Shown in pieces: positions 1 to 64,000 of a DNA stretch of 64,000 nt. Both the position numbers and the translations under genes were made by a program. Numbering within the stretch: position 1 is the stretch's first letter; every line of letters begins with the position of its first letter. This DNA is from Bifidobacterium aquikefiri. GTDB taxonomy: Bacteria; Actinomycetota; Actinomycetes; Actinomycetales; Bifidobacteriaceae. The stretch is taken from positions 62,001 to 126,000 of the forward strand of contig NZ_MWXA01000004.1 in NCBI RefSeq assembly GCF_002259795.1, read 5' to 3'. The notes beneath the pieces were generated by a model. The model was not told where the DNA came from and did not search any database. It was given only the letters and a program-made list of their open reading frames with translations.

Positions 1-1841
1 CGTGGTGTAGCCAGCAACCGCATCAATGCTGCCACATCGGTATGGTTGCAGATCACATTCAGCAGGGCACGCAAATCTCGGATTTCCGGTCTTTCGAGGA
101 GAGCTGAATATCCGACGACTTCATAGCTCAGGCCCGCATCGTGGAGAGCGCCACAATATTGAGGAAGATTGGTCTTCGATCTGAAGAGAATCGCCACATG
201 GGGTGCATGCGTATCAACCGATTCGGAGCTTGCGGCGGCACTGGCCGAAGGGGTCGATTCAACACCGTAGCGGTGCCTCGATTCCTGAACAAATCGTATT
301 ACTCCCTGAATCTCTTCGTCCAAGGTCTGTGTTGCGAGAAGTCCCAAGGTTCCACGGTCTGCGCTGTCCCTTGCTCGCAGGGGTTTCACATCGACTTCGC
401 GCATGCTGGCGCTCGTAGCCGTTCCCCGATCCTGACGCAACGGCAAGGTCAGATTATTGGCAGCATCCAGAATCAGCGACCCATTTCTAAAGGTTTGGGA
501 AAGGGAATACTGCCGGGTTGGAGTATAGGCTGTCTGAGCCGAAAGCTTGTCGAATTCCTGCAGAAAGGTTCTAAATGCTCCAGGGCTTGCGCCACGCCAC
601 GCATAGATGGACTGAAATGGGTCACCGACCGCGCTGACCGCAGAGCGGTCAGATATATGCCTCCGTGTGGAAGCAGCTTCTGAATCTGGCTTCTGCGAAG
701 CTTGGTCATCGCCGTCAGGATGGAACAAAGCCGCAATCAGCAAGGCCTGTGTGGTGGACGTGTCTTGATATTCATCCAGAAACACATGCGAGAAACGTCT
801 GCGATATTGAGCACCGATCGAGGGAAATCTCGTAACCAATTGGTATGCAGCCAAGGTGAAATCGCTGAATTCAGCCATATTCGCCTTTCGCTTTGCCTCC
901 TGATACTGCTCTGCAAGGGTGAGCAGCACCTCTCGGTTCTGTGCGATGGTTTTGAGATGTTGAGCTCTGAAGGCGCGACGCAAATCGCGGTTATGCTGGA
1001 TTTCTCCCAATTTCTTGGTTCGTGTCTTCTCGCTCATCTTCTTGCTCGTATCGAGGGGAGCGACCTTCTTGTCGCTGGGATCGGCTTTGGGAATCTCAAC
1101 GCCGCCAAGGATGGAATTCACACGGCTAATGAAGGCCGAATCCCACGAGTGCATGGCGTGTGCGGCCTGTTCAAAGGTCGTGCAACTTCCATCGATCATC
1201 GAATTGGAACAGGCGTGAGCCACGGCAAGCACATTGTTGACCGTGGTCGAGAAACTCTGCGAAGCGACGTCGGCATCGGAAGGTGTTGCTGCAGCCAATT
1301 TTCGTAGCAGACGCTCTTCTGAAAAAGCATCGCCTTTGACGGCAGCATCACTATTTTCCTCATAATCTTCGGCTTCTGCATCCTGCGTTGCAAAGAGACT
1401 CTGAATGTGTTCACCCACCACCTCGGCAGCGAGCTGATATGCACCGGCATCACTCAGAGGCTGGGTGGACTGGTTGAAGCCGACAAGCAGACCGTATTGT
1501 CGCACAATGCTCTGGAAGAAAGCATCGTAGGTCTGCACCTCTGGTTTGAGAAAGATGCTCGCACCGGTATTGGAATGTGCAATAACGGCTGCCGATACGC
1601 GGGTCAGTAGCTCCGAGGCGGCCTTCCGAGTGAAGGTCAGGCCAAGGATGCGTTCAGGCGAGACACCCGATTCTATGAGTCTCACTATGCGCATCGTCAT
1701 CGTCATCGTCTTGCCAGAACCGGCACCTGCAACGATGAGCTGATTGGCATTGATATTGGCCTCGATGATGGACTGTTGCTCAGCGGTGCTGGTAAAGACT
1801 GGTTTTTCGCTGTGCTGCATAGCAGTTGTGCCCTGTGTCAT
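1..1841 (-). CDS. adnB: UvrD/Rep-type ATP-dependent DNA helicase, AdnB-like (N-terminal part; runs off the left edge)
   Basis: About 613 N-terminal residues are visible; the stop lies outside the window. Superfamily 1 helicase motifs can be read on the minus strand: a Walker A AGSGKT near 1700-1730, the DEAD-box-like motif II FLDEYQDT near 760-790, and a motif III/IV block GDPFQSIYAWRGASPGAF near 575-630. The ATG at 1841 overlaps the stop of the upstream gene by 4 bases (ATGA) and is preceded by GGAGG, so the two are translationally coupled. In actinobacteria such a pair is AdnA/AdnB, the RecBCD/AddAB counterpart that resects double-strand breaks; AdnB carries the main motor. The RecB-like nuclease domain expected at the C-terminus is outside the window, so it cannot be confirmed. 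A plain PcrA/UvrD helicase is the alternative, but the neighbour makes AdnB more likely. Confidence 0.82.
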   Translation of the reverse strand, partial: MTQGTTAMQHSEKPVFTSTAEQQSIIEANINANQLIVAGAGSGKTMTMTMRIVRLIESGVSPERILGLTFTRKAASELLTRVSAAVIAHSNTGASIFLKPEVQTYDAFFQSIVRQYGLLVGFNQSTQPLSDAGAYQLAAEVVGEHIQSLFATQDAEAEDYEENSDAAVKGDAFSEERLLRKLAAATPSDADVASQSFSTTVNNVLAVAHACSNSMIDGSCTTFEQAAHAMHSWDSAFISRVNSILGGVEIPKADPSDKKVAPLDTSKKMSEKTRTKKLGEIQHNRDLRRAFRAQHLKTIAQNREVLLTLAEQYQEAKRKANMAEFSDFTLAAYQLVTRFPSIGAQYRRRFSHVFLDEYQDTSTTQALLIAALFHPDGDDQASQKPDSEAASTRRHISDRSAVSAVGDPFQSIYAWRGASPGAFRTFLQEFDKLSAQTAYTPTRQYSLSQTFRNGSLILDAANNLTLPLRQDRGTATSASMREVDVKPLRARDSADRGTLGLLATQTLDEEIQGVIRFVQESRHRYGVESTPSASAAASSESVDTHAPHVAILFRSKTNLPQYCGALHDAGLSYEVVGYSALLERPEIRDLRALLNVICNHTDVAALMRLLATP

Positions 1842-4800
1842 CTGCGTTCCTCCATCACGTTCGCGTGAAGCAGTTCCCACGCCTTGCACGTATTCGAGCC
1901 ACTGCTGGAATTATTGGGCTTATGGCATCGGTTGGCATCAAGCTGCATGCGTTCATCCGTGCTCGACAACCTCACACTGGCAGCGAAAAACACGCGTGAA
2001 ATCATGCTGAGCGCCCAGATTCCCTGCGTGTGCTGATTGCGCACAATAAAATCCCAGAGTTCCTGATCGACTGTTTCAATGCGGGGTTTCTCTGAGAATT
2101 CAACGTCGATAAAACCGTCGATTGCCTTATGATGTGTCCGAGGCTCGAATATGGTATTGAATCTTCCCTCTGTTATCAACCCTGGCTGATGGTTTGTTTC
2201 AGGAAGCATATAGGCCAAAGCCGGAGCTCCATCCTGAGCCACATCGAAGAGATCTGCCTGTGAAACATACCGGGTTTGATCTGCACCGCCTGTGCTCTGC
2301 TGATCGAACAAGCTTGCAAGCTGATAACAGATGAGCTGCAAATCGTTGAACATGTCCTTGGCGGCATGCCCCTTGCCCGTTTTGTAGTCCACGATGCGAA
2401 TGGTCTCATGGTCTTCGGATTGACGATGCTCGATTCTATCGATGCGCCCTGTAAGTCCAACCCTGACCGATTCGGGCATGCTTGGCATGAAACCGCCGCT
2501 CAAAGCGCTCATGACTCCAAACAGTTCATGCTCATCAAGATGATGCTCGGGATATGTCCGGTTCCATACAGGGAGCACATCGTTGACTGATATGCACGCA
2601 TTGAACGGATGTTCAGCCTCTGAAGATATAAACCGGCCTACTTTCACTGGAGGTTTGCCGTCCAAAGCGTATTCCGGCTGCACACCATCGACGAAATATG
2701 ACGCTATGTTATGAAGAATCTGAGGAACAAGCCGACGCTTCGACGCGCTGAGATACATATCCTCTGGATTTGGATGCTCGGCACTTCCCTCCATGAGCTC
2801 CTGGTAGATCGACTCCAGGCGTTCTGCGATATGTGATTTCAAGACTTCAAGACCCTGCTCATGCACCGGGCTGGTACTCGAAGATTCAGGCAATGCCAAC
2901 CTATCCAACCCCTCATTCGTTGCTATCTCTGCAACCTTGTGAATGATGGTTCCGAACTGCATATGCACGTTGCTGGGCATTGGTCCGGTGAATTGAGAAT
3001 CCAGCACCCATTCCAGCGGGCACTGCCAAATCGTGTCCACTGCTGAAGGTGTCAGCACCACCGACGGCCGATCTGACTGGTCAGGCTGGCATGGCTCGAC
3101 GTTTCGGTCAGCTTGGTCGGGCTGACCAGACTGCTCAGGCCGTGGCACGTCCTTCACCTTCAGATTGTCCGACGAGTGCAGATACACGAATGGCCATGTT
3201 CCGGGATTGGCCTCTGCGTACCCCTGACTGGCAAGCATACACAGGGTTGCCATGGCATCTTTGCCATCCAAACTCGCAGGTTCTGTGTCTGCAAGAGTGC
3301 CCGCGAGAGTGCCCGCGAGAGTGCCCGCGAGATCATTCGAATCAGCGTGATGATGCAGGATCTCGTTCGCCAGTTGAGATCTTGCTATGGTGATTATCCC
3401 TCGGACACTGTTCTCCAGACCTGCCCACTGCCGTTGCCTTGTCTCTCCATCAGGACTTGTGAATGGCAATAGGTCCATACCGACCTGGGAGTATGGCACT
3501 TGCGCCAAATCGCTGAGACGTTCGAAACGCTCGGGAATCATGCCAAACAACAGGTCGGAGGGAATCGTATCGGTATTCCACACAGCGCTTATTCTCAACT
3601 GTTCGGCTGATCGAGTCAGGGAAACGAGGAAACTCTTCTTCTCGGAGTTCAGGGTGGCAATCAGCCGTGCCGTCGAATATCCAGCAAGCTCGTCATCGAA
3701 ACCATCGTCCGAGGTTGGCACGGTCCAGTTGCCATCTATGTTGCCGTGCAAGACGATATTTGCCAATTCCTGAGTACCGAAAAGGGTATCTCGTTCGGTC
3801 AGGTTCGGCCAAGTGCCTTGTTGCAGCGACGGCATCCATACTATCGGCCACCGCTTTGCCTGTGCCAATGCTCCGGCAGGCGTGGTAAGCGTCACCGCAT
3901 GCTCGATGGGGCCAACATGCGCGAGGGAATCAGCCTCAATCTGCATGCCGCGAACCTGGTCGATGAAGTCATCGGTGCTTGCATAACTCTGTGTTGCACC
4001 TGACAACTGAAATAGCCGCATCAAGGCATCAAGCCTATCGTTTGCCAATTCCCCTGAATTACCAAGTTCCAGTGATTCTTCCTGCCATGGTTCAGCAAGC
4101 CTGCATGCATTCCATGCCGTCCATAGCATCACATCAGGAGGCACATCGTCAACGGTTGAGATTGCCCTCTTCTTCATGAATGATGCCAGGTCAGCCTCGC
4201 ATTCACGAATCACACGAATCGCATGCTCAAGTGCGAGAATATCCGCATCCCTACCGCTACCGGCTGCAATCGCGTTGAGCACGGAAATAATGGTGTGCGC
4301 CTCTGCATCAGTACCAGTGACAAGCAAGGTGAGCAGCAGTTGCCGAGTGATACTTGCTTTTTGGGATGTGGAATGGAATGCATCGTCTATCGTGATGCCA
4401 CTGAGCTGTTGGGCACCCGCCGCCTGATGATTGACACTCCCCGCCCAGTCAAGCATGTGCTCGCGGATATCGGCAATCAGTGATTCCTTGAGCTGCGCGC
4501 TGTCGTGCTGCGCAGTGCTGAGCTGCGAACCTTCATCTGGCGAATCGGCAGCGTTGGTGGTCATTACCGCGCTATCCGCGCTATCCATCGCACATAGGGC
4601 ACAGCAGGTGTCCAGCACCGATTCCAGACGTTGAATACGTATTGGACGATGCTCTGTTGTTGAACCGTTGATTGCAAAGATAAGTGGACTGGAGAGCAAT
4701 GTCCTCAACCGATTGGCAAACCACAGGGATTGTGTCTGGGCATTGGTTGCCGGTTGTGACTTTATCCGTCGCTCAATCAGTTCAACCATTGCAAAGAGTC

Positions 4801-6511
4801 CCCGGATTACCGGTTCATCCTTCAATGGGCGTGTTATCGCGGAGTATCTGACCGGAATGCCCGCCTCTCTCAGACGCTCTCCAAAGGCTCGAATTGTGGA
4901 ATTGTCGTGGGCGATGATCGCCATATCATTCCAGTCACGTTCATTCGCAAGGCTTTCATGCCTGATCTGCCACAGAATATCATCCATCTCTGCCTGTGGT
5001 GATTGGAAGATTCGGCTGTTCACCGTGCCATCATCGTCGAGATCCCGCACAGGCGCTATGGGCAACGTCCCGTCCCATTGGGGCAGCTTGCCCGGGCGCT
5101 TGGCCAAAGGTAGATCACTTGGAATTTCTCCGGTGATGCTCAATGACACCCGCGAAGCCACTACATCAAGGAATGTGTGAGCTGCTTGGGATGGCTGATC
5201 GCACGATCGCCGTTGAGCAGACGCTTCAGGGAGCACATTGCTCGTGGATGTTCGAGTCGTGGATTCGTACTTCTTTTCAGATGGCTTCCGCACCCTCGCA
5301 ACGATGGGTAGCCAGGCTACATTGCATTGAGCCGCGCCCAATCTGCCAAGACTTTCAGATACAAGCGCAAGTCGGGATGCATTCCTATCCGTTTCACGCG
5401 ACTCCGTGCCTATTCGCGAAGCAAGAAATTCGGGATACGCTCCTCTAAAGCTCTGCACCGACTCGTCTCTGTTGCCAATCAGCACCACACGGCTGCCCCG
5501 CGCCTCCAATGCCTGGATGAATGACATGCCGGCAAGCGTCAGATCCTGCCAATCGTCTATCACGATGCACCGCGGTATGCTCTCTGCACTGCAATCTCGA
5601 ACGACATGTGTGGCGACGACCAGCATGCGTGACGCATCAAGTCTGAACTCATGCGGATACCGCCGTTCAATTTCTGCAGCATATTCCTGCCAGAGATGAA
5701 AAGCCAAGCTCCACTGGGTATTGAGTCTATCTCGCTGAGGAAAACTCAAGGGCTGTGATGCAAGCCGCTGCAAAACTGGCTGCTCGTCAGTGATGGAGAG
5801 TCCCAGCTCATTCATACGAGCGAGCATGTCTCGAAGCTCTGCGGCAAAATCATCATTGATCAGCGCCATGATATCTGTCATACCAGGAATCGAAGGTGCG
5901 GCATGGTTGAGCTGCGCAACACCCGGTGCCAGAACTTCCCACCACGGTGCGTTGTCAGTCTGTGCATCGTCACCTTGTGCATTGCCAGTACGTGCATTGC
6001 CAGTACGTGCATTGCCAGTACGTGCATTGCCAAAATACCGTGCCAATAATCTGCAACTCTCGCAGTCATCTCCTCTGAGCACCTCTTGGATGTGAAGGGT
6101 CAAAACCTTGCGCAGCAAGGAATCCTGTTCCGCACCATTCAACAGTTTTGGCAAAGACAAGGCCTGTGCGGCACGAGTCTGGCTCAGCAGACGGAAGGCG
6201 AGAGCGGCAAGCGTGCCCACTGGTCTCGTCTGATCACTCACACCGGTTCTGCGGATGATGGCATTGCTCAGCGCTGCTGCCGCCTTGCGTTGGGAAACAA
6301 CCATGACCATGGCCTCGTTGCCAAAGGTGTGAAGCCCGGCAAGCATGGCTTCCAAGGCAAACTCCGTTTTCCCGCTGCACGGTGGACCTGAAACGACAAG
6401 TGTGCGGGTCACATGCCCCTGCTGATTCTTCAACTCACCCCGTATCAACTGCTCAACGGCTCGCATCGCCTCCGAACCTGCATATGAACTCTCTCTCCCA
6501 AATTCCTGCAT
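1838..6511 (-). CDS. adnA: AdnA-like helicase-nuclease subunit (PD-(D/E)XK exonuclease), unusually long
   Basis: This 1557-residue protein has a P-loop near residues 41-49 (SGPPCSGKT), a motif II IDDWQD followed by IGNRDESVQSFRGA, and a RecB-type nuclease domain at the C-terminus. Nuclease elements seen are GTIIHKVAE (about residue 1190), GRID, DYKTGK (about residue 1370) and a following QLICYQ. All catalytic positions of the nuclease therefore look intact. Known AdnA proteins are nearer 1050 residues, so this one is about 500 residues longer. Part of the excess is low-complexity sequence with two in-frame tandem repeats. The ATPase motifs diverge from the UvrD consensus, as in AdnA, where the motor is degenerate. 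It overlaps adnB by ATGA. The start is uncertain because no strong RBS precedes the ATG at 6511; the next in-frame ATG is at residue 16. Confidence 0.85.
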   Translation of the reverse strand: MQEFGRESSYAGSEAMRAVEQLIRGELKNQQGHVTRTLVVSGPPCSGKTEFALEAMLAGLHTFGNEAMVMVVSQRKAAAALSNAIIRRTGVSDQTRPVGTLAALAFRLLSQTRAAQALSLPKLLNGAEQDSLLRKVLTLHIQEVLRGDDCESCRLLARYFGNARTGNARTGNARTGNAQGDDAQTDNAPWWEVLAPGVAQLNHAAPSIPGMTDIMALINDDFAAELRDMLARMNELGLSITDEQPVLQRLASQPLSFPQRDRLNTQWSLAFHLWQEYAAEIERRYPHEFRLDASRMLVVATHVVRDCSAESIPRCIVIDDWQDLTLAGMSFIQALEARGSRVVLIGNRDESVQSFRGAYPEFLASRIGTESRETDRNASRLALVSESLGRLGAAQCNVAWLPIVARVRKPSEKKYESTTRTSTSNVLPEASAQRRSCDQPSQAAHTFLDVVASRVSLSITGEIPSDLPLAKRPGKLPQWDGTLPIAPVRDLDDDGTVNSRIFQSPQAEMDDILWQIRHESLANERDWNDMAIIAHDNSTIRAFGERLREAGIPVRYSAITRPLKDEPVIRGLFAMVELIERRIKSQPATNAQTQSLWFANRLRTLLSSPLIFAINGSTTEHRPIRIQRLESVLDTCCALCAMDSADSAVMTTNAADSPDEGSQLSTAQHDSAQLKESLIADIREHMLDWAGSVNHQAAGAQQLSGITIDDAFHSTSQKASITRQLLLTLLVTGTDAEAHTIISVLNAIAAGSGRDADILALEHAIRVIRECEADLASFMKKRAISTVDDVPPDVMLWTAWNACRLAEPWQEESLELGNSGELANDRLDALMRLFQLSGATQSYASTDDFIDQVRGMQIEADSLAHVGPIEHAVTLTTPAGALAQAKRWPIVWMPSLQQGTWPNLTERDTLFGTQELANIVLHGNIDGNWTVPTSDDGFDDELAGYSTARLIATLNSEKKSFLVSLTRSAEQLRISAVWNTDTIPSDLLFGMIPERFERLSDLAQVPYSQVGMDLLPFTSPDGETRQRQWAGLENSVRGIITIARSQLANEILHHHADSNDLAGTLAGTLAGTLADTEPASLDGKDAMATLCMLASQGYAEANPGTWPFVYLHSSDNLKVKDVPRPEQSGQPDQADRNVEPCQPDQSDRPSVVLTPSAVDTIWQCPLEWVLDSQFTGPMPSNVHMQFGTIIHKVAEIATNEGLDRLALPESSSTSPVHEQGLEVLKSHIAERLESIYQELMEGSAEHPNPEDMYLSASKRRLVPQILHNIASYFVDGVQPEYALDGKPPVKVGRFISSEAEHPFNACISVNDVLPVWNRTYPEHHLDEHELFGVMSALSGGFMPSMPESVRVGLTGRIDRIEHRQSEDHETIRIVDYKTGKGHAAKDMFNDLQLICYQLASLFDQQSTGGADQTRYVSQADLFDVAQDGAPALAYMLPETNHQPGLITEGRFNTIFEPRTHHKAIDGFIDVEFSEKPRIETVDQELWDFIVRNQHTQGIWALSMISRVFFAASVRLSSTDERMQLDANRCHKPNNSSSGSNTCKAWELLHANVMEERR
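3293..3331 (-). repeat. 12-bp in-frame tandem repeat within adnA
   Basis: About three units of gagagtgcccgc (the first with one change) occur in direct tandem. On the coding strand they give a repeated Leu-Ala-Gly-Thr. The unit is a multiple of three, so copy changes alter protein length but not frame. Confidence 0.85.
5976..6030 (-). repeat. 15-bp in-frame tandem repeat within adnA
   Basis: Three perfect units of gtgcattgccagtac and a 10-bp partial fourth unit occur in direct tandem, coding for repeated Asn-Ala-Arg-Thr-Gly. They lie between the helicase lobes, in a segment that looks like a linker. There are no spacers between units, so this is not a CRISPR array. Confidence 0.9.
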
Positions 6512-6741
6512 ATATACAAGCTATTGCAAGCCCTCCACAAAAATTTCTCTTCCCGTTGTGGCATATAAGGGCTGTGTGGTTTAAAGCATCCGGCCCTTCG
6601 TCACCCCTATACGAAGCGCAAGCAGTTCACCCCGAACGCCCCCTACGTCACCCGGAGCACATCTCCCTAGCCACCCCAAGCGTGCTTTTCTCCCGTCATC
6701 TGATACAACCTTTTCTGTCATCATCTGACGCGCGCTTTTTC

Positions 6742-6847
6742 TGTCATCTCGAGCGGAGCGTAGCGGAGTCGAGAGATCTCAGTCGTTGGCATCCCCTGTA
6801 GAGGGTGAGATCTCTCGGCTACGGCTTCGCCTCCGCTCGAGATGACA
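6742..6847. repeat. Palindromic extragenic repeat (copy A) in the adnA-rpoC intergenic region
   Basis: Two arms of about 40 bp (6742-6780 and 6807-6847) are imperfect inverted copies. Each contains gtcatctcgag, a ggagcg-rich core and gagagatctc. The same sequence family recurs at 36413-36628. The rest of the 468-bp gap (6512-6979) holds the adnA upstream region, short unexplained sequence and the rpoC terminator; I see no gene in it. ORFs predicted across the repeat are artefacts of its composition. Confidence 0.8.
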
Positions 6848-6922
6848 TAGGGAACGCTCAAGATGACAGGGAGAAGAAGGACGCCCGAAATAACGGGGTA
6901 GGGAAACATTCATACAACATAT

Positions 6923-6961
6923 GTGAAGGCCCCGCCATTTCATGAATGGCGGGGCCTTCAC
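6923..6961 (-). terminator. Hairpin terminator of the rpoBC operon
   Basis: A nearly perfect stem of about 16 bp (gtgaaggccccgccatt / aatggcggggccttcac) around a short loop starts 18 bp after the rpoC stop. It has no clear U-tract, but the GC-rich stem directly after the gene supports a terminator role. Confidence 0.8.
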
Positions 6962-6979
6962 TATGGACTGGGCTATGAA

Positions 6980-9900
6980 TCAGGCCTGATCGCTTGAGGA
7001 TGGAGCGGCAGGTGTGGTTCCCGCCGTATTGCCATCATCAGGATTGATTGCGCCATTGTCGGCATCCTGCGAGTTCACGCCACCCTGACCACCTTGATCG
7101 TTCAGGAAATCATCGGGGTTGAAATCATCGCCGAGCTTCAAATCGCCGAAGTCGATATTCGAGAAGTCGACATCGTTGAGATCAGCATCACTCAAGTCCA
7201 TGTTGCTGCCATCACCACCGAGACCGAAGTTCGGATAGATGGTGTCACGGATTGCCTTGTCGGGCTCGACAACCGCATTGTGGTAGCGTGCCAGACCAGT
7301 GCCGGCAGGAATGAGCTTACCGATGATGACGTTCTCCTTGAGACCCTTCAAGTCATCAACCTTCTGACTCAAAGAAGCCTCGGTGAGCACTCGTGTGGTC
7401 TCCTGGAACGAAGCTGCAGACAGCCACGAATCAGTTGCCAGCGAAGCCTTCGTGATACCCATAAGCTCAGGTCGGCCAGCGGCCGGCTTGCCACCCTTCT
7501 TCACGGCGGCGATATTCGCGGCCTTGAACTTTGCCTGATCGGCAAGTTCACCTGGCAGCAAATCAGTCTCACCGGAATCGATCACTGTTACGCGACGTAG
7601 CATCTGGTGCACGATAACCTCAATGTGCTTATCGTGGATATCCACACCCTGTGAGCGGTACACATCGTGGACTTCGTTCACAATGTTTACCTGTGCCGCA
7701 CGAGGTCCGAGAATTCGAAGAATCTTCTTGGGATCAACAGAACCTTCGATGAGCTGCGTGCCAACGTCGACATGCTCGCCATCCTTGACCAGGAGCGGTG
7801 CTCTGCGGGTCACTGGGTACGAGATCGGCTCAATGCTCGAATCATCAGGAGTCAACGTGACCTGACGACCACGGTCGGTGTCCTCGACCTTGATATTTCC
7901 CGGGAATTCAACGATTGGAGCCTCGCCCTTTGGTGTGCGGGCCTCGAAAAGCTCGGTGACACGAGGAAGACCCTGCGTGATATCGGATGCCGAAGCAACA
8001 CCACCGGAGTGGAAGGAACGCAGTGTCAGCTGGGTACCAGGCTCACCAATGGACTGTGCCGCAACGATACCGACAGCTTCACCAACATCAACCAGGGTGT
8101 TGGTTGCCAGCGACCAGCCATAGCACTTTGAGCACACACCACGCTTTGATTCGCAGGTGAGCACTGAACGTGCCTTGACCTCTTCAATACCATGGGCAAC
8201 CATGTCGCGAAGCACATCCATAGACATGGCCTGATCGCGCTTGAAGAGCACGGTCTTGCCATCCTTCGGATCAATGACATCCGCAGCAAGCAGACGTGAG
8301 TATGGCCCACCATCTGCATTCTTGACGAGCACCAGATTGCCATTATCATCACGCTCGGCAACCTTCATGGTCAGACCGCGCTTGGTTCCACAGTCCTGTT
8401 CACGAACGATGACGTCCTGAGATACATCGACCAGACGACGGGTAAGGTAGCCGGATTCTGCGGTACGCAGTGCCGTATCAGCCAGACCCTTGCGGGCACC
8501 GTGCTGAGAGATGAAGTACTCGAGCACGGACAGACCATCGCGGTAGTTGGACTTGACAGGACGAGGAATAATCTCACCCTTCGGATTTGCCACCAGACCA
8601 CGCATGCCGGCGATCTGACGAATCTGCATCCAGTTTCCACGAGCACCGGACTGCACCATGATATTCACGTTGTTGTCCGCAGTGAAATGCTCACGCATGG
8701 CAGCAGCGACCTTGTCGGTGCACTCGGTCCACAGGTTGATGAGCTCCTGACGACGCTCCTCATCTGTCAGCAAACCCATATCGTATTGGGAGTTGACCTT
8801 GTCGGCCTGCTTCTCATATCCCTGAACCATCTCATCACGCTCAGGAGGAGCAACGATATCGGAGAACGCCATCGTCACACCAGACCATGGTGCACGGGTG
8901 AAGCCAAGATCCTTCAAGGCATCCAATGTGGCTGCAACCTGTGCAGTGGAATAACGGGTTGCAATGTCATCGACAATGCCAGCAAGCTTGCCCTTGGGGA
9001 CCTGCTCGTTGATGAATGGATAGTCAACAGGCAACGTCTCGTTGACGAGCACGCGACCGTACGATGTCGCGAACAGGAATGAACCATCTTTCAGACGCTC
9101 TTCCTTGGCAATCTCCGGCTCGCCTGGTTCTGGATCAACGACCTTGATGTCTTGTGGTTCCCAGTTCTTCGGGAGCACAAAGTCAGAAGGTACGCGGAGC
9201 AGAATCTTCGACTGCATGTCGATCTCACCACGATCCAAGGCCATACGAGCCTCAGCGAGCGAAGAAAGAATGTGTCCCTGACCCTTGGCACCCTCACGGA
9301 CGGTTGACAAGTAGTACAGACCCAGAATCATATCCTGAGAAGGCATGGTCACGGTGTGTCCATCAGCTGGCTTCAAAATGTTATCCGAAGCGAGCATCAA
9401 CGAACGAGCCTCCGCCTGAGCCTCTGCACTCAAGGGAAGGTGTACAGCCATCTGATCGCCATCGAAGTCGGCGTTGAATGCAGCGCAGGCCAGTGGTGGA
9501 AGATGTATTGCCTTGCCCTCTACCAGAATCGGCTCGAAGGCCTGAATACCCAGACGGTGCAGTGTAGGCGCACGGTTAAGCAGCACTGGATGCTCGGAGA
9601 TGACCTCTTCGAGAACACCCCAGACCTCGGCGTCGCCACGATCGACAAGACGCTTTGCGGACTTCATGCTCTGTGCATAGTTCAGATCAACCAGACGCTT
9701 GATCACGAATGGTTTGAAGAGCTCCAAAGCCATTGGCTTTGGCAGGCCGCACTGATGCATGCGCAGGCTTGGCCCGACAACGATCACGGAACGGCCTGAG
9801 TAATCCACGCGCTTGCCGAGCAGGTTCTGACGGAAACGACCCTGCTTGCCCTTGAGCATATCGGAGAGGGACTTGAGCGGACGGTTCGAAGCACCGGTGA

Positions 9901-11074
9901 CCGGACGACCACGACGGCCGTTATCGAAGAGTGAATCCACAGCTTCCTGCAACATGCGCTTTTCGTTGTTGAGCATGATCTCAGGAGCACCAAGCTCGAG
10001 GAGCCGCTTCAAACGGTTGTTACGGTTGATCACACGACGGTACAGATCGTTCAGATCGGAAGTGGCAAATCGGCCACCATCGAGTTGAACCATTGGACGA
10101 AGGTCGGGAGGAATGACTAGAACCACGTCCAGAACCATGGCCTCTGGCTTGTTGCCAGTGGTAAGGAATGCATTCACGACCTTCAGACGCTTCAAAGCTC
10201 GAGCCTTGCGCTGGCCGGAGCCAGTCTCGATCTCTTCGCGAAGCTCCTTCTCGCAGCCTGCAAGATCGAAATCCTGCAGACGCTTCTTGATGGCTTCGGC
10301 ACCCATGCAGCCCTCGAAGTAATCGCCGTAACGATCCTCCATCTCTCGCCAGAGGTCGACGTCACCTTCCATATCGCCTGGCTGCAGGCTCTTGAAACGA
10401 TCGAACACTGCACTCAGACGCTGAATCTGATCGTCGTAACGCTGACGAATGTTCGTCATGTCACGTTCTGCGCCATTGCGAATCTTGGACTTCATCGAGC
10501 CCTTTGACTCTGCCGAAGCCTCAAGCTCGGCAAGGTCCTCTTCGACCTTCTTCGCGCGCTTCTCAATCTCGTTGTCACGAGCCTTCTCAAGATGCGCGAT
10601 TTCCGTATCGAATTCATCCTGCAGATCAGGGAGATCCTGATGACGCTGATCCTCATCCACCTTGGTGACCATGTAGGCAGCAAAGTAGATGACCTTTTCC
10701 AGATCCTTGGGAGCAATGTCAAGCAGATACCCCAAGCGTGACGGCACACCCTTGAAGAACCAGATGTGTGTCACGGGAGCTGCGAGTTCGATGTGTCCCA
10801 TGCGTTCACGGCGAACACGTGACTTGGTGACTTCCACGCCACAGCGTTCGCAGACGATGCCCTTGAATCGCACGCGCTTGTATTTGCCGCAGGCGCATTC
10901 CCAGTCACGAGTAGGCCCAAAGATCTGTTCACCGAACAGACCGTCCTTCTCTGGTTTGAGGGTTCTGTAGTTAATGGTTTCAGGCTTCTTTACTTCGCCA
11001 TAGCTCCATCCACGAATATCCTCCGCGGTGGCCAAGCCGATTCTCAGTTTGTCAAATGCGTTGACGTCCAGCAC
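6980..11074 (-). CDS. rpoC: DNA-directed RNA polymerase subunit beta'
   Basis: The 1364-residue product is the beta' subunit, which carries the catalytic magnesium site. Visible landmarks are the N-terminal zinc site (C60, C62, C75, C78), the invariant NADFDGDQM around residue 530, the bridge/trigger region with [17 protein letters not shown], and a second zinc-binding Cys cluster ([13 protein letters not shown] with an upstream Cys). The start is a GTG at 11074 with AGGACA about seven bases upstream. The last 80 or so residues form an acidic tail with a repeated D(L/V/I)D/N-type pattern followed by Gly/Asn/Asp/Ser/Thr-rich sequence. This lies beyond the conserved polymerase core. It is cotranscribed with rpoB, 148 bp upstream, and ends at a strong hairpin. 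Confidence 0.98.
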
Positions 11075-11134
11075 TATGTGTCCTGTCTTTTCTTATTGGC
11101 ATTTTTGCTTGTGAAAGTTTAATTTTTCAGGGAC

Positions 11135-11164
11135 TGCGAGAGTGCGCATTTCACAACTCTCGCA
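11135..11164 (-). other. Hairpin in the rpoB-rpoC intergenic spacer
   Basis: A perfect 9-bp stem (tgcgagagt / actctcgca) with a 12-nt loop lies in the 148-bp spacer between the rpoB stop and the rpoC start. Its role is unknown. A partial terminator, an RNA-processing site or a transcript-stabilising stem would all fit the position. Confidence 0.45.
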
Positions 11165-11222
11165 ATCATACTTCCGATCCTCGTGACTTCACGTACAAAG
11201 TCATCTCGAACCGGCTCAATGC

Positions 11223-14200
11223 TCAGCGATATTGCGGTTCTGCGTCGTCGTGTGAAACTGGCGAGGAAGCATCTGGTCGCGCACCGATATTGAATCCGAG
11301 ATCATCCAAAGCCGATGATGGATCATCGTCCTCGTCCTTCATATCAATGGCAACACCGTCTGCATTCAAGACCTCAACGTTCAATGACAAGGACTGCATT
11401 TCCTTGAGCAGCACCTTGAACGACTCAGGTATGCCTGCAGGAGGAAGATTGTCACCTTTCACGATGGCGCCATACACGCGGACACGACCGTCAACATCAT
11501 CGGACTTGGTGGTCATCATTTCGTGCAGCGTATAAGCGGCACCGTAGGCTTCAAGAGCCCAGACTTCCATTTCTCCGAAACGCTGTCCACCGAACTGAGC
11601 CTTACCACCCAGTGGCTGCTGGGTAATCATGGAGTAAGGGCCAGTTGAACGAGCGTGAATCTTGTCGTCAACGAGGTGGTGGAGCTTCAACATGTACATG
11701 TAACCGACAGAAATTGGCTTGGTGAAAGGCTCACCGGTGCGGCCATCATACAGAACGGCCTTGCCATGGTCTCCAACCAGCTTGTTTCCATCGCGGTCGG
11801 GCAATGTGGTCTTGAGCAAGCCGTTCAATGCATCCTGCTGAACACCATCGAATACTGGCGTTGCAACTGGTGTATCTGGATCTGCCTTCTCTGCGCCGGC
11901 AGGGATGTGTTTCTTCCATTCGGCCTCAAGATCTGGATCGATGTTGATGTCCCAGCCGGAGTGAGCAATCCATCCAAGGTGGAGCTCAAGTACCTGACCA
12001 AGGTTCATTCGACTTGGCACACCAAGCGGGTTCAACATGATGTCGATGGGAGTTCCATCTGGAAGGAACGGCATGTCTTCCTCGGGAAGAATGCGGGAGA
12101 TAACACCCTTGTTGCCGTGGCGACCGGAAAGCTTGTCACCTTGGGTAATCTTGCGGTGTTGCGCGATGTAGACGCGAATCATCTGGTTCACACCGTTGGG
12201 CAGCTCGTCGCCATCCTCCTCGGCATCCTCGCGTGTGATCTCCTTGACGGAGATAACCGTTCCGGTCTCACCGTGAGGAACCTTGAGCGAAGTGTCGCGA
12301 ACCTCGCGGCTCTTCTCGCCGAAGATTGCGCGAAGCAAGCGTTCCTCCGGGGTCAACTCGGTCTCGCCCTTTGGCGTGACCTTGCCGACCAGGATGTCTC
12401 CGGCTTCGACCTCGGCACCGATACGGATGATGCCGCGCTCGTCGAGGTTCGAAATTGCGTCTTCACCAACGTTTGGAAGATCACGAGTGATCTCTTCGGA
12501 ACCGAGCTTGGTCTCACGAGCATCGATTTCGTATTCCTCGATATGGATCGAACTCAAGGTGTCGTCCTGAACAAGGCGCTGGGAAATGATCACGGCATCC
12601 TCGTAGTTGTAACCATTCCAAGGCATGAAGGCAACAAGGACGTTCTTGCCGAGTGCCATCTCGCCGCCCTGCGTTGCAGGGCCATCGGCCAGAACCGAAC
12701 CCTCTTCAACGCGTTCGCCATCCTTGATGACGGGAACCTGGTTGTAGCAGGTGGTCTGGTTGGAACGCTGGAACTTTGAGAGCTTGTAGCTTGACTGCGA
12801 GCCATCGTCGTTCAGCACACGAATGATATCTGCGGAAACGTAGGTGACCACACCATCCTTCTCAGCGAGAATGACATCGCCGGAGTCAACGGCCGAGCGC
12901 CATTCCGAACCGGTTCCGACCAGCGGACGCTCGGACTTGATCAACGGCACAGCCTGACGCTGCATGTTGGTACCCATGAGTGCTCGGTGGCCCTCGTCAT
13001 GTTCCAGGAATGGAATGAGAGAAGCACCGACAGACACCATCTGGCGTGGGGAAACATCCATGTAGTCGACTTGCTCGACGGGAACATCTTCCGCTTCACC
13101 TTCTGCATCTCGCACAAGAGCCGTCTTCTCAACCAGGTGGCCATCCTTGCCGATGACCTGATTGGCCTGCGCGATGACATGCTCGGCTTCCTGATCTGCT
13201 GTCATGTAGACAACGTCGTCAGTAACGAGACCATCTTCAACCTTGCGGTACGGAGTCTCGATGAAACCGAATGGGTTGATGCGACCGAAGGTTGCCAGAG
13301 AACCGATAAGACCGATGTTTGGACCTTCTGGGGATTCGATTGGGCACATGCGGCCAAAGTGGCTGGGATGCACGTCTCGAACTTCCATGGATGCTCGATC
13401 TCTGGAAAGACCTCCAGGACCCAGGGCGGAGAGACGACGCTTGTTCGTGACTCCTGCGAGTGGGTTGTTCTGATCCATGAACTGTGAGAGCTGCGAAGTT
13501 CCGAAGAACTCCTTGATGGTTGCATTCACCGGGCGAATGTTGATCAGGGACTGAGGTGTGATTGCCTCGGCATCCTGAGTGGTCATACGCTCGCGGACAA
13601 CGCGCTCCATGCGGCTCAGACCGGTGCGCAACTGGTTTTGAATCAGCTCGCCGACCTGACGGATACGACGATTGCCGAAGTGATCGATATCGTCAACGTC
13701 AACGCGAAGGTCGACGTCTTCACCATCGCGCTTGCCCTTGAAGGTCTGGTCTCCTGCATGCAGGGTTACCAGATACTTGATAGTGGCGATGATGTCTTCA
13801 CGCTGGAGGCTGCGGTCGTTGAAGTCAGCTTCGAGCCCAAGCTTGCGGTTGATCTTGTAGCGGCCAACACGGGCAAGGTCATAGCGCTTGTTGTTGAAGT
13901 AGAAGGACTCGAGCAGGTTGCGTCCTGCTTCAGGAGTTGCGGTGTCGGAAGGACGAATCTTGCGATACAGATCGGTCAAAGCCGTATTCTGGTCGTTGAT
14001 CGGCTCCTTCTCGAGAGCATCGAGCACCAGAGGATAGCCTTCAAAAGCCTTGCGAATCTCTTCCTTGGTCATGCCGATTGCCTCAAGGAAGACGATGGCC
14101 GACTGCTTGCGCTTGCGATCTACACGAACGCCAAGCACATCACGCTTGTCGATCTCGAACTCAAGCCATGCGCCACGGCTAGGAATGATCTTTGCGCCAT

Positions 14201-14789
14201 AGACTTCCTTGTCGGAAGTACGGTCGCGGTTGCGGTCGAAGTACACACCTGGAGAACGCACCAGCTGGGAGACGATGACACGCTCGGTGCCGCCGATGAT
14301 GAATGTTCCGTGAGGGGTCTGCAATGGGAAGTCTCCCATGAAGAGGGTCTGTGACTTGATCTCGCCGGTGTCACCGTTCTCGAACTCTGCGTTGACGTAG
14401 AGCGGCGCAGAATAGGTATAATCCTTCTCCTTGCACTCCTGCACGGTGTGGCGTGGTTCTTCGAAGTATGGGTCCGAGAACGTCAGACTCATGGTCTGTG
14501 CAAAGTTCTCGATAGGAGAAATCTCCTGGAAGACTTCGTCAAGACCGGAGACATGGGCCACGTTATGTGTTCCGTTCGCCTCGTCCTCTTCGGCCTTGGC
14601 CTGCCACCGCTCGTTGCCGACCAGCCAATCGAAGCTGTCGGTTTGAACGCCCAGAAGATATGGAACGTCGATGGGTTCACGGATCGATCCGAAATTCACA
14701 CGATTTGGAGCCTTGTGTAGTGTAATGTCGGCTTCATCGTTGCGTGCGTATGTTGTAGTGGTACTCGTTGCAGCTTTATTGGCAGCCAA
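11223..14789 (-). CDS. rpoB: DNA-directed RNA polymerase subunit beta
   Basis: The 1188-residue beta subunit is complete. The rifampicin-binding region reads [19 protein letters not shown], then [14 protein letters not shown]. It is conserved except for Asn449 where Escherichia coli has His526. Other landmarks are the [20 protein letters not shown] block, a [12 protein letters not shown]-like segment (read as [16 protein letters not shown]), and the C-terminal [20 protein letters not shown] and [22 protein letters not shown] blocks. The start is a TTG at 14789 with AAGGAAAG about eight bases upstream. The first 20 residues are Ala/Thr-rich and not part of the conserved fold. It is the first gene of the rpoBC operon. 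Confidence 0.98.
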
Positions 14790-14950
14790 AATGGACTTTC
14801 CTTATCGCTCGCTGTATTCCGATGGTTCATTATTCATGAGGATACGAGACGCTGAAAAGCACAAAGACCAAGGAAAAATGGTATTCATGTTTGCGGGCGC
14901 TTCCCCAATGAGGCATGCCCGCTATATGACACACTCCATACTGCTGCAAA

Positions 14951-14979
14951 ACATTACCACAGTCGCACAGTTATGGCAA
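14951..14979 (-). promoter_or_regulatory. Candidate rpoB promoter
   Basis: On the minus strand, TTGCCA (14974-14979) and TAATGT (14951-14956) are separated by 17 bp, a good sigma-70-type spacing. It would leave a leader of about 150 nt before the rpoB TTG. That leader contains a possible hairpin with a 6-bp gcgggc/gcccgc stem at 14893-14922. The assignment is from sequence pattern only. Confidence 0.5.
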
Positions 14980-15080
14980 GAGTCACAAGATACAACACGG
15001 TACATCCTTTACAACGCTGAGTATCTCCACGGCAGGATCACCAGCAGGATCAACGGAGTTTGATTATCTCTACACACTGC

Positions 15081-16991
15081 TCATGTTCTGCCGTTGCTGC
15101 TGGAACGAAAATGGGGCAGCAGCCGAGCGGAGTTGAGAATAAACCCGGATTCACTGCCAACGTGGACGAGCGCGGCAACAAGCGGGGTAAGAATGCCGAA
15201 TGCGGCAAGAACCATGCCAATCACATCAACAACGATGGTGCCCACAAAATTGAATGCAACCACTCGTCTACCTTGTCTGGCGATAGTAATCATGCGTGCA
15301 ACATCATGCAAGCGAGAAGAGACAAGCACCACATCAGCAGATTCCTGAGCAATGTCGGTTCCAGAGCCCATGGCGATGCCGACGTTGGCACGAGTCAGTG
15401 CAGGTGCATCGTTGACGCCATCCCCCACCATTGCGACAATCCTGCCCTGCGAGCGCAATTCGTTGATAATCTCAAGCTTGTGCTCAGGCTTCAAATCAGA
15501 ACGATACGAATCGATGCCAGTTTCTGCCGTCACATATTCAGCCACCTCTTTGCGGTCACCGGTCAGCATTACAGTGCGCATGCCCATCGCCTTCAATGCG
15601 GCAATGCCCGATGGTGCAGATGGGCGAACGCGGTCTTCAATTTCGATCGCCCCGATGCAGCGATGATTGCACATAACATAGCTCATGGTGGAAACCGGCG
15701 AAGCCTTGACACTTGCGATCTTGCTGAATTCAGATTCCGGCACCACCTCTCGGTTACCGACAGTGATGGCATTGCCCTCCACCTCGCAGGTGATTCCAAA
15801 TCCGGGCGTGTAATTGAATTTTCGAGTAGCAAGAATTTCGAGATTTCTTTTCATCGCCGACTGTACTATAGCCTTGCCAAGCACATGTTCAGAATTTGAC
15901 TCCGCACTTGCCGCGAGTGTCAGCAACTCGTCTGCCTCAACTCCAGAAATCGGATGCATGTCAACAACAACAGGCTTTCCCAGAGTGACCGTGCCCGTTT
16001 TATCAAAAATCACGGTATCAACAGAAGACAATGTCTCCATATGCGTGCCGTCTTTGACAAAAGCTCCTGACCGGGCAGCTCGCGCGATGCAGGCAAGCAT
16101 GGCAAGCGGCGTTCCCGCTGCAATGCCGCAAGCTCCGGCAACGATGATGACATCGATGGCGCTGGTCGCGTTGCGGGTAATAATTGCAGTGATGATTGCC
16201 CCCACCACTGCAACGCTCACCAATGCCGTAGCCATACGGTCTGCCAGTTTTTGCACCGGTGCCTGGGAATTCTGCGATTCTTTGACGGTTTCTATGATTT
16301 TCCCGTATGAGGAATCTACGCCAACTCCGGTAGCCTTGATATCAAGCAATCCCTGCTGATTTACGGACCCTGCAAACACAGTGCTTCCTTCGTGCGTCTG
16401 CACTAACGCCGATTCACCCGTGATGCGTGATTGGTCGAGCTCGGAGGAACCTGCAACCACGGTACCATCGACCGGCACGCGTCCACCGGGAAAAATGCGC
16501 ACAACCATATTGCGAGTTACCTGTGCGAGTGCAATCGTGCTGAGCTGATCGTCGTTGCCCACCACCGATACCGTCTGTGGCAGAAAAGCCATTAACTCCT
16601 GCAGCGCACTACGGCCGGAATCCATGCAAAGATCCTCGAGAATTTCGGCGGCCAATACGAATACGGTGATGATCAGCGAGGTGACCCACTGCCCGATGGC
16701 CGCTGCGGCTGCAATCGCTATGAGCATCGAAAGATCCATGCTCATGTGATGCGCCCGAATGTCATGCCAGGACTCGATGATGATCGGCCAGCAGCCGTAG
16801 GTCAGCCCGGCAAAGGTAATGATTCCAATTGCCCACACAGCTTGCGGCACAATGAGTCCCAGAGCGAAAACCACGATTGCGATTGCAGCTGTCACCACCG
16901 CTCGTATCACCATGAATGTGTCGATACGACGCAAGATTCCAAGAGATACTGCGGGCTTTTCACTCTCTGTTTCCAACGTTTCAATGGTCAT
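15081..16991 (-). CDS. P1B-like heavy-metal-translocating P-type ATPase with atypical metal-site motif
   Basis: The 636-residue membrane ATPase has the actuator motif TGES (residues 191-194), phosphorylation site DKTGT (D330), MLTGD, and GDGVNDAPAL near the end, so the ATPase cycle looks intact. There is no N-terminal HMA metal-binding domain. Two hallmarks of P1B pumps are altered. The membrane CPC-type motif is replaced by AGACGIAAGTP (single Cys288). The HP dipeptide of the nucleotide domain reads SEHVLG (His368-Val369). The C-terminal part resembles the P1B ending (ILNSARLL). The cargo is therefore unclear. The ATG at 16991 has GGAG about six bases upstream. It lies upstream of, and in the same direction as, rpoB but has its own 290-bp gap to it. 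Confidence 0.85.
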   Translation of the reverse strand: MTIETLETESEKPAVSLGILRRIDTFMVIRAVVTAAIAIVVFALGLIVPQAVWAIGIITFAGLTYGCWPIIIESWHDIRAHHMSMDLSMLIAIAAAAAIGQWVTSLIITVFVLAAEILEDLCMDSGRSALQELMAFLPQTVSVVGNDDQLSTIALAQVTRNMVVRIFPGGRVPVDGTVVAGSSELDQSRITGESALVQTHEGSTVFAGSVNQQGLLDIKATGVGVDSSYGKIIETVKESQNSQAPVQKLADRMATALVSVAVVGAIITAIITRNATSAIDVIIVAGACGIAAGTPLAMLACIARAARSGAFVKDGTHMETLSSVDTVIFDKTGTVTLGKPVVVDMHPISGVEADELLTLAASAESNSEHVLGKAIVQSAMKRNLEILATRKFNYTPGFGITCEVEGNAITVGNREVVPESEFSKIASVKASPVSTMSYVMCNHRCIGAIEIEDRVRPSAPSGIAALKAMGMRTVMLTGDRKEVAEYVTAETGIDSYRSDLKPEHKLEIINELRSQGRIVAMVGDGVNDAPALTRANVGIAMGSGTDIAQESADVVLVSSRLHDVARMITIARQGRRVVAFNFVGTIVVDVIGMVLAAFGILTPLVAALVHVGSESGFILNSARLLPHFRSSSNGRT

Positions 16992-17096
16992 CTCAGGCTC
17001 CGACCGCTCGTCTCAACAATATATGCATCTTGACCATAGCGACTTTTCTGCAGGGGTGGAATGGAAGATTGCTCAGCAGCTCGAGGCTGGGCATGG

Positions 17097-17711
17097 CTAC
17101 TGAACGGCAATGGTGACTTGATTGGAGGTTAGTTTGGAGTCGTCTTTCATCGAAAGCTGTGCCTGATATGTTCCAGCGTTGACTTTAAGAAGATTCGAAT
17201 CAGACTGACATGCCGATCCAGTTGCGTTGGTGTTCCAAGCTATGCTTTGAATGTCGGAATCCGAATTTGAAAGCAGTAGCATTCGTGTCGATACAGGGCA
17301 AACATCGGACTTCCAGATGGTCTGGCTGCCCGAGCTTATCGTGAGCACTCGAGACGCGTTCGATGCGTTGATGAGGCAATTATCCGAACCACTGTGGGCA
17401 ATCGTAGCGGTGAAATGCACTGTTCCGCCAACGCCAACCGTTGTTGGCGTGGCCTTCAGTTCCAATGAAATGTCTTCCGCCGAGCAATCCGAAACCCCGC
17501 TGACCTGACGCGGTGAGGGAGCTGCCTGACGACTGATTGCGTTGATGTCTCCCCTGTGAATCCAACGATTGATGCCTTCAACACCTTGTGCAATTCCCCA
17601 TATGATGCCGAAAACTGCACTAAGGAATGCAATAAGCACGATGACTGCGACAATACGGCGGACAAGAAACACACGCCGTTGCCGCTTGCTTATTACACGT
17701 CTTCTTTTCAA
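17097..17711 (-). CDS. Membrane-anchored protein of unknown function with an extracytoplasmic beta-sandwich-like domain
   Basis: I do not recognise this 204-residue protein. It has a very basic N-terminus (MKRRR, KRQRR), one membrane segment at about residues 18-42, and an exterior part with Thr/Ser/Val-rich strands and four Cys. The region around residues 85-115 (TVGVGGTVHFTATIAHSG) resembles an Ig-like or DUF-type beta sandwich. The type II topology (cytoplasmic N-terminus) is inferred from the positive charges. The TTG start overlaps the stop of the upstream methyltransferase gene as TTGA, with AAGG very close upstream, so translation is probably coupled to that gene. It ends with a TAG. 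Confidence 0.6.
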   Translation of the reverse strand: MKRRRVISKRQRRVFLVRRIVAVIVLIAFLSAVFGIIWGIAQGVEGINRWIHRGDINAISRQAAPSPRQVSGVSDCSAEDISLELKATPTTVGVGGTVHFTATIAHSGSDNCLINASNASRVLTISSGSQTIWKSDVCPVSTRMLLLSNSDSDIQSIAWNTNATGSACQSDSNLLKVNAGTYQAQLSMKDDSKLTSNQVTIAVQ

Positions 17712-18406
17712 TCCTTGTCACCGCCCTTGAAGCCCAGTTGTCTCCACGCTTCGTAGACCGCTATCGAAGCACAGTTCGTCAGATTCAGACTACGCAAGGA
17801 TGGGCGCATCGGCAATCTCACCTGTTCGGCAACATCCGGGCCGGTCATGATATCCATTGGGTCGGGAATGTTTCCCGGCTCTGGACCGAACATCAAAATG
17901 TCAGTGGGACGGTACTGCACATCGGTATAAAGCTTGGTCGCGTTGGCCGTAAATGCGATGATGCGAGAATTCGGCATAGCCTTGACGAGGCTTTCAAAAT
18001 TCGGATGCAGTACCACATGTGCCATGTCATGATAATCAAGACCAGCTCTGCGAAGCTTGGTATCTTGAAGATTGAAACCAAGAGGTTCGACCAGATGCAG
18101 GATTGTGCCGGTCACTGCACACAGACGAATGGCCGATCCCGTATTGCCTGGAATTCTTGGAGAATAGAAGCACAGGTGCGGAGTGACCGTTACTTGTTTG
18201 CTGGCATCTTCGGCCTTCATCATGGCATCAACCACACTGATTGGATTGCCATGGGCATCTGTCACCAGTTCGTCAGGCCCATAGTTCGACTTCCTATAGC
18301 CATATTCATACATGGTTTCCACCGATGAGTCCGGTTGTTCTGCCTGTGTGTTCAAAGTTTGCCCTTCCGCTGTCATAAACGCCACCATAACACCGCCGTT
18401 TGGCAT
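17708..18406 (-). CDS. trmL: tRNA (cytidine/uridine-2'-O-)-methyltransferase, SpoU/TrmL family
   Basis: The SPOUT core starts at HLCFYSPRIPGNTGSAIRLC and continues with HLVEPLGFNL, a DYHDMAHV segment, the cofactor-knot region DILMFGPEPGNIPD and the C-terminal LPMRPSLRSLNLTNCASIAVYEA, which are TrmL signatures. TrmL methylates the wobble ribose (position 34) of leucine tRNAs. The reading frame stays open upstream to 18874, but that extension crosses a 123-bp inverted repeat and is unlikely to be translated as one protein. I chose the ATG at 18406 (232 residues); ATGs at 18388 and 18376 are also possible. The extra 65 or so N-terminal residues before the SPOUT core are poorly conserved and of unknown role. 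Confidence 0.85.
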   Translation of the reverse strand: MPNGGVMVAFMTAEGQTLNTQAEQPDSSVETMYEYGYRKSNYGPDELVTDAHGNPISVVDAMMKAEDASKQVTVTPHLCFYSPRIPGNTGSAIRLCAVTGTILHLVEPLGFNLQDTKLRRAGLDYHDMAHVVLHPNFESLVKAMPNSRIIAFTANATKLYTDVQYRPTDILMFGPEPGNIPDPMDIMTGPDVAEQVRLPMRPSLRSLNLTNCASIAVYEAWRQLGFKGGDKD

Positions 18407-18426
18407 CAGCACAAGGCCATCCTGAC

Positions 18427-18549
18427 CGAGATTCCCGAGTTTTGTGGCAATTGCGAAGTAACAATCATTGAAACCTCTTGTTTGCATACGCCATTTCAAC
18501 GATTCTGAGTGTTTATACTTCGCAATTGCCACAAAACTCGGGAATCTCG
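18427..18549. repeat. MITE-like inverted-repeat element, copy 1
   Basis: A perfect 34-bp inverted repeat (18427-18460 and 18516-18549) flanks a 55-bp centre. The arms contain the core cgagttttgtggcaat shared with copies at 33088-33192 and 42996-43101. It lies in the 318-bp divergent gap between trmL and mutY (18407-18724), so it could affect the promoters of both. There is no coding capacity. Confidence 0.85.
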
Positions 18550-18724
18550 CTGCCAGTCGATTATCCAGATCGGTTCCTGGGAACTGTTGAATGAAATTGT
18601 TTGCTTTTGTTAGATTTTTTGATAAGAATGAAGCCAATAGATGCAAAGGCCGGCACAATGCGATGAATGCCCGGCAATATGGCATGATGACATATGGTGA
18701 TGCGTGAAAAGGGGAAGTGTGTAC

Positions 18725-19633
18725 ATGGCTGATTTGCCTCTGGATTCGCCGCAGATAGTTGAGTTGAAAAGCAGACTCTTCCCTTGGTGGGATAGCAATG
18801 CTAGAGATTTGCCTTGGCGCTTCGGGAAAACAACTCCTTGGGGTATTCTCGTGTCTGAAGTGATGAGTCAGCAAACCCAGATGAGCAGAGTCGCTCCGTA
18901 TTGGACCACTTGGATGAATGTATGGCCGGATGCACGCGCACTCGCGAAGGCATCAACTGCCGAGGTCATCACCGCATGGGGCCACCTTGGATATCCGCGT
19001 CGAGCCCTGCGGCTGCAGGAATGCGCTCGCGTCGTGGCTGAAAAATACAACAATCGGCTGCCACAACGCTATGAGGAATTGATTGCTCTTCCAGGAGTTG
19101 GCGACTATACGGCGAGTGCAGTACTCTCCTTCGCTTTCAACGCTCGAATTGCCGTGATTGACACGAATATTCGTCGAGTACTCTCCCGTGCTGCACTGGG
19201 TGTCGAATCCTTGGGCGGTGCCGCAACCGTTGCCGAGCGAAACCTTGCCAATGACTTGCTCCCGCGTGATTCCAAGGAAAGCAATATATGGAATCAAGCC
19301 ACCATGGAACTCGGCGCAATGGTGTGTACGGCAAAGAATCCACAATGTGAGATTTGTCCACTATGCGAAAAATGCAATTTCGTTGCCGCAGGAAAACCTG
19401 GACTCGCAGAAGGACGGACTCGTCCCCGGCAGCATTTCAAGGGAACAAACCGTCAGGTCAGAGGTCTCATACTTCACGCATTGCGCAGCAAGACAGATGC
19501 GGAGCCCTTGTGTTATCGCGAACTCGTCAAACTGTGGCCGAAAAGCGCGCAGCTTGATGAATGTCTGATGTCGCTTGACGATGACGGTCTTATCGAACTC
19601 TTGCCTGACAAGGCGATTCGATTCCCGAAATAA
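18725..19633 (+). CDS. mutY: A/G-specific adenine DNA glycosylase
   Basis: MutY removes adenine mispaired with 8-oxoguanine. The 302-residue protein shows the catalytic region SEVMSQQTQ, the helix-hairpin-helix LPGVGDYTASAVLSFAF, the catalytic Asp in VIDTNIRRVLSR, and a 4Fe-4S cluster motif with C-X6-C-X2-C-X5-C spacing (CTAKNPQCEICPLCEKC). The C-terminal NUDIX-like 8-oxoG recognition domain is much reduced: only about 75 residues follow the cluster. The ATG at 18725 has AAGGGGAAG seven bases upstream and is preferred to the in-frame start at 18704. It is convergent with the next gene. Confidence 0.95.
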   Translation: MADLPLDSPQIVELKSRLFPWWDSNARDLPWRFGKTTPWGILVSEVMSQQTQMSRVAPYWTTWMNVWPDARALAKASTAEVITAWGHLGYPRRALRLQECARVVAEKYNNRLPQRYEELIALPGVGDYTASAVLSFAFNARIAVIDTNIRRVLSRAALGVESLGGAATVAERNLANDLLPRDSKESNIWNQATMELGAMVCTAKNPQCEICPLCEKCNFVAAGKPGLAEGRTRPRQHFKGTNRQVRGLILHALRSKTDAEPLCYRELVKLWPKSAQLDECLMSLDDDGLIELLPDKAIRFPK

Positions 19634-19681
19634 CATGGCGCACCAAGATGATTGGAAAACGGCACAGCCCTCGAGGGGCAA

Positions 19682-21046
19682 TCAGTTCTTGAAGCTGTGG
19701 ATCGGCGCGGGAATCCTTCCGCCGCGAGCCACAAATTCCTCGCAGCTATGCTGATTGACAGGCATGATCGGCGCACGGCCAAGCAGCCCCCCAAATTCAG
19801 CCATCTCTCCAACGCCTTTGCCAATCACCGGAATGACGCGAACCGCCGTGGTCTTCTGGTTGATCATACCGATTGCAGCCTCGTCGGCGATGATGCCGGA
19901 GATCGTTGCCGGTGTCGTCTCGCCAGGAATCGCGATCATATCAAGTCCGACGCTGCATACGCAGGTCATCGCCTCAAGTTTCTCGATCGTGAGGCAACCC
20001 GACTGCGCGGCATCTATCATATTCTTGTCTTCAGAAACGGGAATGAATGCACCGGAAAGACCACCAACATAGCTCGAAGCCATGATGCCGCCCTTCTTTA
20101 CCTGATCGTTCAACATCGCGAGAGCTGCGGTGGTGCCAGGTCCGCCGACCTGTTCGAGACCGATTTTCTCGAGTATCTCTCCAACGGAATCACCGACCGC
20201 TGGAGTCGGAGCGAGAGAGAGATCGATGATGCCGAAGGGCACGTTCAATCTACGGCTCGCCTCTTGCGCTACCAATTGGCCAACGCGGGTGATCTTGAAC
20301 GCCGTGCGCTTGATGGTCTCACAGAGGAATTCAAAGTCCTTGCCGCGAGCGCTGTCGAGTGCCTTGCTGACAACACCTGGACCTGAAACACCAACATTGA
20401 TGACTGCATCGCCTTCCGTCACACCGTGGAACGCTCCTGCCATGAACGGATTATCGTCAGGTGCGTTACAGAAGATGACGAGCTTGCTGTTGCCTGAACT
20501 ATCGGTATCGGCGGTGGCCTCGGAAACCTGCCTGACGATGCGGCCCATCAGAGCCACAGCATTCATGTCGATTCCGGTCTTGGTGGATCCCACATTGACG
20601 CTTGCACAGACTCGCTCGGTCTCGGCCAACGCCTGCGGCAGCGATTCGATAAGCATGCGTTCCGCCGGTGTCATCGACTTGCTGACCAGAGCGGAGAATC
20701 CTCCCAAGAAGTTCACGCCCACTCTGTGCGCCACATCGTCGAGTGTGTGCGCAATCTGGACAAAATCCTCAGGCTTTTTGCATGCGCTTGCAGCAACCAG
20801 TGAAATGGGTGTGATCGAGATTCGCTTATTGACGATGGGAATGCCAAACTCACGTTCAATCTGCTTGCCTGTGGCAACAAGATCCTTGGCGTGATTGTAA
20901 ATCTTGCCATAGATTCGCTCGCACAATGCATCCAGATCATCCGTCGCACAATCGAGCAGACTTATTCCCATGGTTATCGTGCGGACATCGAGCTTCTCCT
21001 GCTCGATCATCTGGTTCGTTTCGTGAACTTCCATGATGTTCAACAT
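19682..21046 (-). CDS. PFL-like UPF0210 family protein
   Basis: The 454-residue protein matches the UPF0210 (DUF711) family in length and motifs, for example [13 protein letters not shown]-like near residue 20 (read as [13 protein letters not shown]), [29 protein letters not shown] and [15 protein letters not shown]. The fold is related to pyruvate formate-lyase, but no biochemical function is established. There is no C-terminal glycyl-radical motif of the PFL type. GAGGAG lies seven bases before the ATG at 21046. The neighbour 140 bp upstream encodes a small ACT-domain protein; this pairing is conserved across many bacteria and suggests the ACT protein senses a ligand for this enzyme. Confidence 0.9.
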
Positions 21047-21185
21047 GTGCTGCTCCTCAATACTGCAACGTGTGTACTGCGTGGGGTGGGGTTTTGTCGG
21101 CTGTGGTGGCGTTGAGCGGTCTCAACGTCGTGCAGGCGAGACAATCTTCTGAAAGAACGTGAATTCACCATTCATCGAAGAAACT

Positions 21186-21476
21186 TCAGATTCTGTGCAT
21201 CCTCGTGAAGATTTCCTCGCGCTGGCAGCGAATGCGTACGCCTATTTCCTGACCGAGAGTATCCAGATCGTCGGTGATCTCATCGAATTCCTGCGTCGAA
21301 CCTTCGATGTCCACAATCATCATCATGTTGAAGAAGCCTTCGATTATCGTCTGAGAAATATCGAGCACATTGACCTTGTGCTCTGAAAGATAGGTGCAGA
21401 CTCGAGCGATGATGCCAACCGTGTCTTTCCCAACTACAGTGATTACCGCTTTATGACTGGGGATTGCCTGATTCAT
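21186..21476 (-). CDS. ACT domain-containing protein (UPF0237 family)
   Basis: The 96-residue protein is a single ACT domain: AVITVVGKDTVGIIARVCTYLSE is the first strand and helix, followed by NVLDISQTIIEGFFNMMMIVD. ACT domains bind amino acids or other small effectors, usually as dimers. It is encoded just upstream of the UPF0210 gene and probably regulates it or forms a complex with it; this is inference from the conserved pairing. GAGGAG lies seven bases before the ATG. Confidence 0.9.
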   Translation of the reverse strand: MNQAIPSHKAVITVVGKDTVGIIARVCTYLSEHKVNVLDISQTIIEGFFNMMMIVDIEGSTQEFDEITDDLDTLGQEIGVRIRCQREEIFTRMHRI

Positions 21477-21523
21477 GGAAAAGCTCCTCTAATAAGAATC
21501 CGAACGTGCCCCAAGTATAAATC

Positions 21524-21559
21524 ATGGCGCATACCCAGCGTGTGCTGGATATGCGCCAT
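21524..21559 (-). terminator. Hairpin downstream of galK
   Basis: A long imperfect stem (atggcgcatacccagc / gctggatatgcgccat, with one internal mismatch) around a 4-nt loop lies 33 bp past the galK stop. No strong U-tract follows on either strand. It probably ends the deoR-galT-galK transcript. Confidence 0.6.
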
Positions 21560-21591
21560 ATGAACGGCGAGCAGTAGGTATGTACCTTCAA

Positions 21592-22842
21592 TCAGGATTC
21601 GCGATGTGCGCTGGCACTCGCCACCGCCGCAAGAGCGCGCGGCTCATGGAATCCTTCCGTCTCGAATCTATCGGCAATCTTCTGGGCAATCGTTCGGCTT
21701 GCACCTTGCTTGACGAGTGCAATGATCGAGCCTCCGAAGCCGCCACCGGTCATGCGTGCGCCATAGGCACCGTTCTGGCGGGCAACATCGACTGCTATGT
21801 CAAGCTCTGGAACGGTTACCTCATAATCGGACTTCAACGAATCATGGGATGCGTTGAACAGACGCCCTGCCTCGACGATGTCCTTGCTGTTGAAGGCCTT
21901 GACGAATGTGCGTACACGCGAGATTTCGGTGACGACGTGACGAACGCGCTTCTTCATGGTTGCATCCGGAATCGCGTCAAGCGTCTCTTTCAACGCCTGG
22001 AAAGGATCTTCGGACTGTTGGATCTGGTCGGCGCATACGCGAAGGTTTGGCACGCCAAGAATGTTGGCAGCCTTCTCACATGTGGTACGACGCTGGGCAT
22101 ATTGGCCATCGTTGAGCTGGTGAGGTGCCTGTGTATCGACAACGAGCAGTTCCAGCCCCTGTGCCAAAAGATTGAATGGCTCCTGCCTGACGCTCTCCAG
22201 GGCAGAAAGCTCTGGTCGGCAATCCAGAAGCAGTGCATGGCCAGGCTTGCAGCGCATCGAGGCGTTCTGGTCAAGACCGCCCGTGCTGGCACCTGCCATG
22301 TCATTTTCTGACTTCATGGCAGCCTGGATCAGGGTGACTCGACCCTCATCGGAAGCTCCGAAACCAAGTCTGAAGACATCATCGATGGCAAGCGCGGTTG
22401 AGCAGGTCATGGCGGCCGATGAGCTCAGACCTGAGCCGAGTGGCACACATGATGCAAATGCGGCGTCGAAGCCTGTCACACGGTCAAAGCCCATCTTGCG
22501 CAATGCCCAGGCAACCCCAACGGGATACGCCGCCCAGCCCTTGACACTGCCGGCCTTGAGCCCTTCAAGATTGGTCTCGGAGATATCGCCCGGCTTCAGT
22601 TCGGAAACCACGCGAACGATGTTGTCATGACGGGGCTTCAATGCGATGAACGTGCGCTGCGGCAGTGCGATGGGCAGGCAGAGTCCTGCATTGTAATCAG
22701 TGTGCTCACCAATAAGATTCACACGGCCAGGGGCACTCCACACGCCAGTCTCATGACCGCCAAAGGCCTTTCGGAAGAGATCGCGAGAACGATGAACACC
22801 CTGCTCGGTAGTCAATGGTTCGACAAATTCAATTTCCGACAT
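21592..22842 (-). CDS. galK: Galactokinase
   Basis: Galactokinase phosphorylates alpha-D-galactose to galactose-1-phosphate in the Leloir pathway. The 416-residue GHMP kinase has the galactokinase signature GRVNLIGEHTDYNAG (residues 39-53), the phosphate-binding loop PLGSGLSSSAA (134-144), and the third GHMP motif GARMTGGGFGGSIIAL near the C-terminus. It starts only 5 bp after the galT stop, with GAGG inside the end of galT, so the two are cotranscribed and probably translationally coupled. A DeoR-type regulator gene precedes galT. A hairpin follows the stop. Confidence 0.97.
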   Translation of the reverse strand: MSEIEFVEPLTTEQGVHRSRDLFRKAFGGHETGVWSAPGRVNLIGEHTDYNAGLCLPIALPQRTFIALKPRHDNIVRVVSELKPGDISETNLEGLKAGSVKGWAAYPVGVAWALRKMGFDRVTGFDAAFASCVPLGSGLSSSAAMTCSTALAIDDVFRLGFGASDEGRVTLIQAAMKSENDMAGASTGGLDQNASMRCKPGHALLLDCRPELSALESVRQEPFNLLAQGLELLVVDTQAPHQLNDGQYAQRRTTCEKAANILGVPNLRVCADQIQQSEDPFQALKETLDAIPDATMKKRVRHVVTEISRVRTFVKAFNSKDIVEAGRLFNASHDSLKSDYEVTVPELDIAVDVARQNGAYGARMTGGGFGGSIIALVKQGASRTIAQKIADRFETEGFHEPRALAAVASASAHRES

Positions 22843-22847
22843 TTCGC

Positions 22848-24122
22848 TCAGTTCCTCTCAGCTTCGAGATCGATGGGGCCAAGCTCGTGGAATCGCGCGG
22901 CAATCTTCTCTGGCGTCGTGTCAGAAATCCATGCTGCCATGCCCGATTCGGAACCTGCAAGATACTTGATTTTATTCGCGGCCCTTCTGAACGAGAAGAA
23001 TTGCAAGTTCAGACGGTAGTGGTCGCGACGCTTGTCATGAATTGGCGCTTGATGCCATGCAGAAATGTATGGCAGATCCATCCCCTTGCCGTCACCCTTG
23101 TCGAAGAATGCATTGCCACGCTTGAGCAGCGTCGAATACATCTGAGCCAATCCCCAACGCTCGTCGTCGTTGAGCTGGTCGATGGTCACAATGCCATCGC
23201 GAACCGGGGAAACCTGAACTTCCAAAGGCCAGCGCGCTGCAGCAGGCACGTATGCCACCCAAGTGCGGTTGCGGAAGATGATACGTTCCTTGGCTTCGAT
23301 CTCGGCATTGAGCATATCCTTGAGCAGATTGGAACCAGTCTTGTCGAAGTAGGCTTCCGTACGCTTAAGCTCCTGCTCAAGCTTCGGTGCAATAAACGGA
23401 TAGCAGTAGATCTGACCATGAGGATGAGCGAGAGATACGCCAATCTCTTGCCCATGATTCTCGAACGGAAAGATCTGCTGTATGCCATCGATAGCCGAAA
23501 TCTCGGCAGTTCTGAATGCCCAGGCCTCGACGATGGTACGAATGCGCTCGACCGGCAAATCCGCTGGCAATGCATGTTCGTTGGGATCGAAGCAGACGAC
23601 TTCGCACCGGCCATTCGCCGTACTCTTTGCCCACAGGGGATTGTTGTCGACATAAGTGACTGTGTCAGGTTCTCCAGGAACCTGCATCATGGATGGGAAA
23701 CGGTTCTCAAAGACTACAACATCATAATCGGTGTCTGGAATCTCACCATCCTGGTACGGATCACCTGGTTTGCGGGCTGCCAAAGGATTGCCCGATGCCA
23801 CTGCACCCGGCCCTGCAGTAATGGGACGATTCATGCGAGCAGTCGCCATGGGAATCCAATCCCCGGTAAGTGGGTCGCGTCGCATCTGCGGAGCCTGAAT
23901 TGGCATGGGTTTGCCGTTCGCATCCCGGTGAGGCTCGAAACGGTTCGGCAATGGTCGTGGGTCGTGGAGCTCGCGGGTCCGCTGTCCGGAAACGAATTCT
24001 GGATCGTCATCCATGTAGAAGAAATCACGACCATCGGCAAGCGTCGTCGGTGTGATGCGAATATGCTCCGACGCATATTCGCCTGGTGTGTAGTGGTCAA
24101 ATGTTGGTTGAGTATCACTCAT
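22848..24122 (-). CDS. galT: Galactose-1-phosphate uridylyltransferase
   Basis: GalT exchanges UMP between UDP-glucose and galactose-1-phosphate. The 424-residue product shows the catalytic SLAHPHGQIYCYPF, with the His-Pro-His nucleophile region, plus WVAYVPAAARWPLEVQVSP and HQAPIHDKRRDHYRLNLQFFS, which are typical of the class I enzyme. I chose the ATG at 24122 because AAGGGA is nine bases upstream; the in-frame ATG at 24128 has too short a spacing, and the longer ORF start at 24233 lies well inside the upstream gene. The start overlaps the 3' end of the deoR gene, so translation is likely coupled. The zinc ligands of the E. coli enzyme were not traced. Confidence 0.95.
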   Translation of the reverse strand: MSDTQPTFDHYTPGEYASEHIRITPTTLADGRDFFYMDDDPEFVSGQRTRELHDPRPLPNRFEPHRDANGKPMPIQAPQMRRDPLTGDWIPMATARMNRPITAGPGAVASGNPLAARKPGDPYQDGEIPDTDYDVVVFENRFPSMMQVPGEPDTVTYVDNNPLWAKSTANGRCEVVCFDPNEHALPADLPVERIRTIVEAWAFRTAEISAIDGIQQIFPFENHGQEIGVSLAHPHGQIYCYPFIAPKLEQELKRTEAYFDKTGSNLLKDMLNAEIEAKERIIFRNRTWVAYVPAAARWPLEVQVSPVRDGIVTIDQLNDDERWGLAQMYSTLLKRGNAFFDKGDGKGMDLPYISAWHQAPIHDKRRDHYRLNLQFFSFRRAANKIKYLAGSESGMAAWISDTTPEKIAARFHELGPIDLEAERN

Positions 24123-24939
24123 CGACATTGTCCCTTTCTTCATTGTTGTCTTCAGCGGAATTCTGGTGTGCAAGCACGAGTGTCTTGACCAATTCCTTTG
24201 TTTTTCTTGAGTCTTGCGGATCAAGCTCGTCATCGGTGATTACAGCCTCTACATCATTGAATCCGGCAAACAACGATAGCGATGTGCTGCTCCATTTGGT
24301 GTGATCGGTCAAGATGATCGTTTTGTCTGCAATCTGCATCATGGCCATGTCGGTGGCGGCTTCCAAGGAATTCGGCATCAGGAATCCACGAGGAATCGAC
24401 ACGGAATGCGTTCCGAGAAAAACGGTATTGACCCGAAGGGATGCGACAACCTTGTCTGCGATTGGCCCCACCAGGGAATTCGAGCGACTGATAACACCAC
24501 CGGTGACGATGACCTCAACGTCTTTGCTTTCAAGAGCCTGCACCAGCTCTGCGACCGGCAAGGAATTGGTAAGAATGGTGATGCCCGAAGAACGTCGACT
24601 TTCAAGCAGATGCTGGGCAAAGACATAGGCAGTGGTTCCACCACCGATGGCAATCACGTCACCGGGAGAAACATAACTGACTGCCTCTCGGGCAATGGCA
24701 TCTTTGAGACCGATGTCCATCTGGGATTTTACAGAGAAGAGTGGTTCGGCGAGCAATGAACTTGTTGTGACCGCTCCGCCATGGACCCGCTTCAACAAGC
24801 CTTTATCTGCAAGATCGGCGATATCTCGGCGAATTGTCATCGCAGATACGCCTAATTCCTCGGAAAGTGCCGTGATACGTACCGCCCCGCGAGTACGCAA
24901 TCTGCTCAGTATGAGATGCTGACGTTGTGAGGATATCAT
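24115..24939 (-). CDS. DeoR/GlpR family transcriptional regulator of the gal operon
   Basis: The N-terminus is the DeoR helix-turn-helix (RQHLILSRLRTRGAV, VSAMTIRRDIADLADKGLLKRVHGGA), followed by the sugar-phosphate-sensing domain with GDVIAIGGGTTAYVFAQHL, VIVTGGVISRSNSLVGP and VFLGTHSVS. These proteins usually repress and release DNA on binding a phosphorylated sugar. As the first gene of deoR-galT-galK, it probably responds to galactose-1-phosphate or a related metabolite; this is inferred from position. The ATG at 24939 fits the family N-terminus but has no clear RBS; a start at 24975 adds 12 residues. It overlaps galT. Confidence 0.9.
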   Translation of the reverse strand: MISSQRQHLILSRLRTRGAVRITALSEELGVSAMTIRRDIADLADKGLLKRVHGGAVTTSSLLAEPLFSVKSQMDIGLKDAIAREAVSYVSPGDVIAIGGGTTAYVFAQHLLESRRSSGITILTNSLPVAELVQALESKDVEVIVTGGVISRSNSLVGPIADKVVASLRVNTVFLGTHSVSIPRGFLMPNSLEAATDMAMMQIADKTIILTDHTKWSSTSLSLFAGFNDVEAVITDDELDPQDSRKTKELVKTLVLAHQNSAEDNNEERDNVDE

Positions 24940-25059
24940 TCGAACATTATCGCACACATTCGCGCAAAATGACAACTCAAGTTGAGCGTTTCATGAACGG
25001 TTTTACCGATTCCCACTCAAAGACCGCTTCGTGGAATTCATAGTTGGCGATGAGCTGCA

Positions 25060-25160
25060 TTCATTGTGAACTCAAGAAAGTAGCAAAGGCAATTTTCATT
25101 GAAATTTCCACCATTGCCAAGCGATTTTCGCCATCTCTACTTCATGAAGTTCACAATGAA
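25060..25160. repeat. 101-bp imperfect inverted-repeat element
   Basis: The 24-bp ends (25060-25083 and 25137-25160) are inverted copies, identical over the outer 13 positions (ttcattgtgaact) and again at the inner agtag. The centre contains a second small inverted pair, ggcaat/attgcc. It is in the 255-bp gap between the deoR start and the glycosyltransferase stop. It could be a MITE-like remnant or a terminator. It is not the same sequence as the element at 18427. Confidence 0.6.
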
Positions 25161-25194
25161 CAACGCCGGCAGCTTCGCAAGCTTGATAGAGCCG

Positions 25195-26019
25195 CTATTT
25201 GCTGCAAAGGCGCCGAATTCCCCAGAGTGTCACCTTAAGCATCGCCTCGACAACTATCGATTGGGTCATCTTGGATTTGCCACGTGTGCGCTCGACAAAG
25301 GCAATCGGCACCTCTCGAATTCTCCCACCGGCAGCAGCGACTCGTCTGGTCATGTCAATCTGAAAAACGTATCCGTTCGCATTGATCCCATCAAGATCAA
25401 TAGCTCGAAGAATTTCCGCCTTGTAAGCTCGAAAACCTGCGGTCATGTCATGTACCGGAAGAGCGAGCATATGCCTTGCGTACCACGATCCTAACCGTGA
25501 GATTGCATTCCTCGTCGGCGACCAGTTGATGGTCTGACCACCTTCAATACGACGAGATCCGATGACCAGATCGATACTTGGATTGCGATTCAATACGGCC
25601 AGCATACGCGTAAGATCCTCTGCGCGGTGAGAGCCATCCATATCCATCTCGCAGATGACGTCATAGCCCTGTTGCAGACCCCAATGAAATCCTTCAATGT
25701 ATGCAGGCCCAAGGCCTTCCTTGGCATGTCGGTGAATCACATGAACACGATCATCTCCCTGCGCAAGAAAGTCTGCGACGCGACCGGTGCCGTCAGGTGA
25801 ATCATCGTCCACTACGACAATGCTGACTTGAGGGTTTTTCGAGAAGACATGAGCCAAAGTGGGGCCAAGATTTTCTCCCTCGTTATATGTGGGCATAACA
25901 ATGAGAACAGAGACGGCATTCCGCTGTGAATGCGTGTGGAGATTATTCCGCTGCCCGGCATCCTCATAATCTCGATCAACGCTTCCCTCTGGAGAATTCT
26001 CACTCTTGAAATCCCACAC
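25195..26019 (-). CDS. Polyprenol monophosphomannose synthase-like family 2 glycosyltransferase
   Basis: The GT2 core is clear: VLIVMPTYNEGENLGPTL, IVVVDDDSPDGTGRVAD, and the metal-binding region CEMDMDGSHRAEDL with its DXD. It continues with IGSRRIEGG, HDMTAGFRAYK and EVPIAFVERTRGKSKM, all as in dolichyl/polyprenyl-phosphate mannosyltransferases (Ppm1/DPM1). Such enzymes load mannose on a lipid carrier for cell-envelope glycans. No C-terminal membrane domain or apolipoprotein N-acyltransferase fusion is present. I chose the GTG at 26019 because AAGGAG lies five bases upstream; ATGs at 26034 and further out have no comparable RBS. The first 45 or so residues are a poorly conserved polar extension. 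It is divergent from pyrD. Confidence 0.88.
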   Translation of the reverse strand: MWDFKSENSPEGSVDRDYEDAGQRNNLHTHSQRNAVSVLIVMPTYNEGENLGPTLAHVFSKNPQVSIVVVDDDSPDGTGRVADFLAQGDDRVHVIHRHAKEGLGPAYIEGFHWGLQQGYDVICEMDMDGSHRAEDLTRMLAVLNRNPSIDLVIGSRRIEGGQTINWSPTRNAISRLGSWYARHMLALPVHDMTAGFRAYKAEILRAIDLDGINANGYVFQIDMTRRVAAAGGRIREVPIAFVERTRGKSKMTQSIVVEAMLKVTLWGIRRLCSK

Positions 26020-26161
26020 AGTCACTCCTTTCATGACTTCTGACAACTCTAACGCCTTTGCAGCTTGGAAACGATAGAACCCGCTGAATTCAAGAGCAAT
26101 TCTCATGCAACTCACAGAACAGCTGAGCATTTAAGGAAATATTCAGCTCAAACGTGCAACA

Positions 26162-27319
26162 ATGGTAGGCATGGCTTATGTATCCCAATCTTTTGCACGT
26201 GACAAAATCAATCAGTGCAGCACTGACATGTTCACCTTTGCGTACAAGCATGTCGCCAAACCGTTTATTTTCAATGAAACACCAGATGTGGCCCACGACC
26301 AGATGATCTCTTTCTGCCGGGCGGCAGGCAAGATTCCACCCTTGATGTGGCTGCTCAACGGGCTGCTCGACTACACCGATCCAATGATTGAATCGAATGT
26401 GATGGGTATCCATTTCAACAACCCCTTCGGGCTATCTGCCGGTTTGGACAAGAATTGCGACTTGTCGACAGTGCTCGATGCCGCTGGATTTGGATTTGAA
26501 ACCGTCGGCTCCACCACTTCTCGCCCATGCCCGGGAAACGACCGCCCATGGTTCCATCGTCTGCCTGAGTACGATTCGATGCTGGTGCACGTAGGACTGG
26601 CAAATGATGGTTCACAGTATGTCATTCCCCGCGTCGAGAAGGCACACACACAGTCGAAAAGCATGAAGATGTCCATCTCCATCGCTCGTACCAACGACGA
26701 CAAGACCGGCGACATTGACGAAGGTATTGAAGATTATCGCATATCGCTGGAGCGAGCGGCCAACCGTTCCTCCATTATCGAGATCAACATCTCATGCCCG
26801 AATACTCGTGCAGGAGAACCGTTCAACGAAGATCCCAAGAATCTCGATCGTTTGTTCACCGAACTCGACAAAGTACAGCATCAACAGCCGCTGCTGGTGA
26901 AGATGCCACTGAACAAGACTTGGGAAGAATTCCAAGGTCTGCTCGATGTTCTGGTCAGTCACAATGTGCAGGGCGTGACTATGGCAAACCTGCAGAAGGA
27001 CCGTACTGGGCTTGACGTTCCACAGAGCTGGCTCGGTGGGCTTTCTGGAAGCCCGTGCTATGTACCCAGTAACGATACCGTCGCCCGCACCTATCAGCAG
27101 TACGGCGATAGACTGACCATCGCCGGTGTTGGCGGCGTATTCACACCAGAACAGGCCTACGAAAAGATCCGCAATGGTGCAAGTCTTGTGATGTTCGTTT
27201 CCTCGTTGATGTATCGCGGGCCTCAGCAGATCACCACCTTGAAGCGCGGCTTGGTCAAGCTGCTCAAGAGAGATGGCTTCGCAAACGTTTCCGAAGCTGT
27301 CGGAGCGAATTTCCGCTGA
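26162..27319 (+). CDS. pyrD: Dihydroorotate dehydrogenase (quinone), class 2
   Basis: This enzyme oxidises dihydroorotate to orotate in pyrimidine synthesis. The protein is 385 residues or shorter, depending on the start. Class 2 features are the N-terminal helical stretch (FTFAYKHVAKPFIFNETPDVAHDQM), NNPFGLSAGLDKN, FETVGSTTSRPCPGN, and EINISCPNTRAGEPF, where class 2 enzymes carry the catalytic Ser. The FMN-binding end reads IAGVGGVFTPEQAYEKIRNGASLVMFVSSLMYRGP. The start is uncertain: ATGs at 26162, 26171 and 26228 are possible and none has a strong RBS; 26228 best matches the family N-terminus. It is a single-gene unit ending in a terminator shared with the convergent gene. Confidence 0.93.
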   Translation: MVGMAYVSQSFARDKINQCSTDMFTFAYKHVAKPFIFNETPDVAHDQMISFCRAAGKIPPLMWLLNGLLDYTDPMIESNVMGIHFNNPFGLSAGLDKNCDLSTVLDAAGFGFETVGSTTSRPCPGNDRPWFHRLPEYDSMLVHVGLANDGSQYVIPRVEKAHTQSKSMKMSISIARTNDDKTGDIDEGIEDYRISLERAANRSSIIEINISCPNTRAGEPFNEDPKNLDRLFTELDKVQHQQPLLVKMPLNKTWEEFQGLLDVLVSHNVQGVTMANLQKDRTGLDVPQSWLGGLSGSPCYVPSNDTVARTYQQYGDRLTIAGVGGVFTPEQAYEKIRNGASLVMFVSSLMYRGPQQITTLKRGLVKLLKRDGFANVSEAVGANFR

Positions 27320-27333
27320 ATTCAGATAATTGC

Positions 27334-27367
27334 AAAAGCCTGGCCCTCATATAAGGACCAGGCTTTT
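27334..27367. terminator. Bidirectional intrinsic terminator between pyrD and the convergent oxidoreductase gene
   Basis: A 10-bp stem (aaaagcctgg / ccaggctttt) with a 14-nt loop has a T-run on the plus strand and an A-run on the other side, so it can work in both directions. Confidence 0.85.
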
Positions 27368-27402
27368 TCGATGGTGAGCCATACGAATGGTCTAATGAAG
27401 GT

Positions 27403-28506
27403 TCAGCGCTTGGTGCCGAATGCACCACGAATGTATTGATCGGGATATGGTGCCTCGCGCTTGCCAAGTCCAAGCTTGTGAGCTGCGCGCAACGGCCAAT
27501 AGGGATCTCGCAGTGCCCCCCTGCCAATTTCGACTGCATCGGCCTGTCCCTTGTGTATGATTCTCTCTGCCTGCTTTGGCTTGGTAATCAGTCCAACCGC
27601 AGTTGTGGGAATCTGAACCTGCGCACGAATCGCTGCCGAGAATGGGACCTGATAGTTCGGCTTTGCAGGGATGCTCACACCAGAAACTATGCCGCCTGTC
27701 GATACATCAACAAGATCGACTCCATGCGACTTGGCGACCTTGGCGAATTCGATGGTCTGCTCCAAATCCCAGCCACCTGCAGCCCAGTCGGTTGCAGAAA
27801 CGCGTATAAGCAGGGGCATGGACTCTGGGATCACGTCTCGGATGGCATCAATGACTTGCAGGCCAAAACGCATGCGATTCCCAAGCGAGCCACCGTACTC
27901 ATCGTGACGGGTATTGACCAGGGGATCCAGGAACTGTGTAATGAGATAGCCGTGCGCGGCATGGATTTCAATCGCCTCGAATCCGGCAGTGAGTGCTCGG
28001 CCTGCCGCAGCTCGAAAATCGCTCACAATCCTCTGGATATCGTCAACGCTGAGGACACTGGGCGCAACACACATGCCAAAAGCCTGATCGCTCGGTCCCA
28101 CAGGCTGCCATCCACCTTCACTTTCAGGCACATTGCCCTGAATGTGTCCGAGTGAGAACGAGCCGGTCGAAGCCTTGCGTCCAGCATGATTGAGCTGAAC
28201 GGCAACCTTGGCACCGGTCTTCTTGACATCTTCGACAATCCACTGCCACGATGCAATCTGGTCGTCGTTCCACAGACCCACATCACAAGGCGATATTCGC
28301 CCTTCGGGACTGACCGCAGTGGCCTCAGTGATTACGAGCCCAAAACCTCCCAAGGCTCGCGAAACATAGTGCTGGTAGTGGAAAGGCGTTGGCTTGCCAT
28401 CTTGCGCATACACGGAATAGGTGTCCATCGGAGGTAGCCAGATTCGGTTTCGCGTGGTCAAGCCGCGCAAGGTCAGTGGAGAAAACAAGTGTGGAATCTC
28501 AGACAT
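27403..28506 (-). CDS. NADH:flavin oxidoreductase of the Old Yellow Enzyme family (YqjM/NamA-like)
   Basis: The 367-residue TIM-barrel flavoenzyme shows LFSPLTLRGLTTRNRIWLPPM at the N-terminus, VQLNHAGRKAS (OYE substrate/FMN region), IHAAHGYLITQFLDPLVNTR with the catalytic His pair region, RMRFGLQVIDAIRD and, near the end, AVGLITKPKQAERI and VEIGRGALRDPYWP. This pattern fits the classical-like YqjM group, which reduces activated alkenes with NAD(P)H. The physiological substrate is not known from sequence. It is convergent with pyrD and downstream of the PBP gene with a 179-bp gap. Confidence 0.9.
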   Translation of the reverse strand: MSEIPHLFSPLTLRGLTTRNRIWLPPMDTYSVYAQDGKPTPFHYQHYVSRALGGFGLVITEATAVSPEGRISPCDVGLWNDDQIASWQWIVEDVKKTGAKVAVQLNHAGRKASTGSFSLGHIQGNVPESEGGWQPVGPSDQAFGMCVAPSVLSVDDIQRIVSDFRAAAGRALTAGFEAIEIHAAHGYLITQFLDPLVNTRHDEYGGSLGNRMRFGLQVIDAIRDVIPESMPLLIRVSATDWAAGGWDLEQTIEFAKVAKSHGVDLVDVSTGGIVSGVSIPAKPNYQVPFSAAIRAQVQIPTTAVGLITKPKQAERIIHKGQADAVEIGRGALRDPYWPLRAAHKLGLGKREAPYPDQYIRGAFGTKR

Positions 28507-28685
28507 TATGCCCCTTCTTTTTGGGTTGTATCAGCGCCAGCGCATGCCCGTGGGCATTGCAACTGCTGCGCTGTTGAGGAAGCTGCCAACAGTGGCGGGC
28601 AGACTTCGCCATAACCGATTCCATTGTATGCTCATATGGCGGCGCATGATGCAAAGGTATTCACCACGGTACGGTTATTTCCGCT

Positions 28686-30857
28686 TCAGTTGTCGCTTGA
28701 AGTGGTCGAGCTCGTTGTTGCAGCTGCAGTCGTGCCTGTGTATGCAGCGTCCGGGGTTCCATAATTGTTGTCTATAGGAATCTTTGCTGCGGCAAGGTAC
28801 GAATTCATGAAGGCCTTCCACGCCGGCGTTGCGATATACATACCATACCAAGTACTGTGATAGACACCGTTTATGGTCTTGTTGTTGAAAGACTGGATGC
28901 TCTCGGCGTTGCCTACCGCAACGTATGCTGCAACCTGAGGAACGAATCCACCGGTCAACATATACGTTGACTCATTGGTTCCAGTCTTTGCGAAAGTCTT
29001 ACGACTATTGTCAAGCTGCGTTGTCGCTGCCTCGCCACCCGACTGCACAACACCTTGGTTCAGCGCATAGGCAACGGTCTGAGCAATACCAGAAGAGATT
29101 GCCTGATGGCAGTTAGCGCTAGGCACCTTGAGACTGTCCCCATCCTTGTTCAAGACTTTCTTCAGGGCAATGGGCGTGCACTCCACACCGTTTGCGGCAA
29201 TCGTGGCATATACGTTGGCCATCGTCAAAGGCGATGCCTGAACGCTTCCAATCACCATAGGAGGGTTGTACGAGTTGGATGAATAGACATCCGTCTGCCC
29301 TGTTGGAGAGTTGTGGTAACCCATGAGCTTTGCCGTGTCAGCTATCGAATTGATGCCGATGATCTGTGCCATGGACGCCTGGGTTGTGTTGTGGGACTTG
29401 ACCAAGCCTTCCAAAGGTGTTTCAGGAGACGTGGTGCCACCTCCGGAATTCTGCACTGGCCATGAGCCCGTTCCCGTGTAGTTGTATCCGGGGAATGAGT
29501 TCAATGGATAGCTTGTATAGGTGCTGAGAGACTGATTGATGGACTTGCCCGCCCGCATCCAGGCCGCAAGGTTGATGGGCTTCCATGTCGAACCGACCTG
29601 GAATCCCCATCCACCGCCATCAACCTGGTCAACGGCATAGTTCAAGGCGGTCTTGGTTCCACCGCCTGAACTTTGCGAAGCATCATAGGTACGGTTGATG
29701 CCGAATCCCAGCACCTCGCCGGTTCCGGGTCGAATGGCAGCAATGGCGACCTCGAAGCCTGTCGGATCATCCACTGGAATCGTCGCGCGTGCGGCATTCA
29801 TGGCAGAGCTGTTCGCATTCACATCCATCGTGGTGTAGATCTTCAGACCGCCCTGTTCAAGGAGCTTTTCGCGGGCTTCCTCGGTCTTGCCAAACTCCTT
29901 GGAGTTCAAAATCTGCTTGGTTGCGTATTCGCAGAAGAAGGCAGCGTCGCCGGCAGCCTGGCATCCAGCGTTCACATTCTGCACATGAAGCGTGTCCTTG
30001 ACGGGAATTGCCTTGGCGTCATTGCATTCCTTCTTGGTGATATAGCCTTGCTGATACATCAGATCGAGCACAATGTTGCGCTGAGTCTCTGATTCCTTCA
30101 GATTCTCGGTAGGATCATATTTTGCAGGATTCTTGGTAATGGCCGCAATGGTTGCTGCCTCTACGATGTTGAGATCCTTTGCCGATTTGTTGAAAAACCG
30201 CTGAGCAGCGGTCTCGACACCGTAGATGCCGTTGCCAAACTGTGCGATGTTCAGATACCCCTGCAGAATCTCGGCCTTCGTATACTTCTTTTCCATCTGC
30301 ACCGCGACAAGCATCTCTCGAAGCTTTCGAGCAACCGTCTCTTCAGAGGCGTGATATACGGCAATGGGGTCATTGTCTTCCTCTGCCTGGCTCATCAGTA
30401 CGTTCTTGACATACTGCTGCGTCAATGACGAGCCACCCTGCGTATCGCCCTTCTTGATGTAGGTCTGAACGAATGCACGCATCACGCCCTGCACATCAAC
30501 ACCGGCATGCTCGAAGAAGCGGCGATCCTCTCGGGCGACCACAGCCTTTTGCATATAATCGGATACTTGATTCAGCGGCACTACGATTCTGTTCTGCGTA
30601 TAATACTGCGCGATCACGGTCTTGCCAGCGGAAGCATAAATGGTCGACTTCTGGGGAAGATCGGTGACGTCGAAATTGATGCCCTCGGTTTGCAGGCTAG
30701 GAATCAGCGCCTTCACTGCAGTGTTCGCACCAAACACCGCGGGTAGCAAAAATCCGGAGGCTACCACTCCCCCAGTTACGCAAAACATTGCGTAAGCCAG
30801 TAATAGCGTAAAAAAACGACGTACGGTTATTGACTTCTTCTTCGGCATGCTGTTCAT
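28686..30857 (-). CDS. Class A penicillin-binding protein (transglycosylase/transpeptidase)
   Basis: The 723-residue bifunctional cell-wall synthase has a short basic cytoplasmic end and a membrane anchor at about residues 13-40. The GT51 domain has catalytic Glu110 in AREDRRFFEHAGVD and the motif GGSSLTQQYVKN. The transpeptidase domain has SxxK in GSTWKP, SxN in KSHNTTQASMA and KTG in FAKTGTNES, all intact. The C-terminal end is a short Thr/Ala/Ser-rich tail without a PASTA domain. Upstream, 59 bp away in the same direction, is the Crp-type regulator gene; a common transcript is possible. It is the type of enzyme annotated as Pbp1A or PonA in actinobacteria. Confidence 0.95.
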   Translation of the reverse strand: MNSMPKKKSITVRRFFTLLLAYAMFCVTGGVVASGFLLPAVFGANTAVKALIPSLQTEGINFDVTDLPQKSTIYASAGKTVIAQYYTQNRIVVPLNQVSDYMQKAVVAREDRRFFEHAGVDVQGVMRAFVQTYIKKGDTQGGSSLTQQYVKNVLMSQAEEDNDPIAVYHASEETVARKLREMLVAVQMEKKYTKAEILQGYLNIAQFGNGIYGVETAAQRFFNKSAKDLNIVEAATIAAITKNPAKYDPTENLKESETQRNIVLDLMYQQGYITKKECNDAKAIPVKDTLHVQNVNAGCQAAGDAAFFCEYATKQILNSKEFGKTEEAREKLLEQGGLKIYTTMDVNANSSAMNAARATIPVDDPTGFEVAIAAIRPGTGEVLGFGINRTYDASQSSGGGTKTALNYAVDQVDGGGWGFQVGSTWKPINLAAWMRAGKSINQSLSTYTSYPLNSFPGYNYTGTGSWPVQNSGGGTTSPETPLEGLVKSHNTTQASMAQIIGINSIADTAKLMGYHNSPTGQTDVYSSNSYNPPMVIGSVQASPLTMANVYATIAANGVECTPIALKKVLNKDGDSLKVPSANCHQAISSGIAQTVAYALNQGVVQSGGEAATTQLDNSRKTFAKTGTNESTYMLTGGFVPQVAAYVAVGNAESIQSFNNKTINGVYHSTWYGMYIATPAWKAFMNSYLAAAKIPIDNNYGTPDAAYTGTTAAATTSSTTSSDN

Positions 30858-30916
30858 TCTAAAGCTAGACCCTGAATAAGGAACTCAGGATGTGTGGTTT
30901 ATTTGTAACTTCCACA

Positions 30917-31636
30917 TTACCTGCGCGAGCGACGAATTAGCATTCCTGGTTCGAAAATAATGATGGAACGGCCCTTGCGGGAGATCCAACCACGATTTGC
31001 AAAGTCCATCAAAGCCTTGTTCACCGTTTCTCTGGAAGCTCCTACGAGCTGTGCCATCTCTTCTTGCGTCAGGTCGTGAGGCACCATGAGGCCGGCCTCC
31101 ATCGGCTCTCCGAAACGTTGGCCGAGCGAAATCAAAGTCTTGGCCAACCGTGCAGGAACATCCATGAATACCAGATCGGAAATATGCTCGTTGTTTCGAC
31201 GCATGCGATTGGCGAGTACCTGCAGCATGTCTACGGCGACACGTGGATGTTCATCCAGCCAATCAAACAGTGCCCGGTGTTCCAAGGATACGACGTGCGT
31301 ATGATTCGTCATGACAACCGCCGATGCGGTTCGTGGACCGCCCTTGGGATCGAATACTGGAATCTCTCCAAGTACCTCTCCCCTGCCATGGATGCTCAGC
31401 AGCTGCACACGGCTGTCTGCGGATCTGCGAGTCAGCTTCACACGGCCATAATCCAACAGATACATACGCTGATCCTCGTCGCCTTCGCGGAACACGAAGT
31501 CGCCCTTGTCGAGTATCCGTGAATCAAGATAAGGAATCAACTGGTCTGCCTCTTCCGGCGAAACCTGTTTGAAGAGAGCAGTCTGCAGGAGGGTATTGCC
31601 ACGCTTGGGCAGTTCATTTGGCTTGCGAACGCTCAT
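30917..31636 (-). CDS. Crp/Fnr family regulator, GlxR/CRP-like
   Basis: The 239-residue protein has a cyclic-nucleotide-binding beta-roll (FREGDEDQRMYLLDYGRVKLTRR, LGEIPVFDPKGGPRTASAV) and a C-terminal winged helix (LTQEEMAQLVGASRETVNKAL). The recognition helix is nearly identical to that of actinobacterial CRP/GlxR, so its DNA target should be close to TGTGA-N6-TCACA. The binding-pocket Arg-Thr pair is kept, with a two-residue insert (Lys-Gly) before it. There is no Cys set for an iron-sulfur cluster, so it is not FNR-like. The ATG at 31636 has AAAGGAAGG just upstream; the longer frame to 31741 is not supported. A matching operator lies upstream of adhE in this window. Confidence 0.9.
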   Translation of the reverse strand: MSVRKPNELPKRGNTLLQTALFKQVSPEEADQLIPYLDSRILDKGDFVFREGDEDQRMYLLDYGRVKLTRRSADSRVQLLSIHGRGEVLGEIPVFDPKGGPRTASAVVMTNHTHVVSLEHRALFDWLDEHPRVAVDMLQVLANRMRRNNEHISDLVFMDVPARLAKTLISLGQRFGEPMEAGLMVPHDLTQEEMAQLVGASRETVNKALMDFANRGWISRKGRSIIIFEPGMLIRRSRR

Positions 31637-31719
31637 GCCTTCCTTTCTTGAAGCACTGATCGACCTTGCACCAATCGACATTGACTGTGCAACTTGCTCA
31701 GTTGATTGTAACCCTGTAT

Positions 31720-33006
31720 TCAGACGATGCATTGGAGCCACGCATCCTTGGAAAAGCTCTGCGTTGCAAGCTCATGCGCCTGATTGGCCACCGCATGCGG
31801 AACCGTCGCTGTCTGTGCCTGACTGAGATGCTCCACAAGGAATGCAAGCAGATGATCGATGATTGCATTTCTCGACATTCCCGTCTGGGAACGCATCGGA
31901 TCCACTCGCTTTGCAACGGATTTCACCGCTTTATCCGAGAGCTTTTCCTTGGAGACACGAAGAACTCTCCCCATTTTCCCTGCATCGATATCGTAGGCAA
32001 GCGTGACATGATGGAGCACCGCGCCTGGACCACCACCTTTGCCAGCGAATCGACGCTGTGCGGCTCCCCCAATCTTTCCCTGTTCAGACGCCAGATCATT
32101 CATTGAAGAGAAACCTACATTCATGCCCAGTTCCCTGAGTGCGGCAACAAGCCATTCATCGCAGAGTCGATACGACTGTGCAACATCCATGCCCTCAACG
32201 AAGCTGAGCGGTGCATACAGCGAGTATGTGATGGTGTTATTCGGCTCAACGAACATTGCGCCGCCGCCGGTGACCCTGCGAACGACCGTGATCCCCTCGC
32301 GCTTGGCCTCCTCAAGATTGACTTCGTTATGCAAGGACTGAAATCGGCCGATGATAACGGCTGAAGACTGCCATTCCCAGACACGCAGCATCGCAGGCAA
32401 TGTTCCATCTGCGACCTTTTCTGCCAAGATCTCGTCAAGAGCCATCTGCGCTGCAGGACTTCTCGGAACATCGTGGATGACCAGCGGGTTCAAGGATTCC
32501 CATCGCAATGAAAGCACAGGCGCATATTTGCCCGAGGATGAGAGCTGGGATTCGGCTTGTATCGTGAACTGCTGGCAATCTCTGGGATTCGCTGAGCATG
32601 GCGTACATATGTCATGCTCGAAATGTTGTGCTGCTGAAGGCTTCGTGCCTGTGCCAATGCGTATGTCAATGTCAGAACTGTGCGTGTCAATGTCATCCGC
32701 GTTGTCTCTCGCCGCTCTGAGAACCGCACTTGCAATGCTCTGAGCGTGTGCACCAACCAATTGAGCTTCAGAGTGAGCACCAATCACTTGCGCAATCGTG
32801 TGTACGAGGATTGCAGTGTCGAGAGGAAGCGTGAGCCCGTCAATGCACTGTTCGATGGCCTTGATGAGCACAATGTCGTCGTCATTGGTTGAAATGAAGA
32901 AATCACCATCGAGTCGGCTGCTCTCAATCTGCATATTGGCAATAGTCAAGGTAACTCCAACAAGCTTGCCGCCAACCAGTTTGCATTCACCACGAGTCGT
33001 TGACAT
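31720..33006 (-). CDS. Lipoate-protein ligase-like protein with N-terminal accessory domain
   Basis: Residues 170-428 are the BPL/LplA catalytic fold, with the lipoyl-AMP-binding motif RRVTGGGAMF (243-252) and the lysine region EQGKIGGAAQRR. Residues 8-100 (KLVGGKLVGVTLTIANM, SRLDGDFFIS) look like the small accessory domain that in E. coli LplA lies at the C-terminus. In bipartite archaeal ligases it is a separate LplB subunit. Here it comes first, joined by a polar linker of about 65 residues that includes a CTPC motif. The likely role is attaching lipoate to E2 or GcvH-type proteins. No lipoylated substrate protein is encoded in this window. The domain order is my reading of the sequence. 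Confidence 0.82.
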   Translation of the reverse strand: MSTTRGECKLVGGKLVGVTLTIANMQIESSRLDGDFFISTNDDDIVLIKAIEQCIDGLTLPLDTAILVHTIAQVIGAHSEAQLVGAHAQSIASAVLRAARDNADDIDTHSSDIDIRIGTGTKPSAAQHFEHDICTPCSANPRDCQQFTIQAESQLSSSGKYAPVLSLRWESLNPLVIHDVPRSPAAQMALDEILAEKVADGTLPAMLRVWEWQSSAVIIGRFQSLHNEVNLEEAKREGITVVRRVTGGGAMFVEPNNTITYSLYAPLSFVEGMDVAQSYRLCDEWLVAALRELGMNVGFSSMNDLASEQGKIGGAAQRRFAGKGGGPGAVLHHVTLAYDIDAGKMGRVLRVSKEKLSDKAVKSVAKRVDPMRSQTGMSRNAIIDHLLAFLVEHLSQAQTATVPHAVANQAHELATQSFSKDAWLQCIV

Positions 33007-33087
33007 GTTCTGCGCCCTTCACTTTCCACAACAACTATACCTTTCATTCCAAGCATCCGGAAAACAGGCCCGTTGCGAATAAGATTT

Positions 33088-33192
33088 CGAGTTTTGTGGC
33101 AATTTTGCTGTACAAGGTCCGAAAATCGTTGAAGGCACGTTGAAAAATCAACAGAAATCAACAGTTATATCTGAGCATTGCCACAAAACTCG
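33088..33192. repeat. MITE-like inverted-repeat element, copy 2
   Basis: A perfect 16-bp inverted repeat (cgagttttgtggcaat, 33088-33103, and its complement at 33177-33192) encloses 73 bp. It lies in the 260-bp gap between the adhE stop and the lplA-like start. It shares the terminal sequence with copies at 18427 and 42996, while the middle is only loosely similar (a shared atcgttgaa stretch with copy 1 in inverse orientation). Confidence 0.82.
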
Positions 33193-33266
33193 TAAATATC
33201 GCCAACCAAGCCATAAAAAATGCGGTCATGAACCCAAATCCAGGGCTCATGACCGCAAATGATTGC

Positions 33267-36020
33267 TCAGACTCCCCTTGCCTGACGCTTTTCGTGCGCT
33301 TCCTGCTGCGAAATGCCGTAGTAAGCGGCGATTGCGATATCTTTCATATCTTCAATCTGAGGAATACGCGGATTTGCAGGTGCACATTGATCCTCATAGG
33401 CACGCATGCCGATATGATCGAGCACGCTCCAGAAGTAATCCTCGTCAACGCCTGCAGCCTGGAATGATGAATCCATACCGAGCTTATTGTCACGGTAATC
33501 CTCAAGAGCGCTGGCAAGGCTTTCAACACCCTGCTCAGGCGTATCGGCCTTGAGACCAAGGTTCTTGGCAATGTCCTGATAACGCTGCGGTGCGATGTAC
33601 TTGTTGTACTTTGGCCAGCTCGTCGGCTCATCTGGGACTGCTGCGTTATAGCGCACCACATAAGGCAGAAGAATCGAGTTGGTGCGACCGTGGGCAATAT
33701 GGCAGAGTGCGCCAATCGTATGGGCCATGGCGTGACACATGCCCAGGAAGGCAGAGCCGAATGCCATGCCTGCCATCGTAGCGGCATTGTGCATTTTCTC
33801 TTGAGCGACCTTCTTTACCTCTGGATCCTCTTCGTTCACCGACGCAGCGAGATTATCCCAGACAAGCTTTGCTGCGTGCAGTGACATGCCATCAGTGAAG
33901 TCGTTGGCATATACCGACACATATGACTCGATGCTATGTGTCAGCGCATCGAAGCCTGCATCGCACGCGAGGCGACGTGGCTGTGTTCTTGCCAGAACAG
34001 GATCAACGATGGCCACCGTTGGAGTGAGCGCATAGTCGGTAATGGGGTATTTATATCCGGTCTTGTGATCGGTGATGACAGCGAATGGCGTGACTTCCGA
34101 ACCCGTTCCCGAAGAGGTTGGAATGCAGACAAGACGTGCCTTCTTGCCAAGCGGTGGAATCTTGAAGGCGCGCTTTCTGATGTCGAAGAACTTTTCACGA
34201 ACGTCGGAGAACGAAATTTCTGGGTGTTCATACAGCAGCCACATGATCTTGGCAGCATCCATCGGACTTCCGCCACCGACTGCAATGATGGTGTCAGGTT
34301 CAAATTCCTCACGCATCATCTTGGCACCACGTTCAACCGTTTCAACGCTTGGCTCCGGCTCGACGTAGTCGATGATACGGAAGGTCACCAGCTCCTGGCG
34401 GGCACGAAGCTGATCGATGACCTTGTCTACGATGCCGAGCTGTTCCATCACCTTGTCACATACGATGACAGCCTTCTTGATGCCGAACATATCGCGAAGA
34501 TATTGAATGGCGTTCGGCTCGAAATATGTGCGTGACGGTATCTTGAACCACTGCATGTTATTGTTCCTTCGAGCGATGCGCTTGACGTTGATAAGGTTCA
34601 CGGCCTGAACATTGCCGGATACCGAATTGCCGCCATAGGAACCGCAGCCGAGAGTCAGCGATGGTGCGATGGCGTTGTAGATATCACCGATGCCACCCAA
34701 GGAGCTTGGCTGATTCCAGATGATGCGGCATGCATGCATGCGGGAGCCGTATTCTCGGACAAGCGCTTCATTATTGGTATGAATTGCTGCCGTATGGCCA
34801 GCACCACGCTTAAGCATCGCTTCGCACATTTCGAAGCCCTGCTCCTTGTTTTCGAACTTCAGCACTGCCTGCACCGGTCCGAGCTTCTCCATGGTCAGAG
34901 GCTCCATTGCACCGACCTCCTTGCATTCGGCAGCAAGAATGGTTGCATCCTCTGGAATGGTGAATCCAGCCGCCTTTGCAATGAACTGTGGAGATTTGCC
35001 AGGAACGACACTGTTGAGTTTCGGCTTCGGAGCGCCTTCGCCAGCATATGCAGTGACGCCAAACATATACTGTTCGAGCTTTGCCTTCTCATCGGCATTC
35101 ACGAAGTATGCCTTGCGTCGCTTGAGTTCAGCAACCAAGCGGTCATAGACATCCGCGTGTGCAATGATTGCCTGCTCCGTTGCACAGATCATGCCATAGT
35201 CAAAATGCTTGGAAAGGATGAGATCATTGGCGGCGCGCTCGACGTCAACATCGGCATCGACGTATGCAGGTGCGTTGCCCGCACCGACACCCAGAGCTGG
35301 TTTGCCCGAAGAATAGGCAGCCTTGACCATTCCAGGACCGCCGGTTGCGAGAATGGTTGCAATGCCGGGATGCTTCATCAATTCGCCTGTGGCTTCGATT
35401 GAGGGATGCTCAATCCACTGAATGCAGTTTTCGGGGGCTCCTGCCTCGATTGCAGCATCGCGAACAATTTTGGCAGCTTCTACCGAGCATTTCTGAGCGA
35501 ATGGGTGGAATCCAAAGACAATGGGACAACGAGTCTTGAGCGCAATCAGTGACTTGAAGATGGTCGTCGAGGTGGGATTCGTCACAGGAGTCACACCAGC
35601 CACCACACCGACAGGTTCGGCAATTTCGACGATGCCTCCGATCTCGTCATCGTTGATGACGCCGACGGTACGCTGCTTGGCCAGATAATTGGTGACATGC
35701 TCACAGGCGAAGATGTTCTTGGTTGCCTTGTCCTCAACGAGTCCGCGTCCAGTTTCGTCCACTGCCATCTTTGCAAGCACGAGATGCTTGTTCAAGGCAG
35801 CGATGGAGGCCTTTGCCACAATGCGATTAACCGTGATCTGGTCAAAGTCCTCGAATTCCTTCAGTGCTACCAAGCCTCTTTGCACCAGTGCGTCTACTTC
35901 TGCCGCCGCAGAGCTCTGTTGCGGTTGCTGAGGAATTACCTTCGTTCCCTCGGTTTCGCGATTCGTCGTGTTTTCGATGGAAACCTTTTCTGTTTCTGCA
36001 TTCTTTTTCACAGCTCCCAC
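33267..36020 (-). CDS. adhE: Bifunctional acetaldehyde-CoA/alcohol dehydrogenase
   Basis: AdhE reduces acetyl-CoA to ethanol in two steps and regenerates NAD. The N-terminal aldehyde dehydrogenase half shows GVTPVTNPTSTTIFKSL, TGGPGMVKAAYSSGKPALGVGAGNAP and the catalytic Cys in DYGMICATEQAII. The C-terminal iron-dependent alcohol dehydrogenase half shows IIAVGGGSPMDAAKIMW, IPTSSGTGSEVTPFAVITD and the iron-binding His region LGMCHAMAHTIGALCHIAHGRTN. In bifidobacteria, AdhE makes the ethanol of the bifid shunt. I chose the GTG at 36020, with GGGAGG four bases upstream, giving 917 residues; the ATG at 36053 is less supported. A CRP/GlxR-type operator lies about 125 bp upstream. Confidence 0.95.
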   Translation of the reverse strand: MGAVKKNAETEKVSIENTTNRETEGTKVIPQQPQQSSAAAEVDALVQRGLVALKEFEDFDQITVNRIVAKASIAALNKHLVLAKMAVDETGRGLVEDKATKNIFACEHVTNYLAKQRTVGVINDDEIGGIVEIAEPVGVVAGVTPVTNPTSTTIFKSLIALKTRCPIVFGFHPFAQKCSVEAAKIVRDAAIEAGAPENCIQWIEHPSIEATGELMKHPGIATILATGGPGMVKAAYSSGKPALGVGAGNAPAYVDADVDVERAANDLILSKHFDYGMICATEQAIIAHADVYDRLVAELKRRKAYFVNADEKAKLEQYMFGVTAYAGEGAPKPKLNSVVPGKSPQFIAKAAGFTIPEDATILAAECKEVGAMEPLTMEKLGPVQAVLKFENKEQGFEMCEAMLKRGAGHTAAIHTNNEALVREYGSRMHACRIIWNQPSSLGGIGDIYNAIAPSLTLGCGSYGGNSVSGNVQAVNLINVKRIARRNNNMQWFKIPSRTYFEPNAIQYLRDMFGIKKAVIVCDKVMEQLGIVDKVIDQLRARQELVTFRIIDYVEPEPSVETVERGAKMMREEFEPDTIIAVGGGSPMDAAKIMWLLYEHPEISFSDVREKFFDIRKRAFKIPPLGKKARLVCIPTSSGTGSEVTPFAVITDHKTGYKYPITDYALTPTVAIVDPVLARTQPRRLACDAGFDALTHSIESYVSVYANDFTDGMSLHAAKLVWDNLAASVNEEDPEVKKVAQEKMHNAATMAGMAFGSAFLGMCHAMAHTIGALCHIAHGRTNSILLPYVVRYNAAVPDEPTSWPKYNKYIAPQRYQDIAKNLGLKADTPEQGVESLASALEDYRDNKLGMDSSFQAAGVDEDYFWSVLDHIGMRAYEDQCAPANPRIPQIEDMKDIAIAAYYGISQQEAHEKRQARGV

Positions 36021-36142
36021 AGTTCCTCCCATGGATGTGTTGCAAATCTTCAATATTCGTCAAGTTCTGTTGTATTACATAGGTTATTTCGTACATCGAA
36101 TTGCTCTGATTCGTGGCCAGACACACCTTCGATTGCCACTCA

Positions 36143-36162
36143 ATTGTGACCTGCATCACAAT
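36143..36162. promoter_or_regulatory. CRP/GlxR-type operator upstream of adhE
   Basis: A palindrome with 7-bp perfect arms, attgtga-cctgca-tcacaat, contains a perfect TGTGA-N6-TCACA. It is 123-142 bp upstream of the adhE start chosen here. The window also encodes a Crp-type regulator with the matching recognition helix. Confidence 0.7.
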
Positions 36163-36412
36163 GTAGCGTAGCTATGGGACGCTGGCAATTTTGTACGTGA
36201 ATATAAGAAGCTGAGCGTGTTGTGTACGAATGCGGAAATATTTTTGGAAAGTTCTTGTTAGTTTTTGGGAGAATCTGTGTTCATTTCAATATCATGATAT
36301 GCAAGCGCTTTCTCACAGCTCTTGGGGGTTATAGGCATAGAAGTGTGGGTTTTTGGTCTTTGCTGGTGTACTGGCGTGTAATTCGTTCCAGTAGATGCCC
36401 TGCTCCTCTCCC

Positions 36413-36628
36413 GTCATTCCGAGTGAGCGGAGCGGGCCGATCAGATAGCCGACCTGCTGATAGCCCAAGGGCTGTCATTCCGAGTGAGCGGGGCGAGTCG
36501 GTGGTATGAACTTGTCAAAGCTGTATGTACCATCGTCATCCCGAGTGAGCGGAGCGAGTCGAGGGATCTTGGCTGTTGATGCTTGCAAGGGTGAGATCTC
36601 TCGACTCGCTCCGCTCGCTCGAGATGAC
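36413..36628. repeat. Cluster of palindromic extragenic repeats (copy B and partial copies)
   Basis: Two half-copies (gtcattccgagtgagcggagcg at 36413-36434 and a variant at 36474-36500) precede a full inverted pair at 36535-36628. Its arms run from gtcatcccgag to gagggatct and back. It is the same family as the repeat at 6742-6847. The whole adhE-rpsI gap (36021-37062) is about 1 kb. Besides these repeats it contains the adhE upstream region, a transposase-like fragment and the rpsI terminator; I see no intact gene. Confidence 0.78.
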
Positions 36629-36681
36629 AAGGCAGGTGGATTCGCTCGGGGTGACAAGAGAGATGGGGATGGTTGGGATGG

Positions 36682-36771
36682 CGGGCATCGACATCGGGTC
36701 GTTCCTGCTCTCGTGGTTCTGTTGCGATGCATGATGGTGCCGCAATACGGACACAGGTTGCTTTCATGCAT
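36682..36771 (-). pseudogene. Possible transposase N-terminal zinc-ribbon remnant
   Basis: Starting at an ATG at 36771, 30 codons read MHESNLCPYCGTIMHRNRTT and then RAGTTRCRCP. The CPYCG, RN-T, AG-TR and C-C spacing resembles the zinc-ribbon start of IS transposases (for example CPYCG, xxRNGxTxxGxxRWRC). After this the frame runs into the palindromic repeat and loses similarity. It is probably a decayed insertion-sequence fragment. A chance resemblance is possible because only 30 residues match. Confidence 0.4.
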
Positions 36772-37011
36772 CCCAGGTCAAACAGGATTATCAACCAGCA
36801 CAAACCCCAGCCTGGAGAACGCCTCACGGCATGTTTCACACATACTTTGTGCCGTGCCGTTATACCAGCGTAAAAATTATCAAACAGAAGCAACACCCAC
36901 TCCCACAAGAACTAGGAAACGATTTCCCACACACCTCTGTGCCCCCACACACATCTGTGCCTATAGCCAGCTCTTGATGCGCCATTGCCGGAATCGAGCG
37001 AACGGAAATAC

Positions 37012-37042
37012 AAAAAATCCTCAAGTCCCGAAGGACTTGAGG
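37012..37042 (-). terminator. Intrinsic terminator of rplM-rpsI
   Basis: A perfect 10-bp stem (cctcaagtcc / ggacttgagg) with a CGAA loop is followed on the minus strand by a run of six T. It lies 20 bp past the rpsI stop. Confidence 0.9.
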
Positions 37043-37062
37043 AAATACATACAACCGAAAGC

Positions 37063-37554
37063 TTAACGCTTTGAGAACTGAGGTGCACGACGGGCCTTGT
37101 GCAGACCTGCCTTCTTGCGCTCGACTGCACGAGCATCGCGAGTCAGGAATCCAGCCTTCTTCAAAGCTGCGCGATTTGCATCGGTATCAATCGAGTTCAG
37201 TGCACGGGCAACACCGAGGCGGATTGCTCCAGCCTGGCCGGTGGTGCCGCCACCATCAACGAGCACCTGCACGTCGAACTTGCCTTCAAGCTTAAGCAGG
37301 ACGATTGGTGAATTCACCTCTCGCTGCTGCAAACGGCTTGGGAAGTATTCATCGAGCTTGCGTCCGTTAACAGTCCATTCGCCCGTCCCAGGAACCAGAC
37401 GAACGCGTGCGACAGCTTCCTTGCGACGACCGGTGCCATATCCTGGAGCGATTGCCGAAGCACCGGTGCCAGCACCGGCGTTTGTTTCGGACGTGTATGA
37501 AGTGAGTTCTTCCTCAGTCTCAAGGACCGCGGAATCATTGGTATTTTCAGCCAT
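37063..37554 (-). CDS. rpsI: 30S ribosomal protein S9
   Basis: The conserved part begins at [18 protein letters not shown] and ends with the S9 signature [24 protein letters not shown], whose basic tail reaches the ribosomal P site. The protein has 163 residues, about 35 more than the E. coli protein; the excess is an acidic, Thr/Ala/Gly-rich N-terminal extension of a kind common in actinobacteria. AAAGGAG lies upstream of the ATG at 37554. It is cotranscribed with rplM, 20 bp upstream, the usual gene pair. Confidence 0.98.
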
Positions 37555-37574
37555 GTTGATAATCTCCTTTGGTC

Positions 37575-38024
37575 CTACTTGGCCTGCTGTGAGACCTGTG
37601 AGATCTCAAAGGTTTGTGGTTTCTGAGGGGTGTGAGGATGCTCTGCACCGGCGAAGATGCGCAGACGATCCATCTGTGTCTTCGCGAGCTTGTTCTTGGG
37701 AAGCATTCCCTTGACTGCCTCGCGAATAATACGATCGGGGTTCTTCTCAAGCAGTTCGGCGTATGTATCAGCACGAAGTCCGCCTGGACGACCGGAGTGC
37801 GTGTAGAGCTCCTTGGAGAGCTTGTTTCCCGTGATTGCAACCTTGGCGGCGTTGATCACGATAACGTGATTGCCTGAATCCGCGTGTGGTGCAAATGTGG
37901 GCTTGTTCTTGCCGCGTAGCAAAGTCGCGACCTGGGTGGCCAGACGGCCAAGCACCACGTCGGTTGCATCGACGATATACCAGTCATGAGTTAAATCAGC
38001 TGGTTTAGGCGTGAAAGTCTTCAC
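37575..38024 (-). CDS. rplM: 50S ribosomal protein L13
   Basis: The 149-residue protein shows [31 protein letters not shown] and [17 protein letters not shown], followed by the [29 protein letters not shown] signature of L13. The start is a GTG at 38024 with AAAGG seven bases upstream. It is the first gene of the rplM-rpsI operon, preceded by a leader of roughly 150 nt after the candidate promoter. Confidence 0.98.
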
Positions 38025-38177
38025 AGTTCAACCTTTTCCTTGCATTGTGTTCCGGGCTCATCTGACTGTCACAAAGGCATGCAGACAAACCTCTTTATCC
38101 GTGGGCTCCCTGAAAGTCCTATACGGCGAGTGGGAAAAGCGCTTCGAGGACCCCGTAGGGAAACACAACAATCCTCT

Positions 38178-38205
38178 AGTATACCGCTGGACTCGACAAC
38201 GTCAA
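38178..38205 (-). promoter_or_regulatory. Candidate promoter of rplM-rpsI
   Basis: On the minus strand, TTGACG (38200-38205) and TATACT (38178-38183) are 16 bp apart. This places the start of transcription about 145 nt before the rplM GTG. The leader between them has no gene. Confidence 0.6.
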
Positions 38206-38225
38206 ACCGCAAAATACCGATGCCG

Positions 38226-40397
38226 TCAGCAATACCGATGCATGATATGTGTCAAGGACTGCAGGCGCTGATGAATGAAGAGCTCCTCAGCTGGAACTCC
38301 ATCGCCATTCGCATCTGCCAGAGGAATGCGCCAGTTGGGATATTCATTGTTGGTTCCGGGCTGATTCTGCGTTCTGCCTTCACCCACTCCATCCGCTATG
38401 GAAACAGCCAAGAGCTTGCATGGTGACGCGCACAAGGCCTTGTATTGACCTTCAACGATTTCCTGCTCGTGCTGAGGAATATCGGCAAGCCACTCACGAT
38501 CGATCCATCCTCCATCAACGAGCTCATTCATCAAGGCGCGTTGTTCGATTCGTGCCGCTGCCATGACCTGATCGAGAGGTTCGTTGAGGAGATGCAATGA
38601 GTTTCGCAACGACACCTGTTCGAACTGCAGATACCCCGATGCTGGAGGCATGTCATGGGTATTGACCGATGCGATCGCATCCGGCGTCCAATCCTCAGGT
38701 TTGATGAATGCTCCATCTCGCTGCTCGAACCATTCCACCACACAGCCCAGAATGCCATGAGACTTCAATGATTCTCTCACATAATCGGGAACGATACCGA
38801 GATCCTCGCCAACGACCACACCATTGGCGCGCTGGGCTTCGATTGCCAGAATACCTAGCATGACACCGGCATCGTATTGAACGTATGCGCCGTCTCTCGC
38901 CCCTCTGCCTGAGGGAATCCACCAGAGTCTGAACAGTCCAAGAACGTGATCGATACGCAGTGCACCTGCATGAGCGAACATATGGTGAAGCATATCCCTA
39001 TAAGCCCTATAGCCTGTCTGCGCAAGGTTGTGAGGCTCAAACGGGGGCTGACTCCAGTTCTGTCCTTGCTGATTGAAGTAATCGGGGGGCGCGCCGACCG
39101 TTGTCCCGCGTGCGTATCGTTCAGGGCTTCCCCACACATCCGAACCCAACGCATGGACTCCAACGGCCAGATCGGCCATGATTCCGATGCGCATGCCGGC
39201 GCTGCGGGCGCTGCTCTGCGCATCGCCGTATTGTTCGTCGGCAATCCATTCAAGCCATTCATAGAAGCTCAGAGTGTCTGGATACTTCGAACATAGATTG
39301 CTCACTTCGGGAGAATCAACGCTGAATGCCTGAATCCAAGAAGAACCGTCGTGGGTTGGTTCACCCCATTTATCGTATGCGAGGCACCACGTTGCATAGG
39401 CAGTCAGTGCCGGATCTCGCTCGGTTCTGAAGGCATCGAACTGCTGTTGACGTTCAAAGCTGCGTCCTGCCTTGAAAATCGTCCATAATGCAGGCATTTT
39501 GGCCCGCCACATGGCGTCTCGGTCCAGTCGTTCCGTATTCGAATTGAGCGAACGAACGGAATCGTGCAGTTGTTTGATTTTGCCTCTTGACTCCTGACCA
39601 AGCAGATTATATTCCTCGATGGATTCAGGGCGAATGTATGTGAAATTCAGAAAGTTGCGCGAAGAGGGCAGATATGGTGAAGGAGTTAGAGGTGCCACGG
39701 GTTCAGAGGCATGAAGCGGATTGATCATCATGAAATCCGCACCGGTCTTGCGCTTTGCGTTTTGCAGAAGTTGGGCCAGGTCTTCATAATCACCAATGCC
39801 CCATGACTCGCTCGAACGGATGGAATACAACTGTGCCATCCACCCCCACGGTCTGGTGAGTTCGAGATCCCTGTCGATTGTAATTCGCTTTGGAGCGCAA
39901 ATCAATGTTGCCTGCGTGCTACGCCTTCCCGCATTCACCGTGAGCGTGTGGTAGCCAACCGGTATGTCAACCGGGAGAATGATGGATGTCTTGGTTATGA
40001 ACGAACCCTGAAATGGGACAGCAGCAGATCCATCTCCTGCATTGACGCGAAGTGAACCGGTGAAGACGCGGCCATCTTCCAAGGTTATGGTGCCAGTCGG
40101 TGATTCCAACAAGGTGGTGTTGACTTGCACGACGCTTTCTGCACCCTGGATGTGCAGGATTGTGGGTGGAATCAGACGAGAATATTCCTGTGCGCGTATG
40201 CGACGCAGCGATTCTCGAATCTTCTCATCGTTCGAGGCATCGTAGCCCATCGATTGAATGATCGATATGAGAACGTCATCAGAAGCTTCATGATAATCAT
40301 GAGTCTGACCGATGTATGAAGTGGAAATGCCAAGACTATTTGCCAACCGAATCAAGGGGCGAGCCAGCCGTGAATCGCTCTCTGTATTGTGCACCAT
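38226..40397 (-). CDS. malQ: 4-alpha-glucanotransferase (amylomaltase, GH77)
   Basis: MalQ moves alpha-1,4-glucan segments between maltooligosaccharides. The 723-residue protein has an N-terminal region of about 170 residues seen in long MalQ forms (GISTSYIGQTHDYHEASDDVL onward). The GH77 barrel follows, with the start block GWMAQLYSIRSSESWGIGDYEDL, nucleophile Asp in ALRIDHVLGLFRLWWIPSG, acid/base Glu in VVGEDLGIVPDYVRESL and third Asp in ASVNTHDMPPASGY. The 250s-type loop segment is present. It is preceded by 97 bp of noncoding sequence and followed by the rplM promoter region. The gene is probably a single unit. Confidence 0.96.
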   Translation of the reverse strand: MVHNTESDSRLARPLIRLANSLGISTSYIGQTHDYHEASDDVLISIIQSMGYDASNDEKIRESLRRIRAQEYSRLIPPTILHIQGAESVVQVNTTLLESPTGTITLEDGRVFTGSLRVNAGDGSAAVPFQGSFITKTSIILPVDIPVGYHTLTVNAGRRSTQATLICAPKRITIDRDLELTRPWGWMAQLYSIRSSESWGIGDYEDLAQLLQNAKRKTGADFMMINPLHASEPVAPLTPSPYLPSSRNFLNFTYIRPESIEEYNLLGQESRGKIKQLHDSVRSLNSNTERLDRDAMWRAKMPALWTIFKAGRSFERQQQFDAFRTERDPALTAYATWCLAYDKWGEPTHDGSSWIQAFSVDSPEVSNLCSKYPDTLSFYEWLEWIADEQYGDAQSSARSAGMRIGIMADLAVGVHALGSDVWGSPERYARGTTVGAPPDYFNQQGQNWSQPPFEPHNLAQTGYRAYRDMLHHMFAHAGALRIDHVLGLFRLWWIPSGRGARDGAYVQYDAGVMLGILAIEAQRANGVVVGEDLGIVPDYVRESLKSHGILGCVVEWFEQRDGAFIKPEDWTPDAIASVNTHDMPPASGYLQFEQVSLRNSLHLLNEPLDQVMAAARIEQRALMNELVDGGWIDREWLADIPQHEQEIVEGQYKALCASPCKLLAVSIADGVGEGRTQNQPGTNNEYPNWRIPLADANGDGVPAEELFIHQRLQSLTHIMHRYC

Positions 40398-40494
40398 GAC
40401 AACCAGTCTAAAACGATATTCTTACAGTCATCACCATAGGTTGTAAATTTTGTGGATTTATATAGATTTCACCTGTCGCTGGACATACGTGAGA

Positions 40495-41148
40495 TCACTG
40501 TTGAACCTGATCTGGATCCTGTGATCTCTGCTGCAATGCGTGCTGGGCTGCGTGCATCACATCAGGCTGGGAATCCTTGGCGAGAGTCTGCAAGGTTTCC
40601 AGATCCGTTCGTGAATTGAGCGCCACGGCCTGACGCACCATTGTGGCTAGAATCACTGGCGCGTCTTGCTCGTTCACCGTACCCAGACTTGCAAGGTAGG
40701 CGAGGGTCGGGGCATCGGTACCTTCGGTCTGCGCTCCTTCGAGACGAATGCGCCAAGAGGCCTGAGGATTCTGCAGGGCAGCGGCACGGACCTGTGCATC
40801 GTCATCCTTGGCAAGTCTGCCAACGAGCCAGTTCTTATCTGAGACATTTCCAGCGACTCCTGCACGAACACTCGGCTCTGCATCGCCAGAAAGTTTGACC
40901 AGAACATTTGGGAACGGCATCTTCTCGGCAAGAAACACTCGATCCTCAACAGGAGTGTGGGAATTGCCGGCGACAGCCTCCAGGAGTGCCGTAGAACGCG
41001 AGAATGCTGCCTGATCGGTACTGTCAGGGAGCGGCGCACGAGCCACTTCGCTCAGTTCGGCTGTATCGGTCGAATGACGCAGACGCTCATATGAAACATT
41101 GAGAGTCTCTCCAATATTGTCGTTCTGCTGTGGTTCTTCGTCCGTCAT
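40495..41148 (-). CDS. HEAT/LRV-like repeat protein of unknown function
   Basis: I do not recognise a specific family for this 217-residue acidic protein. It contains helical repeats of about 23-25 residues, for example MPFPNVLVKLSGDAEPSVRAGVAGN, WLVGRLAKDDDAQVRAAALQNP and DLETLQTLAKDSQPDVMHAAQHAL. The repeated D-x-x-VR-A-A pattern is typical of HEAT or leucine-rich-variant repeats used for protein binding. No signal peptide or membrane segment is seen. It ends with a Gln/Asp-rich tail. It lies between yigZ and malQ, in the same direction as both, 76 bp from yigZ. Confidence 0.65.
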   Translation of the reverse strand: MTDEEPQQNDNIGETLNVSYERLRHSTDTAELSEVARAPLPDSTDQAAFSRSTALLEAVAGNSHTPVEDRVFLAEKMPFPNVLVKLSGDAEPSVRAGVAGNVSDKNWLVGRLAKDDDAQVRAAALQNPQASWRIRLEGAQTEGTDAPTLAYLASLGTVNEQDAPVILATMVRQAVALNSRTDLETLQTLAKDSQPDVMHAAQHALQQRSQDPDQVQQ

Positions 41149-41224
41149 GCTAGCCAGCTTAATGAGAGCGCCTGATTTATATGCTGATTCGCATGCCTCT
41201 CACAGTCTGTGTCAGCGTTCAATT

Positions 41225-41878
41225 TCAATGCGACAGTGCAAGAATGCTGCGCTGAAGACCCTCCTCATGCAGCTGAATGTCGCCACTGAGCCCATCAACG
41301 ATGCGAGTCTTGAAAGATCGGGCATTTACAGCGGGAATATCAGCGATAAGAACAACGTTCTGGGTATATTGTGTGTCCACTATAGACCCGTTGTTCAACG
41401 CGATCGCCCGTTTGCACAGACTCAGCTGTGGATAGCTGATGATGAGTGTGAATCGAGCGCACATGATGGTTTTGCCGTATTGCGCGACGTCCAGAGCTGT
41501 AGCTGCCGCGCTTGCATAGGCACGCGTCAAACCTCCCGCACCAAGCAGAACACCTCCAAAGTAGCGGGTGACGGTTATCGCGCAATCCGCTACCGAACGA
41601 TGCCGCAGGAGCTCGAGAATGGGTTTCCCGGCAGTGCCGGCCGGTTCACCGTCGTCACTCATGCGTTCTGCTGCAACATCGTTTGCATCAAGATACAAGG
41701 CGGCAAATGCGATGTGTCGCGCCTTTGGATGCTGCAATCTGATGCGGGCGACAAACTCCACCGCATCATTCACCTGATCGATATGGCAAGCATCCGCGAT
41801 GAATCGTGAGCGCTTCTCTTCGAAGACCCCATGTGCGGCTGTTTCCTGGGTATTGAGAATGGTGAGTGAATCCTGCAT
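41225..41878 (-). CDS. yigZ: YigZ/IMPACT family protein
   Basis: The 217-residue protein matches the UPF0029 (IMPACT) fold: FEEKRSRFIADACHIDQV, HPKARHIAFAALYL, RMSDDGEPAGTAGKPIL and VTRYFGGVLLGAGGLTRAY. Bacterial members have no settled function; the eukaryotic relative inhibits Gcn2 signalling through translation-associated binding. The ATG at 41878 overlaps the stop of the upstream dehydrogenase gene as TGATG, so expression is coupled; a GTG one codon earlier is also possible. The C-terminal domain (residues 140 onward) is the usual DUF1949-like part. Confidence 0.9.
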   Translation of the reverse strand: MQDSLTILNTQETAAHGVFEEKRSRFIADACHIDQVNDAVEFVARIRLQHPKARHIAFAALYLDANDVAAERMSDDGEPAGTAGKPILELLRHRSVADCAITVTRYFGGVLLGAGGLTRAYASAAATALDVAQYGKTIMCARFTLIISYPQLSLCKRAIALNNGSIVDTQYTQNVVLIADIPAVNARSFKTRIVDGLSGDIQLHEEGLQRSILALSH

Positions 41879-42870
41879 CACACAACAACATTAGTGGCTT
41901 TTCCAGCATAGAAGTCACGAATCGAATCCACACACTGACGGACCGCATTATGCACGGCCTGATCGGTGCACCATGCGGCATGTGGCGTGAGGATGGTATT
42001 CGGCACAACACGAAGTGGATCCACCTCAGGCATCGGCTCTGTATCGAACACATCAAGCCCGGCAAAGATGTCACCCTTTTCGAGACGGTGCGCGAGAGCA
42101 CCCTTTTCAATCAATTCAGCACGCGCCGTATTGATAACGATGGCACCCTTGCGCAAGGCAGCCAGATCGTCGGCTGTGACGATTCCCTTGGTGTGCCTGT
42201 TGTATGCCAGATGAAAGCTTACCACGTCTGAAGACTCGAAAAGATCGTGAATGCTTTCTACTGACGCAGCTTGAATCTGTTGCATTTCCTCAACATGAGG
42301 ATGGTGTGACCAGACCTTGACATGCATGCCAAATCCGTGTGCAATTCGAGCTACCCATTGGCCAATGCCGCCGAAACCAACGATTCCCATCGTCTTTCCA
42401 TAGAGTTCTGTACCATTGAGGGGTTGCCATTCGCCTTCGTGCATATCAGCGTTCATTTCGCCGACTCGACGAGTGATTTCCATGAGCAAGGCAATTGCGT
42501 GCTCTGCGACTGCCGCGTCACCGTAATGAACGATGTTGCAGATGCGTATTCCATATTCATGAGCTTTTTCGAGGTTGACATAATTGTCAACGCCTGTGCC
42601 GCCAAAGGCTATGCAACGCACCGTTTGGCTCATTGTCTTCAGCAGATCGTCACTGACATGGAAACCGACGACTATCACCGAGTCAGCGCCTTTCATTCTG
42701 CGAGCCAGAATATCCTCATCCAGCATGGTATCAGTGAAGAGACGAACGCGGCAGAGACCATCGAATTCAGGAAGCAATGCTCTGAACGCCTTTACCATAA
42801 CAGGTACACAGTTCGGAATAACGAGTAGGGGCAGACCTTCGCGTGAAGGCGTAGTTTCGATAACACTCAT
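41878..42870 (-). CDS. D-2-hydroxyacid dehydrogenase, NAD(P)-binding
   Basis: The 330-residue protein has the two-domain layout of the D-isomer-specific 2-hydroxyacid dehydrogenases. The Rossmann motif reads TMGIVGFGGIGQWVAR. The catalytic set is Arg in INTARAELIEKGAL, Glu in LDVFDTEPMPEVDPL and His in LTPHAAWCTDQAV. The hinge reads CIAFGGTGVDNYVNL. The substrate (phosphoglycerate, lactate, glyoxylate or another 2-oxoacid) cannot be fixed from sequence; there is no ACT or other regulatory domain, so it is not a typical SerA. It overlaps yigZ. Confidence 0.9.
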   Translation of the reverse strand: MSVIETTPSREGLPLLVIPNCVPVMVKAFRALLPEFDGLCRVRLFTDTMLDEDILARRMKGADSVIVVGFHVSDDLLKTMSQTVRCIAFGGTGVDNYVNLEKAHEYGIRICNIVHYGDAAVAEHAIALLMEITRRVGEMNADMHEGEWQPLNGTELYGKTMGIVGFGGIGQWVARIAHGFGMHVKVWSHHPHVEEMQQIQAASVESIHDLFESSDVVSFHLAYNRHTKGIVTADDLAALRKGAIVINTARAELIEKGALAHRLEKGDIFAGLDVFDTEPMPEVDPLRVVPNTILTPHAAWCTDQAVHNAVRQCVDSIRDFYAGKATNVVV

Positions 42871-42995
42871 GCTGTCAAGGATAGAACCGGAGCATTACAG
42901 GCCAGATAACGGCTCTGCCATTCACGCTTTGAGAGAACATGGTCGCCATGTGGGTGAGATTGCGAGTGACAAGCGGCGTCGAAAAATCGAAATTG

Positions 42996-43101
42996 CGAGT
43001 TTTGTGGCAATTCCAAAGTATCTGGCTGCATTTACCGTCCATTTGGACCATTCTTCCGTCGATTTTGAACAAGGATACTGAACAATTGCCACAAAAACTC
43101 G
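42996..43101. repeat. MITE-like inverted-repeat element, copy 3
   Basis: The ends cgagttttgtggcaatt (42996-43012) and aattgccacaaaaactcg (43084-43101) are inverted copies apart from one extra A in the right end. It lies in the 261-bp gap between the dehydrogenase start and the capA-like stop, downstream of the latter. It has the same terminal sequence as the copies at 18427 and 33088. Confidence 0.82.
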
Positions 43102-43131
43102 AAATTCGCTCCATCAAGTTTCCCTGCCTCG

Positions 43132-44484
43132 TCAGCGGGCTTGGGGTTGTGTCGATTCCGTGGACAAATCCCATTCCCTGACAACCCCGGCATCGGCTCC
43201 CATCGAATATATGACATTCGAAATGCGTTGTCGTATCTGCTGATCTTGCGTCGGATTGGCACATGTGTTGTTTGACGACAGCGGGCACCATTGATACATG
43301 TTGCCTTTCATGTTGGAGGTTGCAACCCAGTCAATGCGATTGACCTTCCAGGAGCCGGCTACACCTTTGTTGCCTGCGAACTGAATTCGCGCTGTCACTC
43401 CCTGGTTATTGACGATTCGTTCCGAGGGGGCGCTGACTGTTATGGCATTGCCCAAGCCATATATGATCCAGGTTCCGTTGTAATTTTCGATAGGCTGGGC
43501 ACAATGGCACCCTGCCCCATATATCACGTCAAATTTTCCGGTATCCGCCAAGGCATGGGCCTCTGCCTTCTGCCATGAATCTGCATGATCCAGATATTCC
43601 TGAACGGAATGCATCGCCATCGCAACCACATCGGCACCTTCGCTTCGTACCGTGTCGGCCTTGGCAACTGCCCTGTCGATATCCGCCTGATGGAGAGGAT
43701 CTCCAAAATCACGCAGACGATCAACGCGCCAATCAAAGTCAGGAATCATGGCATTGAGCGACACCGTTCCCGTTACCAAGCCAAGCTTGCCACCCCCGGT
43801 AGGCGAATCGATAACGAGTGGCTTCTCGGCATCTGCCTCGGATACATATGATCCTATTTGAGCAATGCCATGGCTGATCAGTTCATCGTTGAGCCGACGT
43901 ATGCCCTCTGCTCCCTGATCCCATGAATGATTTGTGGCGTGGGTGCATGCCCTGTAGCCCACCTTGGCAACCGAGTCGACTACCTCCGGTGGAATGGCAA
44001 AAACCGGATATCCGGCATAAGGGCCACCGCGCTTGGCTATCGGTGTCTCGAATTCGCATATAGCCAGATCGGATGCCTTGATATAGTCTGCCATGGGCGC
44101 GAACAGCGAGGTGAAATCGAATGCGGAACCATCCTGTGCAGCGGTGTTCGTTCCCTCGAAATGTTGCCACAACGTTGGATGGAACAGCAGATCCCCATTG
44201 ACGAGTATCGATATACAGTCCTGATCGGGACAATCAGGTGCTTTGCCATGGTGACTGATCACAGGGTCGGGCACTCCCGATTGCCTCGTTATGGCATCAT
44301 GAGCAATCACATCGGAACCGCTCGGAGTCAAGGTCTTGTTGTCCATTATTCGAGACGAGATCATCCAGATTGCAAGTATCGCGAACAGGGCAACGAGCAT
44401 CAACAGGATTGGTGAAAGAGCCTGAAGATATCCACGCCTGCGCCGTCTATTATCGAGGTGCTGTGGTCTTTGCCGTCGATTCAT
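43132..44484 (-). CDS. CapA family (poly-gamma-glutamate synthesis type) metallophosphatase-like protein
   Basis: The 450-residue protein begins with a very basic stretch (MNRRQRPQHLDNRRRRRGY) and a membrane anchor at about residues 22-46, so the rest should face outside. The CapA fold is seen in ILVNGDLLFHPTLW, YIKASDLAICEFETPIAKRG, VGYRACTHATNHSWDQGAEGIRRLNDEL, VVAMAMHSVQEYLDH and DVIYGAGCHCAQPIENYNGTWIIYGLGNA. In other bacteria CapA works with CapB/C in making gamma-glutamyl capsule, but no CapB or CapC gene is nearby here. The function in this organism is open. No clear RBS precedes the ATG at 44484. Confidence 0.88.
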   Translation of the reverse strand: MNRRQRPQHLDNRRRRRGYLQALSPILLMLVALFAILAIWMISSRIMDNKTLTPSGSDVIAHDAITRQSGVPDPVISHHGKAPDCPDQDCISILVNGDLLFHPTLWQHFEGTNTAAQDGSAFDFTSLFAPMADYIKASDLAICEFETPIAKRGGPYAGYPVFAIPPEVVDSVAKVGYRACTHATNHSWDQGAEGIRRLNDELISHGIAQIGSYVSEADAEKPLVIDSPTGGGKLGLVTGTVSLNAMIPDFDWRVDRLRDFGDPLHQADIDRAVAKADTVRSEGADVVAMAMHSVQEYLDHADSWQKAEAHALADTGKFDVIYGAGCHCAQPIENYNGTWIIYGLGNAITVSAPSERIVNNQGVTARIQFAGNKGVAGSWKVNRIDWVATSNMKGNMYQWCPLSSNNTCANPTQDQQIRQRISNVIYSMGADAGVVREWDLSTESTQPQAR

Positions 44485-44811
44485 AACGAGGAACTGCCCA
44501 TCTTCTCTTCGGGTAATGCGGGTTGTGGTGGCATCTCTTCTCTCAACAGTTTCGCATATGTTACAAAACTTATCGAGTACTGTCCAAGGATGCTTCTTTT
44601 GAGCAGAGCGCGGGACTTATACAACTTCACAACAACAGTTTTTACAAAAAATGAAAAAATGAACAGAATGTGAAATGCCGATATTGATGTAGTAGATTTG
44701 CCTCGAGGGAACGGAAGGACAATGGCGTACCTTTCGAGCCCCCTACTATCCGGACTCCCCTTGCTTTTGAGTGGAAGCACCGATACAGCGCAGGATTCTT
44801 CACTTGGAGCG
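44485..44811. other. 327-bp intergenic region upstream of the capA-like gene
   Basis: This is an A/T-rich stretch (notably 44630-44660) that probably carries the promoter of the capA-like gene. A minus-strand frame of 114 codons spans it and ends in an ATGA overlap with that gene. It lacks a recognisable domain or RBS, so I do not call it a gene. Confidence 0.5.
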
Positions 44812-45516
44812 TTATATTGCCGCATTCAAGGACTCAAGCTGTGCCCGCACCTTGTGCAGCTTGGCATATATCTCGTTGCGCTGGGTGGGATTCTTTGCTC
44901 GGGCATGATCCTTGGTGAGTTTGGCCTCAAGATTGTGCAGTTCCGAGAGCGATTGAGACCGCGCAATGCGTGCATCAAGATTTTCTGGATTGGATGTATT
45001 CAGAATTGCCTGGGAATTGAAGCTTTCCCATACCTCTTCGATCTTCGTTCCACAGATTTTCAAGGTGAGATCCTGCGCCTTGTGCCATTGCCCAACGAAA
45101 ATCGTGTTCTGTTGCACGTGACCTGCCCTTACTGGCAGTGCCCTTCGCACAGCCAAGGCACACTCATCACCTTGATCACCGCTCCTAATGCATATGAACA
45201 GTATGCCTGATGGACGCAGTTTCGCGATATGTTCGAGTGCATCGACGGGAACTTCGGACGCATTGAGCGCAACGGCAACAATCAGAATCTCCTTGAGCTT
45301 TCCCTCGGCAGGGAGTTTCATGTTGGATGAGTTGACGACACCAAGCACCGCAATTTCGCTGATATCATTGACAAATCGCCGTTTGAGCCCTGAAGACACC
45401 GGAACTTTCGTGTAGAACATCTGTTTCGGCAGAATTCCTTTACCCTCAGGCATCGCCGCCTGCTGAGGCAATCCAAGAGTCAACGCAGAAACTGAAGCAC
45501 ACTTTGCAACTGCCAT
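44812..45516 (-). CDS. DUF4391 domain-containing protein (orphan)
   Basis: The 234-residue protein resembles DUF4391 proteins. Its N-terminal half reads ILPKQMFYTKVPVSSGLKRRFVNDISEIAVLGVVN, followed by an IQ/VxEI-like strand and a conserved LKEILIVAVAL segment. The C-terminal end is a helical, probably coiled-coil stretch (LSELHNLEAKLTKDHARAKN onward). In other genomes DUF4391 genes often sit beside a helicase and an adenine methyltransferase, as in type III restriction-modification-like loci. Neither partner is present here: the neighbours are the capA-like gene and an AGE-family gene. It may be an orphan or the remainder of a lost defence locus. The start at 45516 has AGGTGG close upstream. 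The family call is from memory of the domain and is moderately certain. Confidence 0.6.
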   Translation of the reverse strand: MAVAKCASVSALTLGLPQQAAMPEGKGILPKQMFYTKVPVSSGLKRRFVNDISEIAVLGVVNSSNMKLPAEGKLKEILIVAVALNASEVPVDALEHIAKLRPSGILFICIRSGDQGDECALAVRRALPVRAGHVQQNTIFVGQWHKAQDLTLKICGTKIEEVWESFNSQAILNTSNPENLDARIARSQSLSELHNLEAKLTKDHARAKNPTQRNEIYAKLHKVRAQLESLNAAI

Positions 45517-45710
45517 GGTCCACCTATTCTCGTTCGTGACTTGCGAAGGATGCGCAAGATGTTATTCCATACTACTTGCCGAGCAAAGATTTTCCATGAA
45601 CCGCCGCTGCTGTGAGAGATGCTGTTGCAAGAGACATCGTTGCAAGAAAGCAGCATGATTGAAAGCCTTAATCATACATACGGGAAGGCTATCTTGCAGT
45701 CTCGTCGAGA

Positions 45711-45750
45711 AGCGAAGTGGAGTCAGCTCGATAATGATCTCCACTTCGCT
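45711..45750 (-). terminator. Hairpin downstream of the AGE-family gene
   Basis: A perfect 12-bp inverted repeat (agcgaagtggag / ctccacttcgct) with a 16-nt loop lies 9 bp after the stop of the AGE-family gene. It lacks a U-tract. The remaining 190 bp of the gap to the DUF4391 start hold no gene. Confidence 0.6.
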
Positions 45751-45759
45751 CGGCTTTCG

Positions 45760-47124
45760 TTACATGCATGTCAGAATCGACCACGCGACGCTGGCGGGGA
45801 AACGACCGGCATCATAGCGCAGCTGCCTGGCCGCAGCCGAGCCGCCACGCTCCGCCGCGATGCCGTCCTCACGTTCTTTGAGCGCAGGAGCCACGGAAAC
45901 CGACGGCGTCAGCAGCGGAATCAGCGTGCACTGAAGTGCGTGGTACAGATCGGACTTGCCCGGCCAAACCGTTGCAATAACCCTGTTATCGCAATCAAGC
46001 TGATGAAACCACGAACCATGATCATGGTCAATCAGATATTCATCGATATACGCCCAGAAGCGGCTGTACCACTGCGCATACTCCTGTTTCTGCGTGACGG
46101 CAAACAGTGTCGCTGAAGTATTCACCGCCTCAGCCAAGGTCCAGTGCATGCGATCGGTAACAACCGGCTTTCCAGCCCAGTCGGTCGTGTACGCCAGGCC
46201 ATCCCGACCACCTGGAGTGGTGGCCCAGCCATCCTCGACCGCGCGCCTGAACAGTGCCTCGGCAGCCTCGACCAGACGATCTCTCTCTGCCTTGTCAAGA
46301 CTGGAATCGCTCAACGCATACTGGGTGATGAGACGAGCCCATTCGATGCCATGACCAGGAGTTGCCCCATACGGCTTGAACTGATCGTCCTTCTTGTCTG
46401 CGTTGAACTCAAGATCCGGAACCCAGTCAGCGGTGAAATGCTCGGGAATACGCCATTCGTTACGCTCGGACCATCCAACGACGTGACGCACGATCCGACC
46501 TGCGCGCCTCCGCCAGGTCTCGTCCTCAAGCACGTCGGCCAAGGCAAGAAACGCCTCGGTCGTATGCATGTTCGCATTCACCCCGCGATAAGGATCAAGC
46601 TCCGTGAACTCTGTGTTCCACGTATCTACGGCAAGTCCTGCTTCATCATCCCAGAAATGCGTGAGGAATGTTGCCGTCGCCTCATCCAACAGTTCCCTCG
46701 CACCGGGACGACCGATCAAGGTGGCCGAAGCACTGGCCAGCATGACGAACGCATGCGTATAGCAAACCTTGCCCGGCTCGGGCGTACCGTCTTCGCTGAC
46801 GGACGGATACCAACCCCCATTCCTGTCATCATGAAGGATGCCTTTCAGCCCCCTGAGCGCCGCGTCAACAAGCTCCGTCGAACCCTCGTGCCCTGCTATT
46901 GCTCCCAGCGAGTACACATGAGTCATACGACACGTTATCCAGGTCTGAATCCCCTCGCTGGGATCAGGCTCGCCCACATCATCCAGCCAATACGAACCAC
47001 CCTGCGGCGCAGGGAAACGATGGCCGAACCCAAGAAGGTCATCACGAACCTTCCCCAGAAACTCACGATTCTCATCAGTACCCAGAACATAGGCACCAGC
47101 ATTGGCCTGCTTACTCAACGACAT
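45760..47124 (-). CDS. AGE family epimerase/isomerase (YihS/mannose isomerase-like)
   Basis: The 454-residue protein has the (alpha/alpha)6-barrel pattern of N-acylglucosamine 2-epimerases. Family residues are seen in MTHVYSLG, NANMHTTEAFLALAD, PGHGIEWARLI, RMHWTLAEAVN and SDLYHALQCTLIPLL. The last four resemble YihS-type aldose-ketose isomerases more than cellobiose 2-epimerases. The likely reaction is interconversion of mannose and fructose (or another 2-epimer pair), but the substrate is not fixed by sequence. I chose the ATG at 47124 with GGGAG six bases upstream. It is divergent from lacI and the GH130 operon, which suggests a shared sugar pathway. A possible operator-like sequence, caaaaccgtttca, lies near 47154-47166 in its 5' region. 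Confidence 0.85.
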   Translation of the reverse strand: MSLSKQANAGAYVLGTDENREFLGKVRDDLLGFGHRFPAPQGGSYWLDDVGEPDPSEGIQTWITCRMTHVYSLGAIAGHEGSTELVDAALRGLKGILHDDRNGGWYPSVSEDGTPEPGKVCYTHAFVMLASASATLIGRPGARELLDEATATFLTHFWDDEAGLAVDTWNTEFTELDPYRGVNANMHTTEAFLALADVLEDETWRRRAGRIVRHVVGWSERNEWRIPEHFTADWVPDLEFNADKKDDQFKPYGATPGHGIEWARLITQYALSDSSLDKAERDRLVEAAEALFRRAVEDGWATTPGGRDGLAYTTDWAGKPVVTDRMHWTLAEAVNTSATLFAVTQKQEYAQWYSRFWAYIDEYLIDHDHGSWFHQLDCDNRVIATVWPGKSDLYHALQCTLIPLLTPSVSVAPALKEREDGIAAERGGSAAARQLRYDAGRFPASVAWSILTCM

Positions 47125-47326
47125 TGTTGCTCCCTTCAATACACCAACAGCTGCAAAACCGTTTCATTCGATTGCAGTTGCCAACCAACTTTCTGCAGAC
47201 CACACACGAGACTTTGAAAAATCACCGTATGGTCTCACCTGACATCATTATCGAGGTTCGGTGTCACGAACGTACGTGGTGGAAAACAGCCTACAACATG
47301 CTGGAAAACAAAGACAGTGGAGTGTC

Positions 47327-47342
47327 GTCAAAGCGGTTTGAC
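47327..47342. promoter_or_regulatory. LacI-type operator 1
   Basis: The sequence gtcaaagcggtttgac is a near-perfect palindrome with a central CG, the form bound by LacI-family repressors. An identical 16-mer starts 25 bp downstream. It sits in the 315-bp divergent region between the AGE-family gene and lacI, which holds no other gene. Confidence 0.75.
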
Positions 47343-47351
47343 ACGCCGATC

Positions 47352-47367
47352 GTCAAAGCGGTTTGAC
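47352..47367. promoter_or_regulatory. LacI-type operator 2
   Basis: It is an exact second copy of gtcaaagcggtttgac. It overlaps the -35 element of the candidate lacI promoter, so binding should block that promoter. Confidence 0.78.
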
Positions 47368-47389
47368 TGAATCTTCAAACAGATATAAT
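47363..47389 (+). promoter_or_regulatory. Candidate promoter of the lacI-ABC-GH130 operon
   Basis: TTGACT (47363-47368) and a perfect TATAAT (47384-47389) are 15 bp apart. The short spacing is weaker than ideal. Operator 2 covers the -35 hexamer, which points to autoregulation by the LacI-family protein. Confidence 0.6.
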
Positions 47390-47439
47390 TTTGACTCAAA
47401 GCTTGGGAATTAAAAGATGCCCCAATGGAGGGGATTGGA

Positions 47440-48441
47440 ATGGATAAACCTACGATCGCGGACGTTGCACGCTTGGCAGGAGTGACCAAGGGGACAGTGT
47501 CGCATGTTTATAACGGTCACCGACCGATTTCCGCCGCAACTAAGAAGAAGGTCATTTCTGCCGCACTCTCCTTGGATTGGTCGCCCAACTACAATGCACA
47601 GGCCCTGGCCGTGCAGCGCGCGAACGCAGTGGGCATCGTACTGGCCCGCGATCCAAGTGTCCTGGCATCAGACACATTCTTCCCAATCTTCCTTTCCGGC
47701 GTCGAGACAGTGCTTGCCAAGCATGGAGTTGCATTGGTTCTACAGGTTGTAAATGGGCACGAAATGGAATGCGAGGCATATCGCACCATGGCGCAGGGAA
47801 GGGTCGATGGCGTCATAGTGCTTGACCTGAGCCGCAACGATTACCGTATACCACTCTTGAAGAAGTTGCAGCTCAACGCCGTCCTAGCCGATTCTTGCAA
47901 CAGCTCAAAAGACAGAGGATTCTCCAATGTTTGGGTTGATGATAGAGCACCGATAAAGATACTCATCAGTCATCTTCTCGAGCTTGGACACAGGCGCATA
48001 GCGCATGTCTCCGGCCCGATGCAATACGTTCATTCGTATGAAAGAGCGCAATGCTATATCGAAACCATGGGCAGCGGTGAACTCCTCCGAACAGGGGATT
48101 TCACCGCGAACTCCGGGGTGGAATGCACCAAGGATCTGTTGTCGTCGTCGAATCCGCCAACGGCGATCATCTATTCCAACGATGTCATGGCTACGGCAGG
48201 ACTCTCCTACGCGCAGAGCCAGGGATTCAAGATACCCGAGGATCTTGCCGTTGCAGGCTTCGATGATGACCCCATCTCGGAGCATCTCAATCCACCACTG
48301 ACCAGCGTATACACCAATGCTTTCAAACGCGGGCAGATCACCGCAGACCGTCTTCTTGCAGAGATCAATGGGGCTCTGCCCGAGTCGGTTGAAACAGAAC
48401 CGTCGCGCATCAGATTCCGAGCCAGTACAGGAGATAGATAG
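47440..48441 (+). CDS. LacI family transcriptional regulator
   Basis: The 333-residue repressor has the LacI helix-turn-helix and hinge (KPTIADVARLAGVTKGTVSHVYNGHRPISAATKKKV) and a periplasmic-binding-protein-like sensor domain (NAVGIVLARDPS, HLLELGHRRIAHVSGP, AIIYSNDVMATAGL, VAGFDDDPISEHLNPPLTSV). It probably binds the two operators just upstream and responds to a sugar handled by the adjacent importer and GH130 enzyme. GGAGG lies eight bases before the ATG at 47440; this start is preferred to the one five codons upstream. The solute-binding protein gene begins 62 bp downstream in the same direction, so they should share a transcript. Confidence 0.95.
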   Translation: MDKPTIADVARLAGVTKGTVSHVYNGHRPISAATKKKVISAALSLDWSPNYNAQALAVQRANAVGIVLARDPSVLASDTFFPIFLSGVETVLAKHGVALVLQVVNGHEMECEAYRTMAQGRVDGVIVLDLSRNDYRIPLLKKLQLNAVLADSCNSSKDRGFSNVWVDDRAPIKILISHLLELGHRRIAHVSGPMQYVHSYERAQCYIETMGSGELLRTGDFTANSGVECTKDLLSSSNPPTAIIYSNDVMATAGLSYAQSQGFKIPEDLAVAGFDDDPISEHLNPPLTSVYTNAFKRGQITADRLLAEINGALPESVETEPSRIRFRASTGDR

Positions 48442-48519
48442 ATTTGGCACCTCGCCAATTTCATATTGAAATCAAGTGAAGGGAACACTCAAGGAGGAGT
48501 GAAATGAGAAACAAATATA

Positions 48520-49849
48520 GGCCTTTCGCTGTTTGGTGTGGGTGGGGCTGGTTATATGGTGACGGTGGCTAGGTCGAGCTTGCCGCAGGTCAGGTAGATC
48601 ATCGTGGAGAAGTAGTCCATGTTGCGGAAGCCGCGGGCTCGGGTTTTGATGTGTTGGATGATGCTGTTCAATCCCTCGAGGATCGCGTTGGTGCACCGGT
48701 GGTCGAAATACGTGAGGATGTCCTGCCAGTGACGACGGATCCGGCGGGCGAGGGTTTTCATGGGTTCCAGACGGGAGTGCATCATCCACGAGCACAATGT
48801 CTGGAACCCGGCTTCGGCCTGCATCCGGCTCGTGCTGGTGGCGTAGATGTCCTGGAGGGTCTCGCGCATCTGGCAGGCGCGTCCGGTCTTGACCCGTTGT
48901 TCCTGCAGGTTATGCTTGGTCTCCAGCTGGAGCCCGGTCAGGCCCTCCTCGTTGCGCAGCCACAGGTATTTCGTGCGCCTGAGCAGGGGGTTGCGCCCGG
49001 CCTCCGTCTTGCGGACCTTGTCGACGGCCTCGTTGGCGTGCTTGATCACATGGAACTTGTCGATCACCTTGGCGGCGTTGGGCAGGTGTTCGCGGATGCC
49101 CTTGGCGAACCCCAGGCTCATGTCGCAGGTGACCAGTGTCACCCGGTTCGGGTCACCGTTGTGGTCCATGAAATCCAACGCGAACCGTTTGACGGTGTTC
49201 GCGTCCTTGCCGGGCACCACGCAGATCACGTTGCGCTCCGCCAGATCGGCGACCACGGTGATGTACCGGTGGCCTTTGCGGCTGGTCTCGTCGATGCCGA
49301 TCGCCTCCACGCCCGTGTAATCCTCGTACAGGCGGGCCTGGTCCACATAATGTCTGATGAACCGCCACAATCTCGTGTCATGTTCGCCGACCTGCTCGGC
49401 TATGTCCGCGACCGGCTGGCTTTTCGCCAGCTCCACGACCATCGCCTCGAACAACAGCGTGAACCCGCTGCCTGGACGGGCCCACGGCACCGGCACCGCA
49501 CGCACGCCGTGCTCGGGGCATGATACGCGCGGCACGCCCGCGTGGATGAACGCCTTGTACTGGAAGAAGTTCAAGTGCCGCCACACCCGGTTCCTGACAT
49601 CATGCATCGGGCACGCCTCCCGCCCGCACTCCGCATGTGGGCAAGAAAAACGCGAGCCGGGCTCGAATCCGATCGTGATGTGCAATTCGCGTCTGCCGCC
49701 CTCCCCGTCACGGAACTCCACACCCGAAACCCTCCAGGGATCAGGCAACTGCAAGGCGGCGGTGAACAACAACGTGGTATCCATACCCCCAAACTACCCG
49801 CCAGCCACCTCCACCCGACCAGCCCACCCACACCAAACAGCGAAAAGCC
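48520..49849. mobile_element. Complete ISL3-family insertion sequence, 1330 bp
   Basis: The ends are near-identical inverted repeats (left 48520-48551 starting ggcctttcgctgtttggtgt; right 49819-49849, whose complement starts ggcttttcgctgtttggtgt). The flanks carry an exact 8-bp duplication, caaatata, at 48512-48519 and 49850-49857. Eight bp is the usual target duplication of ISL3 elements. One intact transposase gene fills the element on the minus strand. The element appears richer in G+C than its flanks. The exact duplication and intact gene suggest a recent insertion. Confidence 0.95.
48552..49784 (-). CDS. ISL3 family transposase
   Basis: The 410-residue transposase has the N-terminal Cys/His zinc-binding region (SCPHAECGREACPMHD, VSCPEHG) and the ISL3 DDE catalytic domain. 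The acidic residues can be placed in EAIGIDETSRKGHRYITVV, VTCDMSLGFAKGI and NAILEGLNSIIQHIKTRARGF. All key residues are present and the frame is unbroken, so the element may be active. It reads against the interrupted host operon. Confidence 0.96.
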   Translation of the reverse strand: MDTTLLFTAALQLPDPWRVSGVEFRDGEGGRRELHITIGFEPGSRFSCPHAECGREACPMHDVRNRVWRHLNFFQYKAFIHAGVPRVSCPEHGVRAVPVPWARPGSGFTLLFEAMVVELAKSQPVADIAEQVGEHDTRLWRFIRHYVDQARLYEDYTGVEAIGIDETSRKGHRYITVVADLAERNVICVVPGKDANTVKRFALDFMDHNGDPNRVTLVTCDMSLGFAKGIREHLPNAAKVIDKFHVIKHANEAVDKVRKTEAGRNPLLRRTKYLWLRNEEGLTGLQLETKHNLQEQRVKTGRACQMRETLQDIYATSTSRMQAEAGFQTLCSWMMHSRLEPMKTLARRIRRHWQDILTYFDHRCTNAILEGLNSIIQHIKTRARGFRNMDYFSTMIYLTCGKLDLATVTI

Positions 49850-51131
49850 CAAATATATAACAACGAGCATTGCTATTGCCGCAGCTCTAGTCATGGCTTT
49901 GAGCGGTTGTGGGTCAGGCGGAAGCGCAAGCAGCGCCGACACAAAAGCACAGGGACCGATCAAGGTTTGGTTTTCCAACAATGAGCAGGAACTAGCCTGG
50001 GGAAAGACAGTGGTGGCGGCGTGGAACAGCAAACACCCCGATCAAAAGGTCACTGCCCAGGAAATCCCCTCCGCATCATCTTCGGAAGAGGCGATTACCG
50101 CGGCCATTACCGCAGGAACCAGCCCGTGCTTGGTCTACAACATTTCGAGTTCATCAGTACCTGGCTGGGTCCGGCAGGGAGGATTGGTCGATCTTTCCAA
50201 GATTAGTGACGGCAACAGCTATATCGAAACTCGCTCCGGCGATGCCTCGAACTCGTACAAAACCAATGGAGACTACTATCAGTTGCCCTGGAAGTCGAAT
50301 CCAGTCATGATCATCTACAACAAGGCCATTTTCAAAAAAGCAGGAATCAATCCGGAAAATCCAGGAATGAACACATACAAGGGATTCCTTGCAGCAGCGA
50401 AGAAGATCGTCTCCTCCGGAGCCTCGAAGAGTGCCATCTGGCCAGCTCCCACGAATGAGTTCTACCAGCCTTGGAACGATTTCTATCCGCTCTACCTCGC
50501 TGAGACGAGCGGCACTCCCTTGATCAAGGATGAGAAGGCCACGTTCGACAGCGAAGCGGGACGCGATGTCACACAGTTCTGGAAGTCAATCTATGAAGAT
50601 GGGCTCGCGCCTACTGAGAAAGCAGCTGACGATGCTATGGCACAGGGAACGACCGCCATGCAACTTGCCGGCCCATGGGCGATAGCTTCATATAAAGGCA
50701 AAGTGGATGTAGGTGTAATGCCTGTACCCACCTCGACAGGCAAGAAGAGCGTCTACACTTTTGCTGACTCGAAGAACATCTCAATGTTTACGTCGTGCAA
50801 GGCTCAAGGCACAGCATGGAACTTCCTCAAGTTCTCGACGAGCGAAGCTCAGGACGCCAAGTTCATCGAGGCAACTGGCCAGATTCCCATGAGGAAGAAC
50901 GCGACCAGCAATTATGCATCATTCGTCGCCAAGAATCCGTCCTATGCACCTTACGTGGATCAGTCAGCACGTACCGGTGACGTTCCGAGTATTACCAATG
51001 CCTCAGAGGTCTGGCAGAAGTTCCGCGATCTTTGGTCGGCCGACGTGATCTTCGGCAAAGGTTCCGCGAGTACATTCGTGAGCGATTCCGCTACTGCTGT
51101 CAACAGTCTCGTGAAAAAGGGCTGATGCCAT

Positions 51132-52043
51132 ATGCATGACAGCAATCTCCAGCGTCCCTGGTACAAGCGGATACGCTTGTTCGGGGACCAGCCGGTAGGA
51201 CTGATATTCTCAGCCCCCTACATTGTTTTCGTGCTTGCCATATTTGCATACCCATTCATTTTCGCAATCTACATGGCATTTCACGATTACTTCTTTACAG
51301 CACCGGGAGTGCAGGCGAACAAACCCTTCGTCGGCTTCAAAAACTTCCAGACCGTACTGACAGATCCTGATGTATTGCAGTCGTTCCGGAACATTCTTGT
51401 CTTTCTGATCATCAACGTTCCCCTGACAGTGGTACTGGCGTTGGTGTTGGCGACAGTGCTCAACAAAGGAATCAAGTGGGCTGCGGCATTCAGAATCGCC
51501 TTTTACCTTCCCTACATCACGGCGAGCGTGTCCTTGGTGGGCGTGTGGATGATCCTGTTCTCTCAGGATGGTCTCATCAACGCCTTCCTTGGGCGCTTCG
51601 CCCCTAACCCATCTTGGCTGGTGAATGAGCATCTGGCGATGCCGTCGATAGCACTGTATGTCACGTGGAAACAGCTTGGTTTCTATATCTTGCTCTACCT
51701 GGCGGCACTGCAGAACGTTCCCCAGGAATTGCACGAGGCGGCCGAGGTAGACGGAGCGAATTCCTTCCAGAGATTCATTCACGTCACGGTCCCAGGAGTG
51801 AGATCAACGACCACATTGGTCTTGATACTGGCAATCATCACGGGAGCAAACCTGTTCACAGAACCATACCTGCTGACCAACGGAGGCGGCCCTGATGGTG
51901 CATCAACTTCGCCGGTACTGCTCATCTACCAGTTTGGTATCCAACAGCAGAACCCGGATTTGGCATCCGCGATCGGCATGGTGCTGGTCATCCTTGTCGG
52001 ACTGCTCTCTCTGTTCGTTAACAGATTAAATAAGGAACGGTGA
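51132..52043 (+). CDS. Sugar ABC transporter permease (MalF-type)
   Basis: The 303-residue inner-membrane protein has about six membrane segments and the binding-protein-dependent transport EAA loop, here ELHEAAEVDGANSFQRFIHVTVPGVRSTT. Position and N-terminus (WYKRIRLFGDQPVGLIFSAPYIVF) are typical of the first permease of family CUT1 importers. It starts 6 bp after the solute-binding protein stop and runs into the second permease gene. Its expression may be reduced by the upstream IS insertion. As is common in bifidobacteria, no ATPase gene is present in the cluster; a shared MsmK-like ATPase elsewhere may energise it. Confidence 0.95.
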   Translation: MHDSNLQRPWYKRIRLFGDQPVGLIFSAPYIVFVLAIFAYPFIFAIYMAFHDYFFTAPGVQANKPFVGFKNFQTVLTDPDVLQSFRNILVFLIINVPLTVVLALVLATVLNKGIKWAAAFRIAFYLPYITASVSLVGVWMILFSQDGLINAFLGRFAPNPSWLVNEHLAMPSIALYVTWKQLGFYILLYLAALQNVPQELHEAAEVDGANSFQRFIHVTVPGVRSTTTLVLILAIITGANLFTEPYLLTNGGGPDGASTSPVLLIYQFGIQQQNPDLASAIGMVLVILVGLLSLFVNRLNKER

Positions 52044-52045
52044 TC

Positions 52046-52885
52046 ATGCATCACACATCTAAGATAAGGGTGGCGTTACGCCACGTTGTAGTGATCTTGG
52101 CGGCCCTTATATTCGTTTTCCCCTTCTACTTCATGATAATCGGAGCCTTCCAGCAGAATCCGACGAACACTCCGGACAGACTGTTCCCGATGTCGGGCTG
52201 GACCTTGAATAACTTCATCGCTATCAACTCGCGCATCAGCCTGTTGGGATCGTTGTTCAACTCGCTCGTCTTCGTTGTCGGGGTACTGCTGGGAACGGTG
52301 ACATTCGGTCTACTTACAGGATACGCGGTTTCCTGCCTCAAATTCAGAGGGAAAGGCTTCGTCTGGATATTAATGATGCTCGTACAGATGATCCCTTTCC
52401 AGCTGCTCATGATTCCGCTGTATGTGCAGATCGCTCGGAACTACGGTCTTGGTGATACCTATATCGGAATTATTCTGCCCTTCGCCATCAATACCACGGC
52501 CGTATTCATCTTCGCCCAATTCTTCAAGGCTCTGCCGCCATCGATTTTCGAGGCTGCAAGGATAGACGGGGCCGGGGAGCTGCGGATACTATGGTCAATC
52601 GCCATCCCCATGGTGAGACCGGCCTTGGTAACGGCTGTACTGGTGACGTTCATCGGCCCGTGGAATGAGTTCCTGTGGCCTTTCCTCATCACCAAAAACA
52701 CGAGCATGCAGCCATTGGCTGTCTCCTTGGCGAACTTCATATCATCGGTATCGCAGTCGATGGCGAATCCCAATGGGGCAATCCTTGCCGGTGCGACCGT
52801 TCTCGCTTTCCCGGTGGTCGTTATCTTCTGTGTGTTCCAAAAATATTTCACTGCATCTGACATCGGATCAGCTACGAAAGGATGA
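52046..52885 (+). CDS. Sugar ABC transporter permease (MalG-type)
   Basis: The 279-residue protein has about six membrane segments and the EAA loop SIFEAARIDGAGELRILWSIAIPMVRPAL, typical of the second CUT1 permease. The start is taken at the ATG 52046, with AAGGAA eight bases upstream; the GTG at 52040 overlaps the preceding stop but has too little RBS spacing. It forms the membrane channel with the preceding permease. The stop overlaps the first possible GH130 start (ATGA). Confidence 0.95.
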   Translation: MHHTSKIRVALRHVVVILAALIFVFPFYFMIIGAFQQNPTNTPDRLFPMSGWTLNNFIAINSRISLLGSLFNSLVFVVGVLLGTVTFGLLTGYAVSCLKFRGKGFVWILMMLVQMIPFQLLMIPLYVQIARNYGLGDTYIGIILPFAINTTAVFIFAQFFKALPPSIFEAARIDGAGELRILWSIAIPMVRPALVTAVLVTFIGPWNEFLWPFLITKNTSMQPLAVSLANFISSVSQSMANPNGAILAGATVLAFPVVVIFCVFQKYFTASDIGSATKG

Positions 52886-53898
52886 AAATCATCATGACCG
52901 GAACGAGTTTCTTCACCGGCGCAACATTCCCTCTGGGACCGTTCACCCCATATGAGCATAATCCAGTGCTCAAACCTTTGGGTGGATCGTGGGAATCGTC
53001 GAACCTGTATAATCCCGCTGCCCTTGTGGATGGCGATGAAGTGGTCCTTCTGTACAGGGCCCACGCAGAAGACATCGTCTCACACATCGGGCTGGCAAGA
53101 AGCAGAGACGGATACCACTTCGAACGGGAATCCGAGCCAATCTTGTCACCCACGGAAGATTACGAACGCTACGGCTGCGAAGACCCACGGATCACCGCGA
53201 TCGACGGGACGTACTATCTGACCTACACAGGTTGGGACAGACACAATGCGAGACTTTGCCTAGCAACCTCAACGGATCTACATCACTGGGAAAAGCATGG
53301 CCCTTTGTTCAAAGGTTTCGACACATTTGCCGCGACCAACACACCCCATGGGGGCGACTGGTCAAAGGCCGGCGTGATCCTGCCTTACCAGCTCAAGGAC
53401 AAGTGGTGGATGTATTTCGGCGAGGGATCCATTTATTGGGCCACAAGTGACGATCTAATTCATTGGACGCCCGGAATCCCCGACACTGATCCGCTGTACC
53501 GCTCCACCCCAGGCTCCTTCGACGCAGATCTTGTTGAGATCGGCGCCCCGCCGGTGCTCACCGAGAATGGTCTACTGGTATTCGTCATGAATGGAGCCAC
53601 GCGTACCATCCGCGCAGATGGTGAAGTCGATGTAGATTACCGATGCGGGCAATTCGCCATTGATCCCGACGAGCCAGATCGCGTGATTGCACGTATGAAT
53701 ACTCCGTGGCTCAAGCCACAGACCTTCGAGGATCTCAATGGCCTTGTCCCGAACGTCACCTTCGTGGAGGGATTAGTGTTGTTCAAGGGCAAATGGTTTG
53801 CATATTATGGCCAGTCTGATACCACGCTCGCAGTTGCCGTGCACGATCCGAAACAGACATGGGGCGGCAAATTGATGCAGGCAGCCGCTTCACTATGA
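52882..53898 (+). CDS. GH130 family beta-mannoside phosphorylase/hydrolase-like enzyme
   Basis: The 338-residue five-bladed beta-propeller protein shows NLYNPAALVDGDEVVLLYRAHAED, the signature GCEDPRITAIDGTYYLTYTGWD, KDKWWMYFGEGSIYWATSDDL and VEGLVLFKGKWFAYYGQSDTTLAVAV, as in GH130. Known GH130 members split beta-mannosides, most of them by phosphorolysis to mannose-1-phosphate. The subfamily, and so phosphorylase or hydrolase, is not settled here. There is no signal peptide, so it acts in the cytoplasm on imported oligosaccharide. The ATG at 52882 overlaps the permease stop but has AAAGG directly adjacent; the ATG at 52894 has better spacing. It is the last gene of the operon. Confidence 0.88.
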   Translation: MKIIMTGTSFFTGATFPLGPFTPYEHNPVLKPLGGSWESSNLYNPAALVDGDEVVLLYRAHAEDIVSHIGLARSRDGYHFERESEPILSPTEDYERYGCEDPRITAIDGTYYLTYTGWDRHNARLCLATSTDLHHWEKHGPLFKGFDTFAATNTPHGGDWSKAGVILPYQLKDKWWMYFGEGSIYWATSDDLIHWTPGIPDTDPLYRSTPGSFDADLVEIGAPPVLTENGLLVFVMNGATRTIRADGEVDVDYRCGQFAIDPDEPDRVIARMNTPWLKPQTFEDLNGLVPNVTFVEGLVLFKGKWFAYYGQSDTTLAVAVHDPKQTWGGKLMQAAASL

Positions 53899-54256
53899 TG
53901 GAACTACATAATTGGCACAGGTAAACCCAAGGCATCGGCCGGGCACTGAAACAAATAGGATCTTCATGGTCGCGCAGATCCTATGATCTTCAGCATTTCG
54001 GCACTGGGTTTCCAACGTCGCTAGGAGAACCGGGCTGGTTGAACTCCGATGGGATGATCGATCGGTCCGGCAAACTCGTCGACAAGGCACTGCGCGACTT
54101 TACCAGTCCGCTTCATGAAGATGTGACCTGCGATTGGCATCCACAGGTCACATGGCTGGGCGGCGGTATGGGATCTTCAATATTGGAAGCGCGAATCTCG
54201 TCAGGAATCAGCATAATCATATTGCTGTGCTGCCTATTTGGGACCTGTTCCAATGC
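53899..54256. other. 358-bp region between the convergent GH130 and YdbT-like genes
   Basis: Two inverted repeats are visible: aggatct/agatcct at 53957-53983 and tgtgacctg/caggtcaca at about 54121-54150. Either may act as a terminator for the GH130 operon. A plus-strand frame from about 54039 reads protein-like for 50 codons (NSDGMIDRSGKLVDKALRDF) and then loses that character. It may be a gene fragment, but I cannot identify it. Confidence 0.4.
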
Positions 54257-55930
54257 TTATCTGGAATTGGTGTGTATCGCCCAGTGTGCCAGTTGTTCGG
54301 CTTGAGTGGTTTTCAATGCGGAAAGCCTGATTCTGGTATCTTTTCCAAATGCAAACAGAGGCATAATCAGCTTCTCCACATCTGCTCGCATACGCAGCGG
54401 TGTGGTATAGCGGTCCACTGTTTGGATTCGAGACCGCTTGGTAAACAGTGTGAACATAGTGAATCCCCTTGCACCGCCGATGACAATATGCTCATCGTCG
54501 AGGATCTCGTAGCCTTCGCATCGAGATTTCATCAGCCGGAATACACACCAGAGACCGCCAAGCAGCACCAATGGCAGCACAAGCCACAGCATCCACATAT
54601 GCTGCGTGAACACAGCAATTCCGATGAGTGCAAGACATAGGAATGCAGTAATTTCGAGCGGAATCAGCAGCATATAATGTAACAGCACACGAGCCGTATG
54701 GTTCAGTCGAGGTTGAGCAATATGCCATTTCGGGAGTATGCGCGATATGACGGCATACAGCTCTCGATCGCGGATTACCGGAATCAGATCAATGCTGCCG
54801 CTGTCACCATCATCATCGCTTCCATGAGCTGCACTCACGGCAACAGTGACGGAACTCAACTTCAAGACGCTTCGCAACACGTTTCGGTGAATGCTCACAT
54901 TCTGAATCCGCTGCACCGGCACAACAACCGTGTGCCTGGTCAGCAAACCACGTTGAATCACAACATCGTCGCCACGCAATGATACCTGAAAATCATAGAA
55001 CTTGAACAGAGTCGTCACGACACTGAACGCAACAGCGGCAAGAATCAGAACGATTGTCAACAAGCTGAAGGCAAATATCGAAGTTTGAATGAACTGCATG
55101 ATCCGATGTTCGACATCGGCCAGAATGTGAGCGTTCACCATCTCGTTCAGCCTACCCATCAAGCCCAGCATGGCGAGAAGCGTTCCAAGAAGTCCCAGAT
55201 TCGTCACTGCGAACACCACGATATCCCGCAGGTGCGCTCGATATACGGGTATATCTGCGTTGGGTTGGAAGGGTTGCGAAAGTAATGGCCGGGCAAGCGA
55301 TGGCTGCACGGCAACAACCGTGCCATCAGGTCTGCCGTCAGCTTCTGCCTCTGCAGCCCCGCGTCTGTCCAAGACTGTGTCAGCATTGCACCGACTACTT
55401 CGATATCGTTCAAGCTCTGCCTGGATCGATTCGTCAACAGCACTCAACACGATTTCTGCATCACTATCGCCGGCACTGGCAACGCTCAGCTTTATGGCAT
55501 GGAAAGGCTGGAAATACAACGGCTGTTCCTTGCTTATCGCATGAACATGCGATAGCCCAATGACCTTGCGCTTGCGGTTGATAATGCCGCAACGGAATTG
55601 AATCGCTCCGTTCGATAGGCGAAAGGACTGAGTGAAGTACGTGAGCAATGGCATAACGACCACATTCGTCAACAGCAACACACCGAGAGCCACGAAGCAC
55701 CAGAATCGCCATTGGGGACGATTGAGCACGATAATGCCAATGCCCACCATCAGAGAGACGATTGACTTAAGCCCATCAACGATTTCAGACACCAGAAGGA
55801 TTGGGTGCATGAGCCGCCATGAGGATTCTTGTGTGATCGAGCTGTCATCTGCACTGTTGTCTGATGTGGTATGTGAATGCACAACGCTGCTCGAAGGACT
55901 TGCTGGGGTCTTCGCTCCCCTGCTTGTCAT
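54257..55930 (-). CDS. PH domain-containing membrane protein, YdbT-like
   Basis: The 557-residue protein has three bacterial PH (bPH2/DUF304) units, each following paired membrane segments: RLSNGAIQFRCGIINRKRKVIGLSHVHAI, VSLRGDDVVIQRGLLTRHTVVVPVQRIQNVSI and HIVIGGARGFTMFTLFTKRSRIQTVDRY. This layout is that of YdbT. In Bacillus subtilis the ydbST operon belongs to the sigma-W regulon and adds resistance to some antimicrobial peptides; whether this holds here is unknown. The ATG at 55930 overlaps the stop of the upstream gene as TGATG. It is convergent with the GH130 operon. Confidence 0.85.
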   Translation of the reverse strand: MTSRGAKTPASPSSSVVHSHTTSDNSADDSSITQESSWRLMHPILLVSEIVDGLKSIVSLMVGIGIIVLNRPQWRFWCFVALGVLLLTNVVVMPLLTYFTQSFRLSNGAIQFRCGIINRKRKVIGLSHVHAISKEQPLYFQPFHAIKLSVASAGDSDAEIVLSAVDESIQAELERYRSSRCNADTVLDRRGAAEAEADGRPDGTVVAVQPSLARPLLSQPFQPNADIPVYRAHLRDIVVFAVTNLGLLGTLLAMLGLMGRLNEMVNAHILADVEHRIMQFIQTSIFAFSLLTIVLILAAVAFSVVTTLFKFYDFQVSLRGDDVVIQRGLLTRHTVVVPVQRIQNVSIHRNVLRSVLKLSSVTVAVSAAHGSDDDGDSGSIDLIPVIRDRELYAVISRILPKWHIAQPRLNHTARVLLHYMLLIPLEITAFLCLALIGIAVFTQHMWMLWLVLPLVLLGGLWCVFRLMKSRCEGYEILDDEHIVIGGARGFTMFTLFTKRSRIQTVDRYTTPLRMRADVEKLIMPLFAFGKDTRIRLSALKTTQAEQLAHWAIHTNSR

Positions 55931-56460
55931 CACAGATCTTCCTTGGTGGCCAGCACCTTGGCTGTAATCTGTTCAACGACCTGCAAAGCCTCATCGGAAT
56001 TCAGCGCCTCGATATCCTCCGAACCGACCGCTGTGTGAATGGCTACGGCAGTAAGTGAAAACATGCGCAAGACCGGTCCTTGACGAGTATCGACATGTTG
56101 TACGCGATTGTATGGGACGACGGTCAGATTGCGCCAGAACCATCCGCGTCGGATAATCACCTGATGCTCACCGATCGAAAACCGGTTGATTGCATATTCA
56201 TAACGGGAAAACAACGGCTGCACAATAATTCTGATTCCTGAAAGTACCGCAATCACCACGATCACGATGCGCTGCCACGATCCCCACCACCCCCAGCGAG
56301 GAAAGAACACTGCTGCAAGAGCACAGAGAATCAATACAAAGCCCTGCCCGAATATGGTCGAAAGCATCCAAACCATCTTCACCCTTAACGGGAGTCGTCT
56401 CCATTGCTGTGTAGCCAGCCACGAATTATTCTGGTCTGTCTCTTCGTGTGCCTCACCCAT
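55930..56460 (-). CDS. PH domain-containing membrane protein, YdbS-like
   Basis: The 176-residue protein has two membrane segments (about residues 23-65) followed by one bPH2 domain, INRFSIGEHQVIIRRGWFWRNLTVVPYNRVQHVDTRQGPVLR. This is the small partner of the YdbS/YdbT pair, and the genes overlap by TGATG. I chose the ATG at 56460; a TTG at 56481 would add seven residues. Confidence 0.85.
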   Translation of the reverse strand: MGEAHEETDQNNSWLATQQWRRLPLRVKMVWMLSTIFGQGFVLILCALAAVFFPRWGWWGSWQRIVIVVIAVLSGIRIIVQPLFSRYEYAINRFSIGEHQVIIRRGWFWRNLTVVPYNRVQHVDTRQGPVLRMFSLTAVAIHTAVGSEDIEALNSDEALQVVEQITAKVLATKEDL

Positions 56461-56612
56461 AGCGCAAGGAACCTTTCTCAATGCTTATTCTTTCCACCAT
56501 CACAAGGTTACAGAGGCTGTGCTTTCGGAAGTCACTTTTAGCTGATTCCGCTCAAAAACCGACTCACAAAGCACAACGTGCAACGTGCGTGCCAGTCATG
56601 GTTCGTTCAACA

Positions 56613-57896
56613 CTACAGTCCGATATGAATCGACTGCCTTCCATAGCGCTGACGGATAGAATCGACGGCTCTTTCCGTTTCGCCATGCTTTTCACACTGC
56701 ACTTGATCCGGTTCGTTGAGAATGTCTTCAATCGTTGCCTGAATCGCAGTGCTCCTGGCCTGAGTCAAACCGGACGCGCTTACCCCAGCCAAACGAACGC
56801 TCCGCGGCAAAGGCCGAGATTGCAAGACACGCGATGATTGTTCCTCTTTCTGGTCATCCATACCCATCATGGTCTGAAACAGTGACCGCGCAATTGGATA
56901 CATTACCTGGGCAGTGTCACATGGACGCTCGATAGTCTGCGCCTTCGTTCGATAGCTCAGATCATCGAAGCGAAGCTTCACCGTAATCGTGCGCGCCAGA
57001 AGATGACGCGAGCGCAGACTGGATGCAACCTCGTCAGAGCAACGCCGCAGGAGCGCAATAACAGGAAGAGCACTGTTCGTGTCCTTGGAGAAAGTTCGCT
57101 CTGACCCTATGGATTTTTCGGGTGCATGGAGCACAATTTGTCGTTCATCCTGACCGCGAGCCGCCTGATAGAGGGTATGCGCCAAACCCGGAGAAGCCAC
57201 CATCTCCAAGAGTTCGGCCTCACTGTGCTGAGACAATGTCTCAACACCGTTGATTCCCCAAGAGTTGAGCCTTTTCTCGAGCGATGGGCCGATGCCGGGA
57301 ACTGCACGCAAAGGCATCATCTGCACAAACTCGGCTTGCCTTGCCACCGGAATCAGCAGCATTCCATTCGGTTTCGCATTGGTCGATGCCATTTTGGCAA
57401 CAAGCTTGTTCGAAGCGATGCCAACGGAACAGGTAAGCGAAAATCGTGAATGCACCTGGGTACGAATCCAACGGGCAATGGCTGATGGGCTTTTCCACCG
57501 TCGTAAGGCAGGCCCCACGTCCATATATCCCTCATCGACCGATACACGTTCGATACGGTCGGTAATCTGACTAAAAACCTCATCAAAGATCCGATGCGAC
57601 ATGTGCCGATAATATTGCATGTCAACCGGTAGAAAAATTCCTTGTGGGCACAGTCTGCGAGCTCTCGATACCGGCATTGCCGAGTTCACGCCATATGGAC
57701 GTGCCTCGTAGCTTGCGGCGCTCACCACTGATCGAGCGCCAGTACCGATAATCACTGGTTTACCGCGCAATTCTGGATGCCTCGCAACTTCGCATGATGC
57801 ATAGAAAGCATCCATATCGATATGAAGCATGGTGCAACCAGATTCATCGTGACCCCAATCACGCTTGGCGGCTGCGAGTCTCGGTGATGTGCTCAT
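56613..57896 (-). CDS. dinB: DNA polymerase IV (Y-family translesion polymerase)
   Basis: The 427-residue protein shows the Y-family catalytic block MLHIDMDAFYASCEVARHPEL, VVSAASYEARPYGVNSAMP and SVDEGYMDVG, with the metal-binding acids in place. The helix-hairpin-helix MMPLRAVPGIGPSLEKRLNSWGI and a little-finger domain follow. The enzyme copies past damaged bases with low fidelity. Residues 350-427 are more variable, and no obvious QL-type beta-clamp-binding peptide is seen at the extreme C-terminus. No LexA-type operator was identified upstream. Confidence 0.95.
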   Translation of the reverse strand: MSTSPRLAAAKRDWGHDESGCTMLHIDMDAFYASCEVARHPELRGKPVIIGTGARSVVSAASYEARPYGVNSAMPVSRARRLCPQGIFLPVDMQYYRHMSHRIFDEVFSQITDRIERVSVDEGYMDVGPALRRWKSPSAIARWIRTQVHSRFSLTCSVGIASNKLVAKMASTNAKPNGMLLIPVARQAEFVQMMPLRAVPGIGPSLEKRLNSWGINGVETLSQHSEAELLEMVASPGLAHTLYQAARGQDERQIVLHAPEKSIGSERTFSKDTNSALPVIALLRRCSDEVASSLRSRHLLARTITVKLRFDDLSYRTKAQTIERPCDTAQVMYPIARSLFQTMMGMDDQKEEQSSRVLQSRPLPRSVRLAGVSASGLTQARSTAIQATIEDILNEPDQVQCEKHGETERAVDSIRQRYGRQSIHIGL

Positions 57897-58070
57897 ACTT
57901 CAATCCTAGCGTTACGCGGCACCTATGACCTTTCTCTTTGGCAAAGGCAGAACGTGTGTAACGAAAGACAAATCACCCCTTCGGAGTGTTTGGTATGACC
58001 TATCCGAAGAGCATGGTAATATGTTATGCTGTTGCGCTTTATGGCTTCCACAAGATACCATCGGCGTGAT

Positions 58071-58157
58071 GGAGACGTGCCTGAGTGGCCGAAAGGGGCA
58101 CCCTGCTAAGGTGTTGATTGCGCAAGCGATCCAAGAGTTCGAATCTCTTCGTCTCCG
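58071..58157 (+). tRNA. tRNA-Ser (anticodon GCT)
   Basis: An 87-nt sequence begins ggagacgtgcctgagtggcc and ends in the complementary gtctcc plus a discriminator G. It has a long variable arm, a GTTCGAATC T-loop region and anticodon GCT in cctGCTaag. CCA is not encoded. It lies in the 421-bp gap between dinB and dapC, which holds no other gene. Confidence 0.97.
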
Positions 58158-58162
58158 CGAAC

Positions 58163-58195
58163 AAGGGTTTTGGATATTCGTCCAAAGCCCTTTTT
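58163..58195 (+). terminator. Intrinsic terminator after tRNA-Ser
   Basis: A stem of about 12 bp (aagggttttgga / tccaaagccctt, with one G-T pair) is followed by a run of T on the plus strand. Confidence 0.85.
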
Positions 58196-58317
58196 CCATA
58201 CCAACACACTGAGTTACGCACGTTGTGCTTTGCAAGTCGGTTTTCGGGCAGATTCGAGCGAAAAACTACTTATGAAGCACAGCGTGAGAAGAGCTGAGGA
58301 CCATAGGGCCTATGTGT

Positions 58318-59547
58318 TCAGCGAATCGAAGATTCTATCAGGCGGGCGGCGGCTGCACGAATTGCCTCATCTGAAGCAGTTATGGAGAAACGTAGGTATT
58401 CAGGGGCACCGTAGAATTCGCCAGGGCTCGGAACAATCCCCAGCTTCGCCAGCTGACCCATATCTTCCCAGCAGTTCTCTCCAAGCGTGTGCACCCAAAC
58501 GTAGAGGGCACCCTGCGGCATATGGGCATCATAGCCGTATTCCCCAAGCGCATTGACAAGCATCGTCAGACGCGTATGATATCTAGCTTTCTGCTCCTGA
58601 ACCGCCTCGATGTCTCGCAAGGCAGCAGACATGGCATGCTGTACTGGACCGGGAATAATAAGTCCAATCTGCCTGCGATAGCGAATCATGTCTTCGATCA
58701 GTGAATCGTCTCCCGCAATGAATGCGGTGCGATATCCAGCCATGTTCGACTGTTTGCTCAAGGAGTACAGGCTCAGAATTCCGCGTGCAGATCCGGCGCA
58801 GACCTGAGGGTTGAGCAAGCATGGTGCCGAATTGAACACCGAAGTCATGTCAATGGCTTCAGGCACATCGGAGTATGGGCGCTCCCCTATGTTCGTACGG
58901 TGTTCGGAGAGCGAGTAGTCATTGGCCTCTCGCCAGTCGAGAAATGCGTAGCATTCATCGGAAAGAACGACAGCACCAATTGCGCGTGCCGCCGCAACAA
59001 TCGCAGCAAACTGCTGGGAGTCAATGATCTCGCCTGTTGGATTACATGGCGAATTGACCCAAATTGCCCTGACATTATCAATGTTCTTCCAGGAAGATAC
59101 ATCGGTGACATCATCGACCTTGACGACTGTGGCGCCTGCAATCTGAGTGCCTATCTCATACGTGGGGTAGGAAATCTTGGGTTGCACCACAACATCGCCT
59201 GCATTCAAGTGCAGTAGGCTGACCATCAATGCAACTGCTTCCTTGGATCCGACCGACGGAACGACGGAAGCATGAAGCATCGTCAGATCAACGCCACGTT
59301 GACGAAGAAACCAGTCATGAATGGCATTGCGCAGTTCACCGGAACCTATGGTCTGAGGATAGCCGTGAGCGTCTGCTTCATCGGATGCCTGCGACAGTGC
59401 CGCACGAACCGACTGAGGCACTGGATCCACAGGCGAGCCCACGGAAAGGTCAATGCATCCACCGTCGTATGACTGCGCAATGTGTCGGAACCTGGCAACA
59501 CGTGACCAGTCATAAGGCGAATCGAAATTTTGAAATCCCACGTACAC
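58318..59547 (-). CDS. dapC: Succinyldiaminopimelate transaminase-like class I aminotransferase
   Basis: The 409-residue PLP enzyme shows IDLSVGSPVDPVPQSVRAAL, VPSVGSKEAVALMVSLLHL, WVNSPCNPTGEII, VVLSDECYAFLDW and the PLP lysine in LYSLSKQSNMAGYRTAF. The YP-T-GS-ELR and SKEAVA patterns fit actinobacterial DapC, which makes N-succinyl-LL-diaminopimelate for lysine and peptidoglycan. Other class I aminotransferases are possible. The start is a GTG at 59547 with GGAG five bases upstream. It stands alone between tRNA-Ser and an amino-acid permease gene. Confidence 0.88.
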   Translation of the reverse strand: MYVGFQNFDSPYDWSRVARFRHIAQSYDGGCIDLSVGSPVDPVPQSVRAALSQASDEADAHGYPQTIGSGELRNAIHDWFLRQRGVDLTMLHASVVPSVGSKEAVALMVSLLHLNAGDVVVQPKISYPTYEIGTQIAGATVVKVDDVTDVSSWKNIDNVRAIWVNSPCNPTGEIIDSQQFAAIVAAARAIGAVVLSDECYAFLDWREANDYSLSEHRTNIGERPYSDVPEAIDMTSVFNSAPCLLNPQVCAGSARGILSLYSLSKQSNMAGYRTAFIAGDDSLIEDMIRYRRQIGLIIPGPVQHAMSAALRDIEAVQEQKARYHTRLTMLVNALGEYGYDAHMPQGALYVWVHTLGENCWEDMGQLAKLGIVPSPGEFYGAPEYLRFSITASDEAIRAAAARLIESSIR

Positions 59548-59644
59548 TCACTCCAAGTTCAAGACGATATGAATAACTGCTCTTCAGTCTAGCTCAGAGC
59601 GATTAACCTGCGAGAGAATACATATGGAAAGCCGTTCGAACATC

Positions 59645-61159
59645 CTACTGTGCAATGGTTGCTGTGGGTGACCCGTCCTTCAACTTTTCATTGCCCAGGC
59701 GTGAATGACGATATGAGTAGCCAAAGTAAATGATGAATCCGATAACAAGCCAGACCACGAAACGAATCCATGTAAGCACTGTCAGATTGAGCATGAGCCA
59801 GAAGCACGCAAGCGCGACCAGAATCGGGACCCAGGGATTGCCTGGAATCGAGAATGAACGCCTTACATCCGGACGCTTGCGACGCATGATCGGCACGGAA
59901 ATAGCCACAAGGGTGAATGCCGAAAGCGTGCCGATGTTAACCATGTCAGACAAGATTCCGATATCGAAGCACGACGCGATGATCGCCACCACAATGCCAC
60001 CGATGATCTGAATCGATGCGGGCGTGCCATGGCGACCGGTCTTCGACAGGCCGCGAGGCAGCAGCCCGTCGCGGCTCATCGCAAATACGACACGGGTCAA
60101 ACCGAGCAGCAAGACCATCACGACTGTGGTGAGGCCAATGACAATGCCGAAGGATATGATCTTCGCTGCCCATGTGGCCCCCACAAGCTCGAATCCTGTG
60201 GCAAGCGACGGTTCGGCTGCCTTGGCGAGATCCTTGTAGGAAACCATTCCGGTGGTGACTATGGCGACGAGAATATAGAGAACGGTGACGATGGAGAGCC
60301 CAAGAATGATGCCCTGTGGAACGGTTTTATGCGGATTCTTGGCCTCTTCTGAAGTGGTGGCAACAACATCGAAACCAATGAAAGCAAAGAAGACGAGGGC
60401 AGCGCCGGAGATAATGCCCGGAACACCGTAGATCGATGGTGCCATGCCCGTTGCCCATTGCCATAGCGGTTCGGTCATCGTACCGGTAACCGTGGCACCC
60501 TTGACAGAGCCAGCAGGCTGAGACGTGGGGATAAAGGGCGAATAGTTCGAAGCCTTGACATAGAAGAATCCGACAACGATAACGAATATGACGATGGCAA
60601 TCTTGAGGATGGTCAATGCACCGTCGACTCGTGCGGAAAGCTTGGTTCCCAGCACCAGCAGCGTGGTGAAGAAGGCAACGATGATGATTGGGGCAACATC
60701 GATGTGGAACGAGCCGATAGCAATGTTCGTATTAAACCTGATGCCCATCAGCTGCATGAAATCATTGAGATATACGCCCCAGTACTTGGAAATGACCGAT
60801 CCTGCCATCAGCATTTCGAGGATGAGATCCCATCCGATGATCCATGCAATGATTTCACCGACTGTGGTGTAGGTAAAGGTATAGGCAGAGCCAGCGACCG
60901 GAATCATCGAGGAAAACTCCGCATAGCACATGGCTGCAGCACCGCAGACGACAGCGGCCAGAATGAAGCTCAGAATCACGGCAGGACCAGCATGATAAGC
61001 GGCAGCCTGAGCCCCTACCGAGAATATGCCTGCGCCGACGGCAACTGCCACACCCATCACAGCCAAGTCCCAGGCATTGAGTGTGCGCTTGAGCTTGCGA
61101 TGCTCCTCGCCAGTTTCAGCTACTGTTTGCTCGACAGATTTCGTTCTGAAAATGTGCAT
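59645..61159 (-). CDS. APC family amino acid permease (cationic amino acid transporter-like)
   Basis: The 504-residue protein has about 12 membrane segments. It begins its fold with LKRTLNAWDLAVMGVAVAVGAGIFSV, which contains the helix-breaking GAGIF substrate-binding motif of APC carriers, and continues with AMCYAEFSSMIPVAGSAYTFTYTTVGEIIAWIIGWDLILE and FIGFDVVATTSEEAKNPHKTVPQGI. These patterns are typical of the CAT/YfnA group that imports cationic or branched amino acids; the substrate is not fixed. I chose the ATG at 61159; a longer frame to 61291 adds 44 residues of unlikely sequence. Confidence 0.9.
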   Translation of the reverse strand: MHIFRTKSVEQTVAETGEEHRKLKRTLNAWDLAVMGVAVAVGAGIFSVGAQAAAYHAGPAVILSFILAAVVCGAAAMCYAEFSSMIPVAGSAYTFTYTTVGEIIAWIIGWDLILEMLMAGSVISKYWGVYLNDFMQLMGIRFNTNIAIGSFHIDVAPIIIVAFFTTLLVLGTKLSARVDGALTILKIAIVIFVIVVGFFYVKASNYSPFIPTSQPAGSVKGATVTGTMTEPLWQWATGMAPSIYGVPGIISGAALVFFAFIGFDVVATTSEEAKNPHKTVPQGIILGLSIVTVLYILVAIVTTGMVSYKDLAKAAEPSLATGFELVGATWAAKIISFGIVIGLTTVVMVLLLGLTRVVFAMSRDGLLPRGLSKTGRHGTPASIQIIGGIVVAIIASCFDIGILSDMVNIGTLSAFTLVAISVPIMRRKRPDVRRSFSIPGNPWVPILVALACFWLMLNLTVLTWIRFVVWLVIGFIIYFGYSYRHSRLGNEKLKDGSPTATIAQ

Positions 61160-61325
61160 ACCCTCTGATCCCCCACGCCCTTGTTGCGAAGACTGCAGTA
61201 CGCCGCCTTGTGGAGTCATAAGTATATGCCGTTTCGTGATGCCCGCAAGCCGATTCGCACTCATTGCAGCGATTACCTGTCCTGTGGACACGGTGATCTT
61301 GAGCGTCGGCTAGATTACTGAGCAG

Positions 61326-62093
61326 TCAGGAAGTGATGTTTGCGCTGTCTGACGATGACGATGACGATGACGTACCTGAGCCGCTCTGGCTGGAATCGGA
61401 ACCACTACCCGAGCCTGACGAGTCAGAACCTGAGCTGGAACCTGAATCGGTTCCTGATCCTGTACCAGATCCCGACATGCCATTCATGCTGCCTCCCATC
61501 TGGCCATATCCATTGCCTGTACTGGAATATCCCTGAGTGGTCGAACCGGTTGAACCAGAGGTTGAAGCATAGACAATCAGACCGCCGCCAAGTCCGCCAA
61601 GAAGACCGCAGAGCAGCGACATTCCAGCTACAAGCCCGACTACGCTGCCCTTGATGCCGAAACGCTGTGCAAAAGACTTCTTTCGCGCTGGTATCGGAAC
61701 CTGACTGCGACCATCTGCATGGTTTTGGGCCCAGTCACCTGGATTTGCATGCGGTTGATAATAAGCATTGCTTCCCTGCGGCACACGGTTCGAATACGGC
61801 GTTTGTGGCGTTCTTGGCTGACGAGGCGTTGCCGGTCGGGCAACATTGGGACTGTTGGGGTTGTTGGTGGTATTTGGATTGCTCGGGTATGGACGGGAGG
61901 GGGTACCAGCATTGGATGCAGGCTCAAAATTCTGAGAGTCATTCGGACGGTAGCCGTTGTTGTACATCTGCTCTGCATTGACCGGATACTTGCCGATCGG
62001 ATGAGCCAAGCGTGGCTGCGACTTGGGAGCCGAGTCATGTGGTTGTTGACTCGAAACGTTCTCTTCTGGGTTGGTATTATTCACGTCACTCAT
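61326..62093 (-). CDS. Low-complexity single-pass membrane protein of unknown function
   Basis: I do not recognise this 255-residue protein. Residues 1-140 are Pro/Asn/Gln/Ser-rich and probably disordered. A short basic stretch (PARKKSFAQRFG) leads into one Gly/Leu-rich membrane segment (GSVVGLVAGMSLLCGLLGGL). The rest is a Gly/Ser/Asp/Thr tail of about 75 residues with no folded domain. The N-terminal half and membrane segment resemble the anchor of actinobacterial HtrA-type proteases, but no protease domain follows. A 6-bp repeat at about 61345-61371 encodes the poly-Ser end. AAAGG lies upstream of the ATG at 62093. Confidence 0.65.
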   Translation of the reverse strand: MSDVNNTNPEENVSSQQPHDSAPKSQPRLAHPIGKYPVNAEQMYNNGYRPNDSQNFEPASNAGTPSRPYPSNPNTTNNPNSPNVARPATPRQPRTPQTPYSNRVPQGSNAYYQPHANPGDWAQNHADGRSQVPIPARKKSFAQRFGIKGSVVGLVAGMSLLCGLLGGLGGGLIVYASTSGSTGSTTQGYSSTGNGYGQMGGSMNGMSGSGTGSGTDSGSSSGSDSSGSGSGSDSSQSGSGTSSSSSSSDSANITS

Positions 62094-62256
62094 GATGGTG
62101 GCCTTTCTGTGCGACTGATACCATTCAACGGCTCAAATCGTATGAAAGGCTGAAGCGTTACTGCGTATGAACATACGTCTTGCGCAATGTCTTCATGAAA
62201 AAGGCTGAACGAATGCTGAGATCAACAATGGCTCGGCGAATCGCTCGTAATTGCCC

Positions 62257-63468
62257 CTATTCAAGCCCGACAACAACTGGCTCAGGAATGAGATCGATGC
62301 CGAAAGCATATTGAACTCCATCTTGGATGGCATGTGCCAACGCCCAAACCTCGCTCGCTTTCGCTCCTCCAATGTTAGTCAGCGCAAGTGTGTGAACCGA
62401 TGAAAGTGCTGCGCTGCTCTGCTTGCTGACTCTGAATCCTCTGTGGAATCCTGCATGATCGATCAGCCATGCGGCAGAGGTCTTCACCCCCGGTTGACCA
62501 TCAGCAAGCGTAACGCCGAACTTCGGTGCGTTATCTGGAAGTTGTTCTGCGCGGTGAGCACTGATCTGAGGGTTGATGAAGAAGCTTCCGCAACTATGGC
62601 GATCCGTGATCCTAAACACATGCGACGGTTCTGTATCGTCCAGACGCAGTGCGTCGACAACCTGGTTGTCTTTGGCAATGTTTTCTTCTCGTTTCATCCC
62701 CGACATCCAGTGATTATTGTATCGCGCGGGATCTTCAAGCATTCCCTTGGCAGCTCTTACCCTCAGTACCGCGCCTCGAATGACCTCGGTATTCATACGA
62801 TCTCCAAGGCTTGCATTCAGGGCTCTGGCAAGTTGCGGATAGGCCAGTGTGCCAGTCGGACTGTGTCTGAGTACGAAGGTCACTGAGAGCACCACATACC
62901 GAGGGCTTGGGAAGAACTTCGCTCCCTCTTCCCCAAACATCGACTGTTTCAGCGCAGATGTGCGATAACCGAACTGCATACTATCGCCATCGAATGTCAG
63001 GACAACCTTGGCTTTGCGATCCCACACCTCGACACTTTCGACGCTCGTTGCGACTTCCTGACCATACGCACCTATGTTTTGCACCACAGAAGCACCGACA
63101 GTTCCTGGAATTCCAGACAGCCCTTCTACACCCTCCAAGCCAAGTGATACAGCAAATTCAACGAAATCATCCCAGTTGGCACCAGCGCTTGCAGTGAGGT
63201 GGACGGTCGTGTCAGTGCCTTCTACCGGATCGGCTTCATCGGGAACGACAATGTCTCTGCGTCCATCTCGGATGACTACGCCATGGAAAGGAGCGTCACC
63301 AACCAACATGTTCGAACCGCCGCCAAGCATACACAGGGGAATTCCAGCGTGGTCGGCGTCTTCAATTGCCTCGATAAGGCCCACACGCGTTGTAGGCTCT
63401 GAAAATCTTGCAATCTCGCCGCCCACTCCAATGGTGGTTAGGTCTGCAAATGATGGTGATGAAGTCAT
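62257..63468 (-). CDS. murB: UDP-N-acetylmuramate dehydrogenase
   Basis: MurB reduces UDP-GlcNAc-enolpyruvate to UDP-MurNAc in peptidoglycan synthesis. The 403-residue protein shows the FAD-binding region LTTIGVGGEIARF and MLGGGSNMLVGDAPFHGVVI, then EGLSGIPGTVGASVVQNIGAYGQEV, FGYRTSALK and the catalytic Ser in HSCGSFFINPQIS. Tyr and Ser placements fit the type I enzyme. An insert of about 40 residues (KGMLEDPARYNNHWMSGMKR onward) precedes the active Ser; similar inserts occur in actinobacteria. I chose the ATG at 63468. It lies downstream of rpmG on the same strand, behind a terminator. Confidence 0.95.
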   Translation of the reverse strand: MTSSPSFADLTTIGVGGEIARFSEPTTRVGLIEAIEDADHAGIPLCMLGGGSNMLVGDAPFHGVVIRDGRRDIVVPDEADPVEGTDTTVHLTASAGANWDDFVEFAVSLGLEGVEGLSGIPGTVGASVVQNIGAYGQEVATSVESVEVWDRKAKVVLTFDGDSMQFGYRTSALKQSMFGEEGAKFFPSPRYVVLSVTFVLRHSPTGTLAYPQLARALNASLGDRMNTEVIRGAVLRVRAAKGMLEDPARYNNHWMSGMKREENIAKDNQVVDALRLDDTEPSHVFRITDRHSCGSFFINPQISAHRAEQLPDNAPKFGVTLADGQPGVKTSAAWLIDHAGFHRGFRVSKQSSAALSSVHTLALTNIGGAKASEVWALAHAIQDGVQYAFGIDLIPEPVVVGLE

Positions 63469-63503
63469 GGTTACCAGCCTATCCCACTCCAGAAAAAACA
63501 GAA

Positions 63504-63527
63504 GACCCGACCTAAAAGGGTCGGGTC
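63504..63527 (-). terminator. Intrinsic terminator after rpmG
   Basis: A perfect 9-bp stem (gacccgacc / ggtcgggtc) with a short loop is followed on the minus strand by ttctgtttttt. It lies 22 bp past the rpmG stop and just upstream of the murB start. Confidence 0.88.
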
Positions 63528-63548
63528 CTGAGGTAAGAATCTGAAAAT

Positions 63549-63716
63549 TCAGCGAGTCTCCCGGTGAATTGTCTGCTTGCCACAACGTGGGCAGTATTTT
63601 TTCAGCTCGAGACGATCCGGAGTGTTACGGCGATTCTTCGTCGTGATGTAATTACGCTCTTTGCACTCGGTGCACGCCAGCGTTATGCCTGGACGAATAT
63701 CTGCGGCCTTTGCCAT
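63549..63716 (-). CDS. rpmG: 50S ribosomal protein L33
   Basis: The 55-residue protein reads [20 protein letters not shown], then [20 protein letters not shown], then [15 protein letters not shown]. The Cys pairs CTEC and CPRC form the zinc site, so this is the zinc-containing (C+) type. AGGTG lies five bases before the ATG. It follows tRNA-Tyr, tRNA-Thr and tRNA-Met on the same strand, a conserved actinobacterial order. Confidence 0.97.
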
Positions 63717-63761
63717 AGTTCACCTCTATTAGTCTTTCCCACCGGATGTTACCAGTGATTG

Positions 63762-63835
63762 TAGCGAGGGAGAGACTCGAACTCTCGACCTTACGATTAT
63801 GAGTCGTACGCTCTAGCCAGCTGAGCTACCCCGCC
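63762..63835 (-). tRNA. tRNA-Met (anticodon CAT)
   Basis: A 74-nt cloverleaf starts ggcggggtagctcagctggc, has anticodon CAT in actCATaat, a T-loop region GTTCGAGTC and discriminator A. The acceptor stem has two G-U pairs. Pairing at the first position and the D-arm look like elongator rather than initiator tRNA. Confidence 0.95.
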
Positions 63836-63839
63836 ATAG

Positions 63840-63911
<72 letters not shown>

Positions 63912-63912
63912 G

Positions 63913-63994
63913 TGGCGGATAGTGGATTCGAACCACTGAAGCATTACGCGGCTGATTTACAGTCAGCTCCCTTTGACCGCTTGGGAAATCCGCC
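63913..63994 (-). tRNA. tRNA-Tyr (anticodon GTA)
   Basis: An 82-nt sequence starts ggcggatttcccaagcggtc and has anticodon GTA in actGTAaat, a long variable arm typical of bacterial tRNA-Tyr, and discriminator A. It is first in the Tyr-Thr-Met-rpmG order. Confidence 0.95.
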
Positions 63995-64000
63995 ATGTCA

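Follow-up and report, generated by a model that had tools for sequence, protein, structure and literature searches.

Background

Insertion sequences of the ISL3 family have been described as carrying inverted repeats of about 25-27 bp and as generating an 8-bp, AT-rich target duplication (PMC5559704). Where such an element had silenced vanHAX, it has been reported that selection led to its loss in 30 of 31 isolates of one series and in three of four of another (PMC4914660). With regard to GH130 enzymes, BACOVA_03624 (3qc2) and BT3780 (5a7v) have been shown to be beta-1,2-mannosidases; in the same work GH130 hydrolases were described as secreted and phosphorylases as cytoplasmic, and the beta-1,2-mannoside linkage was noted to cap Candida mannan (PMC4599007). 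Bifidobacterium aquikefiri LMG 28769, which was obtained from household water kefir (PMC5540593), has been reported to form acid from mannose (PMC11500810).

These two lines of work meet in a stretch of 64,000 nucleotides from B. aquikefiri, referred to as the window, in which a complete ISL3-family element interrupts the solute-binding protein gene of an ABC importer operon that also encodes a GH130 enzyme.

A complete ISL3-family element in a binding-protein gene

The element occupies positions 48520-49849 with its transposase on the reverse strand, and was recognized from its ends, its target duplication and the transposase profile; the 1330 bp assigned to it by the original prediction proved right to the base. 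Its left (48520-48546, forward) and right (49823-49849, reverse) terminal inverted repeats match each other at 26 of their first 27 bases, and the copies of CAAATATA on either side (48512-48519 and 49850-49857) are identical at 8 of 8 bases, this duplication being AT-rich, as is expected of the ISL3 family. The transposase gene (48552-49784, reverse strand) is full-length at 410 amino acids, and its product spans the Pfam profile PF01610 (DDE_Tnp_ISL3) from 1 to 240 of 240 positions and scores 325 bits against an NCBIfam ISL3 cut-off of 180. Near-perfect ends, an intact transposase and an exact 8-bp duplication had all been anticipated and are borne out by these values.

The interrupted gene begins with an ATG at 48504-48506 and was cut, as had been proposed, after its 16th base, the element following directly from 48520. 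Its first 16 bases (48504-48519, forward strand) now open a frame that stops inside the element after 22 codons, such that the original start encodes a 22-residue peptide only, and the headless rest of the gene (49857-51125, forward strand) remains open over 422 codons and matches the SBP_bac_8 and SBP_bac_1 families. When the flanks are fused at one copy of CAAATATA they read MRNKYITTSIAIAAALVMALSGC, which, judged by eye, is a lipoprotein start and agrees with the earlier claim that joining the flanks would restore one. The data support a simple transposition in which the ISL3 element landed among the codons for the signal peptide of the binding protein, and disruption of this gene, taken alone, can be regarded as very likely.

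It had further been suggested that the locus could switch within a population, precise excision being frequent enough to maintain a mixture of importer-on and importer-off cells. The exact duplication and the intact transposase are compatible with such behaviour, as are the circular forms reported for ISL3 elements (PMC3812183, PMC5559704), but any simple insertion leaves an exact duplication, which does not by itself demonstrate excision. In a collection with a single genome for each species, no empty site was met with. By analogy with the silenced vanHAX operon, switching by excision is possible at this locus; a standing mixed population is, however, unlikely.

The GH130 operon and its probable substrate

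The remaining genes of the operon, identified as open reading frames with profile matches, encode a LacI-family regulator (47425-48441), permeases A (51132-52043) and B (52040-52885) of the ABC importer and the GH130 enzyme (52882-53898), all on the forward strand and all with open frames, in accordance with the original view that permeases, enzyme and regulator are intact. The binding protein and two permeases are arranged in one operon, as in a CUT1-type ABC sugar importer. No ATPase subunit gene was found among the genes scanned beside the window operon; importers of this type can draw on a shared ATPase encoded elsewhere.

Profiles and structure matches place the GH130 enzyme closest to beta-1,2-mannosidases. 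It scores 183 bits with PF04041 (cut-off 26), and its closest solved structures are 3qc2 (E 2.6e-61) and 5a7v; two beta-1,2-mannoside phosphorylases, 9fj8 (1.1e-36) and 7fip (2.7e-34), match less strongly. NCBIfam models for beta-1,2-mannosidase (232 bits, cut-off 550) and beta-1,2-mannobiose phosphorylase (169 bits, cut-off 450) both matched below their cut-offs. Ten of the 12 named active-site residues of BT3780 align alike, including the candidate base glutamates Glu227 and Glu268, which correspond to E181 and E219 and are invariant in all nine relatives. Lys199, which is associated with beta-1,2 specificity in BT3780, aligns provisionally to P155, an invariant K162 lying 7 residues further on, and Tyr338 is not aligned to the same residue. 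By eye, no signal peptide is present in the N-terminus MKIIMTGTSFFTGATFPLG, and for this reason the enzyme is classed only as working like a beta-1,2-mannosidase.

Divergent from the operon lies a mannose-isomerase-like gene of the AGE superfamily (45760-47139, reverse strand), assigned from profiles and structure matches; a search of the genome found no PF07221 protein other than its product. This product reaches 401 bits against an NCBIfam cut-off of 600, and sulfoquinovose isomerases are among the solved structures nearest to it. In another genome (G151, locus L075, 6147-8404), the gene for a 66%-identical homologue of this isomerase and a GH130 gene lie 62 bases apart on one strand, a neighbourhood that links the functions of the two enzymes. 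A hydrolase would release free mannose, which a mannose-isomerase-like enzyme could use. Because the GH130 enzyme most resembles beta-1,2-mannosidases and a mannose-isomerase-like gene lies alongside, a beta-1,2-mannoside is the probable substrate; homology makes the beta-1,2 linkage quite likely, and favours hydrolysis as the mode of action with less assurance. The missing signal peptide counts against a hydrolase, known hydrolases being described as secreted (PMC4599007).

The beta-mannooligosaccharides (beta-1,4) named in the original prediction therefore do not appear to be the substrate. That the operon serves beta-1,4-mannooligosaccharides by means of a GH130 phosphorylase would fit the Pfam name of PF04041 (beta-1,4-mannooligosaccharide phosphorylase) and the missing signal peptide, a feature of known phosphorylases (PMC4599007); however, this Pfam name also covers beta-1,2-mannosidases (PMC8950772), and the beta-1,4 enzyme TM1225 (1vkd, E 4e-13) is a far weaker match than 3qc2 and is surpassed by both beta-1,2-mannoside phosphorylases as well, which renders this alternative improbable.

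The same genome harbours a second complete and intact operon with the order LacI, binding protein, permease, permease and GH130 (contig C11, locus L074, 5385-10837). Its GH130 enzyme is 77-78% identical to that of the window, and the two binding proteins share 22% identity, such that the sugars taken up by the two importers may differ. Within the family, GH130 homologues of at least 76% identity occur in six of 189 genomes (20 at a threshold of E 0.001; short fragments in G180). Among these six, the importer is of the window type in G133, G175 and G181 and of the C11 type in G015 and G151, and the B. aquikefiri genome has both.

Fate of the binding protein and expression of the operon

Eleven related loci from 10 distinct genomes (L006 and L076 lie on the same contig) were compared, namely L004 from Tessaracoccus, L005 from Arachnia, L006/L076 from a Bifidobacterium metagenome-assembled genome, L008-L012, L077 and L078. 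The binding-protein match runs without a break in all 11, with permease A after it, and a lipoprotein-like signal was seen by eye at the start in each of the nine loci read for it (all but L011 and L012). A LacI gene precedes the binding-protein gene in nine of the 11 loci, L004 and L005 giving no match, and GH130 lies downstream in all six loci whose stretch extends that far, the stretches of L008-L012 ending earlier.

Translation might still begin inside the element and yield the binding protein of the window importer in a fused or truncated lipoprotein form. The frame is indeed open from GTG 49542 to 51125 (527 amino acids), and of 148 columns that are otherwise invariant the headless protein deviates in 9, the second highest value of nine and yet within the range of the orthologues (0-10 of 139-149). 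Nevertheless, no ribosome site was recognized by eye before the in-frame ATG, GTG and TTG codons that follow the last in-frame stop of the element, and no promoter-like site was found at its right end (the scan of the region returned three sites against 2.8 expected, with a scanner that does not permit a 15-base spacing). In addition, initiation at the last in-frame start before the old signal peptide would place dozens of extra residues ahead of it, and ATG 49893 falls within that peptide, near the lipobox. Expression of such a lipoprotein is accordingly quite improbable. The two missing signals, for translation and for transcription, make loss of the binding protein likely, and the strain most likely has no working binding protein for the window importer, as judged from the sequence. 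Of the claim that uptake was lost or altered, the part concerning this binding protein is likely to hold, but uptake as such need not be lost given the intact second operon.

Expression of the downstream genes may also be affected. A pattern search revealed two identical near-palindromes GTCAAAGCGGTTTGAC (47327-47342 and 47352-47367), 25 bases apart and upstream of lacI, the second of which overlaps a TTGACT-15-TATAAT arrangement. In 100 shuffles of the window a pair of pattern matches never arose, the pattern having been chosen after the sites were seen, and a search of the genome allowing up to two mismatches returned only these two places for GTCAAAGCGGTTTGAC, a reversed control pattern likewise giving two matches. 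No match to the palindrome was present in the gaps between LacI and binding-protein genes of three relatives. The paired near-palindromes are probable LacI operators. Since these operators and a probable promoter are both situated upstream of lacI and hence ahead of the element, the genes beyond it may lack transcript, and polarity of this kind may leave the permeases and the GH130 gene poorly transcribed.

Distribution and age of the element

Among 26 other genomes of the genus, three carry full-length copies of the element (four in total, 98.6-99.0% identical, two of them in congener G018), two have a 38-base match only and 21 have none, and it is likely that the element has moved between related species. 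The closest full-length record in the plasmid collection, 83.2% identical, comes from a Bifidobacterium longum plasmid (NZ_CP084013). Carriage on a plasmid in congener G009 was considered and dropped, as the contig bears enolase and beta-galactosidase genes; no replication or transfer families were detected in the eight proteins of this contig that were scanned, taken from 30 open reading frames of at least 200 amino acids, many of them overlapping.

Several features of the congeneric copies were noted in passing. All four full copies (L057, L059, L060 and L061) are without a target duplication and some of their flanks are exchanged between copies, which suggests recombination between element copies in the congeners. 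Partial copies comprising element bases 1-295 (L060 1899-2193 and L058 28-322) share a common junction in two congeners, as might be expected had a different element landed in an ancestral copy. Between the transposase genes of the window and of the four full copies there are 31 variable coding sites, 30 of them with an effect on the amino acid; with the B. longum copy as outgroup, 29 of 30 changes alter an amino acid where 22.9 would be expected (P about 0.002, the copies not being independent), and in 16 of 17 A>G/T>C changes the A is followed, on the strand in question, by a G, a context shared by 23% of A/T sites. The window copy carries one derived change of the 30, being the least changed and nearest to the outgroup at these sites. 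Methylation-related mutation, base-calling error in the other copies or selection may account for this pattern.

The insertion had been called recent. No damage is seen in the transposase, the ends, the duplication or the headless frame, which fits this view, but no date can be attached to it: the column departures of the headless protein, being within the orthologue range given above, provide no signal of decay, and dating from differences between the inverted repeats was rejected, because the same end difference (GGCC versus GGCT) is present in all four other full copies and therefore belongs to the element. That the insertion is an assembly error, a suspicion to which a draft genome of 2,408,364 bases in 18 contigs is open, was rejected as scarcely credible, since the element is single-copy and located inside a contig, which makes repeat collapse an unlikely cause, its duplication is exact and the window copy differs by about 1% from every other copy compared.

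Conclusions and comparison with known systems

The gene of a solute-binding lipoprotein was invaded, within its first codons, by a complete ISL3-family element that duplicated 8 bp of target; what is left of the gene is a frame of 22 codons at the original start and a headless remainder. As a result, a working binding protein for the window importer is most likely absent, and 1.3 kb of oppositely oriented sequence would separate the probable operator-promoter from the permease and GH130 genes, from which poor transcription may follow. By homology, the operon would most likely bring beta-1,2-mannosides into the cell and support their cleavage in the cytoplasm, and the divergent isomerase is predicted to convert mannose to fructose. 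Tolerance of the insertion is probably owed to an intact parallel operon, which has its own, different binding protein and a similar GH130 enzyme and would compensate for the loss. Taken jointly, insertion, loss of the binding protein, polarity, a role in beta-1,2-mannoside use and tolerance through the second operon form an explanation that we consider reasonably likely.

The uncharacterised pathway around the insertion is of more interest than the insertion itself. That one genome has two parallel GH130 importer operons as well as a mannose isomerase suggests use of beta-1,2-mannosides by bifidobacteria, and it may tentatively be proposed, at somewhat less than even chances, that some bifidobacteria possess an undescribed intracellular hydrolytic pathway consisting of an ABC importer, a cytoplasmic GH130 beta-1,2-mannosidase and a mannose isomerase, with two alternative importers whose binding proteins are distantly related, this strain having both and one being disabled by a possibly reversible insertion. 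No bifidobacterial beta-1,2-mannoside pathway was recognized among the matches listed in the literature searched, a body outside which most subscription journals lie. The role of the window importer should not be judged from the B. aquikefiri strain with the insertion, which is in turn a natural mutant for telling apart the roles of the two importers.

Compared with described members of the ISL3 family (ISPst9, IS1411 and enterococcal ISL3-like elements), the window element has a transposase of the same family, similar inverted repeats and an 8-bp AT-rich duplication, and likewise inactivates a gene by insertion; it differs in its host and in the exact element. It is a new instance of a well-known kind, a real and ordinary insertional mutation. 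With the silenced vanHAX of vancomycin-variable enterococci it has in common that an ISL3 element in an operon blocks function, whereas excision under selection was seen in Enterococcus and the window insertion, read from a genome sequence, lies in coding sequence (PMC4914660). As for the enzyme, BT3780 and BACOVA_03624 are its closest solved structures and 10 of 12 active-site residues, both candidate base glutamates included, are the same; in contrast to these two proteins, the window GH130 is without a signal peptide, is encoded together with an ABC importer and belongs to another bacterial group, and Lys199 and Tyr338 of BT3780 have no counterpart of the same kind in the alignment.
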